From: Gemmatimonadota bacterium
Lineage (GTDB): Bacteria > Gemmatimonadota > Gemmatimonadetes > Gemmatimonadales > GWC2-71-9
Assembly (NCBI GenBank): GCA_029262155.1
Contig: JAJCZW010000002.1
Span: 1-47,615, forward strand
Length of the DNA: 47,615 nucleotides
Direction: 5' to 3'
Notes under the pieces: model-generated
The model's input: only the letters and a program-made list of their open reading frames with translations
Told to the model about the DNA's origin: nothing
Databases searched by the model: none
Shown here: positions 1 to 47,615 of the stretch, in pieces
How the letters are laid out: every line of letters begins with the position of its first letter
Numbering within the stretch: the first letter of the stretch is position 1
Translations under genes and position numbers: made by a program

Positions 1-477
1 CTGCACATCGTTTCCGCCGCGGTCATGGTCGTCACTGGTGTGCAATGGTTGATGGAGATCGCCCACAAAGTGCACCAAGAACCGGAGTGCTCGCGCCCGT
101 TCACGGTCTGGCGCCGTTGGATCGCGAAGAACGCGCTCGAATCGTTCGATCGCTGAGATGATACAGCCTGGGGGATCGGGACAGTCCCGGGCACGGTCAA
201 AGCCAGACGCGTTGATGGGGATGTTGACATAGTGCCAAGGAGCAGTGCTCCGCTGGCTCGGCCGAATCGAATCAGCCCAAACCGCGACATCCGCCAGACC
301 CTGCGCGTTGAGCAGCACGGTCACCTGTGCCCGGGCGGTAGGAGTCAATCGGGAGTCGGCGATCCTCCCGACGAGGCGGTGCCCAACCGCAGACCACCTG
401 GCCGTATGACCGGGCGAGGTGGCCGGGGAAATCCCGGCTGAGAGTATTCCAACGAGATACAGGTACGTGTAGGCCAT
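1..477 (-). CDS. S1/P1-type nuclease, N-terminal part (runs off the window)
   Basis: Zinc-dependent single-strand nuclease of the S1/P1 family, secreted. I translated this frame by hand; 159 codons are present and the C-terminus lies beyond base 1. The ATG at 477 opens a hydrophobic signal peptide (MAYTYLYLVGILSAG), and cleavage would expose a Trp shortly before GHRLVG. In this family the mature N-terminal Trp and a His five residues later bind zinc, and that spacing (W-S-A-V-G-H) is kept. Further expected ligands are visible: an Asp in VAVWAD, a His in PWHYVNIP, and the strongly conserved block HFVGDLHQPLH followed by DDHDRGGND. The remaining zinc ligands would lie outside the window. No strong Shine-Dalgarno sequence precedes the ATG. 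It is divergent from the LOG-family gene, with 58 bases between them. Family assignment is secure; its physiological role (nucleotide or phosphate scavenging) is inferred. Confidence 0.88.
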   Translation of the reverse strand, partial: MAYTYLYLVGILSAGISPATSPGHTARWSAVGHRLVGRIADSRLTPTARAQVTVLLNAQGLADVAVWADSIRPSQRSTAPWHYVNIPINASGFDRARDCPDPPGCIISAIERFERVLRDPTAPDRERARALRFLVHFVGDLHQPLHTSDDHDRGGNDVQ

Positions 478-535
478 GGAGTCTGGGCTCGATCCACCGT
501 AATGTTGAGGAACGGCTATCCTGCAATGTACCGAT

Positions 536-1363
536 ATGGGCCGATTCCTGGAATCATTGGAGGGGCGAGTGGAGAGCAGTACGCGACGGAAGAGCCTAAC
601 GGAAAGCGAAGACTGCGCGCATCCATCCTGGCCCTCCGGTCCAGGGTATGCGGAGGTGGAGCACTTTCTCGGAGGCCCTCGTGGTCGGCTTTCGGAAGGG
701 CTGCGGGTTCTGCGCATTGCAGGCGAGTTCATCAAGGGTTTCCGGCGCCTGCATTTCGTCGGGCCTTGCGTGACGGTATTCGGGTCGGCCCGGTTCGCTG
801 AAGACAACCCACACTATCAGCTCGCCCGTGACCTGGGTCAGCGGCTTGCCAAGGATGGACTCACGGTGATGACCGGCGGTGGCCCGGGCATCATGGAAGC
901 AGCGAATCGTGGCGCCCAAGAGGCCGGCGGTCGGTCGATCGGCTGCAATATTGCGCTGCCCAGGGAACAGGAACCAAATCCCTATCTGGATCGGTGGGTC
1001 ACCTTCCGTTACTTCTTCGTCCGCAAGGTGATGTTGGTCAAGTACAGCATGGCCTTTGTGGTTCTGCCGGGCGGATTTGGGACGATGGATGAGATGTTTG
1101 AAGCGTTGACGTTGGTGCAAACCGGCAAGATCCAGGCTTTCCCGGTGATCCTTATGGGGACCTCCTATTGGGAGCCCTTACTCCGGTTGCTGCGACAGAC
1201 CTTTGTTCCACACGGAACCATCAATGCGGCCGATATCGATCTTCTAACGCCAACCGACTCGATCGATAAGGCCATGGCGCTCATCGCCGCATGCCGATGC
1301 GACGAGCGGCAACGATGGCCCACCAAACAGCCGCGCCGGAATCGTCTCCTGGGTGAGAAGTAA
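536..1363 (+). CDS. LOG / TIGR00730 family Rossmann-fold protein
   Basis: Member of the LOG family (formerly annotated as lysine decarboxylase), whose characterised members are nucleoside 5'-monophosphate phosphoribohydrolases that release the free base, for example active cytokinin from its riboside monophosphate. The 275-residue product carries both family signatures: GGGPGIMEA at residues 114-122 and PGGFGTMDE at 178-186, which build the nucleotide-binding and catalytic site. The first 70 residues precede the Rossmann core and are variable, so the true start could be somewhat downstream of the ATG used here. It stands alone, divergent from the S1/P1 nuclease gene. The natural substrate in this bacterium cannot be read from sequence. 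Confidence 0.85.
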   Translation: MGRFLESLEGRVESSTRRKSLTESEDCAHPSWPSGPGYAEVEHFLGGPRGRLSEGLRVLRIAGEFIKGFRRLHFVGPCVTVFGSARFAEDNPHYQLARDLGQRLAKDGLTVMTGGGPGIMEAANRGAQEAGGRSIGCNIALPREQEPNPYLDRWVTFRYFFVRKVMLVKYSMAFVVLPGGFGTMDEMFEALTLVQTGKIQAFPVILMGTSYWEPLLRLLRQTFVPHGTINAADIDLLTPTDSIDKAMALIAACRCDERQRWPTKQPRRNRLLGEK

Positions 1364-1549
1364 GGAGTGCGGGGATCCACCATACGCCTCAAGGGGACCG
1401 GGAGCGAGCGTCAGAAGGACGACAGTACTGGTCGGAATTACCCCAAATCACTTGACACTTTCCCCTCACATCGCACTTTGCAACAAGCAGGAATGTACGT
1501 TCACTGTCCTTCTTCGGTTCTCCACTGACTCCTAATGAGGCAAAGCCAC

Positions 1550-4180
1550 ATGCGTACACGCATGCTCCTCGGTGGACTGTTGTCCCTCCTCGTGGTCGGG
1601 CCGCTCGCCGGCCAAACAGGCACGATCGTTGGTACGGTCACCAACCCACAATCTGGCGTTCCTGTCCAGTTGGCGTGGGTCACAGCGGTTGGCGGGAATG
1701 GAGTAGAGGTCGCCCGGGTGACGACCCGGGAGAACGGTACCTACCGCTTGACTGGAATCGCGGTTGGGACCTATACCGTGCGGACTGGAAGTATCGGGTT
1801 TACCCTGGCGGAGCGTGCGGGTGTCGTGGTCTCCGCCGGTGGAACCGTTACAGTGGACCTCTTGCTTCAGCAGGAGGCGTACATCATAGAAGAGATTACG
1901 ACGACGGCTTCTCGAACCGCAGAGAAGGTGTTGGATGCACCAGCATCGGTTACGGTCATCAGCGGTGCTGAGATTGTCGAGCGACCTGCACTGACGGTGG
2001 CCGATCATCTGAAGGATGTCCCCGGCGTGGATATTTCACAGGGAGGACTTCTCCAGTCGAACATCGTCACACGAGGCTTTAATAACATCTTTAGCGGCGC
2101 GCTCCTGACGCTCACTGATAATCGGTATGCATCCGTCCCATCGCTCCGAGTGAATATCCCCGCCTTCTTCCCGGTCACCAACGAAGATATCGAGCGGGTG
2201 GAGGTAGTTCTGGGACCGGGGGCGGCGCTCTATGGACCGAACAGCGCCAATGGCGTACTCAATATCATTACGAAATCGCCCTTTACCTACGAAGGGACCA
2301 CGATCACGGTAGAGGGCGGCGAGCGGGATCTCTTCCGGACAGGATTCCGCCACGCCAAGAGGTTGAGCGACAAGGTTGCCTATAAGATCACCGGTGAGCG
2401 ATTGACCGGGAACGATTGGAAATTTATCGACCCGGCGGAGCCAACCTCACCAGGCCGGAACTTTAATGTTGAGAGGTTTGGTGGTCAGGCCCGATTGGAT
2501 GTTCGTCCTGATGCCAGTACATCCATTACCGGAAGCTACTCCTTTACCGAAGGGGCTGAGCTGATCGACCTCACGGGGCTTGGGGCAGGGCAGGTCGACG
2601 GCTGGAGGTATCAGAGCTTCTCCACCAGTTTGACCCACAAGCGGCTCTTCTTCCAAGCCTTCGTAAACACCAGCGACGCCGGTGACACTTTCCTCCTGCG
2701 GACGAACAATCCGATTGTCGATAAGTCACGTCTGTGGTCGGCGCAGTTCCAGCACGGGTTCGATATCGGGCGGAACCAGACCTTCCTCTACGGCGCAGAC
2801 TACATCTTTACCGACGCGCGCACCGGTGGGAGCATCAATGGACGGAACGAAGACGACGACGACATCAAGGAGATTGGTGGGTACCTTCATTCGGTGACCC
2901 GACTGTCACCGAAGGTGGATGTGGTCGCGGCGCTACGGGTCGACAAGCACAGTCGCTTGAGTGATGCGGTGTTCTCTCCCCGGGCGGCGATCGTGTTCAA
3001 ACCGACCGAAGAACAGAATATCCGGTTTACCTATAACCGTGCCTTCTCCACACCGTCCAACAACAACCTCTTCCTCGACATCGTCGCTGGGCAGGCCGGG
3101 CCCTACTCCGTCCGCGCCCTTGGCGCACAAAACGGATTCCAGTTCCGTGGCGCGTGTGGGACGACCGGGGTCGACGGCCTTTGCATGCGGACGCCGTTTG
3201 TTCCTGGATCGGGTGTGCTTCCAGCGAATGCTGCGTCACTCTGGGCGGTCGCCGTCGGTGCGGTCTGCCCCTCCATCGGACCGGCGTGTGGGCCTCTCAT
3301 GAGCCTTCCAGCTCCTACGACAGCCCAAGTGGGTACCCAGTTGCGAGTTCTCAACCCCACGTCAGGTACCTTTGCCGATGTCGCCCCAACCGACGTACGG
3401 GATGTCATCCCGATCGAGTCGACGATTACGAACAGTCTGGAGATTGGATACAAGGCGATTCTGGGTGGTCGGGCGCGAATTGCGATCGACGGATGGTGGC
3501 AACGCAAGGAGAACTTTGTTGGACCACTCATCGTGGAGACCCCAAACGTCTTTCTCGATCGCGATCAGACCATCGCGTATCTCACGCCGTTCCTTGGCCC
3601 GGCCGGCGCGACTGCCATCGGCACAGCGATGGCCGGTCTGTCTAATGCTCCCAGCGCTGCGACGACCGGCGTTCCACTCGGCACGATCGTCCCAGACGGC
3701 CCCCTCAACAATGCACCAGATATCATGCTGACCTATCGCAATTTCGGTGATGTCGATGTGTACGGAGCGGATTTCGCCGCCGAAGTCGCACTCGATGACA
3801 AGTTCTCGTTGGCAGGGTCCTATAGCCTGGTCAGCGATGACTTTTTCTCCAAGGACGAGGTCGGAGGAGTCTCTGATATCGCACTCAACGCCGCGAAGAA
3901 CAAAGGATCCTTTACCGCCCGGTTTCGGAACACTCGCACCGGATGGTCGGCGGAGGCACGGGTGCGAGGCGTGGCCGGATTCCCGGTGAATTCTGGTGTG
4001 TATGTGGGAGAGACCGGGGGCTACGTGGTGACCGATGCTCAGGTGGCGTATCGGTTTGCCCAGAGTAAGGCGATGATCTCGGTGAATGCTCAGAATCTCT
4101 TCGACCGCGGATACCGAACCTTTGTGGGAGTCCCCGAAATCGGGCGACTCGTCGTCAGCAAATTTTCCTATACGTTCTAG
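1550..4180 (+). CDS. TonB-dependent outer-membrane receptor with carboxypeptidase-regulatory-like N-terminus
   Basis: Active transporter of the outer membrane, powered by TonB-ExbBD. The order is signal peptide (MRTRMLLGGLLSLL...), a carboxypeptidase-regulatory-like beta-sandwich at about residues 22-105, a TonB-box/plug region beginning near ITTTASRTAEKV, the plug with the hallmark VEVVLGPGAALYGPNSANG, then a long beta-barrel ending in Phe (KFSYTF) as expected for BAM-dependent insertion. Total length 876 residues from the ATG at 1550. That start is preferred over the in-frame ATG at 1535 because a GAGG stands nine bases upstream and because the signal peptide then begins properly. The substrate is unknown: no SusD-like partner or siderophore genes are adjacent. 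A long loop at about residues 525-640 contains several Cys and Pro-rich turns. A hairpin follows the stop codon. Confidence 0.9.
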   Translation: MRTRMLLGGLLSLLVVGPLAGQTGTIVGTVTNPQSGVPVQLAWVTAVGGNGVEVARVTTRENGTYRLTGIAVGTYTVRTGSIGFTLAERAGVVVSAGGTVTVDLLLQQEAYIIEEITTTASRTAEKVLDAPASVTVISGAEIVERPALTVADHLKDVPGVDISQGGLLQSNIVTRGFNNIFSGALLTLTDNRYASVPSLRVNIPAFFPVTNEDIERVEVVLGPGAALYGPNSANGVLNIITKSPFTYEGTTITVEGGERDLFRTGFRHAKRLSDKVAYKITGERLTGNDWKFIDPAEPTSPGRNFNVERFGGQARLDVRPDASTSITGSYSFTEGAELIDLTGLGAGQVDGWRYQSFSTSLTHKRLFFQAFVNTSDAGDTFLLRTNNPIVDKSRLWSAQFQHGFDIGRNQTFLYGADYIFTDARTGGSINGRNEDDDDIKEIGGYLHSVTRLSPKVDVVAALRVDKHSRLSDAVFSPRAAIVFKPTEEQNIRFTYNRAFSTPSNNNLFLDIVAGQAGPYSVRALGAQNGFQFRGACGTTGVDGLCMRTPFVPGSGVLPANAASLWAVAVGAVCPSIGPACGPLMSLPAPTTAQVGTQLRVLNPTSGTFADVAPTDVRDVIPIESTITNSLEIGYKAILGGRARIAIDGWWQRKENFVGPLIVETPNVFLDRDQTIAYLTPFLGPAGATAIGTAMAGLSNAPSAATTGVPLGTIVPDGPLNNAPDIMLTYRNFGDVDVYGADFAAEVALDDKFSLAGSYSLVSDDFFSKDEVGGVSDIALNAAKNKGSFTARFRNTRTGWSAEARVRGVAGFPVNSGVYVGETGGYVVTDAQVAYRFAQSKAMISVNAQNLFDRGYRTFVGVPEIGRLVVSKFSYTF

Positions 4181-4204
4181 GTTCGGAGGTCAGTCTTCGG
4201 AATG

Positions 4205-4228
4205 GGGTCGGCATCCAGATGCCGGCCC
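4205..4228. terminator. Hairpin between convergent genes
   Basis: An 11-base arm GGGTCGGCATC pairs with GATGCCGGCCC (one G-T wobble) over a two-base apex, exactly between the receptor gene and the convergent sixA-like gene, touching the latter's stop codon. There is no clear T-tract on either side, so a role as bidirectional terminator is plausible rather than shown. Confidence 0.5.
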
Positions 4229-4749
4229 TATTGCGTATCGAGGGATCGGAGCTGTCGGGGCGTAAGGTACCAACGCAGGACGGCGTAACCGGCTGGGAGA
4301 CCTGGGTCGATATCGAGTGACGCGATGGCTCCCTTCTTGAATCGGAAGATCGAATCTGTCGTGCGGCCGGTCAACAACCAGGTCACGAATCGGCTGACAT
4401 GGGGCTCGTGCCCGACGAGTGCGATGCGACGGATCGGATGCTCACGTATGAGCCATTGGTAGAGGGCGTCTTCCTCTGCGTCCGGTACCAACAGGTCACT
4501 CAGCATCGGCTCTGGAGACCGTGGAGTAAAAGCGCGCGCCAAGATATCCGCCGTCTCCCGGGCGCGGCTGTACGGACTCGTGATCAGTAGGTCGATTCCG
4601 TCCATGATACGGGTAAGTCCGCGTGCGGCAGATCGCATCCGTTGGCGTCCACGTGGGGTCAGCGGTCGGTTGCTATCGGGTGCGCCTCCGGACCGGGCGT
4701 AGCGCTCGCGATCCTCGGCAATGGCATGACGTACCACGAGCAATTCCAC
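4228..4749 (-). CDS. sixA: SixA-like phosphohistidine phosphatase (histidine phosphatase superfamily)
   Basis: Small phosphatase of the histidine phosphatase (phosphoglycerate mutase-like) superfamily; SixA proteins dephosphorylate phosphohistidine in phosphorelay or PTS proteins. The 173-residue product has the catalytic RHA motif at residues 7-9 (VVRHAIAE), the phosphate-pocket segment TSPYSRARETA, and the second catalytic His in LVGHEP. Size and the RHA (not RHG) variant fit SixA rather than phosphoglycerate mutases. The start is a GTG at 4749, six bases after the stop of the upstream coiled-coil lipoprotein gene, so the two are probably cotranscribed. The physiological target is unknown. 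Confidence 0.85.
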   Translation of the reverse strand: MELLVVRHAIAEDRERYARSGGAPDSNRPLTPRGRQRMRSAARGLTRIMDGIDLLITSPYSRARETADILARAFTPRSPEPMLSDLLVPDAEEDALYQWLIREHPIRRIALVGHEPHVSRFVTWLLTGRTTDSIFRFKKGAIASLDIDPGLPAGYAVLRWYLTPRQLRSLDTQ

Positions 4750-4755
4750 GACCCG

Positions 4756-5682
4756 CTATCGCTCCACAAGAATCAGAAAGTGAGACGGTGCCCAGAATCT
4801 TTGTGGATCCCAGATCCGTAGCGATCCGCGGATCTTACCGTCAACCAGCGAAGTGGGATCGAGATGTGCCACATCTTGGCCGCTCACGATCTGGTAGTCT
4901 TTGTCCGATCGCGGGAGGGGGATGTCGGTTGTCGTCCGCAAGTCGAGCATGTCAAAATCTGCGGGATCCAATGTCTTGGCCGGACGGAGGGTTTCGCCGG
5001 TCCGGGTAAAGATGAGGAAGCGAGTGCCTCCTTCCTCGACGATGATCCCCCGTGACAGTAACTCCTTCCGTGTTCCAGCGACCACGTAGACGGTATTCTC
5101 ACGGAGTGTGGTGGCCTCCAATGTGTCGGCCAGCGCTTCGTTGGCACCGGTGAGTTCGGCGTTGCGAGCGGACAGTGTGTCGATCTGTCCCGTCAATGTT
5201 GCGAGCGACACCTTTTGGCTCTCCACGATTGCGGTCAAGTCGGCGAGACTTTGTGCGTAGGCCGTGAGCGCGAATTGGGTACTGTCGGCCCGAGCTGTGA
5301 GGGTTGCCAGCCGTCGCCGCGTCGCACTCAATCGTGCCTCACTCCGGCGGACCCGCGTTGTCAGGTTCCGAACTTGGCCGATGAGGGCGACCCGATCGTC
5401 CACCTGGGCCCCTTCGGTGCCCGCAAGTCGAGGCCCGACAATATCTCGCGGCTGTTGGACGGAGGCGATTTCACTCCCAATGGCGAGGATCAGTTGGGTT
5501 GCCTCGGCGAGATCCCGTACCAGGCTATCCTTGACGACAGCGATCGACTCGGCCTGGGCAAGGCGGGTCTGCATCACCGCGAGGGAGTCACTCCGGATTC
5601 GCGTGAGCCCGTTCCCAGGTGCCGTACACCCGATGCCGCACGAAAGCAGGAGAAGGAAACACCAAAGGGAATGCGTACGCAT
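4756..5682 (-). CDS. Coiled-coil lipoprotein of unknown function
   Basis: A 308-residue exported protein with a lipobox (LLLSCGIGC; lipidated Cys near residue 19). Residues about 30-190 are rich in Leu/Ala/Arg/Glu heptads and should form a long coiled coil. The C-terminal third is a compact beta-rich domain, with VYVVAGTRKEL, DFDMLDLRTTTDIPLP and a final RFWAPSHFLILVE segment. I recall this combination from uncharacterised Bacteroidota-type surface proteins, but no function is known to me. The ATG at 5682 is preferred because GGAGAG lies four bases upstream; an in-frame TTG at 5694 is the alternative. It is followed closely by the SixA-like gene and is divergent from the amidohydrolase gene. 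Confidence 0.75.
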   Translation of the reverse strand: MRTHSLWCFLLLLSCGIGCTAPGNGLTRIRSDSLAVMQTRLAQAESIAVVKDSLVRDLAEATQLILAIGSEIASVQQPRDIVGPRLAGTEGAQVDDRVALIGQVRNLTTRVRRSEARLSATRRRLATLTARADSTQFALTAYAQSLADLTAIVESQKVSLATLTGQIDTLSARNAELTGANEALADTLEATTLRENTVYVVAGTRKELLSRGIIVEEGGTRFLIFTRTGETLRPAKTLDPADFDMLDLRTTTDIPLPRSDKDYQIVSGQDVAHLDPTSLVDGKIRGSLRIWDPQRFWAPSHFLILVER

Positions 5683-5768
5683 GGAACTCTCCAAGATCGG
5701 TCTCTACGAATTATGATGCCCAGAGGGATGAGCGCAACTTGATGCCCGAGAATCGCAAGGAGCAATGT

Positions 5769-7058
5769 ATGTCCCGATGGTCTGTTCCACCGATCTTCCT
5801 GGGTGTGTTATCCGTCGCCTTCGTTTCAGTACCGGGATTCGCCCAGGCCCCCGTCCCGCTGGTCCTGCGTCCCGGTCTGGTGTTTGACGGAGAATCTCCT
5901 GATCTCCACCGGGGATGGGTCGTAGTCATCGATGGAGCGACGATTGTTGCAGCCGGACCGGCCAGTTCGGTCTTGGTGCCGGCTGGTGCGAGGGTGCACG
6001 ACCTTCCAGGCCTCACCCTGATGCCGGGGTTGATTGAGAATCATAGCCATTTGCTGCTTCACCCTTACGATGAAACCTCCTGGGACGATCAGGTTCTTCG
6101 GGAATCAGAGGCCCTTCGCGTGGCCCGAGCGACAGTCCATGCAGAAGAAACATTGATGGCAGGGTTTACGACCGTTCGAGACCTCGGAAGCGAGGGCGCA
6201 GGTTATGCCGATGTGGGGCTGAAGCAGGCCATCGCCCAAGGCATTATCAAGGGACCCCGGATGTTTGTGGCGACACGAGCCATCGTCGCCACCGGGGCAT
6301 ACGGTCCCAAAGGACTGGTCACCAGTGTTCCGGTCCCCCTGGGGGCGGAGGCCGCCGACGCAGGCGATCTCGTACGCGTGGTTCGCGACCAGATTGGGCG
6401 TGGTGCCGATTGGGTCAAGGTATATGCCGACTACCGATGGGGTCCGCACGGAGAGGCGATGCCCACGTTTAGTCTTGAGGAGTTACGGCTCATTGTTGAG
6501 ACGGCGCGCTCCTCCGGGCGGCCGGTCGTGGCCCACGCCGCGACGGCGGAAGGGATGCGCCGGGCGGTACTCGCAGGGGTCGAGACGATTGAGCATGGGG
6601 ACGGTGGAACCGCTGAGGTCTTTCGCCTCATGGCCGTACGGGGGGTGGCGTTGTGTCCCACGATCGCCGCTGGAGATGCTATCGCCCAGTACCAGGGGTG
6701 GCACAAGGGAGAAGACCCTGAACCGGATCGGATACAGGCCAAGCGGCAGAGCCTCCGGTTGGCGATGGAGGCGGGTGTGACCCTCTGTGCCGGGAGTGAT
6801 GTTGGCGTGTTTCGCCATGGGGACAACGCTCGTGAACTGCAGCTGATGGCAGAGTATGGTGCCCCGACGATTGATGTTCTCCGGGCTGCGACATCGGTCA
6901 ATGCCCGCCTGCTTCACCAAGAGCGCCGACTCGGGGTGGTTCGATCGGGAGCGATCGCCGACCTGATCGCGGTCGAAGGCAATCCCCTTCTCGATCTGTC
7001 AGCGTTGTATCGCGTACGATTGGTTATGCGGGATGGCACAATCTATCGTGCCCCCTGA
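5769..7058 (+). CDS. Secreted metal-dependent amidohydrolase (prolidase/imidazolonepropionase-like)
   Basis: Exported hydrolase of the amidohydrolase superfamily, closest in layout to Xaa-Pro dipeptidase or imidazolonepropionase-related members. The start at 5769 is fixed by AAGGAG at 5757-5762 and by the signal peptide that begins there (MSRWSVPPIFLGVLSVAFVS...FAQA). Metal ligands expected for the fold are present: HxH at residues 92-94 (ENHSHL), the bridging Lys in WVKVYADY, His in VVAHAA, His in TIEHGD, and the catalytic Asp in CAGSDVG. Length is 429 residues. It is divergent from the coiled-coil lipoprotein gene and followed 57 bases later by the CAAX-protease-related gene. A role in peptide or cyclic amide breakdown in the periplasm is inferred; the substrate is unknown. 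Confidence 0.85.
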   Translation: MSRWSVPPIFLGVLSVAFVSVPGFAQAPVPLVLRPGLVFDGESPDLHRGWVVVIDGATIVAAGPASSVLVPAGARVHDLPGLTLMPGLIENHSHLLLHPYDETSWDDQVLRESEALRVARATVHAEETLMAGFTTVRDLGSEGAGYADVGLKQAIAQGIIKGPRMFVATRAIVATGAYGPKGLVTSVPVPLGAEAADAGDLVRVVRDQIGRGADWVKVYADYRWGPHGEAMPTFSLEELRLIVETARSSGRPVVAHAATAEGMRRAVLAGVETIEHGDGGTAEVFRLMAVRGVALCPTIAAGDAIAQYQGWHKGEDPEPDRIQAKRQSLRLAMEAGVTLCAGSDVGVFRHGDNARELQLMAEYGAPTIDVLRAATSVNARLLHQERRLGVVRSGAIADLIAVEGNPLLDLSALYRVRLVMRDGTIYRAP

Positions 7059-7115
7059 TGGCAGGTAGACCCTCGCCTCATGCATTCGAGCATCTGCTCT
7101 CTCTGAGGAGGTGCT

Positions 7116-7784
7116 GTGCGTAGCTGGCTGGGACGAGCGGCGCCCCTTGTATTGCCGTTCATCACCTTCTTGGCGGCGTTCATTTGGCGACCTCCGCTCG
7201 GGTTGGTGGAACCGTGGGATTCCCTCGTTCGCTTAGGGATCGTGGTCGCGGTGATCGTCCTCGTTTCTCGCCGCGCGCTCCCCTACTCAGCGCCATCCTG
7301 GCTTGCGAGCATTGGGGTTGGGGTCGTGGTGTTTGGGGTGTGGGTACTTCCCGATCTGTTGTGGTCGGATTATCGAGCGAGCGGGCTCTTCCAAAATGAC
7401 GTTGTGGGAAGGGTTGCCTCGTCGGTTCCCGAATCGCACCGTGGGGACCCTCTTCTGGTGGGGCTCCGATTGCTGCGGGCCGTTGTGATCGTGCCGATCG
7501 TGGAAGAGTTCTTCTGGCGCGGTTGGCTCCCGCGCTGGGTGATCGATCCGGGGGTAGAGTCGGTCCCGCTCGGTCACTTCACCCCGTGGGCTTTCATGGC
7601 GACGGCAGTGCTGTTTGCCGCTGAACATGGGTCCTTTTGGGACGTCGGTTTGGTTGCCGGTTTGATCTACAACTGGTGGATGTGGCGCACCAAGTCACTC
7701 GGGGACCTGATGATCGCCCATGCCGTTACCAACGCCCTCCTCGCCGGATTCGTGCTCCTGACTGGACGGTGGGAGTACCTCTGA
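7116..7784 (+). CDS. CPBP-family intramembrane protease (CAAX prenyl protease-related, TIGR03008-like)
   Basis: Integral membrane protein of 222 residues with about six to seven hydrophobic segments. It has the CPBP catalytic signature: EEFFWRGWLPR (motif 1, Glu-Glu and Arg), the His of AEHGSFWDVG (motif 2), and the late His/Asn segment MIAHAVTNALL (motif 3). Spacing and the RGWLPRW context fit the CAAX-protease-related subfamily that often sits beside or is fused to exosortases; no exosortase is visible here. The start is a GTG at 7116 with GAGGAG at 7105-7110. The last 90 bases overlap, tail to tail, the convergent FAD oxidoreductase gene. Function in this organism is unknown. Confidence 0.8.
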   Translation: MRSWLGRAAPLVLPFITFLAAFIWRPPLGLVEPWDSLVRLGIVVAVIVLVSRRALPYSAPSWLASIGVGVVVFGVWVLPDLLWSDYRASGLFQNDVVGRVASSVPESHRGDPLLVGLRLLRAVVIVPIVEEFFWRGWLPRWVIDPGVESVPLGHFTPWAFMATAVLFAAEHGSFWDVGLVAGLIYNWWMWRTKSLGDLMIAHAVTNALLAGFVLLTGRWEYL

Positions 7785-8939
7785 GGGCGACTGGACTGCC
7801 AAGTGGTCGAGGAGAGAATCCCGACCGACCGCGCGCCGGGCGAGGGCCCGACCACAAATCGTGCCAATCAAGTTGCCAGTTCCCGAGTAGCCACCCGTAA
7901 CCCACACTCCGGAAGCAAGCATCCCGGTGATGGGGAGTCCACTGGTAGAGTATCCCACACTGGCCCCCCAGCGATGCCGAATCGGTTCGTGGACGTGGAG
8001 CGTCTCTCGGAGGTACAACTCGAGTGCGTGTTGCACGGCGTCGGTCGGACATTCCTCAGTCGTCCATTCGGCGGCGCCACCGCGATCACGAAAACCTCCT
8101 AACGCTAGACAGCGATCGGAAAGTTGATGGATGTATTCGTAACCGTATCGGGCGTAGACTGGACGCGGAAAGCGTGCAGTTGAGAGTGGGGAGGTCGAGA
8201 GCATCTGCAAGCGTGCCGTCCGAACCGAGGTCCCGAGTTCAGGACATAGTGTCTCCAGTTTGCCATCAATGGTGATGAGGACATGCTTAGCGGTAACGCG
8301 CGCTGTCTCGGTCGTGACAATGTTTGCAGCAACCTCTACCGCCTTCGCATTGCCGTAGAGTCGCGCTCCACTTCCTACGACTTGTCGGGCAAGATGCTGG
8401 CATCGCAAGAGAGGATTGCATGCGCCGTCCTCGGGGAAGAGGAGCCCCCGGCCCTCAGGGCCGTCGTACCGATCGACAGACTGCGCATCCTGACGCATGC
8501 AGTCGTACTGTGCTGCGCAGTCCTCAAGCTCCACAGCCGAGGAAGCGATTCGAAGTGAGCCTTGGCGGGAGACTCCCGGTGTGGCGGCCGCAACGGCATC
8601 GAGCGTATCGAGTGTGGCGCGGTACCACGCCAACGCGACCTCGCGCCCATGACTTGACTGGGCGTTGTGGTAGAAGGCCGGTAGCCCAGCGAGAAGAAAC
8701 CCGCCGTTCTGTCCGGCGGCACCCGCACCGACCCCTATGGCGTCGAGTCCCACAACGGTCTGTCCCAACTCTAAGGCTGCTTGAATCGCGCTGAGACCCG
8801 AGTGCCCCAACCCGATCACACACACATCCGCCTCCACGTTCCCTAACAGCGGCGCCAGTGGCGTCTCCTGAGAATCACGCCAAACCGCACGGGTGGCGGA
8901 TTGAAGAGGTGCCATGGTGGAGGTGCTCGAAACGCGCAT
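7695..8939 (-). CDS. FAD-dependent oxidoreductase, DAO family
   Basis: Flavoprotein of the D-amino-acid-oxidase-like family (similar to gamma-glutamylputrescine or glycine/D-amino acid oxidases). The ADP-binding Rossmann motif VCVIGLGHSG is at about residues 40-49, followed by the family's GAAGQNGGF segment. The C-terminal FAD contact region is WVTGGYSGTGNL. The last about 30 residues are hydrophilic and repetitive (PPSSQEHESGEEG) and are read antisense to the end of the CPBP gene, so the native protein has an unusual tail acquired by read-through into the neighbour. The start could be the ATG at 8939 or the in-frame ATG at 8915; neither has a good ribosome-binding site. It is divergent from the NTF2-like gene. 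Substrate unknown; an amine or amino acid is likely. Confidence 0.82.
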   Translation of the reverse strand: MRVSSTSTMAPLQSATRAVWRDSQETPLAPLLGNVEADVCVIGLGHSGLSAIQAALELGQTVVGLDAIGVGAGAAGQNGGFLLAGLPAFYHNAQSSHGREVALAWYRATLDTLDAVAAATPGVSRQGSLRIASSAVELEDCAAQYDCMRQDAQSVDRYDGPEGRGLLFPEDGACNPLLRCQHLARQVVGSGARLYGNAKAVEVAANIVTTETARVTAKHVLITIDGKLETLCPELGTSVRTARLQMLSTSPLSTARFPRPVYARYGYEYIHQLSDRCLALGGFRDRGGAAEWTTEECPTDAVQHALELYLRETLHVHEPIRHRWGASVGYSTSGLPITGMLASGVWVTGGYSGTGNLIGTICGRALARRAVGRDSLLDHLAVQSPSEVLPPSSQEHESGEEGVGNGMGDHQVPE

Positions 8940-9029
8940 TCCGTAAGCTACGTAGGGTATCTTCTATCGTGCCATTCTTCGTCGGGTGACCCAACGCCCC
9001 AAAGGCATGCTCATGCTCAAGGAGAACGT

Positions 9030-9500
9030 ATGCAAAGATCGTTGCTAGTCATTGGGATCCTCTGCGGCTGGCACCTCAATCACCCGGCGCCGATCCTCGC
9101 GCAGGCTGACGGTGCTGAGGTTGTCGCCGTCGTCGAGCAGTTCTTTACCGGTATGCGTACCAAAGACTCGACCATGATACGAGGCACCGTCGACCCCCTC
9201 GCCCGACTCATCTTGGTGACGCCGCAGGGAGAGGCCCGGGCCCTGTCTCTGGGGGACTTCATCCAGCGAGTCACCACCGGTCAGGAGGTGTTCGATGAGA
9301 AGATCTTCGAACCCGAGGTTCGCATTGATGGCTCTATGGCCACCCTATGGGCAGCGTACGATATCCTGATCGATGGGACATTTAGTCACTGCGGATTCGA
9401 CGCGTTCCAGCTTTCCAAACTAGCTACCGGTTGGAAGATCACTCAGATCAGTGATTCGCGTACTCGTCAGGGATGTACGTCGCCGCGGGCGCCTCGGTAG
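9030..9500 (+). CDS. Secreted NTF2-like / SnoaL-like domain protein
   Basis: A 156-residue exported protein: signal peptide MQRSLLVIGILCGW...ILAQA, then an NTF2-like cone fold typical of the DUF4440/lumazine-binding group (VVAVVEQFFTGMRTKD near the mature start; WAAYDILIDGT and KITQISDSR in the later strands). The start is fixed by AAGGAG at 9019-9024, six bases before the ATG. No catalytic residues can be assigned. Members of this family are often small periplasmic or cytoplasmic proteins without known enzymatic activity. It stands alone between the oxidoreductase gene (divergent) and the kinase gene (convergent). Confidence 0.75.
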   Translation: MQRSLLVIGILCGWHLNHPAPILAQADGAEVVAVVEQFFTGMRTKDSTMIRGTVDPLARLILVTPQGEARALSLGDFIQRVTTGQEVFDEKIFEPEVRIDGSMATLWAAYDILIDGTFSHCGFDAFQLSKLATGWKITQISDSRTRQGCTSPRAPR

Positions 9501-9523
9501 CCGATCGAAGGCCTGGGCACAGG

Positions 9524-11323
9524 TCAGGCGAGGGCGACCTTCGCCTCGGTGAGGGCGGCCTCGAGGTTGGCGGCCGCCCCACTTAACGTCTCAACTGAAA
9601 AGCTCTGATACCGACTCAACACTGCGGCGGCCTCAAGAAGTTGCTGGGCGAGACGATCCCGCGTGGTTTCGGTGCCCGTCGCGCTTTCCCACCAATCGGG
9701 TGGGAGCGCTGGCATCTCGCGTCGCTGGCGATCGAATCGGTCAAGATTGTCGTCAAGAACCTCCAGATCCTGTGCCGCCTCCGACGACGACGTCACCAGA
9801 GCGTAGATGTGCTCCAACGGAGCATCGTCCTCAGCCACCGCCCGCCGTGCGAGGCGGAGAATATCTGCGAGAAGTCTTTGGGCAGGGCCCGGTGCAAGCC
9901 GGAGAAGGGCGCCCGCTGCCACTGCCTCGATCGCCGGATCGAGTGGGTGGTCAAGGCGACGGGGCCGTAGGAGTGGTGTCCGGAGGGCCCGAATGGCGGA
10001 CCAGGCCAAGAGCGTGGCCACGAGGGGTGTTGCCCAAAGAAACCGTTGGTCGGCGACGAGGCCGGCGACGATTCCGCTCAGTACAACGGCCAGTAAGACG
10101 GCCCCCATCGAAAGCGGCAGTGCCTGCCACGCGTGTGTTACCGGAACGAGACGCCCCTGGAGCCCAAACCGTTTGAGGTGATCCAAGACTCGAGGCGAGG
10201 AAAGGCTGGGGATCTGGGCCAGAGTGCGTTGGCCATGTAGAGCTTTCCGAAGCAGGGCCGGGGCCACGCGGTGGCCGGTGAGGTCTCCGGCCGAATGTAG
10301 GGGGTGCGGATCTCCTGCACGACGGGTCCCATTCGACACCAGGAGAAGCGTATCTGCATTCCGTTCTCCCAACGCTCCGCAAGTATCGCAAATTGGGAGG
10401 CCGAGGCAACTTGGCTCTCCACACACCAGACAGTCGTCGGGCCCTCGTTTGGGGGCACGGTCCTCGGCCGGAGCCTCCACTTGGTGGAGGCGAAGAGCGT
10501 GGGCAAGGTCCTCCATCGTGCGGTATCGATCCGCCGGATCGGCCGCTGTTGCCCGGGCGATTGCGTCGTCTAGCCATGCTGGTACATGACTCCCACCCGC
10601 GCTTCTCCTAGGATGAAATCCTTCGGGCACAGGAGGAGGTGGTAAACGCGAGGCGAAACGTTGTGGGAGTTCTCCGATGAGGGTGGTGTAGAGTGTCAGG
10701 CCGAGCGAGTAGACATCGGATCGGGCATCCCCGCGTTCGCCAGCGAGTAACTCCGGCGCGGAGTAAACCAGGGTTCCTACCACATCGCCCTGGTCGGTCA
10801 CGGCTCCCTTTTCATCGTGTCGCGCAAAACCGAAATCGGTTATCCGTGGCCCCATGACTTGATCGATCAGGATATGCTCTGGCGCCAGGTCTCGATGAAC
10901 GATTCCAACCGCGTGGGCTGCTCCAAGGGCGCTGGCAAGCTCGATCCCAAGATGGACCACCTCCACGGTGCCGAGTGGACCACGGGCGCGAATTCGCTCA
11001 GCCAAGTCCTGCCCCGGGACATACTCCAGAACAACAATCGAGATCCCATTCTCTTCGAGATAGGCGCGGACCGGGACGATGCCAGGGTGTTGAATGCGTT
11101 TGGTGAGTGCGGCTTCTCGGCGAAGGCGCTCACGGGCCATAGGTGCGATGTTTGGTGGGGGGGTCAGGACTTTCAGGGCGACGACCTGGCCGGTCCGATG
11201 TTCTTGAGCAGCATACACAGTGGAGTATGCCCTACGGCCAACTTCGCGTAGCACTTCGTATCGTTTTCCGATCCGGGACCCCGGAGGGAAGACCGTGGGT
11301 CCCGTCGCGCACTGGTTCCTCAC
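9524..11323 (-). CDS. Membrane-anchored Ser/Thr protein kinase with degenerate motifs
   Basis: Hanks-type kinase of 599 residues. The kinase domain (about 18-275) has Lys51 in VALKVL, HRD at 143-145 and DFG at 163-165, then SAPE. Two features are off: the Gly-rich loop reads VGRRAYSTV, lacking two of the three glycines, and the metal-binding Asn five residues after HRD's Asp is His150 (HRDLAPEH). After the kinase domain come a four-Cys zinc ribbon at about 298-315 (CLVC...CDTC), two membrane segments at about 402-447, and a helical C-terminal domain. The start is taken as GTG 11323, whose bases overlap the stop of the upstream gene (GTGA), giving translational coupling; an in-frame ATG at 11368 exists but would overlap more. 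It could be a weak kinase or a pseudokinase scaffold. Confidence 0.85.
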   Translation of the reverse strand: MRNQCATGPTVFPPGSRIGKRYEVLREVGRRAYSTVYAAQEHRTGQVVALKVLTPPPNIAPMARERLRREAALTKRIQHPGIVPVRAYLEENGISIVVLEYVPGQDLAERIRARGPLGTVEVVHLGIELASALGAAHAVGIVHRDLAPEHILIDQVMGPRITDFGFARHDEKGAVTDQGDVVGTLVYSAPELLAGERGDARSDVYSLGLTLYTTLIGELPQRFASRLPPPPVPEGFHPRRSAGGSHVPAWLDDAIARATAADPADRYRTMEDLAHALRLHQVEAPAEDRAPKRGPDDCLVCGEPSCLGLPICDTCGALGERNADTLLLVSNGTRRAGDPHPLHSAGDLTGHRVAPALLRKALHGQRTLAQIPSLSSPRVLDHLKRFGLQGRLVPVTHAWQALPLSMGAVLLAVVLSGIVAGLVADQRFLWATPLVATLLAWSAIRALRTPLLRPRRLDHPLDPAIEAVAAGALLRLAPGPAQRLLADILRLARRAVAEDDAPLEHIYALVTSSSEAAQDLEVLDDNLDRFDRQRREMPALPPDWWESATGTETTRDRLAQQLLEAAAVLSRYQSFSVETLSGAAANLEAALTEAKVALA

Positions 11324-11889
11324 GGGTCCTCGATTATATCGAGGACCCGAACGGCCTCGGCCCTCCACCCATCACCGGACGGATAGGCGACGAGAAAGTC
11401 CGAGAGATACCGTTCCGCCGCTGCACTTCGGTTCGTCGCATAGGCCGACATGCCGGCGTGATACATCGCCATGTAGTTATTCGGCCAGAATTCCAAAACG
11501 AGTTCCATGATCGGACCCGCTGCGCGGTCATCACCGGCGTCGGCAATCGGGTGACCGACCTGGAAGAGCACCTGGGCGGCATGTCCCTGGGCCGAAACGG
11601 TGAGCTGCTGGATCTGGGTTCGGGCCATCGAGATCTGCCCGGCAATGGCCCTACAGGCGATACCGTACGCGGTACCATTGTCTGTGGCCGGCGGAGGCGC
11701 CTGGCGGAGGTGCACATCGACTTCCAAAGCGTTGCAGAACGGTTTTGCGGTGGCAAACCACCCGCCGGTATTCCCATCGCCCAAGCCGATCTGAACCGGA
11801 GGCTCAACCGGAGGGCTCGCCGATCGACCATTGATGGCGATGAGACTGACGCCGACAAAGGCTAACCCCAACAGATGCTGTATTCGCAT
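11320..11889 (-). CDS. Small secreted TPR-like protein
   Basis: A 189-residue exported protein. The ATG at 11889 follows GGAGAGGGG and opens a signal peptide (MRIQHLLGLAFVGVSLIAI). The C-terminal half has a helical repeat pattern resembling one or two TPR units (NYMAMYHAGMSAYATNRSAAAERYLSDFL). Two Cys in the mature part (AKPFCNAL and YGIACRA) could form a disulphide. Its stop overlaps the GTG start of the kinase gene (GTGA), so the two are translationally coupled and likely act together, perhaps as an extracytoplasmic partner for the kinase; that is inference. The family is not recognised. Confidence 0.7.
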   Translation of the reverse strand: MRIQHLLGLAFVGVSLIAINGRSASPPVEPPVQIGLGDGNTGGWFATAKPFCNALEVDVHLRQAPPPATDNGTAYGIACRAIAGQISMARTQIQQLTVSAQGHAAQVLFQVGHPIADAGDDRAAGPIMELVLEFWPNNYMAMYHAGMSAYATNRSAAAERYLSDFLVAYPSGDGWRAEAVRVLDIIEDP

Positions 11890-12021
11890 CGATTTCCCCT
11901 CTCCACATGGCAATCCTGGATTCCTTGAAAGCAAATCCTATACCGCCCCAAGAGGGGGTGGCTATACTGGAGAGTGTTGTTGTGCCAGGAGTTGCACGCT
12001 TGTGGGGCACAACGACTGGGG

Positions 12022-13554
12022 TCAAGGTGTCGCCATGGCCGCCTTTCGATGGCGGGCCCTGAAGAATCCCCTGATGAGGAAGCTGGCGGCCAGGCCGATG
12101 CCCCCGATCAAGTGGGTTGGGTTGGGTCCGGCATAGATAAACATGAGAATGAAAACGGTGGAGACCAGCAGGGTGATGAACGTCATCGGGACTCCGTACC
12201 GAAGAAAATCGGCAAAGGTGATCTTTATCCCATCGCGTTCTGCAAGCCCCAGCACGGTCACATTGGCCGAGGCGCCAATGGGGGATCCATTCCCTCCCAA
12301 GCAGGCACCGAGGGAGAGTGCCCACCAGAGCACGATGGTGTTGCCTTGCAAGTCTCCTGTCAGTTGCGCAACGATCGGAATACTAACGGCGACGAATGGA
12401 ATGTTGTCGATGAGGGCGGAGACCACCGCGGCCACCCAGAGAATCAGCAGTGCACCGAGGGCGAGGGTTCCCATCTCAGTCAGGCCAAGCATATCACTCC
12501 CCCCATGAATGGTGGAGGCGAGCCCTTGTGCGAGGGTATCGATAAGTCCGGTCTCGACGGCGGCCCCAACGGCGATAAAGAGGAAGGCAAAAAAACTGAG
12601 TGTCGGCCATTCGATCTCCTTCTCGATGACCTCCAGCATGCCATGTTTTCGTTCGCTCGCAGAGGGGCGATATCGTCGGAGGTAGAGCACATCCTGGACC
12701 AACAGAAGAAGCGCTGCGCCGATCGCCGCGGGGACGGCGGCCGGCATGCCCGTGATGCTGTGGGTGATGAACCCAACAAAGATGAGGCCGGAGATGCTCA
12801 AGGCCCACCGAAGGAGGGGAACATCGGTGATCTGTCCTTCGATTTCGCCTGGTGGGACCGCCGGGCCTTTGAGATCATTGCGGTAATACCGCGTGGTATA
12901 CCACTCCAAGATTATCATCATGAAAACGACTGGGATTGTCAGGTTCACGATGAACGAGAGGAAGCTGATATTCGCGGCGGATCCGATCAGGATGTTGGGA
13001 GGATCCCCAATCAACGTCGCCGTGCCACCAATGTTCGACGCCAGCACCATGGGGAGGAGGAGGAACTCCGGGCGCACCTTCACCTGCCTCGCCATGACGA
13101 CCGCCATCGGTGTCATGAAAATGACCGTTGTCACATTGTCGGCAAGAGCCGACACAGCGGCAGTGAACCAAAAGACGAGTCGCTGAAGGACCAAGGGGTT
13201 GCCCTGGGCCCGCGACACCAAACGACCGACAGACCAGCCAAAGACCCCAGTCGATTTGAGTACACCAACAACCGCCATCATCGAGGCGAGCAGGAGTAAG
13301 ACATTCAGATCAAGCGCGCCTTGGGACCCCTGAAAGGTGATTAGGTGGTATGGGGTCAGGTAGGTAATGCCCCAGAGGAGGGCCACGGCGGTAAAGACGA
13401 TGAGGACCCGATGAGCCTTCTCGAATGCCAGAAGGGCGAAGACCGAGACGATGATGATCCCGACGATCGTTTGCGAGACGGGGTCTGTGGTGGCTGTGAG
13501 TGCCTCTTCCCCGGTGGTGGCGAGCAATAGGGGCAATAGATGTCCGGCGATCAT
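12022..13554 (-). CDS. SLC13/ArsB/NhaD-superfamily permease
   Basis: Polytopic transporter of the ion transporter superfamily (510 residues, about 11-12 membrane helices). The two inverted repeats each show the diagnostic re-entrant loop segments: SALADNVTTVIFMTP in the first half and SALIDNIPFVA in the second, with ASNIGGTATLIGDPPN and LGGNGSPIGASANV as the paired downstream loops. This layout is shared by ArsB/citrate transporter/NhaD-type carriers, so the substrate could be an organic anion, arsenite or Na+/H+; sequence alone does not decide, and no arsenic genes are nearby. It is divergent from the M24 peptidase gene, and 132 bases separate its stop from the next minus-strand gene; that gap holds a G/C-rich hairpin on the minus strand (around 11945-11963) that may be its terminator. 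Confidence 0.87.
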   Translation of the reverse strand: MIAGHLLPLLLATTGEEALTATTDPVSQTIVGIIIVSVFALLAFEKAHRVLIVFTAVALLWGITYLTPYHLITFQGSQGALDLNVLLLLASMMAVVGVLKSTGVFGWSVGRLVSRAQGNPLVLQRLVFWFTAAVSALADNVTTVIFMTPMAVVMARQVKVRPEFLLLPMVLASNIGGTATLIGDPPNILIGSAANISFLSFIVNLTIPVVFMMIILEWYTTRYYRNDLKGPAVPPGEIEGQITDVPLLRWALSISGLIFVGFITHSITGMPAAVPAAIGAALLLLVQDVLYLRRYRPSASERKHGMLEVIEKEIEWPTLSFFAFLFIAVGAAVETGLIDTLAQGLASTIHGGSDMLGLTEMGTLALGALLILWVAAVVSALIDNIPFVAVSIPIVAQLTGDLQGNTIVLWWALSLGACLGGNGSPIGASANVTVLGLAERDGIKITFADFLRYGVPMTFITLLVSTVFILMFIYAGPNPTHLIGGIGLAASFLIRGFFRARHRKAAMATP

Positions 13555-13746
13555 CGTCGGCTCGATGTGAGTGGTTGCATGACGGGGAGCCCCTGGGCTT
13601 TCTGCCGAACGGCGTGAAACGGTCTTGGATTCTCGTAGGAGTGGTCATCAGACGCAAGCAGTCCGGTTGCCGGGTAGGGGAGTCTGTGCGATTGTACCTC
13701 CATCCTGGCCGCCACCTTCTCTTGTCCTCTCTCCCGTGAGGAATCG

Positions 13747-15093
13747 ATGCTGTCTCGCGCCTTACCCTCGCTCCTCCTCCTCCTCACCCTGGTTTCCCCT
13801 ATCCTTCCCGCGCAGGCAAGGCCCTTCGGTACGCTCCGGGATCAGGCCGCGCGACAACAGGCATGGTTGGCTGAGCGGCTCGAACAGATCGTCCCCGCGC
13901 TCATGAGACGAGATGGGGTGGATATGTGGATTGTGCCGATGCGTGAATACAACGAGGATCCCGTCTTCTCGTCACTCGTCAGCCCGACCACCTTTGCCGC
14001 TAGGCGCCGGACGATTTACGTCTTCTTCGACCGAGGCACCGACAAGGGAGTTGAGCGTCTTGCCCTCGGCGGGACGAGCCAAGGAGATCTGTATCAGCCG
14101 GTGCGAGCGACTCATCCCACTCCGACTGGTGAGCCTGCGGAGTTGTGGGGTGATGCGCAATGGCAGGTTTTGCGGGACGCCATCGCGGAGCGAAACCCCA
14201 CCCGCATTGGCATCAATGTGTCACGGGTCTTTGCGTTTGGGGATGGATTGACCGTCGGTGAGTATGAAGGGCTGACGGAGGGAATCGGACCGGAGTTTGC
14301 CGAGCGGTTGGTCCGGGTTTCCCGACTCCCGGTCGATCTGATCGCCACTCGTCTTCCAGATGAAGGACGGGCCTTCGTCCAGATGACGGAGTTGGTCCAC
14401 CGTCTCATAGGGGAGATGTTTTCCGATAGGGTCGTCACCCCCGGCACAACCCGTGCCTCCGATCTGGTGTGGTGGTGGCGACAGCGGGTGAATGACTTGG
14501 GACTGGGGACGTGGTTTCAGCCTTCGATCAGCGTGCAGCGCGTCGGAGCGACTGCTGACAGTCTCGGCGATGATCCGGTGATCAAACGGGGAGACGTCCT
14601 CCACTGTGATGTCGGGCTTGTCGCGTTCGGTCTCAACACGGACACCCAACACAACGCCTATGTTCTCCGTGAGGGCGAAACGGACGCTCCTCCCGGATTG
14701 CGGCGCGCCCTCGCCAACGCCAACCAGTTGCAGGATCTCCTCTTTGAGGAAGTCCGGCCAGGACGCACCGGCAATGCGGTTCTCCAAGCCACCCTTTTGC
14801 GGATGCGATCGGCCGGGCTCGACGGGAGTGTGTACTCTCATCCGATCGGACTGCACGGCCATGGGGCGGGACCCCTCATCGGCCTCTGGGACCGCCAGGA
14901 AGGCGTCCCCGGGCGGGGCGACCACACCATCATTCCCAATATGTGGTTTTCCAGTGAACTTCAGGTCACGACCCCGGTTCCGGAGTGGAATGGACAGCGA
15001 GTACGGATCGCGCTAGAGGAAGATTTCATTTTGGGAGCGGGCCAGCCGCGATGGGCTCTTGCGCGGCAGAACCGCTTTCATCTGATCCAGTAG
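13747..15093 (+). CDS. Secreted M24-family metallopeptidase (Xaa-Pro peptidase-like)
   Basis: Exported pita-bread-fold peptidase, 448 residues. After a signal peptide (MLSRALPSLLLLLTLVSPILPAQA) comes a creatinase-type N-terminal domain (about 30-215) and the catalytic domain. The five dinuclear metal ligands are visible in order: Asp in HCDVG, Asp in NTDTQHN, His in GLHGHGAGP, Glu in FSSELQV, and Glu in ALEEDF. The canonical first Asp/Asp spacing is kept. The start is preceded by GAGG at about nine bases. It is probably cotranscribed with the antiporter gene nine bases downstream. A role in trimming proline-containing peptides in the periplasm is inferred from the family. Confidence 0.88.
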   Translation: MLSRALPSLLLLLTLVSPILPAQARPFGTLRDQAARQQAWLAERLEQIVPALMRRDGVDMWIVPMREYNEDPVFSSLVSPTTFAARRRTIYVFFDRGTDKGVERLALGGTSQGDLYQPVRATHPTPTGEPAELWGDAQWQVLRDAIAERNPTRIGINVSRVFAFGDGLTVGEYEGLTEGIGPEFAERLVRVSRLPVDLIATRLPDEGRAFVQMTELVHRLIGEMFSDRVVTPGTTRASDLVWWWRQRVNDLGLGTWFQPSISVQRVGATADSLGDDPVIKRGDVLHCDVGLVAFGLNTDTQHNAYVLREGETDAPPGLRRALANANQLQDLLFEEVRPGRTGNAVLQATLLRMRSAGLDGSVYSHPIGLHGHGAGPLIGLWDRQEGVPGRGDHTIIPNMWFSSELQVTTPVPEWNGQRVRIALEEDFILGAGQPRWALARQNRFHLIQ

Positions 15094-15102
15094 GGGGAGT
15101 TG

Positions 15103-16074
15103 ATGACATTGAGTGTTGCCCTCCTCCTTCTCCTGGTTGGGCTCCTTCTCCTCGCAGCGGGTGGGGAGTTGTTAGTGCGGGGGGCCGTGCTCCTCGCCCG
15201 TCGGGCTGGTGTTACCCCCGCCGTTGTGGGTCTCACCGTTGTCTCCCTGGGGACCTCCCTCCCGGAACTCGTGGTGAGTTTGTTGGCCGCACTGGGAGGG
15301 CGTCCTGACATCGCGATCGGGAATGTTGTGGGATCGAATATCATGAACGTGGCGTTTGTGCTCGGGTTGACAGCACTCCTTGTCCCACTCCCCATCGTGG
15401 GGTCGGTCGTGAAGTTGGAGTGGCCATTCATGTTCGCGAGCAGTGCGGTGTTTGCCCTCCTCATACGTGATGGGTGGATCGATCGGCTCGAAGGCGGGTT
15501 TTTCCTCATCGCGCTTGTGTTGTTCGTAAGCTTCGCAGTGCACCTCGCTCGATCTCACGTGGCGGGAGCGGAGCGGGCGGAGATCGCCTCGGAGGTGGCG
15601 CGGCGGTCGTTCGGTGAGATGGCACGAGCAGGGATGCTCCCCATACTTGCGGTTATCGCTGGCTCAGGCGTGTTGTTGCTGGGTGGGCGAGTCCTTCTCG
15701 ATGGGGCCGTACGGTTGGCTGAACTTGCCGGGATCAGCGAGCGCGTCACAGGGCTGACCGTCGTTGCCATGGGAACCAGCATGCCGGAAGTGGTCACGTC
15801 TGTGGTCGCGGCATACCGAAGACACACAGATGTCGCAGTCGCCAACATCATTGGGTCGAATATTTTTAACCTGCTGGCCATTTTGGGCACCACCTCTCTT
15901 GTGCTTCCCATTCCGATCGCCCCGGCGATCGCCGGCATCGATGTCTGGTGGATGTTGGGGACGTCCTTCCTGTTGCTTCCGCTGATGCGCATCCGATTCA
16001 ATCTGAGTCGGTTTGAAGGCGGCCTCCTCCTCACTACCTACTTTGCGTATCTCTGGCGATTGCTGCTGCGCTAG
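15103..16074 (+). CDS. yrbG: Calcium/sodium antiporter (CaCA superfamily, YrbG-like)
   Basis: Inner-membrane cation exchanger of 323 residues with ten predicted helices in two inverted halves. Each half has the alpha-repeat motifs: GTSLPELVVS with GNVVGSNIMN in the first, GTSMPEVVTS with ANIIGSNIFN in the second; the Glu of each repeat coordinates the cation. A hydrophilic loop at about 145-170 separates the halves. The start is the ATG at 15103, with GGGGGAG directly upstream; an in-frame TTG at 15100 is unlikely. It follows the M24 peptidase gene by nine bases. Function by family: exchange of Ca2+ for Na+ or K+. Confidence 0.92.
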   Translation: MTLSVALLLLLVGLLLLAAGGELLVRGAVLLARRAGVTPAVVGLTVVSLGTSLPELVVSLLAALGGRPDIAIGNVVGSNIMNVAFVLGLTALLVPLPIVGSVVKLEWPFMFASSAVFALLIRDGWIDRLEGGFFLIALVLFVSFAVHLARSHVAGAERAEIASEVARRSFGEMARAGMLPILAVIAGSGVLLLGGRVLLDGAVRLAELAGISERVTGLTVVAMGTSMPEVVTSVVAAYRRHTDVAVANIIGSNIFNLLAILGTTSLVLPIPIAPAIAGIDVWWMLGTSFLLLPLMRIRFNLSRFEGGLLLTTYFAYLWRLLLR

Positions 16075-16154
16075 TCGACGCTTGTACCGGGTAGGGCGGG
16101 CAAGTATCCTATAGGCTGATGATTGCACCTGTGGAATGACGAAGGAGCATGCCC

Positions 16155-16658
16155 GTGGCCGATGAACCAGCATATTTACAGAAGTTGCGGCGTGACCGCG
16201 CTGCGCGGGGTAAGGCCGTGGGGGCCAAATCCGCGCCGGATGCCTCAGAACCCAAGCGCACCGTTGCTGAAGAGGAAGCGGTTCGATGGGCCAAGGAGGT
16301 TACTGGTGGAGGTGTGTTGCGGTCGGTCCAGGACTTGCACGGCGCGAGGTACGCCGTCCTCCGCAAGATCACCAGCGCGGCCGGAACCACGTATTACTCG
16401 TTGGAGGGGTTGGCGACCCGCAGTCGGCTTCTGGAGCGGCTGCGGCCTGGCGCGGGAATGGGTGAGGAGATTCTCGGTGCCTATGAAGTGAAGGGTGGGC
16501 GACCCGTCACCTATCAGGCGACTCCGGAAGGCGTGACGATGTCACTCGGGGCTGCGCGGTCTGGGGCCAACCCGCTTTCTCCCGAGAAGATGCTTCGCAA
16601 GGCGGAGCTCGAGGCCGAGAAGCGGGCCCGCACCCGGGGAGCACAGCGGGAACGGTAA
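16155..16658 (+). CDS. Hypothetical basic cytoplasmic protein
   Basis: I do not recognise this 167-residue protein. It has no signal peptide or membrane segment. Both ends are highly charged and probably unstructured (LRRDRAARGKAV at the start, AELEAEKRARTRG at the end). The middle has a beta-rich stretch, RYAVLRKITSAAGTTYYSLEGL. The start is chosen as GTG 16155 because AAGGAG at 16142-16147 is seven bases upstream; the in-frame ATG at 16149 is only one base from that site. It lies between the antiporter gene and the sensor kinase that opens the electron-transfer locus, with no evidence that it belongs to either. Confidence 0.55.
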   Translation: MADEPAYLQKLRRDRAARGKAVGAKSAPDASEPKRTVAEEEAVRWAKEVTGGGVLRSVQDLHGARYAVLRKITSAAGTTYYSLEGLATRSRLLERLRPGAGMGEEILGAYEVKGGRPVTYQATPEGVTMSLGAARSGANPLSPEKMLRKAELEAEKRARTRGAQRER

Positions 16659-16692
16659 CTGCCCGTGAACCGACGTCCCTTCCGACAAATAG

Positions 16693-16706
16693 CGGGTATA
16701 CACCCG
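16693..16706. promoter_or_regulatory. Short palindrome before the sensor kinase gene
   Basis: CGGGT-ATAC-ACCCG, a near-perfect 14-base palindrome ending 13 bases before the kinase ATG. It could be an operator or chance; the 61-base gap has no other obvious signal. Confidence 0.25.
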
Positions 16707-16719
16707 GTCTAGGTGCCCG

Positions 16720-18972
16720 ATGGGAATAGTCAATCTCAACAAGCTTTTCCCCCGACTCACGATCCGTGCAAAGCTGACCACGGCGTTTCTTCTCTTGGCT
16801 CTGATGCCGCTCGCCGTGGTTGCAGCGGTCACCACCCAGGTAACGATAACACGTCTCCGCAGAACGGCTTCCGAAGGGCTCCAACGCGAGGTGGAGGCGT
16901 CGCAAGCCGCGGTCGCTCTTGCGCTCAGTCGGGTCGAGCAGGATGTCGAGTTCTTGCGCGATGCCTACCTCGTCTCCGTCCTCCAATCGCGGGAACCACT
17001 GTCGGCAGGATCCGAGTGGGCCATTCGTGAGTTTCTCGATCATGCGCCGTTTCTCTTCCGGGTCAAGGCAATTACTCCTGACGGAGTCACTCGGTTTGAA
17101 GCAGGTCCTCCCAGTGGCCCCGGTGGTGATGGGTACTACTACGTATTTCGGGCCGAGAAGCTCGGTGCCCTTGATCGCCTGTCGCTTCCAGTCGAAGTCC
17201 TGTCCGTCGACCCGCTGACCAAGGCCGCCCAAGCAGTGCCTGCGGTTGCGACCCTCATCCCCCTTCGAAACAACGAGGGGGATTTTCTTGGTGTGGTCGT
17301 CGGGGAGGCCTACGCTTCCACCCTCTTCAGTAGTCTCGAACGGATGGCCACGATTCTTCCCGAAGCGACGACCGGCCTGCTCGATCCGAGCGGCCGGTTT
17401 CTGTATCATTCGGACAACAAGCGCACCTGGGAGAGTTTGCTTGGTCCGGCGGCAGATGAAACCCTCCCACGGCAACTTCTCTCCCTTCGTGGGAGCGGGT
17501 CCCCGGCGCGGGCCGGTGGATACCTCGTGAGTGCTCGATTGATACGGCTCGGACCGGAACCGGAAGAAGAACTGACGGTCTTTCGGATGATCTCACTCCG
17601 GGTTGTGGATGGACCGATCCGTTCATTCCTCTTCGGGGTGATTCTCATGGGGGGGAGCGTTCTTCTTGTTGTGCTTGGCCTCGCGCTGGTCGCCGCCCGG
17701 CAACTGACTCAACCGATCTACCAACTGCATCGAGCGGCGAACCAACTTGCCAGCGGTGCCGACCCCGAACCACTTCATATCACTACCAATGATGAATTAG
17801 AGGATTTTGCCGAAAACTTCGAAGTCATGGCGCGTGCCCTCGTGGGGCGCCGCCGACAGCTGGAAGAGAAGGTGTCGGAACGGACCCAGGAGCTCGTTCA
17901 CCTCCACTCCGAACTGAGCGGGCTGGTCACGCACTCTGGAGATGCGATCATCAGTCTGGATGCTGGAGGAACGATACGCGGGTGGAATCAAGGGGCAGAG
18001 CATCTCCTGGGATGGAGTAGAACGGAGGTGATGGGACGTTCCTGCATCGACGTGCTCGCGGCACCCGCTATGATTCACCCATCGGAGCGCGGTTTCCTGG
18101 AACGCGAGTTGGCCCGGCGGGGGGCGATTGTCGATTTCCAGACCCGGCGATTGGCGAAGGACGGAACTCCCCTCCGCGTCTCCTTGACCCAAACGGCGGT
18201 CATTGGTCCGAACGGAAATCAGGTCGGGTCCAGTATGACTCTGCGCGACGTCTCGGTGCGGGAAGATCTGGAGCAGCACATGCGTCGCTCAGAGCGTCTT
18301 GCGGCGATGAGTGTGATGGCCGCTGGGCTTGCGCATGAGATTAACAACCCGATCGCGATCATTGGGAATCGACTTGAGGTTATGGAAGCGGAACTTCAGG
18401 ACTTGGGCCAAGGAGCATTGTTGAACGATGTGGAGGTTCTTCGGGGACACACCCGACGACTGGCCGATCTCACGAGCAACCTTCTCCGGTTTGCCCGGGA
18501 TCCCGAGGAATCGCAGGGGCCTATCGCCCTCGTCCCGATTGCTGAGCGGGTGCGGGATCTTCTTGCACCAACATTTGAAACTCGGAACGTCCGAGTGACC
18601 CTTTCCTCGACCGGAGAAGGGACGATAGTGGGTGTCACCAGTGCCGTGGAAACGGTGTTTCTCAATCTCTTGCTCAATGCCGCCGATGCGATGTTAGGTG
18701 GGGGTGAGGTCGACGTGACAATCGACCATGAAATGGAAACTGTTCGGATTGTCGTTGCCGACACAGGTCCGGGAGTACCCAAGGAATTGCGCGAGCGCAT
18801 CTTTGAGCCGTTTTTTACAACCAAGGATAGTCGTCGTGGGACCGGTCTTGGGCTCTCGCTGTGTCGCAGCATTGTCGAACGACTGCGAGGGAGGATTTGG
18901 GTCGAGCATGCCCCTGGGAAGGGAGCCCGTTTTGTCGTCTTGCTGCCCCATGCTGGTGGCCCATCCGCATGA
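16720..18972 (+). CDS. Membrane sensor histidine kinase with extracytoplasmic, HAMP and PAS domains
   Basis: Two-component sensor of 750 residues. Order: first membrane helix (about 20-42), a large extracytoplasmic sensor domain of about 260 residues (Cache-like in size), second helix (about 307-328), HAMP (330-385), a coiled coil, PAS (about 405-515), HisKA with the phosphorylated His539 in AGLAHEINNP, and the ATPase domain with N box NLLLNAADAM, DTGPGVP and GTGLGLSL. The HEINNP form is typical of NtrB-type kinases that pair with sigma54 activators. Its stop overlaps the start of the adjacent NtrC-type gene (ATGA), so they form a cognate pair. The periplasmic sensor and the neighbouring redox genes suggest it reads a redox, metal or electron-acceptor signal; the ligand is unknown. 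Confidence 0.92.
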   Translation: MGIVNLNKLFPRLTIRAKLTTAFLLLALMPLAVVAAVTTQVTITRLRRTASEGLQREVEASQAAVALALSRVEQDVEFLRDAYLVSVLQSREPLSAGSEWAIREFLDHAPFLFRVKAITPDGVTRFEAGPPSGPGGDGYYYVFRAEKLGALDRLSLPVEVLSVDPLTKAAQAVPAVATLIPLRNNEGDFLGVVVGEAYASTLFSSLERMATILPEATTGLLDPSGRFLYHSDNKRTWESLLGPAADETLPRQLLSLRGSGSPARAGGYLVSARLIRLGPEPEEELTVFRMISLRVVDGPIRSFLFGVILMGGSVLLVVLGLALVAARQLTQPIYQLHRAANQLASGADPEPLHITTNDELEDFAENFEVMARALVGRRRQLEEKVSERTQELVHLHSELSGLVTHSGDAIISLDAGGTIRGWNQGAEHLLGWSRTEVMGRSCIDVLAAPAMIHPSERGFLERELARRGAIVDFQTRRLAKDGTPLRVSLTQTAVIGPNGNQVGSSMTLRDVSVREDLEQHMRRSERLAAMSVMAAGLAHEINNPIAIIGNRLEVMEAELQDLGQGALLNDVEVLRGHTRRLADLTSNLLRFARDPEESQGPIALVPIAERVRDLLAPTFETRNVRVTLSSTGEGTIVGVTSAVETVFLNLLLNAADAMLGGGEVDVTIDHEMETVRIVVADTGPGVPKELRERIFEPFFTTKDSRRGTGLGLSLCRSIVERLRGRIWVEHAPGKGARFVVLLPHAGGPSA

Positions 18973-20360
18973 ACGAGATTCGCGTGTTGGTGGTCGACGA
19001 TGAGCCGGACATGTTGGACAACTGCCGACGATTGTTGTCCCGGCAAGGGTACACTGCTAGGACCCTCCAGGACCCGACCCTGGTTCAGCAGATGCTACAC
19101 GAGGATCCTCCCCACGTCATCTTGCTCGATCTCAAGATGCCCCAAGTAGACGGCATGACGGTCCTGGCCACGGTGCTCGCCCACGATGCCACCCTTCCCG
19201 TCATCATTATGACAGCATTCGGGTCGGTGGCGTCGGCGGTCGGCGCCATACGAGAGGGTGCGTTTGATTACCTCACCAAACCGTTTTCGCGTGAACAACT
19301 TGCCGTGGCCGTGGACCGGGCGGTTCGCTATCGACGGCTCGTCCTGGAGAATCGCGCGTTACACGCGGCCGCGGATCAGAGTGCGGTAGAGCAACTCATT
19401 GGTCAGAGCCCGGCGTTGATCCACGCCCTGTCTGATACCCGACGGGTGGCTCCGAGTGAAGCCAACGTCCTCATTCTTGGGGAGAGCGGGACGGGGAAGG
19501 AGCTCATTGCCCGATGTGTGCATGAAATGAGTGCTCGTGCGAAAGGGCGGTTCATGGCGGTGGATTGTGCATCCTTGCCCGAGGCGCTCTTGGAAAGTGA
19601 ACTGTTCGGGCACGAGCGGGGTGCTTTTACCGGAGCGATCCAACGAAAAAGAGGCCTCCTCGTGGAAGCCGGTGGCGGGACGGTGTTTCTCGACGAAATC
19701 GGGGAGTTGTCATCAACGGTACAAGCGAAACTCCTCCGCGCCTTGGAAGCGCGAACTGTTCGCTCGGTGGGTGGGACACAGGAACAGCCCATTGATGTCC
19801 GCTTCGTGGCGGCAACGAATGTCGATCTTGAGGCGGCAGTGCACGAAGATCGCTTTCGGTCCGATTTGTACTACCGCCTGAACGTCGTCCAAGTTGTCCT
19901 TCCGCCCCTTCGGGGCCGGGAGGGGGATATCTCACTGCTCCTTGATCATTTCCTGTCCCATTTTAGCCATTTGATGGATCGGCCTCCTCCCCAGATCTCC
20001 CCCAATGCACAACACGCGCTCGATTCCTACTCCTGGCCGGGGAATGTTCGTGAACTTCGGAATCTCGCGCACCGACTCGTAGTGCTCGACGAGGACGGTA
20101 TCATCACGGTGTCTGACTTGCCGCTCACCATCCGTGGGAAGTCGCCGGAACGAGGGGAGAAGGCCAAGCGGGAACCGTTGGTGTATGAGGTGGCTCGTGA
20201 TCGGGCAATGACAACTTTCCTCGGAGATTATGTTCGCCGTCTTCTCGATGCGCACGGTGGCAATATCTCCAAGGCGGCTGAGACGGCCGGCGTGAGCCGT
20301 CGGACGGTGCACCGCTGGGTTGCGGAGTTAGAAGGGACAGATTCGGGAGTGCGATCGTGA
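18969..20360 (+). CDS. NtrC-family sigma54-dependent response regulator
   Basis: Transcriptional activator of 463 residues: receiver domain with phosphoacceptor Asp54 (LLDLKMP), central AAA+ domain with Walker A GESGTGKE, the sigma54-contact loop GAFTGA, Walker B region FLDEIGE and the arginine-finger segment FRSDLYYRLNV, then a Fis-type helix-turn-helix (NISKAAETAGVSRRTVHRW). All residues needed for open-complex formation by sigma54 polymerase are present. The ATG at 18969 overlaps the kinase stop; the ORF could be extended upstream in frame but this would lie inside the kinase gene. The likely target is the sigma54 promoter at 22443-22458, about 2 kb downstream, in front of the cytochrome genes. 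Confidence 0.93.
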   Translation: MNEIRVLVVDDEPDMLDNCRRLLSRQGYTARTLQDPTLVQQMLHEDPPHVILLDLKMPQVDGMTVLATVLAHDATLPVIIMTAFGSVASAVGAIREGAFDYLTKPFSREQLAVAVDRAVRYRRLVLENRALHAAADQSAVEQLIGQSPALIHALSDTRRVAPSEANVLILGESGTGKELIARCVHEMSARAKGRFMAVDCASLPEALLESELFGHERGAFTGAIQRKRGLLVEAGGGTVFLDEIGELSSTVQAKLLRALEARTVRSVGGTQEQPIDVRFVAATNVDLEAAVHEDRFRSDLYYRLNVVQVVLPPLRGREGDISLLLDHFLSHFSHLMDRPPPQISPNAQHALDSYSWPGNVRELRNLAHRLVVLDEDGIITVSDLPLTIRGKSPERGEKAKREPLVYEVARDRAMTTFLGDYVRRLLDAHGGNISKAAETAGVSRRTVHRWVAELEGTDSGVRS

Positions 20361-20950
20361 TGATGCTGAGTCTGGTTGTGTTCGGGCTGGTGCAAGCGAG
20401 TGGAGCCGGAGGATCGGTGACGGGCATCCTTCGAGGAACACCGAGGGACTTGCTGGAGACAGTGATTTATCTTGCACCAATCGGCGAGCGTGGAGCGGAT
20501 CTCGGCTCGCCGGATTCCCTTCTGATCGATCAACGCGGATTACGCTTTTGGCCTCGGGTCGTCATGGTCCCAACTGGGGGGACGGTCCTGTTTCGAAATA
20601 GTGATCCCATCCTACACAACGTGTTTAGCCCCGGCGTGGGGCCGGAATTCGATCTCGGGACCTATCCCCGTCCCGATTTTCGACCCCACACATTCCAGAC
20701 TGCGGGTGTGCACGTCATGCTGTGTCATATCCATCCTGAAATGGCCGCGTATATCGTTGTCGTACCGGGGGGACAGGCTGGGGCGGTCGACGAGCGGGGT
20801 CGCTTCCGGTTCGACAGCGTCCCGCCCGGTGCCTACCAGCTCGTTGCGTGGCGACCTCGCAGAGTTCCAATCCGCCATGATCTTGTGGTTGCCATCGGGA
20901 CGGCGACGTCGGTGGAACTTGATCTTTCGAACGCCCAACGGCGAAGGTAA
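20357..20950 (+). CDS. Exported type-1 copper protein (cupredoxin) with a beta-sandwich tail
   Basis: Periplasmic blue-copper-type protein, 197 residues. Copper ligands fit a type-1 site: His87 in LHNVFS, Cys123, His126 and Met129 in LCHIHPEM. A short signal peptide precedes it. After the cupredoxin fold (to about residue 137) a small carboxypeptidase-regulatory-like segment follows (DERGRFRFDSVPPGAYQL). The start is either GTG 20357, which overlaps the regulator stop (GTGA), or ATG 20360 (TGATG); both imply translational coupling. Two bases separate its stop from the Cyc2-like gene, so it is probably the periplasmic electron partner of that protein. This is inference from order; the fold assignment is firm. 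Confidence 0.85.
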   Translation: MMMLSLVVFGLVQASGAGGSVTGILRGTPRDLLETVIYLAPIGERGADLGSPDSLLIDQRGLRFWPRVVMVPTGGTVLFRNSDPILHNVFSPGVGPEFDLGTYPRPDFRPHTFQTAGVHVMLCHIHPEMAAYIVVVPGGQAGAVDERGRFRFDSVPPGAYQLVAWRPRRVPIRHDLVVAIGTATSVELDLSNAQRRR

Positions 20951-20952
20951 GC

Positions 20953-22302
20953 ATGCTAAGCCCCATCCTTCTTGTCCTTCTCGCCAGCACACCCCCCGAG
21001 CGAAATGTCCACGCCAGCATTCCGGCCTTTGCGAGGCGGTATCGCGTGAGTTGTGCTCGCTGCCACACGGCCGCGCCGAAACTGAATGTGATGGGTGAGG
21101 CCTTTCGGCTGAATGGGTATCGGTTCCCTGAGACCGAACCGGTCACCGACGAGGAACCCACGGTACCCCTTGGCGAAGAGCCATGGCGGGACTTGTGGCC
21201 ACGAGCCATTTGGCCAAGCGACCTTCCCGGCTCGGTTCCGTTGGCGCTGCGGGTTCAGCTGGAAACGGAGGTCTCCAAGGATGAGCAGGGTCGAACCGGG
21301 GTCGATTTTCTATTCCCTCGCGAGATATACCTCCTCGGGGGAGGGAACTTGGGAGAAGAAATCGCTGTGTTTTTCGAATCTGAGTGGAGTCGGGAGGAGG
21401 GGCTGGAGGTGCTGCAAGCGAAGATCGGGTTTCAGCGCGTTCTCCCTGCCCTCGGTGAACGTTTCCTGAATATCTGGGTCGGGTTGCAAAACCTCTACCT
21501 GTTCACCTTTGCCGACCGCCAGATCGACCGGGCTGGCCGGAGTGGGTTTTTGTGGCAGCGGTTTCGGTCGGGACAGGTTCCACTCCCAGGGTCCGCGGGA
21601 CCGGTCGCTCCCACCAATGGGTTCCGTCTCGGGATGACGCAGCCCACCGTTGAGATCAATGGGCTTCCTTCACCGAGTTCGTATTACGCGATTGGTGTTG
21701 CGCAAGGCGGAACGGAAACGACCAGAGATAACAATCGGCGCAAGGATGTCTACTTCAAACTGCGGTACAAGTTCGGTGGGCTCAGGTTAGACGGCACCTA
21801 CGGGGCAGGCGGTGGTCCAGTACTCGGGAGTTTCGGGCAGTACCTGGATCGATCGCTCATTGTAGAAACCTTTGGGTATCTGGGTAGTGAACCCGACCCC
21901 GCCGGAATCGAGAGCCGACACCGGGCAGTCGGTGTCAACGCCCGCCTTCTCCGCGGACCGCTCGATGTCGGTGTGGGTTTCGTCACCGGCCGCGACGATC
22001 ATCCCTGGGGCGTTGGGCTCGGGGCCCTTCGACACGAGAGCCTGTTTGCCAAGGGTGAGTACTTGCTCTACCCGTGGCTCATCGCGTCCGTCAAAGCGGA
22101 GACCTTTCGTCTCCGGAGCCCCGAGCGCCTTGGGGCCCCCCGTCAGTCGTTTCGTCAAGATCATGTGAGTCCCGGTATGATCGCCCTCATCCGACAGAAC
22201 GTACGCCTCGTTGCCGAGGCCGATCTCTTTGGGAGCTACGAGTTCCCCATTCGCCAGGAATCGCCTGAAGGGTTCTGGGTGCGGCTCGACTTCGCGTTTT
22301 AA
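20953..22302 (+). CDS. Cyc2-like fused monoheme cytochrome c / outer-membrane beta-barrel
   Basis: 449-residue protein with one haem-binding CARCH (Cys34, Cys37, His38) directly after the signal peptide, embedded in IPAFARRYRVSCARCH and followed by PKLNVMGEAFRLNGY. That surrounding pattern (PxFARxY, CxxCH, PKLN..G.AFR.NGY) is the one I associate with Cyc2, the outer-membrane iron oxidase, and with related porin-cytochromes of Geobacter-type bacteria. The remaining about 390 residues alternate in amphipathic strands and end in aromatic Phe (VRLDFAF), fitting a porin of about 16 strands. Cyc2 proteins are 400-550 residues, so the length agrees. It is the last gene of the kinase-regulator-cupredoxin unit and is followed by an intrinsic terminator. 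Direction of electron flow (Fe(II) oxidation or reduction of external acceptors) cannot be decided from sequence. Confidence 0.82.
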   Translation: MLSPILLVLLASTPPERNVHASIPAFARRYRVSCARCHTAAPKLNVMGEAFRLNGYRFPETEPVTDEEPTVPLGEEPWRDLWPRAIWPSDLPGSVPLALRVQLETEVSKDEQGRTGVDFLFPREIYLLGGGNLGEEIAVFFESEWSREEGLEVLQAKIGFQRVLPALGERFLNIWVGLQNLYLFTFADRQIDRAGRSGFLWQRFRSGQVPLPGSAGPVAPTNGFRLGMTQPTVEINGLPSPSSYYAIGVAQGGTETTRDNNRRKDVYFKLRYKFGGLRLDGTYGAGGGPVLGSFGQYLDRSLIVETFGYLGSEPDPAGIESRHRAVGVNARLLRGPLDVGVGFVTGRDDHPWGVGLGALRHESLFAKGEYLLYPWLIASVKAETFRLRSPERLGAPRQSFRQDHVSPGMIALIRQNVRLVAEADLFGSYEFPIRQESPEGFWVRLDFAF

Positions 22303-22327
22303 CGTCCTCCCCCTCGAGGCTCCAGTA

Positions 22328-22375
22328 GTGTGACGATGGGTGTCACACCTGGGTCTCTCCCCGTCGCACTTTTTT
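22328..22375 (+). terminator. Intrinsic terminator after the Cyc2-like gene
   Basis: GTGTGACG...GGG (22328-22340) pairs with CCCCGTCGCAC (22359-22369) through about 11 base pairs with a two-base AT bulge and an 18-base loop, followed by six T (22370-22375). An alternative tighter hairpin, GTGTGAC-N7-GTCACAC (22328-22348), uses the same left arm. It separates the regulator/Cyc2 unit from the downstream cytochrome unit. Confidence 0.7.
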
Positions 22376-22401
22376 CCGAATAGCCTTCGATGGCAGTATC
22401 G

Positions 22402-22426
22402 TAACACCATTTATGACATGGTGTTA
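22402..22426. promoter_or_regulatory. Perfect 9-bp inverted repeat, candidate activator site
   Basis: TAACACCAT, seven-base spacer, ATGGTGTTA, a perfect inverted repeat ending 16 bases before the sigma54 promoter. It fits a dimeric DNA-binding protein such as the Fis-type domain of the neighbouring NtrC-family regulator. Such sites usually lie 80-200 bases upstream of the start; here the centre is about 55 bases upstream, closer than usual, so a repressor or other regulator is an alternative. Confidence 0.6.
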
Positions 22427-22442
22427 TGGATTTGCTGTCTGG

Positions 22443-22458
22443 TGGCACGTCGAGTGCT
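22443..22458 (+). promoter_or_regulatory. Sigma54 (-24/-12) promoter for the cytochrome unit
   Basis: TGGCACG-TCGA-GTGCT matches the sigma54 consensus TGGCACG-N4-TTGCW with one mismatch; GG and GC are exactly ten bases apart, as required. It lies in the only long non-coding stretch of the locus, after the terminator and 84 bases before the start of the second cupredoxin gene. Transcription would begin near 22469. The leader between contains a perfect hairpin GTACCGC-AGTC-GCGGTAC and a second GC-rich one (CCGGG...CCCGG) just before the ribosome-binding site GGAGG (22518-22522). Confidence 0.7.
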
Positions 22459-22526
22459 CTACAAAGGGATGTACCGCAGTCGCGGTACCCGGGTCTCGGC
22501 CCGGTGGCACTCAAATCGGAGGAATG

Positions 22527-22931
22527 ATGGTTCGTCGTTTCGTAGGCCTTGTTGCCGTTGGAGCCGTACTCACGGGTACAGCGGCTTGGGTTGGGCACAC
22601 ACCGGCACCGGCCGGGCAGGTGATCGTGGTGAAAATGGTGGATGTGTCGGCCACCGAGTACAAGTACGTACCCTCCTCCGTGGCCGCGAGTCCGGGTGAC
22701 ACCGTTCGGTTTCTCCAGACTGGTACGATGCCGCACAACGTGCAGTTCAAGGTCGCTCCCGATGGTGCCAATATCGACGGCATCATGGTGGGGCCGTTTC
22801 TCACGTCACCGAACGAGACCTATGATCTCGTGATCGACGACCGTTTTGTGGCAGGCGAATTCCCGTTTGTGTGCACCCCCCATGAAGCCCTGGGAATGAC
22901 GGGTACGCTCACCATCACCCCTCGGTTCTGA
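22527..22931 (+). CDS. Plastocyanin/azurin-like cupredoxin
   Basis: Exported copper protein of 134 residues. Type-1 copper ligands are His70 (MPHNVQF), Cys116, His119 and Met124 in VCTPHEALGM, in the usual C-x2-H-x4-M order. Signal peptide MVRRFVGLVAVGAVLTG precedes it. The start is taken at the second ATG (22527) because GGAGG at 22518-22522 is too close to the ATG at 22524. It is the first gene after the sigma54 promoter and is followed 13 bases later by the NHL-repeat gene. By position it is a likely periplasmic or surface electron shuttle of the cytochrome unit. It is unrelated in detail to the larger cupredoxin at 20357. Confidence 0.85.
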   Translation: MVRRFVGLVAVGAVLTGTAAWVGHTPAPAGQVIVVKMVDVSATEYKYVPSSVAASPGDTVRFLQTGTMPHNVQFKVAPDGANIDGIMVGPFLTSPNETYDLVIDDRFVAGEFPFVCTPHEALGMTGTLTITPRF

Positions 22932-22944
22932 GAGGAGCCACACC

Positions 22945-24120
22945 ATGCGGCACCCAATCCTTCTTGCCCTCCTTCTCGGCCTTGGTGCCTCGGGTGCCAC
23001 AGCCCAGGAGGGGCCGGCGTGGCCAGCTCCTCCCGAAACGCCGCGGATTCGATTCGTCAGTGAACTCCGATCTGAGGTGGACTTGGGCAAGAAGGAAGGG
23101 TTCTTCGGAAAGCTGAAACGGAGCCTTACTGGCGAGCAGCAGGCAATGTTCGCCGTCCGCCGACCGTTTGACGTCTACTCCTTCGACGGAACCCACGTGT
23201 TTGTGTCGGATGGCATGAGTGCCGGCATCCTCCTCTTTGATTGGGAAAAGAAGGAGGCCCGTACCCTCGGTCGCGATGTTCCAGGTGGACTGGCACGCCC
23301 GATGGGGTTGGGTGGGGACGGAACGGGTCGAGTCTACGTGACAGATCCGGGGACCGGTCGAGTGATTGTGCTTTCACCCGAGGGTGCCTTCGAGCGAGCG
23401 TTCGGCGGGAGAGATGTGTTGTACAACCCCGTGGATGTTGCGGTTGATGGAGTTGTCGGTCGGGTGTATGTCGTCGATTCCTACCTCCACCAAGTCGTGG
23501 TGTTCGACGTTGCCGGGGCGGTCATTGGGCGTCTCGGAAAGCAGGAAGTGACGTTGGCTGACCGGAAGAACCAAATCTCCCACACGGTAGATGCACCGAG
23601 CATGGGCGGCGACGAGGCTCCACGCCAACACGCCCAAGCTGGCATCACATCCAAGGGGAAGGACCTCTGGCAGAACCGCGGCTCCGAGCCGGGCGAATTT
23701 CGCTATCCGGTGGCAGTCGCCGTTGGCCCAGACGGCATGGTGTACGTCTCCGACCAGATGAATTTCCGGGTGCAGGTGTTTGACCGGTTGGGGGCTTCGG
23801 TGAGGCAGGTTGGCCAAGCGGGGACAACGCCCGGATCGTTTGCCCGACCGAAGGGAGTGGCGGTGGATAGCGAAGGTCATCTGTATGTCGCTGATGCGGC
23901 GTTCAGCAACATTCAGGTGTTTGATCCCGATGGCACTCTACTCCTCGCCTTCGGTTCACTCGGGCACGGCCTGGGTGAACACTGGATGCCGTTAGGTCTC
24001 TGCATCGACCTGCAGGACCGAATCTATGTTGCCGACCGGTATAACAATCGGGCGTCGGTGTACCAGTATCTACCGGCACCGGCGAGCGCGGTCGTGGAAG
24101 GACCCGGTGCGTCGCAGTGA
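22945..24120 (+). CDS. Exported NHL-repeat beta-propeller protein
   Basis: 391-residue secreted protein with signal peptide (MRHPILLALLLGLGASGATAQ) and about six NHL-type blades. Repeats of the type RVYVVDSYLHQVVVFD, MVYVSDQMNFRVQVFD, HLYVADAAFSNIQVFD and RIYVADRYNNRASVYQ are easy to see, each preceded by a Pro-containing loop with VAV or VAVD. An N-terminal segment (WPAPPETPRIRFVSEL) precedes the propeller; I recall similar NHL proteins beside multiheme cytochrome genes in Geobacter-type clusters. It probably acts as a scaffold or assembly factor for the cytochromes; this role is inferred. Its last 14 bases overlap the pentaheme gene. Confidence 0.87.
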   Translation: MRHPILLALLLGLGASGATAQEGPAWPAPPETPRIRFVSELRSEVDLGKKEGFFGKLKRSLTGEQQAMFAVRRPFDVYSFDGTHVFVSDGMSAGILLFDWEKKEARTLGRDVPGGLARPMGLGGDGTGRVYVTDPGTGRVIVLSPEGAFERAFGGRDVLYNPVDVAVDGVVGRVYVVDSYLHQVVVFDVAGAVIGRLGKQEVTLADRKNQISHTVDAPSMGGDEAPRQHAQAGITSKGKDLWQNRGSEPGEFRYPVAVAVGPDGMVYVSDQMNFRVQVFDRLGASVRQVGQAGTTPGSFARPKGVAVDSEGHLYVADAAFSNIQVFDPDGTLLLAFGSLGHGLGEHWMPLGLCIDLQDRIYVADRYNNRASVYQYLPAPASAVVEGPGASQ

Positions 24121-24874
24121 CCTGCTCCACATCATGGGGGCGCTTGGCTTCGCCCTTGGGATCGGTCTAATGCATCCGACCCCGATGGCGGCCCAATGGC
24201 CCAACGGCTTTACGGTGGATCAGACGCCCCATAATTTGACGCGCCCGGCCTCCAGCACCGATCCGGACATGGTCGGTCGGATTCGAGACTACGGAGAAGT
24301 CTGTACCTATTGTCATGCGCCCCACGGCGGCCCGTCGTGGGGGGCGAGCCCTCGCGCCCCGCTCTGGAACCGCAACCGACCCAACGCCTCATATCGTATG
24401 CCAGAGCATAATGCCCAGAACATGTTCCAGGACCCTTCTCCCTCCGACCGGGCTCGCGTCTGTCTCTCGTGTCATGATGGTACCATTGGGTTAGATAACA
24501 TTGTCAACCGACCCAACACCTATGGTGGCCCCGGGCCCGCAAACCAAACGATCGATTCTTGCGAGGGGTGTCACTCCGGTGGAAATCCCGATGGTGGTAT
24601 CGATTGGGACGGGGTGTGGTTCCGGGATGACATGCGTAAACAACATCCGGTGTCGGTCGTGTACGACCCCTCCCGTCGACCGGGCGAATTCCAAGCTGGC
24701 TTAGGTGGCAGTGTGGGTCCGCTCCCGCTGTACAACGGGAAGGTGGAGTGTCAAACCTGTCACGAACCACACTCCCAGCAGTTCAAGTTCTTTCTGCGGA
24801 TCAGCAATGTTGGCAACTCGATGTGTCTTGTGTGCCATGTGACCCCGCCGACAGAGCCGGTGCATCAACGATGA
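24107..24874 (+). CDS. Exported pentaheme c-type cytochrome
   Basis: 255 residues with five CXXCH sites: Cys66-His70, Cys119-His123, Cys152-His156, Cys215-His219 and Cys240-His244. It shares its layout with the tetraheme protein downstream: CxYCHxPHGG near the start, APLWNR, CLSCHDGT, a HPVS segment, PLYNGKVECQTCHEPH and a final FLRxSN...CxxCH; the extra haem (CEGCHSGG) is the insertion. The start is the GTG at 24107, with GGAAGGA five bases upstream, giving a basic signal peptide (VRRSDLLHIMGALGFALGIGLM); the ATG at 24134 would lack the charged N-terminus. This CHxPHGG/CLSCHDGT/PLYNG pattern is the one I remember for OmcE-type nanowire cytochromes, but I cannot confirm orthology. Confidence 0.88.
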   Translation: MRRSDLLHIMGALGFALGIGLMHPTPMAAQWPNGFTVDQTPHNLTRPASSTDPDMVGRIRDYGEVCTYCHAPHGGPSWGASPRAPLWNRNRPNASYRMPEHNAQNMFQDPSPSDRARVCLSCHDGTIGLDNIVNRPNTYGGPGPANQTIDSCEGCHSGGNPDGGIDWDGVWFRDDMRKQHPVSVVYDPSRRPGEFQAGLGGSVGPLPLYNGKVECQTCHEPHSQQFKFFLRISNVGNSMCLVCHVTPPTEPVHQR

Positions 24875-24896
24875 TGCCCTCTCGACGGCATGTCCC

Positions 24897-24920
24897 TCTC
24901 TGGAAACAGAGAAAGGAGGT
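24897..24920 (+). promoter_or_regulatory. GAAA-tetraloop hairpin and very strong ribosome-binding site
   Basis: TCTCTG-GAAA-CAGAGA (24897-24912) forms a perfect six-pair stem with a stable GNRA-type loop. It runs directly into AAAGGAGGT (24912-24920), a near-perfect Shine-Dalgarno eight bases before the tetraheme ATG. A weaker hairpin (ATGCC...GGCAT, 24874-24891) precedes it. Together they look like an element that stabilises mRNA and raises translation of the tetraheme protein relative to its neighbours. Confidence 0.5.
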
Positions 24921-24927
24921 AGTACCG

Positions 24928-25587
24928 ATGCGAAGAACCACTACCCGGTATGGTCCTCGTCTGGTGGCCCTGATGAGTCTGGGGGCCTTGGTCGCCGTCC
25001 CAGTCAGCGCCCAGGATGACGTCGCCAATACCAAACACAACATGAGTACCCGTTCGGGTCTCACCGACTATGGGGCTGTCTGTGTGTATTGTCACACCCC
25101 CCATGGTGGGCAAACCCAGAATGCTCCGCTCTGGAACCGGAACTTCCCGACCGGACCATTCACGATGTACAACAATGCGTACAGTTCCACGATTGACATG
25201 ACCGTCGATGCCGCCCCGACAGGGGTGTCGTTGGCATGCTTGTCTTGTCATGACGGAACTGTCGGATTGGACGTCATCATCAACAAGCCGAACACTGACA
25301 CCACCTTGGTCGGCTCCGGCAATACGATGCCGTCGAATAGCGGACAGCGATTCGCGAACCTCGGAACGGATCTCCGTGACGATCACCCCATCTCGATTCT
25401 GTACAGTAACGCGGCGGACGTCATGTTCAATGCGGCGTCAGGTGGGAAGATCAACAACGAGCTTCCGCTCTACAATGGCAAGGTACAGTGCGGGACTTGT
25501 CACAATCCGCACACGACGTTGCAGGCGGCATTCCTCCGGAAATCCAACTCTGGCAGCCAGCTCTGCAAGACCTGTCATATCAAGTAG
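24928..25587 (+). CDS. Exported tetraheme c-type cytochrome (OmcE-like pattern)
   Basis: 219 residues: signal peptide (MRRTTTRYGPRLVALMSLGALVAVPVSA) and four CXXCH sites, Cys52-His56, Cys104-His108, Cys188-His192, Cys213-His217. Extra conserved His outside these motifs (TKHNMS, CHTPHGG, DDHPIS, NPHTT) can supply axial ligands. Length, haem count and motif order (CHTPHG, PLWNR, CLSCHDGTVGLD, NLGTDL.DDHPIS, PLYNGKVQC, FLRKSNS.S.LCKTCH) resemble the tetraheme filament cytochrome OmcE of Geobacter as I remember it. In that group an axial His can come from the next subunit, so the protein polymerises. It has the strongest ribosome-binding site of the locus. Filament formation here is a hypothesis. 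Confidence 0.9.
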   Translation: MRRTTTRYGPRLVALMSLGALVAVPVSAQDDVANTKHNMSTRSGLTDYGAVCVYCHTPHGGQTQNAPLWNRNFPTGPFTMYNNAYSSTIDMTVDAAPTGVSLACLSCHDGTVGLDVIINKPNTDTTLVGSGNTMPSNSGQRFANLGTDLRDDHPISILYSNAADVMFNAASGGKINNELPLYNGKVQCGTCHNPHTTLQAAFLRKSNSGSQLCKTCHIK

Positions 25588-25595
25588 GGGAACGC

Positions 25596-26510
25596 ATGGC
25601 TGATCGGAGGAGGCGATTCAGGATGGCCTGGTGGGTGGTTGCCCTGTCCGTTGGGGGAGCCGCCTGTCGGGCTGCACTCAACTCCGTCCTGGATATTCCT
25701 CCTCCGAAGCCGGCCCCCCCGGCCACCGCCACGCCCGTGGCGATAACCACCAACCCGTCAGGAACGCTTCTCCCACCGGTGGAGGCGGACACGATCCGTC
25801 CCGTGATTGAATCAGTTCCTCGGGATTCGGCGGTCGCGCTCCTCCCACGGGATCACGCCGGCAATATTGATTGGGCCGAGGCGCTTCGGAACGGTACGAT
25901 CGCACCGCGTAGCAAGCTCCCGGGACAGGCGGCCCCGCCGGTAAACGGTTTTCAATTTGCCTTCGATTTTACCTACAAGGGACTGGATACTCTCTTCGAT
26001 GCTCGGGTTCCGCACTCCACGCATACGGAGTGGATAGCCTGTCAACAATGCCACCCCCGGATCTTCCCGTATCGGAACACGCCAGTCACGATGGGTGAGG
26101 TGTTTCAGGGAAAGCTGTGCGGTGAATGCCATGGGAAGGTGGCTTTCCCCCCGACGACGGGGTGTGAACGGTGCCACACACGGATGACAATGCCGGCCAA
26201 TCGGGCGCAACCAGTTCTCCTCGGTGATGTGACCTTGGGGCGGGTCGTTGACACGGCTGGTAATGCCGGCAAGGTTGATGTGGGGGGCCTCCCACGGGCC
26301 GTGTTCCCGCACTGGGTCCACCGAATGCGATACCGATGCAAGGTCTGTCACATGGAGGTGTTTGAGCCTCGAGTGGGGGCCAACGTAGTGACCATGCGTG
26401 CCATCGCAGACGGACAATTCTGCGGAGCCTGCCATGACGGGGCCACCGCGTTTCGTCCCTCCATCGACAACTGCCAACAATGCCATCGCGGGACCGTGAA
26501 AACCGACTGA
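25596..26510 (+). CDS. Hexaheme lipoprotein with two c7-type triheme domains
   Basis: 304 residues. A lipobox (SVGGAAC, Cys24) predicts lipid anchoring; a Pro-rich linker of about 90 residues follows. Then come two triheme c7-type domains: CXXCH at Cys149, Cys175, Cys190 and at Cys248, Cys276, Cys293. Each domain begins with His-rich PHxxH (VPHSTHTEW; FPHWVHRMR) and repeats the pattern CxxCHxxxF...MG/MRA...G..CG.CH...AF....C..CH, as in the triheme domain known from Geobacter. The start at 25596 is eight bases after the tetraheme stop. Its stop TGA shares a base with the ATG of the beta-barrel gene (TGATG). It is a good candidate for the periplasmic or intra-barrel wire of an outer-membrane conduit. 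Confidence 0.88.
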   Translation: MADRRRRFRMAWWVVALSVGGAACRAALNSVLDIPPPKPAPPATATPVAITTNPSGTLLPPVEADTIRPVIESVPRDSAVALLPRDHAGNIDWAEALRNGTIAPRSKLPGQAAPPVNGFQFAFDFTYKGLDTLFDARVPHSTHTEWIACQQCHPRIFPYRNTPVTMGEVFQGKLCGECHGKVAFPPTTGCERCHTRMTMPANRAQPVLLGDVTLGRVVDTAGNAGKVDVGGLPRAVFPHWVHRMRYRCKVCHMEVFEPRVGANVVTMRAIADGQFCGACHDGATAFRPSIDNCQQCHRGTVKTD

Positions 26511-28441
26511 TGCGGCAGGCCCAGCGTGGTGCCTACGGCATCGTGCTGTTCCTGGTGCTCACCAGTACGCCCTCGCTAGTGGGGCAACAGATACCCTTGC
26601 GGCTCGGCCGGGGCGGGGAATTGGGGATGACGTTCGGGTCAGATCGGTTGCGTATTGAACGGGATTTCTTGAACACGGGCTCCGACCGGTCGGTATGGCT
26701 TAAGTTTCCTATCAGTGGTTTTCTGCTTACTCCCGAGCTGCTGAGTTTCAACGTCGAACTTCGCCCGACTCGGGTCTGGCAGGATCAGGATGCGTTCACA
26801 GGTACTCAGCAGTTCAACCAACTCAACATGGCCTATGGGGTCAGCATCTTTCCGGGGCGCACCCTATCGCTTTCCCTCAACGGCTCGCGGGTTGATGCGA
26901 CGACGCACGGGGGGCCCGGAGGGCGGAGAGAATCCAACCAGCGTCAATTCGGGGCCCAGGTCTGGCTACGGTTCCGCCCACTCCCTATCCAGGCATCGTA
27001 CCGGCGACAGCTCTACAACGATACCTGGACACCAGATCCGGGCGTCACGTTTCCGTTCCAAAATGCGGTCATCCTGAAGTCGTATCAGATCACGGCGACC
27101 AACTCCAAGCTGTCGCTCCAAGCGCAACGAACCACCTACGATGATCTGGTGCGTGACCAGGATACCGAAACGTGGAGTGCGAACGGGGTCCATACCTTCC
27201 GCTGGGGTCGCGGAAGTCAACTCGAATCCACCATCTCCTTTTCCGATCAAACAGGGGCCTTCCCCAATTACCGGAGAGAGTGGTCCGAACGACTCAAATT
27301 GTATCACGCACGGACCGTCCGAACCGAATACACCTATGCGAGGACCCAGTTTCGGACACCTGGGGGGTTCGCGACCAACCGGTCATACAGCGCTGCGGCG
27401 AGCATCACGGCGATCCGTCGAGTTGGCCTCGGCATGTTGGTCGCAGGCAGTTCGAGCGAAAGTGCCGGCTCCGAAAACCGCTCTCTCTTGTTCGCCCCCC
27501 GCCTCGGGTTCTCCATTGGCCAGGTGCGGGGAGGACGGATCGAAGCCAACGCCCTTGTCGGATTTGAACGGCGGTCGGTGTTGGGGAACGGATCCGAGAT
27601 CCCCATTCTCGACGAACCGCACTCACTGTCGGCCGCACGAAGTTTTGCCCTGGAAGAGCCGGATGTAGTGGTGGAGACGATCGTGGTTCGGAGTGCCGAT
27701 GGCACCATTACCTATGTTGAGGGCCCGGATTATCGAGTCCTCCACGGTACCAGGATCACACGCATACAAGTTCCCCTTACAAGTCGAATAGACGTTGGTG
27801 ACCAGCTTCTTGTTAGCTACCGTGTCCTCGGGCTCGGCCGTGGTGAGGCGAACGGCTTGCGGGCCGATGTGACGGTGGCCGCCGAGTGGAAAGGGTTCAC
27901 ACTCCGACACCAACGATCACTGCGTCAGTCGCCCACTGAGGACGCTACGGTTACCAGGGCCTCGAATGATCGCCGTCTTGAGAACTTTGATGACACCCAC
28001 ACCCGACTGAGTTTCCGAGGCCGGTTACCACTGGGGAATCTGGACTTTGGTGCGGGAGTGAGAGATAGGTTGTTCGGCGACCACCGCGCCTTGGAGTATG
28101 AAGTGAGTGGTGGATTGGCCACCCCCCCCCTCGGGCCACTCACAGCCACACTGTACAGTGGGTGGACGTCGACGGAATCGGAGGAGCGCTCCCAGAAAAC
28201 CCTCTTTCTGTCCGCAGGGCTCGCTTGGAACATCGGCATTTTTCGATTCGACGGTAGTGTCGAACGCACCACAATCGAATCCAGCGATGTCGATCCGCAG
28301 CGGTGGATCATCGGACGCGGTACGGCCGCACTTCAGATTGAACGTGTCCTGGTGGAGGCTCGGGCGGAGTTCCTACGCGAACGGGTCCCGGTAGAGCGAG
28401 CCCGCTCGCGGCTCAGCCTCCGCGTGATTCGGCAGTTCTAG
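26510..28441 (+). CDS. Outer-membrane beta-barrel protein, candidate conduit porin
   Basis: 643 residues after translational coupling to the hexaheme gene (ATG at 26510). Signal peptide MRQAQRGAYGIVLFLVLTSTPSLVGQ; the rest is amphipathic beta-strand, rich in aromatic girdle residues and ending in Phe (SLRVIRQF). A soluble insertion at about residues 395-450 (RSADGTITYVEGPDYRVLHG...IDVGDQLLVSY) looks like an Ig-type beta-sandwich. No CXXCH is present, so unlike the Cyc2-like protein it carries no haem itself. By position and pairing it plays the part of MtrB/OmbB-type porins that sheath a multiheme cytochrome, though I see no direct similarity to MtrB. Last gene of the unit; the convergent FKBP gene ends three bases beyond. 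Confidence 0.8.
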   Translation: MRQAQRGAYGIVLFLVLTSTPSLVGQQIPLRLGRGGELGMTFGSDRLRIERDFLNTGSDRSVWLKFPISGFLLTPELLSFNVELRPTRVWQDQDAFTGTQQFNQLNMAYGVSIFPGRTLSLSLNGSRVDATTHGGPGGRRESNQRQFGAQVWLRFRPLPIQASYRRQLYNDTWTPDPGVTFPFQNAVILKSYQITATNSKLSLQAQRTTYDDLVRDQDTETWSANGVHTFRWGRGSQLESTISFSDQTGAFPNYRREWSERLKLYHARTVRTEYTYARTQFRTPGGFATNRSYSAAASITAIRRVGLGMLVAGSSSESAGSENRSLLFAPRLGFSIGQVRGGRIEANALVGFERRSVLGNGSEIPILDEPHSLSAARSFALEEPDVVVETIVVRSADGTITYVEGPDYRVLHGTRITRIQVPLTSRIDVGDQLLVSYRVLGLGRGEANGLRADVTVAAEWKGFTLRHQRSLRQSPTEDATVTRASNDRRLENFDDTHTRLSFRGRLPLGNLDFGAGVRDRLFGDHRALEYEVSGGLATPPLGPLTATLYSGWTSTESEERSQKTLFLSAGLAWNIGIFRFDGSVERTTIESSDVDPQRWIIGRGTAALQIERVLVEARAEFLRERVPVERARSRLSLRVIRQF

Positions 28442-28444
28442 CGG

Positions 28445-28948
28445 CTACGGATTGACGCCGAGCAACTCGACATCAAAGACCAACGTCGCGTTCGGCGGAA
28501 TCGGTCCCGCTCCCCCTGGTCCATATCCCAGGTGGCTCGGGATGACCAACTTTCGCGTCCCTCCGATTCGCATGCCGACCACTCCTTCATCCCACCCTTG
28601 GATGACCGAGCCAGCCCCGAGTCGAAAGGCAAAGGGTTCTGCCTCAACATTTGAGTCGAATGGGGTACCATCGGGAAGCCACCCGGAGTACCGCACGACC
28701 GCCTCCTGTCCAACTCCTACCGAATCACCTTCACCAAGCCGCATGTCCTGCCAAAACAGCCCCGATGCATTCCGGGTCATCTCAGTCAGGTTCACGCCCA
28801 GGTCGGCGTCATACGTCAGCGTTTCGGGAGCATCCGCGGCCAGGATCGCTGTGGTCACCTGATCGAGGTCACCGGCAGGAGGGGGGGCAGCGTCAGGGCT
28901 GCATCCGGCGGAGGCGAAGGCGAGGACTAGGAGCCATGGCTGTTTCAT
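28445..28948 (-). CDS. FKBP-type peptidyl-prolyl isomerase lipoprotein
   Basis: Exported prolyl isomerase, 167 residues from the ATG at 28948. A lipobox (AFASAGC) gives a lipoprotein. The FKBP domain (about 75-167) has the usual VVRYSGWLPDGTPFDSN, VIQGWDEGVVGMRIGG, RKLVIPSHLGYG and VFDVELL segments, so the active-site aromatic and Asp positions are kept. An upstream in-frame ATG at 29068 would place the signal sequence internally and is rejected. It is convergent with the beta-barrel gene, with only three bases between stops. A prolyl isomerase beside cytochrome genes may assist their folding, but it is on the opposite strand and may be unrelated. Confidence 0.9.
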   Translation of the reverse strand: MKQPWLLVLAFASAGCSPDAAPPPAGDLDQVTTAILAADAPETLTYDADLGVNLTEMTRNASGLFWQDMRLGEGDSVGVGQEAVVRYSGWLPDGTPFDSNVEAEPFAFRLGAGSVIQGWDEGVVGMRIGGTRKLVIPSHLGYGPGGAGPIPPNATLVFDVELLGVNP

Positions 28949-29084
28949 AGCCAAGAAGCTATCGCGTCCTTCCAGACTCGGCCAGTCCACATCTTGGGAT
29001 TGTCTCCGATTTGGGCCACCGCCCGTGTAAATTGGGGTGTCGCAAAGAATGCGGCAGATGGACGACATCTATCGGAGGACCTTC

Positions 29085-29483
29085 ATGCAGTCTCAGTGGT
29101 TACGAAACCGAGGCACGATGGTGGCGGCGATGGCGCTCGTCCTTCAGGGCTGCCTTTTCGCGGCCGCGGGAGCCGGGGCGGCGAGTGGTATTTACCTCAC
29201 CACCCGTGGTGCGGAGGTACTGGCGGAAAGGAGTGTTGCCGATCTCGCCGCACGAACCGAGGCCGAGTTTGCGTCTCGGAGCATCGTGATTGAATCTTCA
29301 TCTACCAAGGCAGGTGGCGACGAGCGCGAGTACCATGGCAAGACCGGCGATCTCGATGTGACGGTCAAGATCCGACGCGAAGGGCCAACCACCTCGAAGA
29401 TAGAAGTCACCGCCAGGCGAAACCTGGCTGAGTGGGACAAGCACTACGCCGAAGGGCTCCTCGCTCGAATCGTTGGAGGGTAG
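29085..29483 (+). CDS. Small lipoprotein, DUF3568-like
   Basis: 132 residues. ATG 29085 with GGAGGA five bases upstream; lipobox LVLQGC at about residues 19-24 followed by a Gly/Ala-rich stretch (FAAAGAGAASGIY). The mature part is a small alpha/beta domain (RSVADLAARTEAEF, then DVTVKIRREGPTTSKIEVTA), consistent with the DUF3568 group of envelope lipoproteins. Function unknown. It is divergent from the FKBP gene and convergent with the aminotransferase gene. Confidence 0.7.
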   Translation: MQSQWLRNRGTMVAAMALVLQGCLFAAAGAGAASGIYLTTRGAEVLAERSVADLAARTEAEFASRSIVIESSSTKAGGDEREYHGKTGDLDVTVKIRREGPTTSKIEVTARRNLAEWDKHYAEGLLARIVGG

Positions 29484-29507
29484 CCGTAATCCTTTCGGCG
29501 GCTGCTA

Positions 29508-30800
29508 TCATCCTATGCCGCGACGGATAGCACGGAGCATTCGGTCGGTAAAGAGGTCTATCTCATCCACCGTCGTGTAAACATTCGGCGTAATCCGGAG
29601 ACCACTAAACTCCGGATGCCCGATGGTGGTCGTGACGATGCGATGCTCCCGCAAGAGCCAGGAGTGGAGCTTGCCAAACTCCACTCCTTCAATCGATACC
29701 AAGGCAATCGCTCCGGCATCCTCTGAATCCAATGGGGTTGGGATCGAGACCCGATCGCTTTCTGCCAAGAGTCGCTTGGCCCATCGGTCCCGAAGGAACC
29801 GGAGCCGGGCAACTTTCCGATCGGCGCCAATCGCGCGATGGAAGGCGAGTGCCGCAGAGATCGCATTATGGTTCGCGGCGGGGTGAGTGCCGATCTCCTC
29901 ATACTTTCGGACGTTGTTGTCCATCCCTCTCGGCGCCGCCATCAACGGCCAAAGCGCCGACTGCTTCTCCTTATTCACATAAAGGAATCCGGTGCCAATC
30001 GGCGCAAGCAGCCATTTGTGGAGGCTCGTGCCGTAGTAGTCGCAGTCGAGCGCGTCGCGGGTAAAAGGGAAATGGGCATAGGCGTGGGCGCCATCCACCA
30101 GGACCTGAATATTATGTGCGCGCGCCATGGCCACGATCGCGCGGATCGGCATGATCTGCCCGGTCAGGTTGGTAATGTGTGGGAGCTCAATGAGCCGGGT
30201 CCGGGGGGTGATGGCGTCTTGAAACTGCTTGACGAGGTAGGCCGCCGACGGAGGGGGCACCTCAAACGAGATGGTCTTGATGACGATGCCTTCGCGACGG
30301 GCCCGTTGATCCCATGTGGTAAGCATCCGCCCATAATTCTGGTTGGTGACGATCACCTCATCACCCCGCGCTAGGTCGAGACCCAAGATCAGAGTCTCCA
30401 TCGCCTCCGACGCATTCCGAGTGATGGCCATCTCTTCCGGGTCACATCCAAAGTCGGCGGCCAGGTCACGTCGGACGCTTTCGATCCGCGGCTCCAAGAC
30501 GCGCCACATATGCTCTACGGGGAGTTCATTACTGAAGCGGAGGTCACGTATCATCGCTTCAAGCACATGACTTGGTGTGGGGCTGACGCCACCGTTGTTG
30601 AGGTTAATCATCGTCCGATCGGTGTCGAAGGCCCGCTGGATCTGACCCCAATACTCCTCATCGTCCACAAGTGAGGCGGCAGAGAGTGTGTTCGTCTCTC
30701 GCCGTAGGGCGAACGCTCGGCCCAACGCGTCGGGCCGAAACATGGGGATGGTCGCTGCAAAACCGGTGGCACTGGCGAGAAACGCCCGACGATTTGACAT
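29508..30800 (-). CDS. Tat-exported class V aminotransferase-fold PLP enzyme (isopenicillin N epimerase-like)
   Basis: 430-residue PLP-dependent enzyme of fold type I. The ATG at 30800 has GGAG six bases upstream and opens a twin-arginine signal (SNRRAFLASATGFAATIP), so it is exported folded with its cofactor. The catalytic core shows LNNGG near the start, ITRNASEAMETL (phosphate-binding helix), LVDGAHAYAH with the cofactor-stacking Asp, and the Schiff-base Lys in TSLHKWLLAP. This matches the isopenicillin N epimerase/cysteine desulfurase-like class V branch. Substrate unknown; periplasmic class V enzymes of this type are common in some soil bacteria but uncharacterised. It is divergent from the SDR gene. 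Confidence 0.87.
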   Translation of the reverse strand: MSNRRAFLASATGFAATIPMFRPDALGRAFALRRETNTLSAASLVDDEEYWGQIQRAFDTDRTMINLNNGGVSPTPSHVLEAMIRDLRFSNELPVEHMWRVLEPRIESVRRDLAADFGCDPEEMAITRNASEAMETLILGLDLARGDEVIVTNQNYGRMLTTWDQRARREGIVIKTISFEVPPPSAAYLVKQFQDAITPRTRLIELPHITNLTGQIMPIRAIVAMARAHNIQVLVDGAHAYAHFPFTRDALDCDYYGTSLHKWLLAPIGTGFLYVNKEKQSALWPLMAAPRGMDNNVRKYEEIGTHPAANHNAISAALAFHRAIGADRKVARLRFLRDRWAKRLLAESDRVSIPTPLDSEDAGAIALVSIEGVEFGKLHSWLLREHRIVTTTIGHPEFSGLRITPNVYTTVDEIDLFTDRMLRAIRRGIG

Positions 30801-30930
30801 CGTGAACTCCACTGGAGGGGTAATCTGATACTCGGCCCGAATGCGGTCGAGGGCAAGAGGGCTCCCTCACGATTCGTTCGCCTAGGTGGTTCCGCTTGAC
30901 GGAGGGAGGTCTGACAGATTCCTTCCGCCC

Positions 30931-31812
30931 ATGGCATTCCTTAAGCGAACCATCCTGGTCACGGGGAGTTCTACCGGGATTGGGGAGGCATGCGCCCTCT
31001 CCCTCGATCGATCAGGCCATCGCGTATTTGCCGGGGTCCGGCGACCTGAGGATGGGGAACGACTGGCCAGCCAATCCTCCAACCGGTTTCGATGGATTGC
31101 GCTCGACGTCACAGATGAAGCCGGTGTTCGGGAGGCTGTACGAACGATGCGTCACGCCCTGGGCGAAGGTCGGGGGTTGGATGGTGTAGTCAACAATGCT
31201 GGAATTGCTGTGGCGGCTCCACTTGAAACGGTCTCACTCGAGGCCTTTCAACACCAATTCGAGGTCAACGTCTTCGGCCTCCTTCGGGTGACGCAACATG
31301 TTCTCCCGCTCATCCGCCTGGCTCCGCCAGGACGAATCGTCAACATCGGTTCCATTGCCGGTCGGGTGGCGAGCCCGATGCTCGGGGCCTACTGTGCGTC
31401 CAAATTTGCCGTGGAAGCGATGAGCGACACGCTTCGCCTCGAGGTCAAAGGAGAGGGCATTCAAGTCTCATTGATCGAGCCAGGCGTGGTGTTTACACCG
31501 ATTTGGGAGAAGAGCATGGCGGCCGCCGAGTCGAATGAGGCGCAGATGTCTCCTGAGGGGCGAGCCCGCTATGCCGATCTCACGAGCGCTGTCCGTCGCT
31601 TGGCAACCCACCCACGGCGACCTGGCGTGGCCCCCGAGGTCGTGGCTCGCGCGGTCGTCCACGCGCTGACCGCAACCCATCCGCGGACGCGTTATTTGAT
31701 AGGCCGCGACGCGCGAATTCGAAATCTCCTCCGACTCCTCCCGGACCGATGGCACGATCGGATCGTGCAGGCGGCGGTCGCACGGCTTGCCGCACGGGCT
31801 AAGAAACCATGA
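30931..31812 (+). CDS. Short-chain dehydrogenase/reductase
   Basis: NAD(P)-dependent oxidoreductase of the classical SDR family, 293 residues from the ATG at 30931. It has the cofactor motif TGSSTGIGEA, NNAG, the catalytic Ser in NIGSIAG and the YCASK active-site Tyr/Lys. A C-terminal extension of about 60 basic residues (RRPGVAPEVV..., LIGRDARIRNLLRLLP) follows, as in SDRs acting on retinol- or steroid-like lipids; substrate is unknown. Its stop overlaps the start of the propeller lipoprotein gene (ATGA). Confidence 0.9.
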   Translation: MAFLKRTILVTGSSTGIGEACALSLDRSGHRVFAGVRRPEDGERLASQSSNRFRWIALDVTDEAGVREAVRTMRHALGEGRGLDGVVNNAGIAVAAPLETVSLEAFQHQFEVNVFGLLRVTQHVLPLIRLAPPGRIVNIGSIAGRVASPMLGAYCASKFAVEAMSDTLRLEVKGEGIQVSLIEPGVVFTPIWEKSMAAAESNEAQMSPEGRARYADLTSAVRRLATHPRRPGVAPEVVARAVVHALTATHPRTRYLIGRDARIRNLLRLLPDRWHDRIVQAAVARLAARAKKP

Positions 31813-33854
31813 AGACGCGCGTGTATGTCGGAACGCGGTGGGCGCGCCACCTGGTGCTGTGGGGCGCACCGCTCGTCGCGGGGGGATGCTTCGATGGCGG
31901 GCCGCTCGAACCGACAGATCCTTCCACCGTCATTGCGATTGTCGTCACCCCGGCTCGGGCCTGGATCGCCGAGGGAGGAGAGGTCACCCTAACGGTACGA
32001 GGCCTGACGGCTGTGGGTGGGGAATTGGCCGGAACCGGGGCTCGGTTCCGCAGCCAGGACCCTTCCTTGGCCACGGTCTCGGAGAGTGGTACCGTGCTCG
32101 GCGTGCGTCCCGGCGAGGCCCAGATCGTCGTGGAAGCTTTTGGACACACCGTCGTATCCCACCTGTCTATCCTCCCGATCGTCCCTCCGGCCAGCGGATG
32201 GGGTCTCGATTTGGAGAGCATCAACCGATCCAGCCTGCTGGGACTCTGGGCCGGAACCAACCGCACCGTGGCCGTGGGTAGTGACGGATCGATTCTCGAA
32301 CGGGAGAGTGGTGCGTGGCAGGTCAGGCAATCACCATCCACTGAACTTCTGACCGGGGTCTGGGGTGCAAACGACGACGACATCTGGGCCGTGGGCACCG
32401 GGGGCACGATTCTCCATTTCGATGGGACGCACTGGGATCCGGTCCCCAGCCCCGTGCCGACGACGTTCCTCGGCATCTGGGGGATGGCTGCCGATGCAAT
32501 CTGGGCGGTCGGGGTGAACGTCGTTCTCCGGTACGATGGACAGACCTGGGCCGCGATGGAACTCCCTTCGGGGCCCCACGAGCTCTGGAGCATATGGGGT
32601 AGTAGTGAAGACGATCTGCATGCCGTTGGCCAGGACGGACGGATCCTACAGTTCGATGGACAACGATGGGCCGTGGTCCCAAGCCCAACTGCCGGAGTGC
32701 TCTTTGGTGTCCATGGTGTGAGTGCAAACGAAGTGTATGCGGTCGGGCTGAGTGGAACGATTCTCCTCTTTGACGGCACCACCTGGCGATCCGAAATGAG
32801 TCCGACGACATCGAACCTCTTTGGGATCGACGGCCGAGGGTCTGGTACGGTGACGGCGGTTGGCAACCGCGGCGTCGTCATTCGGCGAACCGGGCAAAAT
32901 TGGACTCTGGTGCCACAACCGGTGTCATCCGATAACCTGCGGGCCGTGAGCGTCGAAGGGCCGGACCGCTTCCGAGTCGCGGGGTGGAGCGGAACGATCC
33001 TGGCCCGGGCAACCGGGAGTTGGATTGCGGAAGCCGCTGGAGACGATCTGTTTGCCCTGACCTTGACCCGGGAGGGGTCGGTGTGGGTCGCAGGCCTGGC
33101 TGGGACGGTACTCCGGCAAGAGGGACCGGCGTGGCCCCGGATCATGGTGCCGACTCCTAACGCCATCTTTGGGCTCGCGGGAAATTCCGATCAGGATCTC
33201 ATCGCGGTCGGCGACTCAAGCACTATTCTGCATTACGACGGAGCAGTGTGGTCACCCGTGGTCCTGTCTTCCGGTGCTCCATCTCTTCCCATCCTTTGGC
33301 GGAGTGTGTGGATGGCTCCCACCGGCGATGCTGTCGTCGTGGGACAGGGGGGAAGAATTCTTCACCGAAGTGCGGGGGAGGGGGGCGCCTGGACTTCTGC
33401 TTCGTCTCCTACAGATGTTTTCCTCCGCCACGTTTTCGGATTGGACCAGTCGAAGGTGTATGCCGTGGGCGATGGCGGGGCCATCCTTATATTCGATGGC
33501 AGCTCCTGGCGTGTCATGCCGAGCCCTGTCCGGAGTACGATCCGGGGGATTTGGGGGAGTGGAGTCGACGATCTGTTTGCCGTCGGAGATGGTGGAGTGA
33601 TCCTGCGCTTCGACGGTCAACGGTGGTACACGATGGCGAGTCCGGTCACCTCGGACCTCCGTGCCGTCTGGGGTACCGGCCCAATCGATGTCTATGCCGT
33701 TGGGGAGGATGGAGTCGTCTTGCGCTACGACGGTAGCCGGTGGTCCGAACAGTTTCGGATCCCGGTGACCTTCCTGCTCGGGATCAGCGGACGGAATGGC
33801 AAGATCGTCGCGGTGGGCCAGGGCATGCACGTTTTGACTGGATTCCATCCTTAA
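31809..33854 (+). CDS. Ig-like/beta-propeller lipoprotein
   Basis: 681-residue surface lipoprotein: lipobox LVAGGC (Cys27), a BIG2-like Ig domain (about 40-125, IVVTPARAWIAEGGEVTL...), then about a dozen repeats of roughly 40 residues of the form VWG...DVYAVGxxGxILxFDGxxW, which would fold as one or two beta-propellers. Good copies include DIWAVGTGGTILHFDG, DLFAVGDGGVILRFDG and DVYAVGEDGVVLRYDG. No catalytic site is visible; adhesion or ligand binding at the cell surface is inferred. The start overlaps the SDR stop by four bases (ATGA), an odd pairing of a cytoplasmic enzyme and a surface protein. Confidence 0.8.
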   Translation: MKTRVYVGTRWARHLVLWGAPLVAGGCFDGGPLEPTDPSTVIAIVVTPARAWIAEGGEVTLTVRGLTAVGGELAGTGARFRSQDPSLATVSESGTVLGVRPGEAQIVVEAFGHTVVSHLSILPIVPPASGWGLDLESINRSSLLGLWAGTNRTVAVGSDGSILERESGAWQVRQSPSTELLTGVWGANDDDIWAVGTGGTILHFDGTHWDPVPSPVPTTFLGIWGMAADAIWAVGVNVVLRYDGQTWAAMELPSGPHELWSIWGSSEDDLHAVGQDGRILQFDGQRWAVVPSPTAGVLFGVHGVSANEVYAVGLSGTILLFDGTTWRSEMSPTTSNLFGIDGRGSGTVTAVGNRGVVIRRTGQNWTLVPQPVSSDNLRAVSVEGPDRFRVAGWSGTILARATGSWIAEAAGDDLFALTLTREGSVWVAGLAGTVLRQEGPAWPRIMVPTPNAIFGLAGNSDQDLIAVGDSSTILHYDGAVWSPVVLSSGAPSLPILWRSVWMAPTGDAVVVGQGGRILHRSAGEGGAWTSASSPTDVFLRHVFGLDQSKVYAVGDGGAILIFDGSSWRVMPSPVRSTIRGIWGSGVDDLFAVGDGGVILRFDGQRWYTMASPVTSDLRAVWGTGPIDVYAVGEDGVVLRYDGSRWSEQFRIPVTFLLGISGRNGKIVAVGQGMHVLTGFHP

Positions 33855-33922
33855 GTTGATTACGTTCAATCGGTTATAGGTTTGATCCAGACTCGGCGAC
33901 TGGGAACAATGGGTCGTTTGTC

Positions 33923-33970
33923 TTGACAAAACCTTTTATACCTCATTAAGTGAGGGGAACACTTATTGAG
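33923..33970 (+). promoter_or_regulatory. Promoter and PadR-type operator for the padR-ADOP unit
   Basis: A consensus -35 TTGACA (33923-33928) is followed, overlapping the expected -10 and start region, by CTCATTAAGTG (33942-33952), a seven-base spacer, and CACTTATTGAG (33960-33970): an 11-base inverted repeat with a single mismatch. Position and symmetry suit autorepression by the PadR protein encoded directly downstream. The -10 is poor (CATTAA at 33944-33949). Confidence 0.6.
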
Positions 33971-33981
33971 GTGAGTTCTCG

Positions 33982-34338
33982 ATGGATTCCACCGTCTCTC
34001 TCGACATTCTCCCTGGCACCGTTGATCTCCTCCTCCTCAAAACCCTCTCCTGGGGGCCGCGTCACGGATATGGCGTTTCCCAGTGGATTCGTCAGGAGAC
34101 CAACGGGAGGTTAGGCCTTGAGGATGCTGCTCTGTACCAAGCGCTTCATCGGCTCGAACGCCAAGAGGTCGTCACATCCGAATGGGGACTGTCTGATCAG
34201 AATCGTCGAGCGCGGTTCTACCAACTGACGGATAAGGGCCGTCGTCGCCTCACCGAGGAATTATCCCAATGGCACGCCTATGCTGCCGCTGTGGGGAGTC
34301 TGTTATCCGCGACGCCCTGTGGGGGAGGTGAAGGATGA
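33982..34338 (+). CDS. PadR-family transcriptional regulator
   Basis: 118-residue winged-helix regulator of the PadR type: DLLLLKTLSWGPRHGYGVSQWI (helices 1-2), ALYQALHRLERQEVV (recognition helix and turn), WGLSDQNRRARFYQLTDKGRR (wing). It fits the short PadR group that lies next to ADOP permeases in Acidobacteriota and Gemmatimonadota and is expected to repress its own operon. GAGGTG precedes the ATG by eight bases. Its stop overlaps the permease start (ATGA). Confidence 0.92.
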   Translation: MDSTVSLDILPGTVDLLLLKTLSWGPRHGYGVSQWIRQETNGRLGLEDAALYQALHRLERQEVVTSEWGLSDQNRRARFYQLTDKGRRRLTEELSQWHAYAAAVGSLLSATPCGGGEG

Positions 34339-36956
34339 GTGGTTTTCAGTTCCCTTGGCGATCTCGGAGAATGATAGAGGGAGAAATCGAGGAGGAGTTT
34401 CGTCTCCACCTCGAGCTCCGAACCGAGGAGCTTGTCGCGAATGGGGCCAGTCCGGAGTCTGCGTTGCGGCAGGCCCAGGAGGAGTTCGGCGATATCGATG
34501 CCGCACGCAGGTATTGCCGCGGAGAGGATCAACGTCACGAGCGCCGCCGTCGATGGCGGGATACGTCGGAAGACGTTGTTCGGGACTTGGGCTACGCGAT
34601 TCGGAGCCTGTGGCGGAGCCCGGGTTACACGGTCACCAGTGGCATCACGTTGGCGCTCGGGCTTGGGATTACCGTAGCGGTCTTCAGCGTAGTCCATGGC
34701 ATCCTGCTCCGCCCGCTGCCGTATCCCGACCAGGACCGTATCGTTACCCTCTCCCAGGTTGACACCAGAAGGGGGTCGCGAGAGTTCGTTTCTGCCGCAA
34801 ACCTCAGGGACTGGCATGACCGTTCGACGCTCTTCTCCGCGATGGCGGTCGCGGAGCCGTTTAGTGTCGATCTTTTCGGAGATGGTCCGCCAGTTTCACT
34901 CCAGGCATGGTTGGTGAGCGAGGAATGGATGGAGACCCTCGGTCTTCGGCCGGTGTTGGGCCCGGGCCTCCGACCCGAATATTTCCTTCCGGGGGCTGAA
35001 CCTGTCGTCATGGTGAGTTACGCCACTTGGCTTCGCCAGTTTGGGGGTGACTCGTTGATTGTAGGACGTTCTCTTACCCTGGACGGCGAGCCCGTTCTGG
35101 TGGCCGGCGTACTACCGCCCACCCTACGCTACCCCTCTGTCTCGGACCTCTGGCTCCCGCGGGCCTTCCAGCCGGGCGACGCGAGTGCTCGCCCTCGAAA
35201 CTATCTACGGGGAATTGCCAAGCTCCGAGATGGCGTATCGATCGAGCAGGCCAACGGTGAACTCGCGCGAATTTCGACGGTACTCCAGGAGGAGTACCCA
35301 CGCATCAACGCCGGTATCGTCGCCGAGGGGAAGCCGATTGTCGATGAATTGTTAGGCGATGTACGCACCGACCTTTGGGTCCTGTTTGGTGCGGTGATTC
35401 TGTTGCTTCTCGTGGCCGTTACCAATGTTGTTCATCTTGCGATCGCCAGGGCCACCAAGCAGGGCCGAGACATTGCTCTCCGTGCTGCCCTGGGTGCGGG
35501 CCGGGCGCGCTTGATCCGACAAGCCTCGGTCGAGAATCTCCTCTTGGTAGTGGGATCCACCGTCGCCGGATTTGGGATAGCGCATCTGGCGATTCGTGCC
35601 ATGGTCTTATGGGCTCCGGCTGATCTTCCGCGGGTCACCGAGATCAGCTTCGATCCTACGGTGGTGGCTGCGGGGATACTGGCAGCCATCCTGACCGCCA
35701 TGACGTGCGGACTTGTTCCTGCGGTGTTCTCCTTGCGCTCCAGCGGATCGAGCTTGTTGCGCGCAACCCCGAGTGGTGGTGGCCGACGTGATGCACGTTT
35801 TCGCCATGGGTTGGTGGCACTCGAGGTTGCGATGGCGGTCATGCTGCTCGTTGGTGCCGGATTACTCGGTCGGAGCTTCGTCGCTCTGCTCCAACAAGAC
35901 CTCGGGTACGAGACCGAGGGTCGACTGGGGTTCACTATCCATGTCTGGGACAAATACCCCGACGTGGCCCAACGGGTGCAATTCTTTCGCGACGCTGTCG
36001 ACCGACTCGCCACGGTTCCGGGTGTTGAATCCGTCGGAGCAGGATCGGCGCTCCCTCTCTCCAAAGAAGGATCGGAGATTCGCCGCCCAGTACAGGTCGA
36101 CGACGAGCTGCCGGGTGACCAGCCGGCCCCCGAGGTTGTGCTGACCTACGTCACTCCGGAGTATTTCGGGGTCCTTGGCATCCCCCTCCAGGATGGGAGG
36201 ATGTTTCAGCGGGGTGAGAACACGGCCGTTGCCATCGTGAGCCAGGAAGCGGCCCGTCAGTTCTGGCCCGGACGATCGCCTCTCGGGCGCCGTATCTCGC
36301 TGATTGGGGATGTGACGGCGTTTACGGTGATCGGGGTCGTCGGTGATGTCCGTTATGCTGGATACGATGATCGCATAGCCCCGGGGCTCTACCTCTCAAA
36401 CGATCAGGTCGGGTTTGGATCGATGACGTTCACCGTGAACTCCGCCCTGCCGACGAACGCTATTCTCCCCGCACTTCAGGAGGCAATGACGGAGCTCAAC
36501 CCGCTGATTGCCCTCGGAGGAATCGAGGAATTTAGGTCACTGCTTGGCGACACAGTGGCCGGTCGTCGCTATGTCCTTGGGCTGCTCGGCGGGTTCTCTG
36601 TTATGGCATCGCTGCTCGCTCTGCTGGGGATCTACGGTATCCTGAATTACTCGGTGGCACTGCGAACGCGTGAGATTGGGGTCCGCATGGCACTTGGCGC
36701 ACACCGAAGGGTGGTGACCAGATTGGTACTCCGGCAGGGGATGGGCATGGTGCTCTCAGGGCTTATCGCGGGCCTTCTCGGGGCCTTTGCGATGCAACGA
36801 GTGCTCGCCTCGCTGCTATTCGGGGTATCCGCGACCGACCCGGTGACATACGTCGGTCTGAGCGGGTTGGTTATTGTGTCTGCCCTCGTCGCCGCCTGGG
36901 TTCCCGCGACTCGTGCAGCCGCGATCGATCCGGCCATCACCCTCAGGGAAGAATAG
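34335..36956 (+). CDS. ADOP-family ABC transporter permease (FtsX/MacB-like)
   Basis: 873-residue membrane protein of the ADOP (acidobacterial duplicated orphan permease) type. An N-terminal helical cytoplasmic region (about 1-75, IEEEFRLHLELRTEELV) precedes two FtsX/MacB units, each with a first helix, a large periplasmic MacB_PCD domain, and three helices; typical marks are LGYAIRSLWRSPGYT, LLLVAVTNVVHLAIARATKQGRDIALR split across helices, and RTREIGVRMALGA near the end. No ATPase gene is adjacent, hence orphan. Probable role: export or mechanotransmission for an unknown substrate, controlled by the PadR gene. Confidence 0.92.
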   Translation: MSGFQFPWRSRRMIEGEIEEEFRLHLELRTEELVANGASPESALRQAQEEFGDIDAARRYCRGEDQRHERRRRWRDTSEDVVRDLGYAIRSLWRSPGYTVTSGITLALGLGITVAVFSVVHGILLRPLPYPDQDRIVTLSQVDTRRGSREFVSAANLRDWHDRSTLFSAMAVAEPFSVDLFGDGPPVSLQAWLVSEEWMETLGLRPVLGPGLRPEYFLPGAEPVVMVSYATWLRQFGGDSLIVGRSLTLDGEPVLVAGVLPPTLRYPSVSDLWLPRAFQPGDASARPRNYLRGIAKLRDGVSIEQANGELARISTVLQEEYPRINAGIVAEGKPIVDELLGDVRTDLWVLFGAVILLLLVAVTNVVHLAIARATKQGRDIALRAALGAGRARLIRQASVENLLLVVGSTVAGFGIAHLAIRAMVLWAPADLPRVTEISFDPTVVAAGILAAILTAMTCGLVPAVFSLRSSGSSLLRATPSGGGRRDARFRHGLVALEVAMAVMLLVGAGLLGRSFVALLQQDLGYETEGRLGFTIHVWDKYPDVAQRVQFFRDAVDRLATVPGVESVGAGSALPLSKEGSEIRRPVQVDDELPGDQPAPEVVLTYVTPEYFGVLGIPLQDGRMFQRGENTAVAIVSQEAARQFWPGRSPLGRRISLIGDVTAFTVIGVVGDVRYAGYDDRIAPGLYLSNDQVGFGSMTFTVNSALPTNAILPALQEAMTELNPLIALGGIEEFRSLLGDTVAGRRYVLGLLGGFSVMASLLALLGIYGILNYSVALRTREIGVRMALGAHRRVVTRLVLRQGMGMVLSGLIAGLLGAFAMQRVLASLLFGVSATDPVTYVGLSGLVIVSALVAAWVPATRAAAIDPAITLREE

Positions 36957-36965
36957 CTTGTCGAT

Positions 36966-38231
36966 CTATGGCCTGTGATCGAGATGGCGTTCTGACACGA
37001 TGACGTTGGCGACGAGCAGCCCCGCCACGAGTGCAGTGGCGACGAGTACCATCTGAAAGGCGGTGTCTACTCCCGAGACCACTTCGCGGTCGAGAAGGGA
37101 GAGGACGCTCCGGAACCCGATGCTGCCCGGCACCAACATCAACACCCCCGGCACGAGGGGCACCGATGCCGGGCGACCGGTGACATGGCTGTACACATTG
37201 CTTCCTACGCCCACGCCGAGTGCACCGAGGAACATCCCGAGTTCGGGGCCGAGTGCCGATGCGCCAACCCGGGCACCAAGAAAGGCGAGTACGCCGGAGA
37301 GTGTAATCCACCCCAGGTCGCGTAGCTCGGCCCGAAGCAGGACGGTGAACGCGCTCGCGGCGACGAGGATGGCGCCCCAGATCGCCCAACTAGGCATGGG
37401 GACGGGTGTGACCTGCGGAGGAGCGCCAAAGATGGTGCCCGCCAAGCGGGTCCCCAGGGCGACGCCGAATCCGATACCGAGAAATACCATGAACGCTCCG
37501 CTCAAACGGGCGGTGCCTGACGAGAGATGTCTGGTGCTGAGTTCTGACATCGCCGTCGTTAGCGAATACCCCGGACTGAGCACAATGAGACCAGCGAGCG
37601 TTGCGAGCGGCACCGATACCCCGCCGACCAGAACGCCGGCCGCTCCCAATGCGAGGGCCGCGCCGAAGGCGGCCACCGGTTCAAACACCCTCCCAATCGA
37701 GGGACGATAACTGGTGGCCAGGGCGAGAAGCCCGATAAACCCACCGACCCCAGTCCCGTGGAGGACCTCCGGCCAACCCCCTCCCAAGAAGAGAGCTGCG
37801 GCTCCGGAAGCGGCCGCAAAGGCGAGCGTCGTGGCGAGGGGTCCGTAGGGAGGGGTAGCGCTCTGCACTCCCTCGATCGCCTGGACCCCTTCGGATGGAG
37901 AGCATCGGCCTCCGAGGACATCGCCGGCAATCTTCTCAAGTCGTGTCAGTCGTCCTAAGTCGGTGTCGCCTGGCTGGACGCGCAGGAGGTAGGTTCGTTG
38001 CGTGTCTTGAGGGCCGAACGAAGCAAAGAACGATGTGGGCGTCGAAAAGAATTGACTCGGGAGTCCCAGTCGCTCAGCCGCGAGGGCCATGATCTCTTCC
38101 AGCCGGTGCGATGCCGTTCCCGCCGAATGGAGCGCGTGGGCCAAGGTCAAGAGAAAGTCGACCCGGCCATCAGTGGACGCGGTTGTTGCATGAATCGATT
38201 CGTCCCTGCCTGACGTGCTCTCGGTATGCAT
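36966..38231 (-). CDS. ThrE-family threonine/serine exporter
   Basis: 421-residue membrane protein with the ThrE architecture in one chain: a cytoplasmic N-terminal domain (about 25-125, FLLTLAHALHSAGTASHRLEE...), then ten hydrophobic helices in two groups of five corresponding to the ThrE and ThrE_2 halves. The segments LIVLSPGYSLTTAMSEL and PLVPGVLMLVPGSIGFR are the paired loops typical of the family. Characterised members export Thr and Ser. It is convergent with the ADOP gene, nine bases apart, and divergent from the M48 gene. Confidence 0.87.
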   Translation of the reverse strand: MHTESTSGRDESIHATTASTDGRVDFLLTLAHALHSAGTASHRLEEIMALAAERLGLPSQFFSTPTSFFASFGPQDTQRTYLLRVQPGDTDLGRLTRLEKIAGDVLGGRCSPSEGVQAIEGVQSATPPYGPLATTLAFAAASGAAALFLGGGWPEVLHGTGVGGFIGLLALATSYRPSIGRVFEPVAAFGAALALGAAGVLVGGVSVPLATLAGLIVLSPGYSLTTAMSELSTRHLSSGTARLSGAFMVFLGIGFGVALGTRLAGTIFGAPPQVTPVPMPSWAIWGAILVAASAFTVLLRAELRDLGWITLSGVLAFLGARVGASALGPELGMFLGALGVGVGSNVYSHVTGRPASVPLVPGVLMLVPGSIGFRSVLSLLDREVVSGVDTAFQMVLVATALVAGLLVANVIVSERHLDHRP

Positions 38232-38376
38232 TGCGGGAAGATAAGGTCGCGGTCCCCTGGGTTGGAATTGGGCTCTATTGCGGTCTTGAATGTGCGGGGT
38301 CGATCTAGTGTCAGGCCCAGAATTGGTGTACCATCCGAGTGATCCTCAAATGCTACCGCTTGCAGGAGGCCAGGAG

Positions 38377-39828
38377 ATGGTTCGGGCCAAATGGACTTTC
38401 ATCGTACACCACCTGACCGGCCGTGTAGTGCTGTTCCTGGGCCTCCTCGGTATTGGTTGCGCCACGAATCCGGTGACCGGGAGACGCGAGTTCTCGCTGA
38501 TCAGTGAAGGTCAAGAGATCGAGATCGGTCGAACCGAATCGGCCAAGGTAGCGAGTCAGATTGGATTGTACCCCGATGCCGCCGTCCAAGCGTATGTCTC
38601 GGGCATTGGGCTCCGTCTCGCCCGCGCGTCGGAACGGCCGGACCTCCCGTGGTCGTTCCAGGTCGTGGATGATCCCGCGGTGAATGCCTTTGCGCTCCCC
38701 GGTGGATTCATCTTCGTGACCCGCGGCATTCTGACCCATCTGAACTCCGAAGCGGAGCTCGCGGCAGTGATCGGACATGAAATCGGTCATGTCACCGCCC
38801 GTCACTCGGTGCAGGCTATCTCCCGGCAACAACTCGCCCAGGTTGGATTGGGGATCGGATCCATTTTCTCTTCCACCGTGCGTGATGTGGGCGGGTTCGC
38901 GAGTGCGGGTCTGGGGGTGTTATTTCTCAAGTACGGACGGGACGCCGAGGATCAGGCGGATCAACTGGGATTTCGATATTCCTTGCAAGATGGGTACGAC
39001 GTGCGGGCGATGAGCGACGTCTTTCGCACCCTACAGGGGGTATCCGGTAGTGGTGGGGGTGGGAAGGTCCCGCAGTGGCTTTCGACGCACCCCGATCCAG
39101 AGAACCGCGTGGAGAAGAACGAGGCGCGCCTGGCGGCCCTTGGGCGCGACTTGAGCCAAGCAGTCAGGAATCGCAATACCTACCTCGCGCAAGTCAACGG
39201 TATGGTGTTCGGGCCCGATCCGCGGCAAGGCTATTTTGAGGGGACACGTTTCTATCACCCGGACCTCCAGTTTCAGATCGATTTCCCCACGGGGTGGCAG
39301 ACGGCCAATCAGACGGCGGCGGTGGTCGCCGGGAGCCCAAGCGAGGATGCCCTGGCTGCGCTATCGATAGAGACCGGTGTGACTTCGGTCGATAGCGCCT
39401 ATCGGGCATTTGCGGCTTCGAATGGCATCACGGCCTCATCGCCTCGTCGTGGCCAGGTGGGTGGACTGTCAGCGATCACCGCGGGCTTCCGCGCGACCTC
39501 TGATCAAGGGGAGCTGGTCGGGGAGGCAACCTTCCTCGTCCATCGCGGGACAGTCTATCGTATCCTGGGCTATGGCTCGGCCGCAGGGTTTCGTACTCAC
39601 GGAGCCTCCCTGCGGGAAACCGCCCAGTCATTCGCTCCGGTCACTGACCGGGCGGTCTTGGATCGACAACCGATGCGGGTGTCAATCGTTCGTCTCCGTC
39701 GTGAGACTCCCCTCGACCGCTTCATGGCGTCGACACCCTCTTCGATTCCACTTGAGCAACTGGCGTTGATTAATGGAATCGCAGTCGATGGTATCTTGCC
39801 CGCAGGCTCCGCCAAGCGGGTCCGCTAA
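38377..39828 (+). CDS. M48-family metallopeptidase lipoprotein
   Basis: Periplasmic zinc peptidase related to BepA/LoiP-type quality-control proteases. 483 residues from the ATG at 38377, chosen because AGGAGG is seven bases upstream and because the lipobox LGIGC (Cys28) then sits correctly. Zinc motif HEIGH (His134, Glu135, His138) and third ligand Glu191 in AEDQAD. After the peptidase domain (to about 270) a second domain of unknown type follows (FYHPDLQFQIDFPTGW...), ending with a segment common in M48 proteins (TPLDRFMAS..LEQLALINGI). Probable role in outer-membrane protein quality control. Stop is one base from the convergent M28 gene. Confidence 0.9.
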   Translation: MVRAKWTFIVHHLTGRVVLFLGLLGIGCATNPVTGRREFSLISEGQEIEIGRTESAKVASQIGLYPDAAVQAYVSGIGLRLARASERPDLPWSFQVVDDPAVNAFALPGGFIFVTRGILTHLNSEAELAAVIGHEIGHVTARHSVQAISRQQLAQVGLGIGSIFSSTVRDVGGFASAGLGVLFLKYGRDAEDQADQLGFRYSLQDGYDVRAMSDVFRTLQGVSGSGGGGKVPQWLSTHPDPENRVEKNEARLAALGRDLSQAVRNRNTYLAQVNGMVFGPDPRQGYFEGTRFYHPDLQFQIDFPTGWQTANQTAAVVAGSPSEDALAALSIETGVTSVDSAYRAFAASNGITASSPRRGQVGGLSAITAGFRATSDQGELVGEATFLVHRGTVYRILGYGSAAGFRTHGASLRETAQSFAPVTDRAVLDRQPMRVSIVRLRRETPLDRFMASTPSSIPLEQLALINGIAVDGILPAGSAKRVR

Positions 39829-39829
39829 G

Positions 39830-41338
39830 TTACCGGGACCCGTTGCCCTCCACAATCCGCTGATAACTTTCCGGATTCCAGACCGGACGGGCCGGAGCGT
39901 TGGCGATTTCTTCTCCGAAGTAGTAGAGAAGTCGGATAATGCGCGTCATCTTCTCGGTGTCGATCCTATCGACCTCATCGGTGACCTGGTGGTAGTCCTC
40001 GTGAACCCCATTAAAGAAGAAGAGAATGGGGATCCCCTTCCGGGCGAAGTTGAAGTGATCGGATCGTCCGTAGAAGTTCTGCTCTGGCCACCGGTCATCG
40101 ATGGCCGTCATTCCGAGGTCGGGGTGCGCGGCGTTGACATTTGCTAACGTGGTACCGAGATCGGAGTGTTCCTTGCCGATGGCCACGATCGAGTCGGGCC
40201 AATTCCTTCCGATCATATCAATGTTGATGTTGGCCACGATCTGATCGAGTGGGACGGTCGGATGATCGGCGAACCAAGCACTTCCCCAGAGACCGCGCTC
40301 TTCGCCACTCACCGTCAAGAATATGATCGAGCGCTTGGGTGGTTCCGGGAGCCTTCCAAACGCTTCCGCCAACTCGATGACACCAACTGTCCCTGACGCA
40401 TCGTCATCAGCTCCATTGGAGATTGAGTCGGCCTGACCTGACCGAATGCCGATATGGTCCATGTGGGCGGAATACACCAGATACTCATTCTTCAAGACTG
40501 GATCGCTTCCTTCCAAGATCCCGATTGTGTTGGGAGCCGTCAGAGACTCGCCGACGGTTTTCTCAAGTGCGATCGTCGTTGTAACCTGCTTGAGATCACG
40601 GAGGACAGGCCGGGTCGCGCTTCGGGTCACACTCAGGTCAACCCGGACTGCTCTGAGCAGGTCGGCGACGGCCCGTTCGTTGATCGTGAGGATGGGGCTC
40701 ACGCTCCTCTGTGGGCCTCCGTTGTCGACCGCGACTTGGGGGCGGACCTGACGTTGATGACCTCTCTCCAATTCCTCTTCGGACAGTGCCGTGGCAATGA
40801 GGATACCGTTGGCGCCACGACCGAGGAGGCGAAACGCCAGCTGGGTCGCTGGGGCGGTGCTATCGACCACGAGGAGCACAATTCTCCCCGCTGCATCAAT
40901 CGTCGCGACCGTGCTGGCCGTCACCTGCCCTCCAACGAGGAGCAGGGGCCCGCTCACCGGTTCACCAGGGATCCCAAAGCGATTGAACGCGTCACCGGTG
41001 AGCCCAATTCGCACTGAGCTGTCTCCGATGACCATCGTGACCGCGGACGTCTCGGGGTTCAGTGTGGAAGAGGTTAGGGGGTAGCGCTGAAACCAGGTTC
41101 CGTTCTCTCCTCCCGGCTTGAGGCCCACCCTCTTGAATTGGTCGGCGACGTAGGCTGCGGTCAGGTCCAACTCAGGGCTCGGCGTGTAGCGACCCATCAT
41201 TGAGTCGGCGGCGATGACCGACAGATGCTGATGGATGTCCTCGGTGAGGATTGACTCCGGGCCGGAGGGGCGGGGCGCGCCGCATCCCACTACGAGCAAG
41301 AGTGCCACGGTGGACAGCAGGGAGGTGTGTGTTCGCAT
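39830..41338 (-). CDS. M28-family aminopeptidase lipoprotein
   Basis: Exported zinc aminopeptidase, 502 residues from the ATG at 41338, where a lipobox (LLLVVGC) begins; in-frame codons upstream to 41509 would bury the signal and are rejected. The catalytic domain (about 255-485) shows His and Asp in AHMDHIG, the bridging Asp in GADDDASGT, the catalytic GEERGLWGS, Asp in INIDMIGR, and the last His in DYHQVTDEVD. A protease-associated insert lies at about 125-245. No good ribosome-binding site is visible. Its N-terminal domain marks it as a peptidase of the secreted bacterial M28 group. Confidence 0.9.
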   Translation of the reverse strand: MRTHTSLLSTVALLLVVGCGAPRPSGPESILTEDIHQHLSVIAADSMMGRYTPSPELDLTAAYVADQFKRVGLKPGGENGTWFQRYPLTSSTLNPETSAVTMVIGDSSVRIGLTGDAFNRFGIPGEPVSGPLLLVGGQVTASTVATIDAAGRIVLLVVDSTAPATQLAFRLLGRGANGILIATALSEEELERGHQRQVRPQVAVDNGGPQRSVSPILTINERAVADLLRAVRVDLSVTRSATRPVLRDLKQVTTTIALEKTVGESLTAPNTIGILEGSDPVLKNEYLVYSAHMDHIGIRSGQADSISNGADDDASGTVGVIELAEAFGRLPEPPKRSIIFLTVSGEERGLWGSAWFADHPTVPLDQIVANINIDMIGRNWPDSIVAIGKEHSDLGTTLANVNAAHPDLGMTAIDDRWPEQNFYGRSDHFNFARKGIPILFFFNGVHEDYHQVTDEVDRIDTEKMTRIIRLLYYFGEEIANAPARPVWNPESYQRIVEGNGSR

Positions 41339-41437
41339 GGGAGAGCCCAGGTTGAAGGGGAAGGCACCGATCGTCTCCGATTCGACGACCTCTGCACTCC
41401 TACGCGCAACCACCCCTTCCTGTTTCCCTAGGGCGGG

Positions 41438-42715
41438 TTGGCGCGATGGTTTCCCACTATCTTCCAGGCCGTGTCTCGCTCCCACTCGCCGTTCGTAGCC
41501 CTCCGCCATCGGAATTTCCGGCTCTTCCTCAGCGGGCAGTTTCTCTCCTTAGTTGGGATGTGGATTCAGCAGGTGGCGCTAGGTTGGGTCGTTCTGGAAC
41601 TGACGGGTTCGGCCTTCTCCGTGGGGGTGGCTGCCGCTGCCAGTACCCTTCCGATCCTTCTCTTCACGCTGTACGGTGGCGGCATCGCCGATCAGCTCGA
41701 CAAGCGTCGGGCCCTGATCCTCCTGCAGAGCTTGATGGCTGGGGACGCACTGACCCTCGCCATCCTGACGGTTACGGGGCACCTCTCCTTCACCTGGATC
41801 GTCGTGCTTGCCTTTGCGCACGGCACCTTCAGTGCGTTCGAGATTCCCATCCGCCAGTCCTTTCTTCTCGATCTGGTCGGGAGGAAGGATCTGATGCATG
41901 GCATCGCCCTCAATTCTATGGGGTTCAGCATTTCCCGCGTGCTTGGGCCGGCCATTGCTGGCGTGTTGGTTGCCACATTCGGCGCCGCCATCTGTTTCTT
42001 CATCAACACGGTGAGCTTTGGGGCCGTGATCAGCGGTCTGGTCCGCATGACTCCGGAGAGCGTGACGGATCGTTCGCCCCACCAGCGTCCTACACTATGG
42101 GATGTCCATCGCTATGTACAGACCACCCCCTGGCCCAAGACCCTACTGAGCCTCGCTCTCTCGACCACGCTCTTTGCCTATTCCATCACGGCGATGATTC
42201 CGGTCCTTGCGCGAGAGGTGTTTCAAACCGGAGCGAAGGGATATGGGGGACTCATGACCGCGATTGGATTGGGAGCGGCTCTCGGAGCGGCGTTGATCGC
42301 GAGCCTGGGCCATCGGGTTCGCCGTGGGAATATCGCCATCGCCAGCGCCATCGTCATTGGCGTGCTCCATCTGGTGCTCGTAGCGTTCCCAGGGTATGCA
42401 TTAGCGGTGGCGTTGTTGGCTGGTTCCGGAGCAATGGGGGCGGTAGCGGCCATTGCAACAAACACTATGTTACAGCATGAGGCTCCTGACGCTCTGCGGA
42501 GCCGCATCATTGGGGTGTATGCTACGATCGTGGTTGGCCTCGCTCCGGTGGGTGCGTTGGGCATGGGATGGCTTGCCGATCGCGTGGGAGTTGGAATAGC
42601 CATAGGGATGGGTGGCGCCCTCACCTCGCTGATCGCTGGGGTCCTTTGGTGGCAGCGTCCTCGGACGCTGGTGAGCCCTGTGGCAAAACTTCTCGCTGGG
42701 ACGGTGGAGGATTGA
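41438..42715 (+). CDS. MFS transporter
   Basis: Twelve-helix major facilitator of about 425 residues, EntS/MFS_3-like. It begins HRNFRLFLSGQFLSLVGMWI with the motif GGGIADQLDKRRAL between helices 2 and 3 and a second copy GWLADRVGVG after helix 10. The start is uncertain: TTG 41438 is used here, GTG 41471 is possible, and neither has a strong ribosome-binding site. Its stop overlaps the ATG of the cytidylate-kinase-like gene (TGATG). Efflux of a small molecule is likely; the substrate is unknown. Confidence 0.85.
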   Translation: MARWFPTIFQAVSRSHSPFVALRHRNFRLFLSGQFLSLVGMWIQQVALGWVVLELTGSAFSVGVAAAASTLPILLFTLYGGGIADQLDKRRALILLQSLMAGDALTLAILTVTGHLSFTWIVVLAFAHGTFSAFEIPIRQSFLLDLVGRKDLMHGIALNSMGFSISRVLGPAIAGVLVATFGAAICFFINTVSFGAVISGLVRMTPESVTDRSPHQRPTLWDVHRYVQTTPWPKTLLSLALSTTLFAYSITAMIPVLAREVFQTGAKGYGGLMTAIGLGAALGAALIASLGHRVRRGNIAIASAIVIGVLHLVLVAFPGYALAVALLAGSGAMGAVAAIATNTMLQHEAPDALRSRIIGVYATIVVGLAPVGALGMGWLADRVGVGIAIGMGGALTSLIAGVLWWQRPRTLVSPVAKLLAGTVED

Positions 42716-43356
42716 TGCTGATAACCGTTTCCCGTCAAATGGGGGCTGGAGGGGCCCGGGTTGCGCGTCGGGTGGCCGATCAACTCGGGTGGCGTGTCGT
42801 GGACAATGAGTGTGTCGACGAGGTGGCACGCCGAGCCAACCTGAGCCCTGCGGAAGTCGCGGAACAAGAGGAACGCGCTCCCGGGTTCTTGGAGCGGTTG
42901 GTGCGTTCACTGGCGAACGCGACGGGTGAGTTTGTCCCCCCTGATCGAACCCACCTCCCGGAGGTAGAAGAGGCCGATCTCGTCCGGCTCACCCAAGCGG
43001 TGGTCGCGGAGTTCGCGGAAGGCGGTCGCGTGGTGATGGTGGGTCGTGCGGCGCCGGCCGTCCTGGCGACCCGAACCGACGCGCTCCATGTCCGAGTGGT
43101 CGCTCCGCTGAGCGCGCGGGTGGCTGTTCTGGTCGAACGGAAGCAGGCGTCCCCTGATGAAGCGGAAGCGCTCATTCGTCGGACTGACGCTGCTCGGCAG
43201 CGCTATCTGCAGGTCTACTACCAACGCGATTGGGCCGACCCGACCAACTACCACATGGTGCTGAATACCCAGGCACTCACGGAAGATGGTGCGGCCCAAG
43301 TCGTCGTTGATCGGGCCAATCGATTGTGGGGTGGGGATAGTGGGGGGGCTGGGTGA
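42715..43356 (+). CDS. Cytidylate-kinase-like P-loop protein
   Basis: 213 residues of the cytidylate kinase-like family. It begins MLITVSRQMGAGGARVARRVAD, where SRQMGAGG is the degenerate P-loop of this family, followed by GWRVVDNECVDEVARR. A later RVVMVGRAA and an arginine-rich lid region (RQRYLQVYYQRDWAD) are typical. The start is coupled to the MFS stop. Family members are abundant but biochemically poorly defined; nucleotide phosphorylation is not proven. Confidence 0.82.
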   Translation: MLITVSRQMGAGGARVARRVADQLGWRVVDNECVDEVARRANLSPAEVAEQEERAPGFLERLVRSLANATGEFVPPDRTHLPEVEEADLVRLTQAVVAEFAEGGRVVMVGRAAPAVLATRTDALHVRVVAPLSARVAVLVERKQASPDEAEALIRRTDAARQRYLQVYYQRDWADPTNYHMVLNTQALTEDGAAQVVVDRANRLWGGDSGGAG

Positions 43357-43387
43357 AATACCGGCAAAGACCAGGATCGTCAGGATC

Positions 43388-43415
43388 TTGACAGACCCTA
43401 TGGGGACGATAGCTT
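43388..43415 (+). promoter_or_regulatory. Possible housekeeping promoter for the small lipoprotein
   Basis: TTGACA (43388-43393), 16-base spacer, TAGCTT (43410-43415). The -35 is perfect and the -10 matches at three of six positions. The gap of 108 bases between the two genes supports a separate promoter. Confidence 0.35.
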
Positions 43416-43464
43416 CTGCACCTGTCTCCAAACCCAGTCCCAAACGCTTCATCGAGGAGCCCGT

Positions 43465-43653
43465 ATGTCCCGAATGCTCGCTATTGCTGCGATTCTCTTG
43501 GTGACTGCCTGTGGTGGGGAAGCCGACATGGACGATGAGGCCACCACCGCCGATCCGGCGGCTGCGGTCGCTGCTCCAGCAGATTCCGCGGCCGCAGTAG
43601 ATACTGCCGCGATATCGCCCGATAGCATGGCTGGAGACACCGTCTCCCACTAA
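43465..43653 (+). CDS. Small Ala/Asp-rich lipoprotein
   Basis: 62 residues: signal peptide MSRMLAIAAILLVTAC with lipobox VTAC (Cys16), then an acidic low-complexity tail (Ala, Asp, Thr, Ser repeats). GAGGAG precedes the ATG. No recognisable domain; many bacteria encode such short lipoproteins of unknown role. The absence of structure outside the lipobox makes function unpredictable. Confidence 0.6.
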   Translation: MSRMLAIAAILLVTACGGEADMDDEATTADPAAAVAAPADSAAAVDTAAISPDSMAGDTVSH

Positions 43654-43669
43654 ACCGCTGGAACCGGCT

Positions 43670-43686
43670 CCTCACCGTTGGTGAGG
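43670..43686. terminator. Hairpin between small lipoprotein and ygfZ
   Basis: CCTCACC-GTT-GGTGAGG, a perfect seven-pair stem in the 55-base convergent gap. No T-tract follows on either strand, so termination is only possible. Confidence 0.35.
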
Positions 43687-43708
43687 TGTCGCTTTGAAGG
43701 TGATCGGC

Positions 43709-44707
43709 TCAGGGTTCCCTCTGTGAGGGCACTCCTGAAACGTCTTCGTCTTTGAATGGCAGGGCAACCACTCGTGCCGGGATTGGTCCTATCCGCACCG
43801 CCATCCCGGGTCTAATCTCCTTCCGAACCAGCCCGATGCCGAGGGCACGGTTGGGGAGTTGGAGCACGGAGCCTAACTTCCCAACTGGTTTCCCTTCGTG
43901 ATGCACCTCGTCCTCTATTCCATCGAGCTGTGCGGTCCAGATGAGGCCCCGCAGAAAACGATTGGGATGTCCGCGAAAGTGGACTCGGGCAACGGTTTCT
44001 TGGCCAACATAGCATCCCTTGGCGTAACTGACGCCGCCGATCTCGTCGAAACGTACCTCCTGCGGAAGCGTCTTCTGGTCGATCTCGATCTGGTGTCGGG
44101 CCCAACCTGCTAACACGCGTGCGGCAGTCCGGGCGTCTTCGGATCCTCGTTCCCCTCCGCCGTCACAGAACTGGACTACCAGGCGGTCGGACAACTCGCG
44201 GGGCAACACAACGCCTGCTTTCCAGGGGGCACCAGGTTCCGGGACGGCAACGGACCCGTCGATCTCCTTGAGCGCGCGAATCTGACCCGGTTCGGGCAAG
44301 GGACAGTCGAGGATGCCAGCAAGAAGCCGGAGAGAGTCCTGACCCAAAAGCATCACAGAACACCGATCGGCCGTGCGATCGGTGATGGTGGCCAACCGTG
44401 GAGGGAGCTGTTTGTGAAAGAGAGTGAGGGCGTCGTCACGGCACGACGATTCCAGGAGGAGCGTGAAGCCGGCGTCGTCCCGAAGAGTCCACATATCGGC
44501 GACGATCATCCCCTTGGGCGTTAGCATCGCACCATACCCCAGGTGGCCCGTCCCTGGGTGTTCGACGTCGTTGGTCAGGATGCCTTGAAGGCAGGTTACC
44601 GCACCGGGCCCCTCGACCCGAAGGGTGGCCAGCGTCGTGGGGACGATGACAGCCCCTGTCGTGATCTGGGCGAGTTGATTCACTGACATGCTGACTGGAT
44701 GCGCCAT
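43709..44707 (-). CDS. ygfZ: Folate-binding Fe-S maintenance protein YgfZ (GcvT-like)
   Basis: 332 residues from the ATG at 44707. YgfZ/IBA57 proteins use a folate to maintain certain Fe-S enzymes. The signature KGCYVGQE, with the functional Cys, is present near residue 235, and the GcvT-like fold is shown by VEGPGAVTCLQGILTNDV at the start and a beta-barrel C-terminal domain. Alternative starts at 44689 and 44782 exist; none has a good ribosome-binding site. It follows glcF by 43 bases on the same strand, so it is probably part of the glycolate oxidase operon and may support the Fe-S subunit. Confidence 0.87.
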   Translation of the reverse strand: MAHPVSMSVNQLAQITTGAVIVPTTLATLRVEGPGAVTCLQGILTNDVEHPGTGHLGYGAMLTPKGMIVADMWTLRDDAGFTLLLESSCRDDALTLFHKQLPPRLATITDRTADRCSVMLLGQDSLRLLAGILDCPLPEPGQIRALKEIDGSVAVPEPGAPWKAGVVLPRELSDRLVVQFCDGGGERGSEDARTAARVLAGWARHQIEIDQKTLPQEVRFDEIGGVSYAKGCYVGQETVARVHFRGHPNRFLRGLIWTAQLDGIEDEVHHEGKPVGKLGSVLQLPNRALGIGLVRKEIRPGMAVRIGPIPARVVALPFKDEDVSGVPSQREP

Positions 44708-44750
44708 CCCGGAAAGTAACTTCTCATCGAGTGAAATCGGGTATCTGTTT

Positions 44751-45965
44751 CTAGTGCGACTGATAGAAGCCGGCCTGAGCATAGCTCTCGTCCAAGAGCT
44801 CCACCGGGTGACGGACCTGGAGTGGCATTCCTGCGAGCAGTATTCCTCCCCCGATCTGCATGATACATCCGGGATTTCCGGTCACTACCGCTTCGATTGG
44901 TGGATCAGCCCTCTGGAACTCGGCGATCTTGCGGGCAAGGATGGCCGAGGATTTTTCGGGATGCACGACCCCATAGAGTCCGGCGCCACCACAGCACTGG
45001 TCTGCGCCAGGAAGTTGTTCGACGGCGAGGCCAGGAATTGCTGAGAGAACTGTGAGGACGGCCTCGTGGACCCCCTGGGCGTGTTGGAGGTGGCAGGGAG
45101 GGTCGTAGGCAATGCGCCGTGCGAGCGGGGCGCCCTGAACGGGGCCGGCCTTGGCGAGGAGCTCGGCGACGTCGTGGGTTCTCTCGGCAATGTTCTTGCC
45201 TGAAGGATCACCGAGGAGATCGCGATACGACTTGAGCATTGCTCCACAGCCTGCGCTGTTCACGACAATGGCATCGAGCTGGTCTTTCTGGATCTCTCTT
45301 GCCTGGTGCGCGGCGCGCTGGCATGCACCTTCGTGATCACCGGCATGCTCATGCAGCGCACCGCAGCATCCGGTCTGGAGGTCGTGTACCTCAAACCCGT
45401 TCACGAGAAGAACCCGTCGCGTAGCCGCATGGATATGATCGAAGAGCCCTTCCATCACGCAACCGTGCAGGAGGCCGACGCGCCCACGCGACCCAGGAGG
45501 TACGAGGTCCCTCTGGCGGCGTTGGTGGGTCGATCGTGTGGCCCGGAGTTGGGCCTGCAGGCGGCGGAGGATGGGTGGCCCCGGAACGAGAGGGAGGCCC
45601 CGGAAGGCTCTGGCGAGTGCCAGGAATGGTCGTCGGAGTCCATCTCTTCCCAAGACTGCGAGAGCGAGACGGGTCCACCGATTGATCCCGTTGCGGTGAG
45701 CGAGTTCAGTCCTGACCTGAGAGATCGCGACACCGTACTGAACGCCGGAGGGACAAGCCGGCTCACATCCGACACAAGCCAGGCAGGTGTCGAGGTGGTG
45801 TCTGACGGTAGAGTCAGCGTAGGTTAGGGTTTCCTCTTCCAGGCCTTGCATCAAGACGATTCGGCCGCGCGGGCTTTCGCTTTCGTCACCGGTGAGGAGG
45901 TAGGTTGGGCATGCCGGGAGACAGAAGCCGCAGTGGACACACGGATCGAGCGAGGTAAGTCTCAC
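44751..45965 (-). CDS. glcF: Glycolate oxidase iron-sulfur subunit
   Basis: 404-residue GlcF. Two ferredoxin-type 4Fe-4S motifs at the start (CVHCGFCLPACP and CLACVGCEPACP) and two CCG domains (TGCCGALHEH and DQCCGGAGLYG, with DPPCHLQH between) pass electrons from the flavin subunits to the quinone pool. The ATG overlaps the glcE stop (ATGA). Order glcD-glcE-glcF matches Escherichia coli. The enzyme oxidises glycolate to glyoxylate. Confidence 0.93.
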   Translation of the reverse strand: MRLTSLDPCVHCGFCLPACPTYLLTGDESESPRGRIVLMQGLEEETLTYADSTVRHHLDTCLACVGCEPACPSGVQYGVAISQVRTELAHRNGINRWTRLALAVLGRDGLRRPFLALARAFRGLPLVPGPPILRRLQAQLRATRSTHQRRQRDLVPPGSRGRVGLLHGCVMEGLFDHIHAATRRVLLVNGFEVHDLQTGCCGALHEHAGDHEGACQRAAHQAREIQKDQLDAIVVNSAGCGAMLKSYRDLLGDPSGKNIAERTHDVAELLAKAGPVQGAPLARRIAYDPPCHLQHAQGVHEAVLTVLSAIPGLAVEQLPGADQCCGGAGLYGVVHPEKSSAILARKIAEFQRADPPIEAVVTGNPGCIMQIGGGILLAGMPLQVRHPVELLDESYAQAGFYQSH

Positions 45966-47173
45966 GAAGAGTCGTCCCCATGCAACGGTACCATCAGTGA
46001 GGTGCAGGGGTCGTAGGTCTGCCGAAGGGCCTCAACCAGGTGCCCAACTCCCTCTCGGCATGCACCGAAATGACCGACCCTCCATCGCACCTCCCACGGG
46101 GCCCGTTCAATAGTCATCGGTACCTCGCGCTCGGCCAAGGCGCCGCGAAGCGCTCCCAATGATTGGGATGTGGCATCTCCCGCCCAGCGAATGAGACCTG
46201 ACCCAAGCCCCACAGTGAGGACACCATCTCCGACATGGTCGGTGAGTAGTGTGAGGGAAGGGGGGATACCCGGTAGAAGTGTCCCAAGTCGAAAACAGGT
46301 CGGCTGACCGATTGGGCCGCGGGCAACCGCCGCCCAACACTGCGCGGCATCTGGTTCGCTGAGTGCAATGCAGTTCGGGCCCGCCACGGCACGAAGGGTT
46401 TTGGATTCGGCCTCGACCGCTGGGATACTACCCATCAGGCGGAGGGCCAAGGCCCAATCATTCTGGGTTCCGACTCCCGGAGAACAGAGTTCAATCGCGG
46501 CCAGATCGATCTCGGCGGCGAGGATGGCCTGTCCGGCAGCCAGGAGTGAGTCTCGACTTCCGTGGAGTACGAACGTCGAATCTGCACGAGGGGTTGCTGC
46601 GAGCCGAAGATGCACCTCGACGATGATACCGAATCCTCCAAAGCCCCCAATCTGCAGCTTGGTGAGGTCGTATCCGGCTACATTCTTGACGACCGCCCCA
46701 CCAGCTTTCACGATCCGACCATCCCCGGTCACCACGGTACAGCCGAGCACCGTGTGTCGGATGGAATGGTGGGTAAGCGGGCCATGGGTCGCGGTGGCCA
46801 AGATTGATCCGATCGTACGGTGTGGGTGCCCCGGAGGATCGAGTGGAATCCAAGCGCCTGCCAGGGTGAGGTCGCGCTGCAGGACATCGAATGGGATCCC
46901 CGACTCGACAGTCGCGGTGAGGTCTGGTGGAGAGAGTCTGGTGCAACCAGACATAGCTGCGGTGGTAAGTGTGAGGTCGGCGGGAGCGTCGTCAGGTTGC
47001 CACGAGCCGTTTCCAACCACCCGCATGCGCCACCCCTGTTCCTTACATACTTGGCAGATCTGGGCGATGGCTGCGGCTGATGTTGGGGAAACACGGGGGC
47101 GCCCGGTTCCATCGCGTTCCACCCGTTCGGTTCCTACAAGCGTTCGAAGCGTGTCGAACACGATTGGCGTCAT
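45962..47173 (-). CDS. glcE: Glycolate oxidase FAD-binding subunit
   Basis: 403 residues of the PCMH-type FAD-binding family. The core has RVVGNGSW, LDPPGHPHRTIGSILATATHGP, the GGAVVKNVAGYDLTKLQIG segment diagnostic of GlcE, and a C-terminal WEVRWRVGHFGA. Start ATG 47173 has GGAGG about eight bases upstream and overlaps the glcD stop by four bases (ATGA). It works with GlcD and GlcF as one complex. Confidence 0.93.
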   Translation of the reverse strand: MTPIVFDTLRTLVGTERVERDGTGRPRVSPTSAAAIAQICQVCKEQGWRMRVVGNGSWQPDDAPADLTLTTAAMSGCTRLSPPDLTATVESGIPFDVLQRDLTLAGAWIPLDPPGHPHRTIGSILATATHGPLTHHSIRHTVLGCTVVTGDGRIVKAGGAVVKNVAGYDLTKLQIGGFGGFGIIVEVHLRLAATPRADSTFVLHGSRDSLLAAGQAILAAEIDLAAIELCSPGVGTQNDWALALRLMGSIPAVEAESKTLRAVAGPNCIALSEPDAAQCWAAVARGPIGQPTCFRLGTLLPGIPPSLTLLTDHVGDGVLTVGLGSGLIRWAGDATSQSLGALRGALAEREVPMTIERAPWEVRWRVGHFGACREGVGHLVEALRQTYDPCTSLMVPLHGDDSS

Positions 47174-47615
47174 TCGAGTCCTCCGCGGCGCCATTCCCTG
47201 CAGCGGTGAATGGGAACGACCTTCCCTGGGTTTGCCCGCTCGTCCGGATCGAAGACGCGCCGCACCGCGCGCATCTGGGCCAGCGACCCTTCGGAAAAGA
47301 GCCAGGGCATGTACTCGATCTTGTCGAGTCCCACGCCGTGCTCCCCGGTCACCGTTCCGCCCGCATCGAGACAGATGCGCATGATCGTGCGACTGGCCTC
47401 ACGTACCCGCGCCTCTTCGCCGGGGTTTCGTCTGTCGTAACAGATGTTGGGATGGAGGTTTCCGTCTCCAGCATGAAAGACATTGACGATGGTCAGTTGG
47501 TGTGCCTCGGCGATGGCGCTGATCTGATCGAGGATGTCGGGGAGAGCGGAGCGGGGGACCACGGCGTCTTGCACGACCATATCTCGACTGATGCGACCCA
47601 TTGCCCCGAAGACCT
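47170..47615 (-). CDS. glcD: Glycolate oxidase subunit GlcD, C-terminal part
   Basis: C-terminal about 147 residues of the main flavoprotein subunit; the N-terminal FAD domain lies beyond the window's right edge. Visible marks are FGAMGRISRD at the edge, NVFHAGDGNLHPNI (substrate/flavin-contact His and Asp) and TVTGEHGVGLDK (active-site His), with FDP.ERANPGKV at the end. GlcD oxidises (S)-2-hydroxyacids. It overlaps glcE by four bases. Confidence 0.92.
   Translation of the reverse strand, partial: VFGAMGRISRDMVVQDAVVPRSALPDILDQISAIAEAHQLTIVNVFHAGDGNLHPNICYDRRNPGEEARVREASRTIMRICLDAGGTVTGEHGVGLDKIEYMPWLFSEGSLAQMRAVRRVFDPDERANPGKVVPIHRCREWRRGGLE

Follow-up and report, generated by a model that had tools for sequence, protein, structure and literature searches.

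In the window, the 47,615 nt that make up all of contig JAJCZW010000002.1 from a Gemmatimonadota bacterium, two adjacent genes on the plus strand specify a pentahaem and a tetrahaem cytochrome homologous to OmcE, the filament-forming cytochrome of Geobacter sulfurreducens. They are located between the gene for an NHL protein and genes for a probable cytochrome-porin pair. This locus probably constitutes an extracellular electron-transfer module, in which an OmcE-like filament of the tetrahaem protein would stand on a porin-cytochrome conduit and the pentahaem protein would be found at the end of the filament.

The tetrahaem gene (24928 to 25587) begins with an ATG at 24928, which is preceded by AAAGGAGG, and encodes a probable filament subunit of 219 amino acids with four haem motifs, CVYCH, CLSCH, CGTCH, and CKTCH. 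A signal-peptide-like start is present on this protein as well as on the pentahaem protein. In a phmmer search across all PDB chains, full-length matches were obtained to OmcE (PDB 7tfs, E=5.8e-31) and to 9yuq, a putative multiheme cytochrome c with 16 chains (E=1.4e-26), and all further hits were weak or confined to short CxxCH stretches. With a profile built from 40 relatives, the values for OmcE and 9yuq were 6.1e-56 and 4.6e-50, respectively. OmcE was also the single fold match in the PDB to an AF2 model of the monomer (mean pLDDT 70; Foldseek E=2.2e-7, TM 0.61), by which the OmcE fold is assigned with moderate confidence. A sequence-only reading of the same stretch had noted a resemblance of the 219-residue, four-haem form to OmcE, and this resemblance is strong. 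Both proteins are alike in size and in the positions of four CxxCH motifs and four distal His. However, their identity is about 39%, they belong to separate subclades, and the tetrahaem is encoded in a cluster with c7 and barrel genes. For Geobacter, GSU0615-0617 are described as a single transcript containing a cytochrome gene. By its sequence, the tetrahaem protein is a newly found member of the OmcE family. The best reading is that it has a nanowire role, which would follow from homology to a filament former, homology being no proof of polymerisation.

Comparison with archaeal filament cytochromes had been proposed together with that to OmcE, and gave a negative result: neither a sequence nor a fold match to the PcECN/AvECN type was obtained for the window proteins in any PDB search. 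The OmcS type was rejected as well, profile searches giving no more than marginal scores (E=0.02 and 0.0002). According to the literature, these proteins form filaments of stacked bis-His haems and may be regarded as work-alikes.

Inspection of 165 aligned modules revealed that the eight columns corresponding to the ligand His of OmcE are 96-100% conserved in the groups with four, five, and 10 or 11 haems. Following the predicted signal peptide, the tetrahaem protein contains exactly eight His, four in CxxCH motifs and four others, and therefore has no spare ligand. In OmcE, one His ligand of haem 2 is supplied by the adjacent subunit, as stated in PMC12203936; trans ligation is also mentioned in PMC9473688 and PMC12954529. 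The tetrahaem protein retains haem 2 (CLSCH, 25237 to 25251, plus strand) and all four candidate distal His. With the required residues present, we infer by analogy that its haem 2 receives a His in trans. After export, the protein would polymerise in the manner of OmcE, each subunit would hold four bis-His haems, and the His of the next subunit would complete haem 2 and thereby tie the chain together.

The gene directly downstream (25596 to 26510, plus strand) encodes a six-haem protein with two c7 triheme domains (TIGR04257, 6e-36, both domains), a possible lipoprotein and probable conduit cytochrome, which is the sole copy in the genome. It is followed by a gene (26480 to 28441, plus strand) for a 653-aa protein, a probable outer-membrane beta-barrel and probable conduit porin with homologues at the equal place in related clusters (best 3e-98). 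A structure search revealed no solved relative of this barrel. On the other side, the GTG start of the pentahaem gene overlaps the stop of a gene for an NHL beta-propeller protein (22945 to 24120, plus strand; PF01436, 2.2e-26). The NHL protein, the six-haem protein, and the barrel of about 650 aa would form or assemble an outer-membrane conduit.

Such arrangements are not restricted to the window. A genome scan revealed at least 502 stretches encoding relatives of the OmcE module in many phyla, and 74 loci for which 9 kb of sequence or more were available were surveyed, same-strand genes no more than 6 kb away being counted as neighbours. An NHL gene was detected in 58 of these 74 loci, a c7 gene in 31, a barrel homologue in 25, and a gene for a 10/11-haem protein in 30; the numbers are lower bounds, because detection relied on similarity to the proteins of the window. 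A cluster of NHL gene, module with four or five haems, c7 gene, and barrel gene recurs across phyla. The family is unevenly distributed among Gemmatimonadota: for most of the 298 genomes that were searched, no clear match was obtained.

Tetrahaem, c7 triheme proteins, barrel, and NHL protein are also the gene content given for Uet (undecahaem electron transfer) in PMC10734462, and the window resembles the Uet clusters of Tenderiales and Gallionella in having all of these together, with the barrel and the c7 protein identified through related clusters; the match is one of gene content and not of sequence comparison with published Uet proteins. The window differs from these clusters in the fusion of the triheme domains into one hexahaem protein and in the added pentahaem. 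No UetJ-type 11-haem protein was found in the draft genome containing the window (3.2 Mb, 90% complete), where only the tetrahaem and the pentahaem were detected, nor in its closest relative, G062. Uet clusters contain a prolyl isomerase (UetB); in the window, a gene for an FKBP-type peptidyl-prolyl isomerase (28445 to 28948) directly follows the barrel gene, but lies on the opposite strand.

Further genes on the plus strand are located upstream of the NHL gene. A gene for a sensor histidine kinase with PAS, HAMP, and HATPase domains (16720 to 18972, Pfam) is followed by genes for a sigma-54-dependent response regulator (18975 to 20360, Pfam/NCBIfam), a probable cupredoxin-like protein recognised by the sequence HNVFS ... 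CHIHPEM (20357 to 20950; in Pfam, only a weak CarboxypepD_reg match below the cut-off), a secreted protein in which a single CxxCH precedes a probable beta-barrel, Cyc2-like in layout only (20953 to 22302), and a plastocyanin-family cupredoxin (22524 to 22931; PF00127, 1e-13). No Pfam or NCBIfam family matched the protein encoded at 20953 to 22302; its relatives are present in 35 of 61 related genomes and are not tied to OmcE clusters. Pairs of kinase and sigma-54 regulator genes were found near OmcE-type clusters in eight loci (L015, L016, L019, L032, L064, L078, L089, and L091). A sigma-54-like -24/-12 site, TGGCACGTCGAGTGC (22443 to 22457, plus strand; one mismatch, a consensus match), is placed downstream of the sigma-54 regulator gene and upstream of the run of plastocyanin, NHL, and cytochrome genes. 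Only two sites of this quality occur in the window; L019, L032, and L085 have similar ones close to clusters of this kind. Scans for sigma-70 promoters and terminators remained at chance level.

It is quite conceivable that the module takes up electrons from outside, for example in Fe(II) oxidation, and that the CxxCH-barrel protein and the cupredoxins encoded upstream are its partners. This is a question of direction alone and does not conflict with a filament on a conduit. Two cupredoxin-type genes and the CxxCH-barrel gene directly upstream are consistent with it, as are two haem-copper oxidases in a genome in which no NapC/NirT-type quinol cytochrome was found, and Uet has been proposed for cathode oxidisers in PMC10734462 and PMC12575090. 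On the other hand, the upstream genes are not conserved beside other OmcE-type clusters, the link of the 20953 to 22302 protein to Cyc2 is one of layout, and OmcE itself serves electron release. Taken together, the oxidases, the missing NapC/NirT, and the nearby cupredoxins lean slightly towards uptake.

The pentahaem gene (24107 to 24874, plus strand) encodes a paralogue of 255 aa with a signal peptide and the haem motifs CTYCH, CLSCH, CEGCH, CQTCH, and CLVCH. PDB searches yielded 9yuq (3.8e-17) and OmcE (7tfs, E=1.6e-12), and in the alignment all eight OmcE His are retained. Its AF2 model is weak (pLDDT 57; best fold match OmcE, E=0.014), too weak to place the extra haem. All motifs that the sequence-only reading had listed as shared by the two cytochromes are indeed present in both and in equal order. 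That they differ by one inserted haem motif holds for the extra motif CEGCH (24560 to 24574), the third of five, which the alignment places behind haem 2 and ahead of the HPxS motif. The description was incomplete, however, since the pentahaem protein further differs by an 11-residue C-terminal tail, VTPPTEPVHQR (24839 to 24871), which contains a conserved His and is not present in tetrahaems.

Four members with such a tail were identified, those of the window and of L153, L152, and L148. Their chains extend for 11-12 residues past the last CxxCH and carry a His close to the C-terminus; the extra haem lies 32-33 residues after haem 2. Of 89 tetrahaems, 84 stop about two residues past their last CxxCH, as do nearly all other pentahaems. 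In all four loci, which belong to two phyla, the tailed pentahaem is accompanied by a tailless tetrahaem in its cluster. Among the His columns of the four members, no internal extra distal His common to the clade was found, so that the His in the tail is the most likely residue to provide the extra haem with its sixth ligand, unless it serves an end contact instead. No description of the tailed variant was found in the literature searched.

Pentahaem members of the OmcE family from Nitrospirota, Schekmanbacteria, and Acidobacteria likewise carry the extra haem after haem 2 and before HPxS, and the equal placement applies to pentahaems of many phyla with the exception of three in L085. Unlike the window protein, the members from these three groups are devoid of the C-terminal tail and often have a possible distal His about 10-20 residues ahead of the extra haem, and they do not form one clade with the window protein. 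The exceptional L085 (6259 to 10627) from a Desulfarculales MAG harbors four OmcE-type genes in a row, three for pentahaems and one for a tetrahaem; there, the extra haem of the pentahaems is placed after the HPxS His and represents a different insertion.

In a tree of 154 modules, the pentahaem clade, to which a long branch leads, is nested inside a tetrahaem clade, which supports the duplication suggested in the sequence-only reading. The four tailed pentahaems form a clade (support 100/100), and a clade of 12 rows (support 97/85) holds them together with the window tetrahaem. This topology fits a duplication that would predate the divergence of the Eisenbacteria locus from those of the Gemmatimonadota, or a transfer between them. 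The window tetrahaem groups with tetrahaems of Uet-like clusters, OmcE being placed in another subclade. A single origin of all pentahaems was rejected (AU test, p=6e-5). In the closest relative (L022/L153), the two genes follow each other as they do here and show 69-72% identity; since the pair and its order are kept and the eight His columns are conserved, the gene pair is not a chance arrangement. Values of dS were saturated against this relative, and therefore no dN/dS is given for this comparison.

The pentahaem protein would thus be a duplicated subunit altered at its end, by the tail with its His, and near its middle, by the extra haem. A special position is suggested by the tail, by the pairing with a tetrahaem, and by the fact that the pentahaem is conserved separately. 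This position is most likely a filament end, where the protein could link the filament to the conduit as an adaptor or form its outer tip, and would not be the bulk subunit. A more specific version, in which OmcE-type nanowires have the tailed pentahaem as a specialised end subunit that joins the conduit or caps the filament, and in which the UetJ-type 11-haem protein does this job elsewhere, is put forward only tentatively. It may also be that the His of the tail does no more than complete the ligation of the extra haem, which would count against an end role.

Alternatively, the pentahaem could itself be a bulk subunit, either of a second filament or mixed into the tetrahaem filament with the extra haem branching off as a side contact; this is possible, but appears rather doubtful. 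The eight retained OmcE His and the equally placed extra haem in many phyla rather than in one clade would agree with it. A related genome, G264, is instructive in this respect: its sole OmcE-type protein is a tailless pentahaem, which replaces the tetrahaem in an otherwise complete NHL-c7-barrel cluster. Five haems alone are therefore no mark of an end subunit. This protein has nine His only, leaving none for the extra haem. Yet it lacks the tail and is not firmly placed in the clade of the window pentahaem, the tail is found on that clade and on no tetrahaem of it, and the tailed proteins accompany a tetrahaem wherever they occur. That both proteins are soluble or surface multihaem carriers, acting between conduit and substrate or in the periplasm and sharing the fold and ancestry of OmcE, is unlikely: polymerisation is proven for few family members and the window tetrahaem is in another subclade than OmcE, but the four haems are matched by exactly four distal His, all of them conserved, one haem and one His would remain unpaired in a monomer if haem 2 is trans-ligated as in OmcE, and the entire cluster is of outer-membrane type.

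The occurrence of a tetrahaem filament candidate and a tailed pentahaem beside conduit genes in four genomes of two phyla provides a short list of candidates for roles in the start and the end of cytochrome nanowires and in their connection to the outer membrane, and an end-subunit function of the pentahaem, if true, would name parts of the nanowire base. A Gemmatimonadota locus is also added; in the literature searched, a single paper was found that names this phylum together with OmcE, and by its own account it did not investigate nanowires.

Further candidates for the filament base are the UetJ-type 10/11-haem proteins. In the 11-haem proteins, the first four haems constitute an OmcE module fused to seven more. 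The protein of L009 (7309 to 9351) and 43 further UetJ-type proteins begin with a complete OmcE module (residues 26-240, E=4.6e-34 to 7tfs). All eight His are kept in the 10/11-haem proteins, which form a single branch (support 99/98), and their genes often share a cluster with a free tetrahaem gene. In two genomes of the same family (L010, 1671 to 5896; L011, 3487 to 10875), 14-haem and 7-haem proteins are encoded beside tetrahaem, NHL, c7, and barrel genes.
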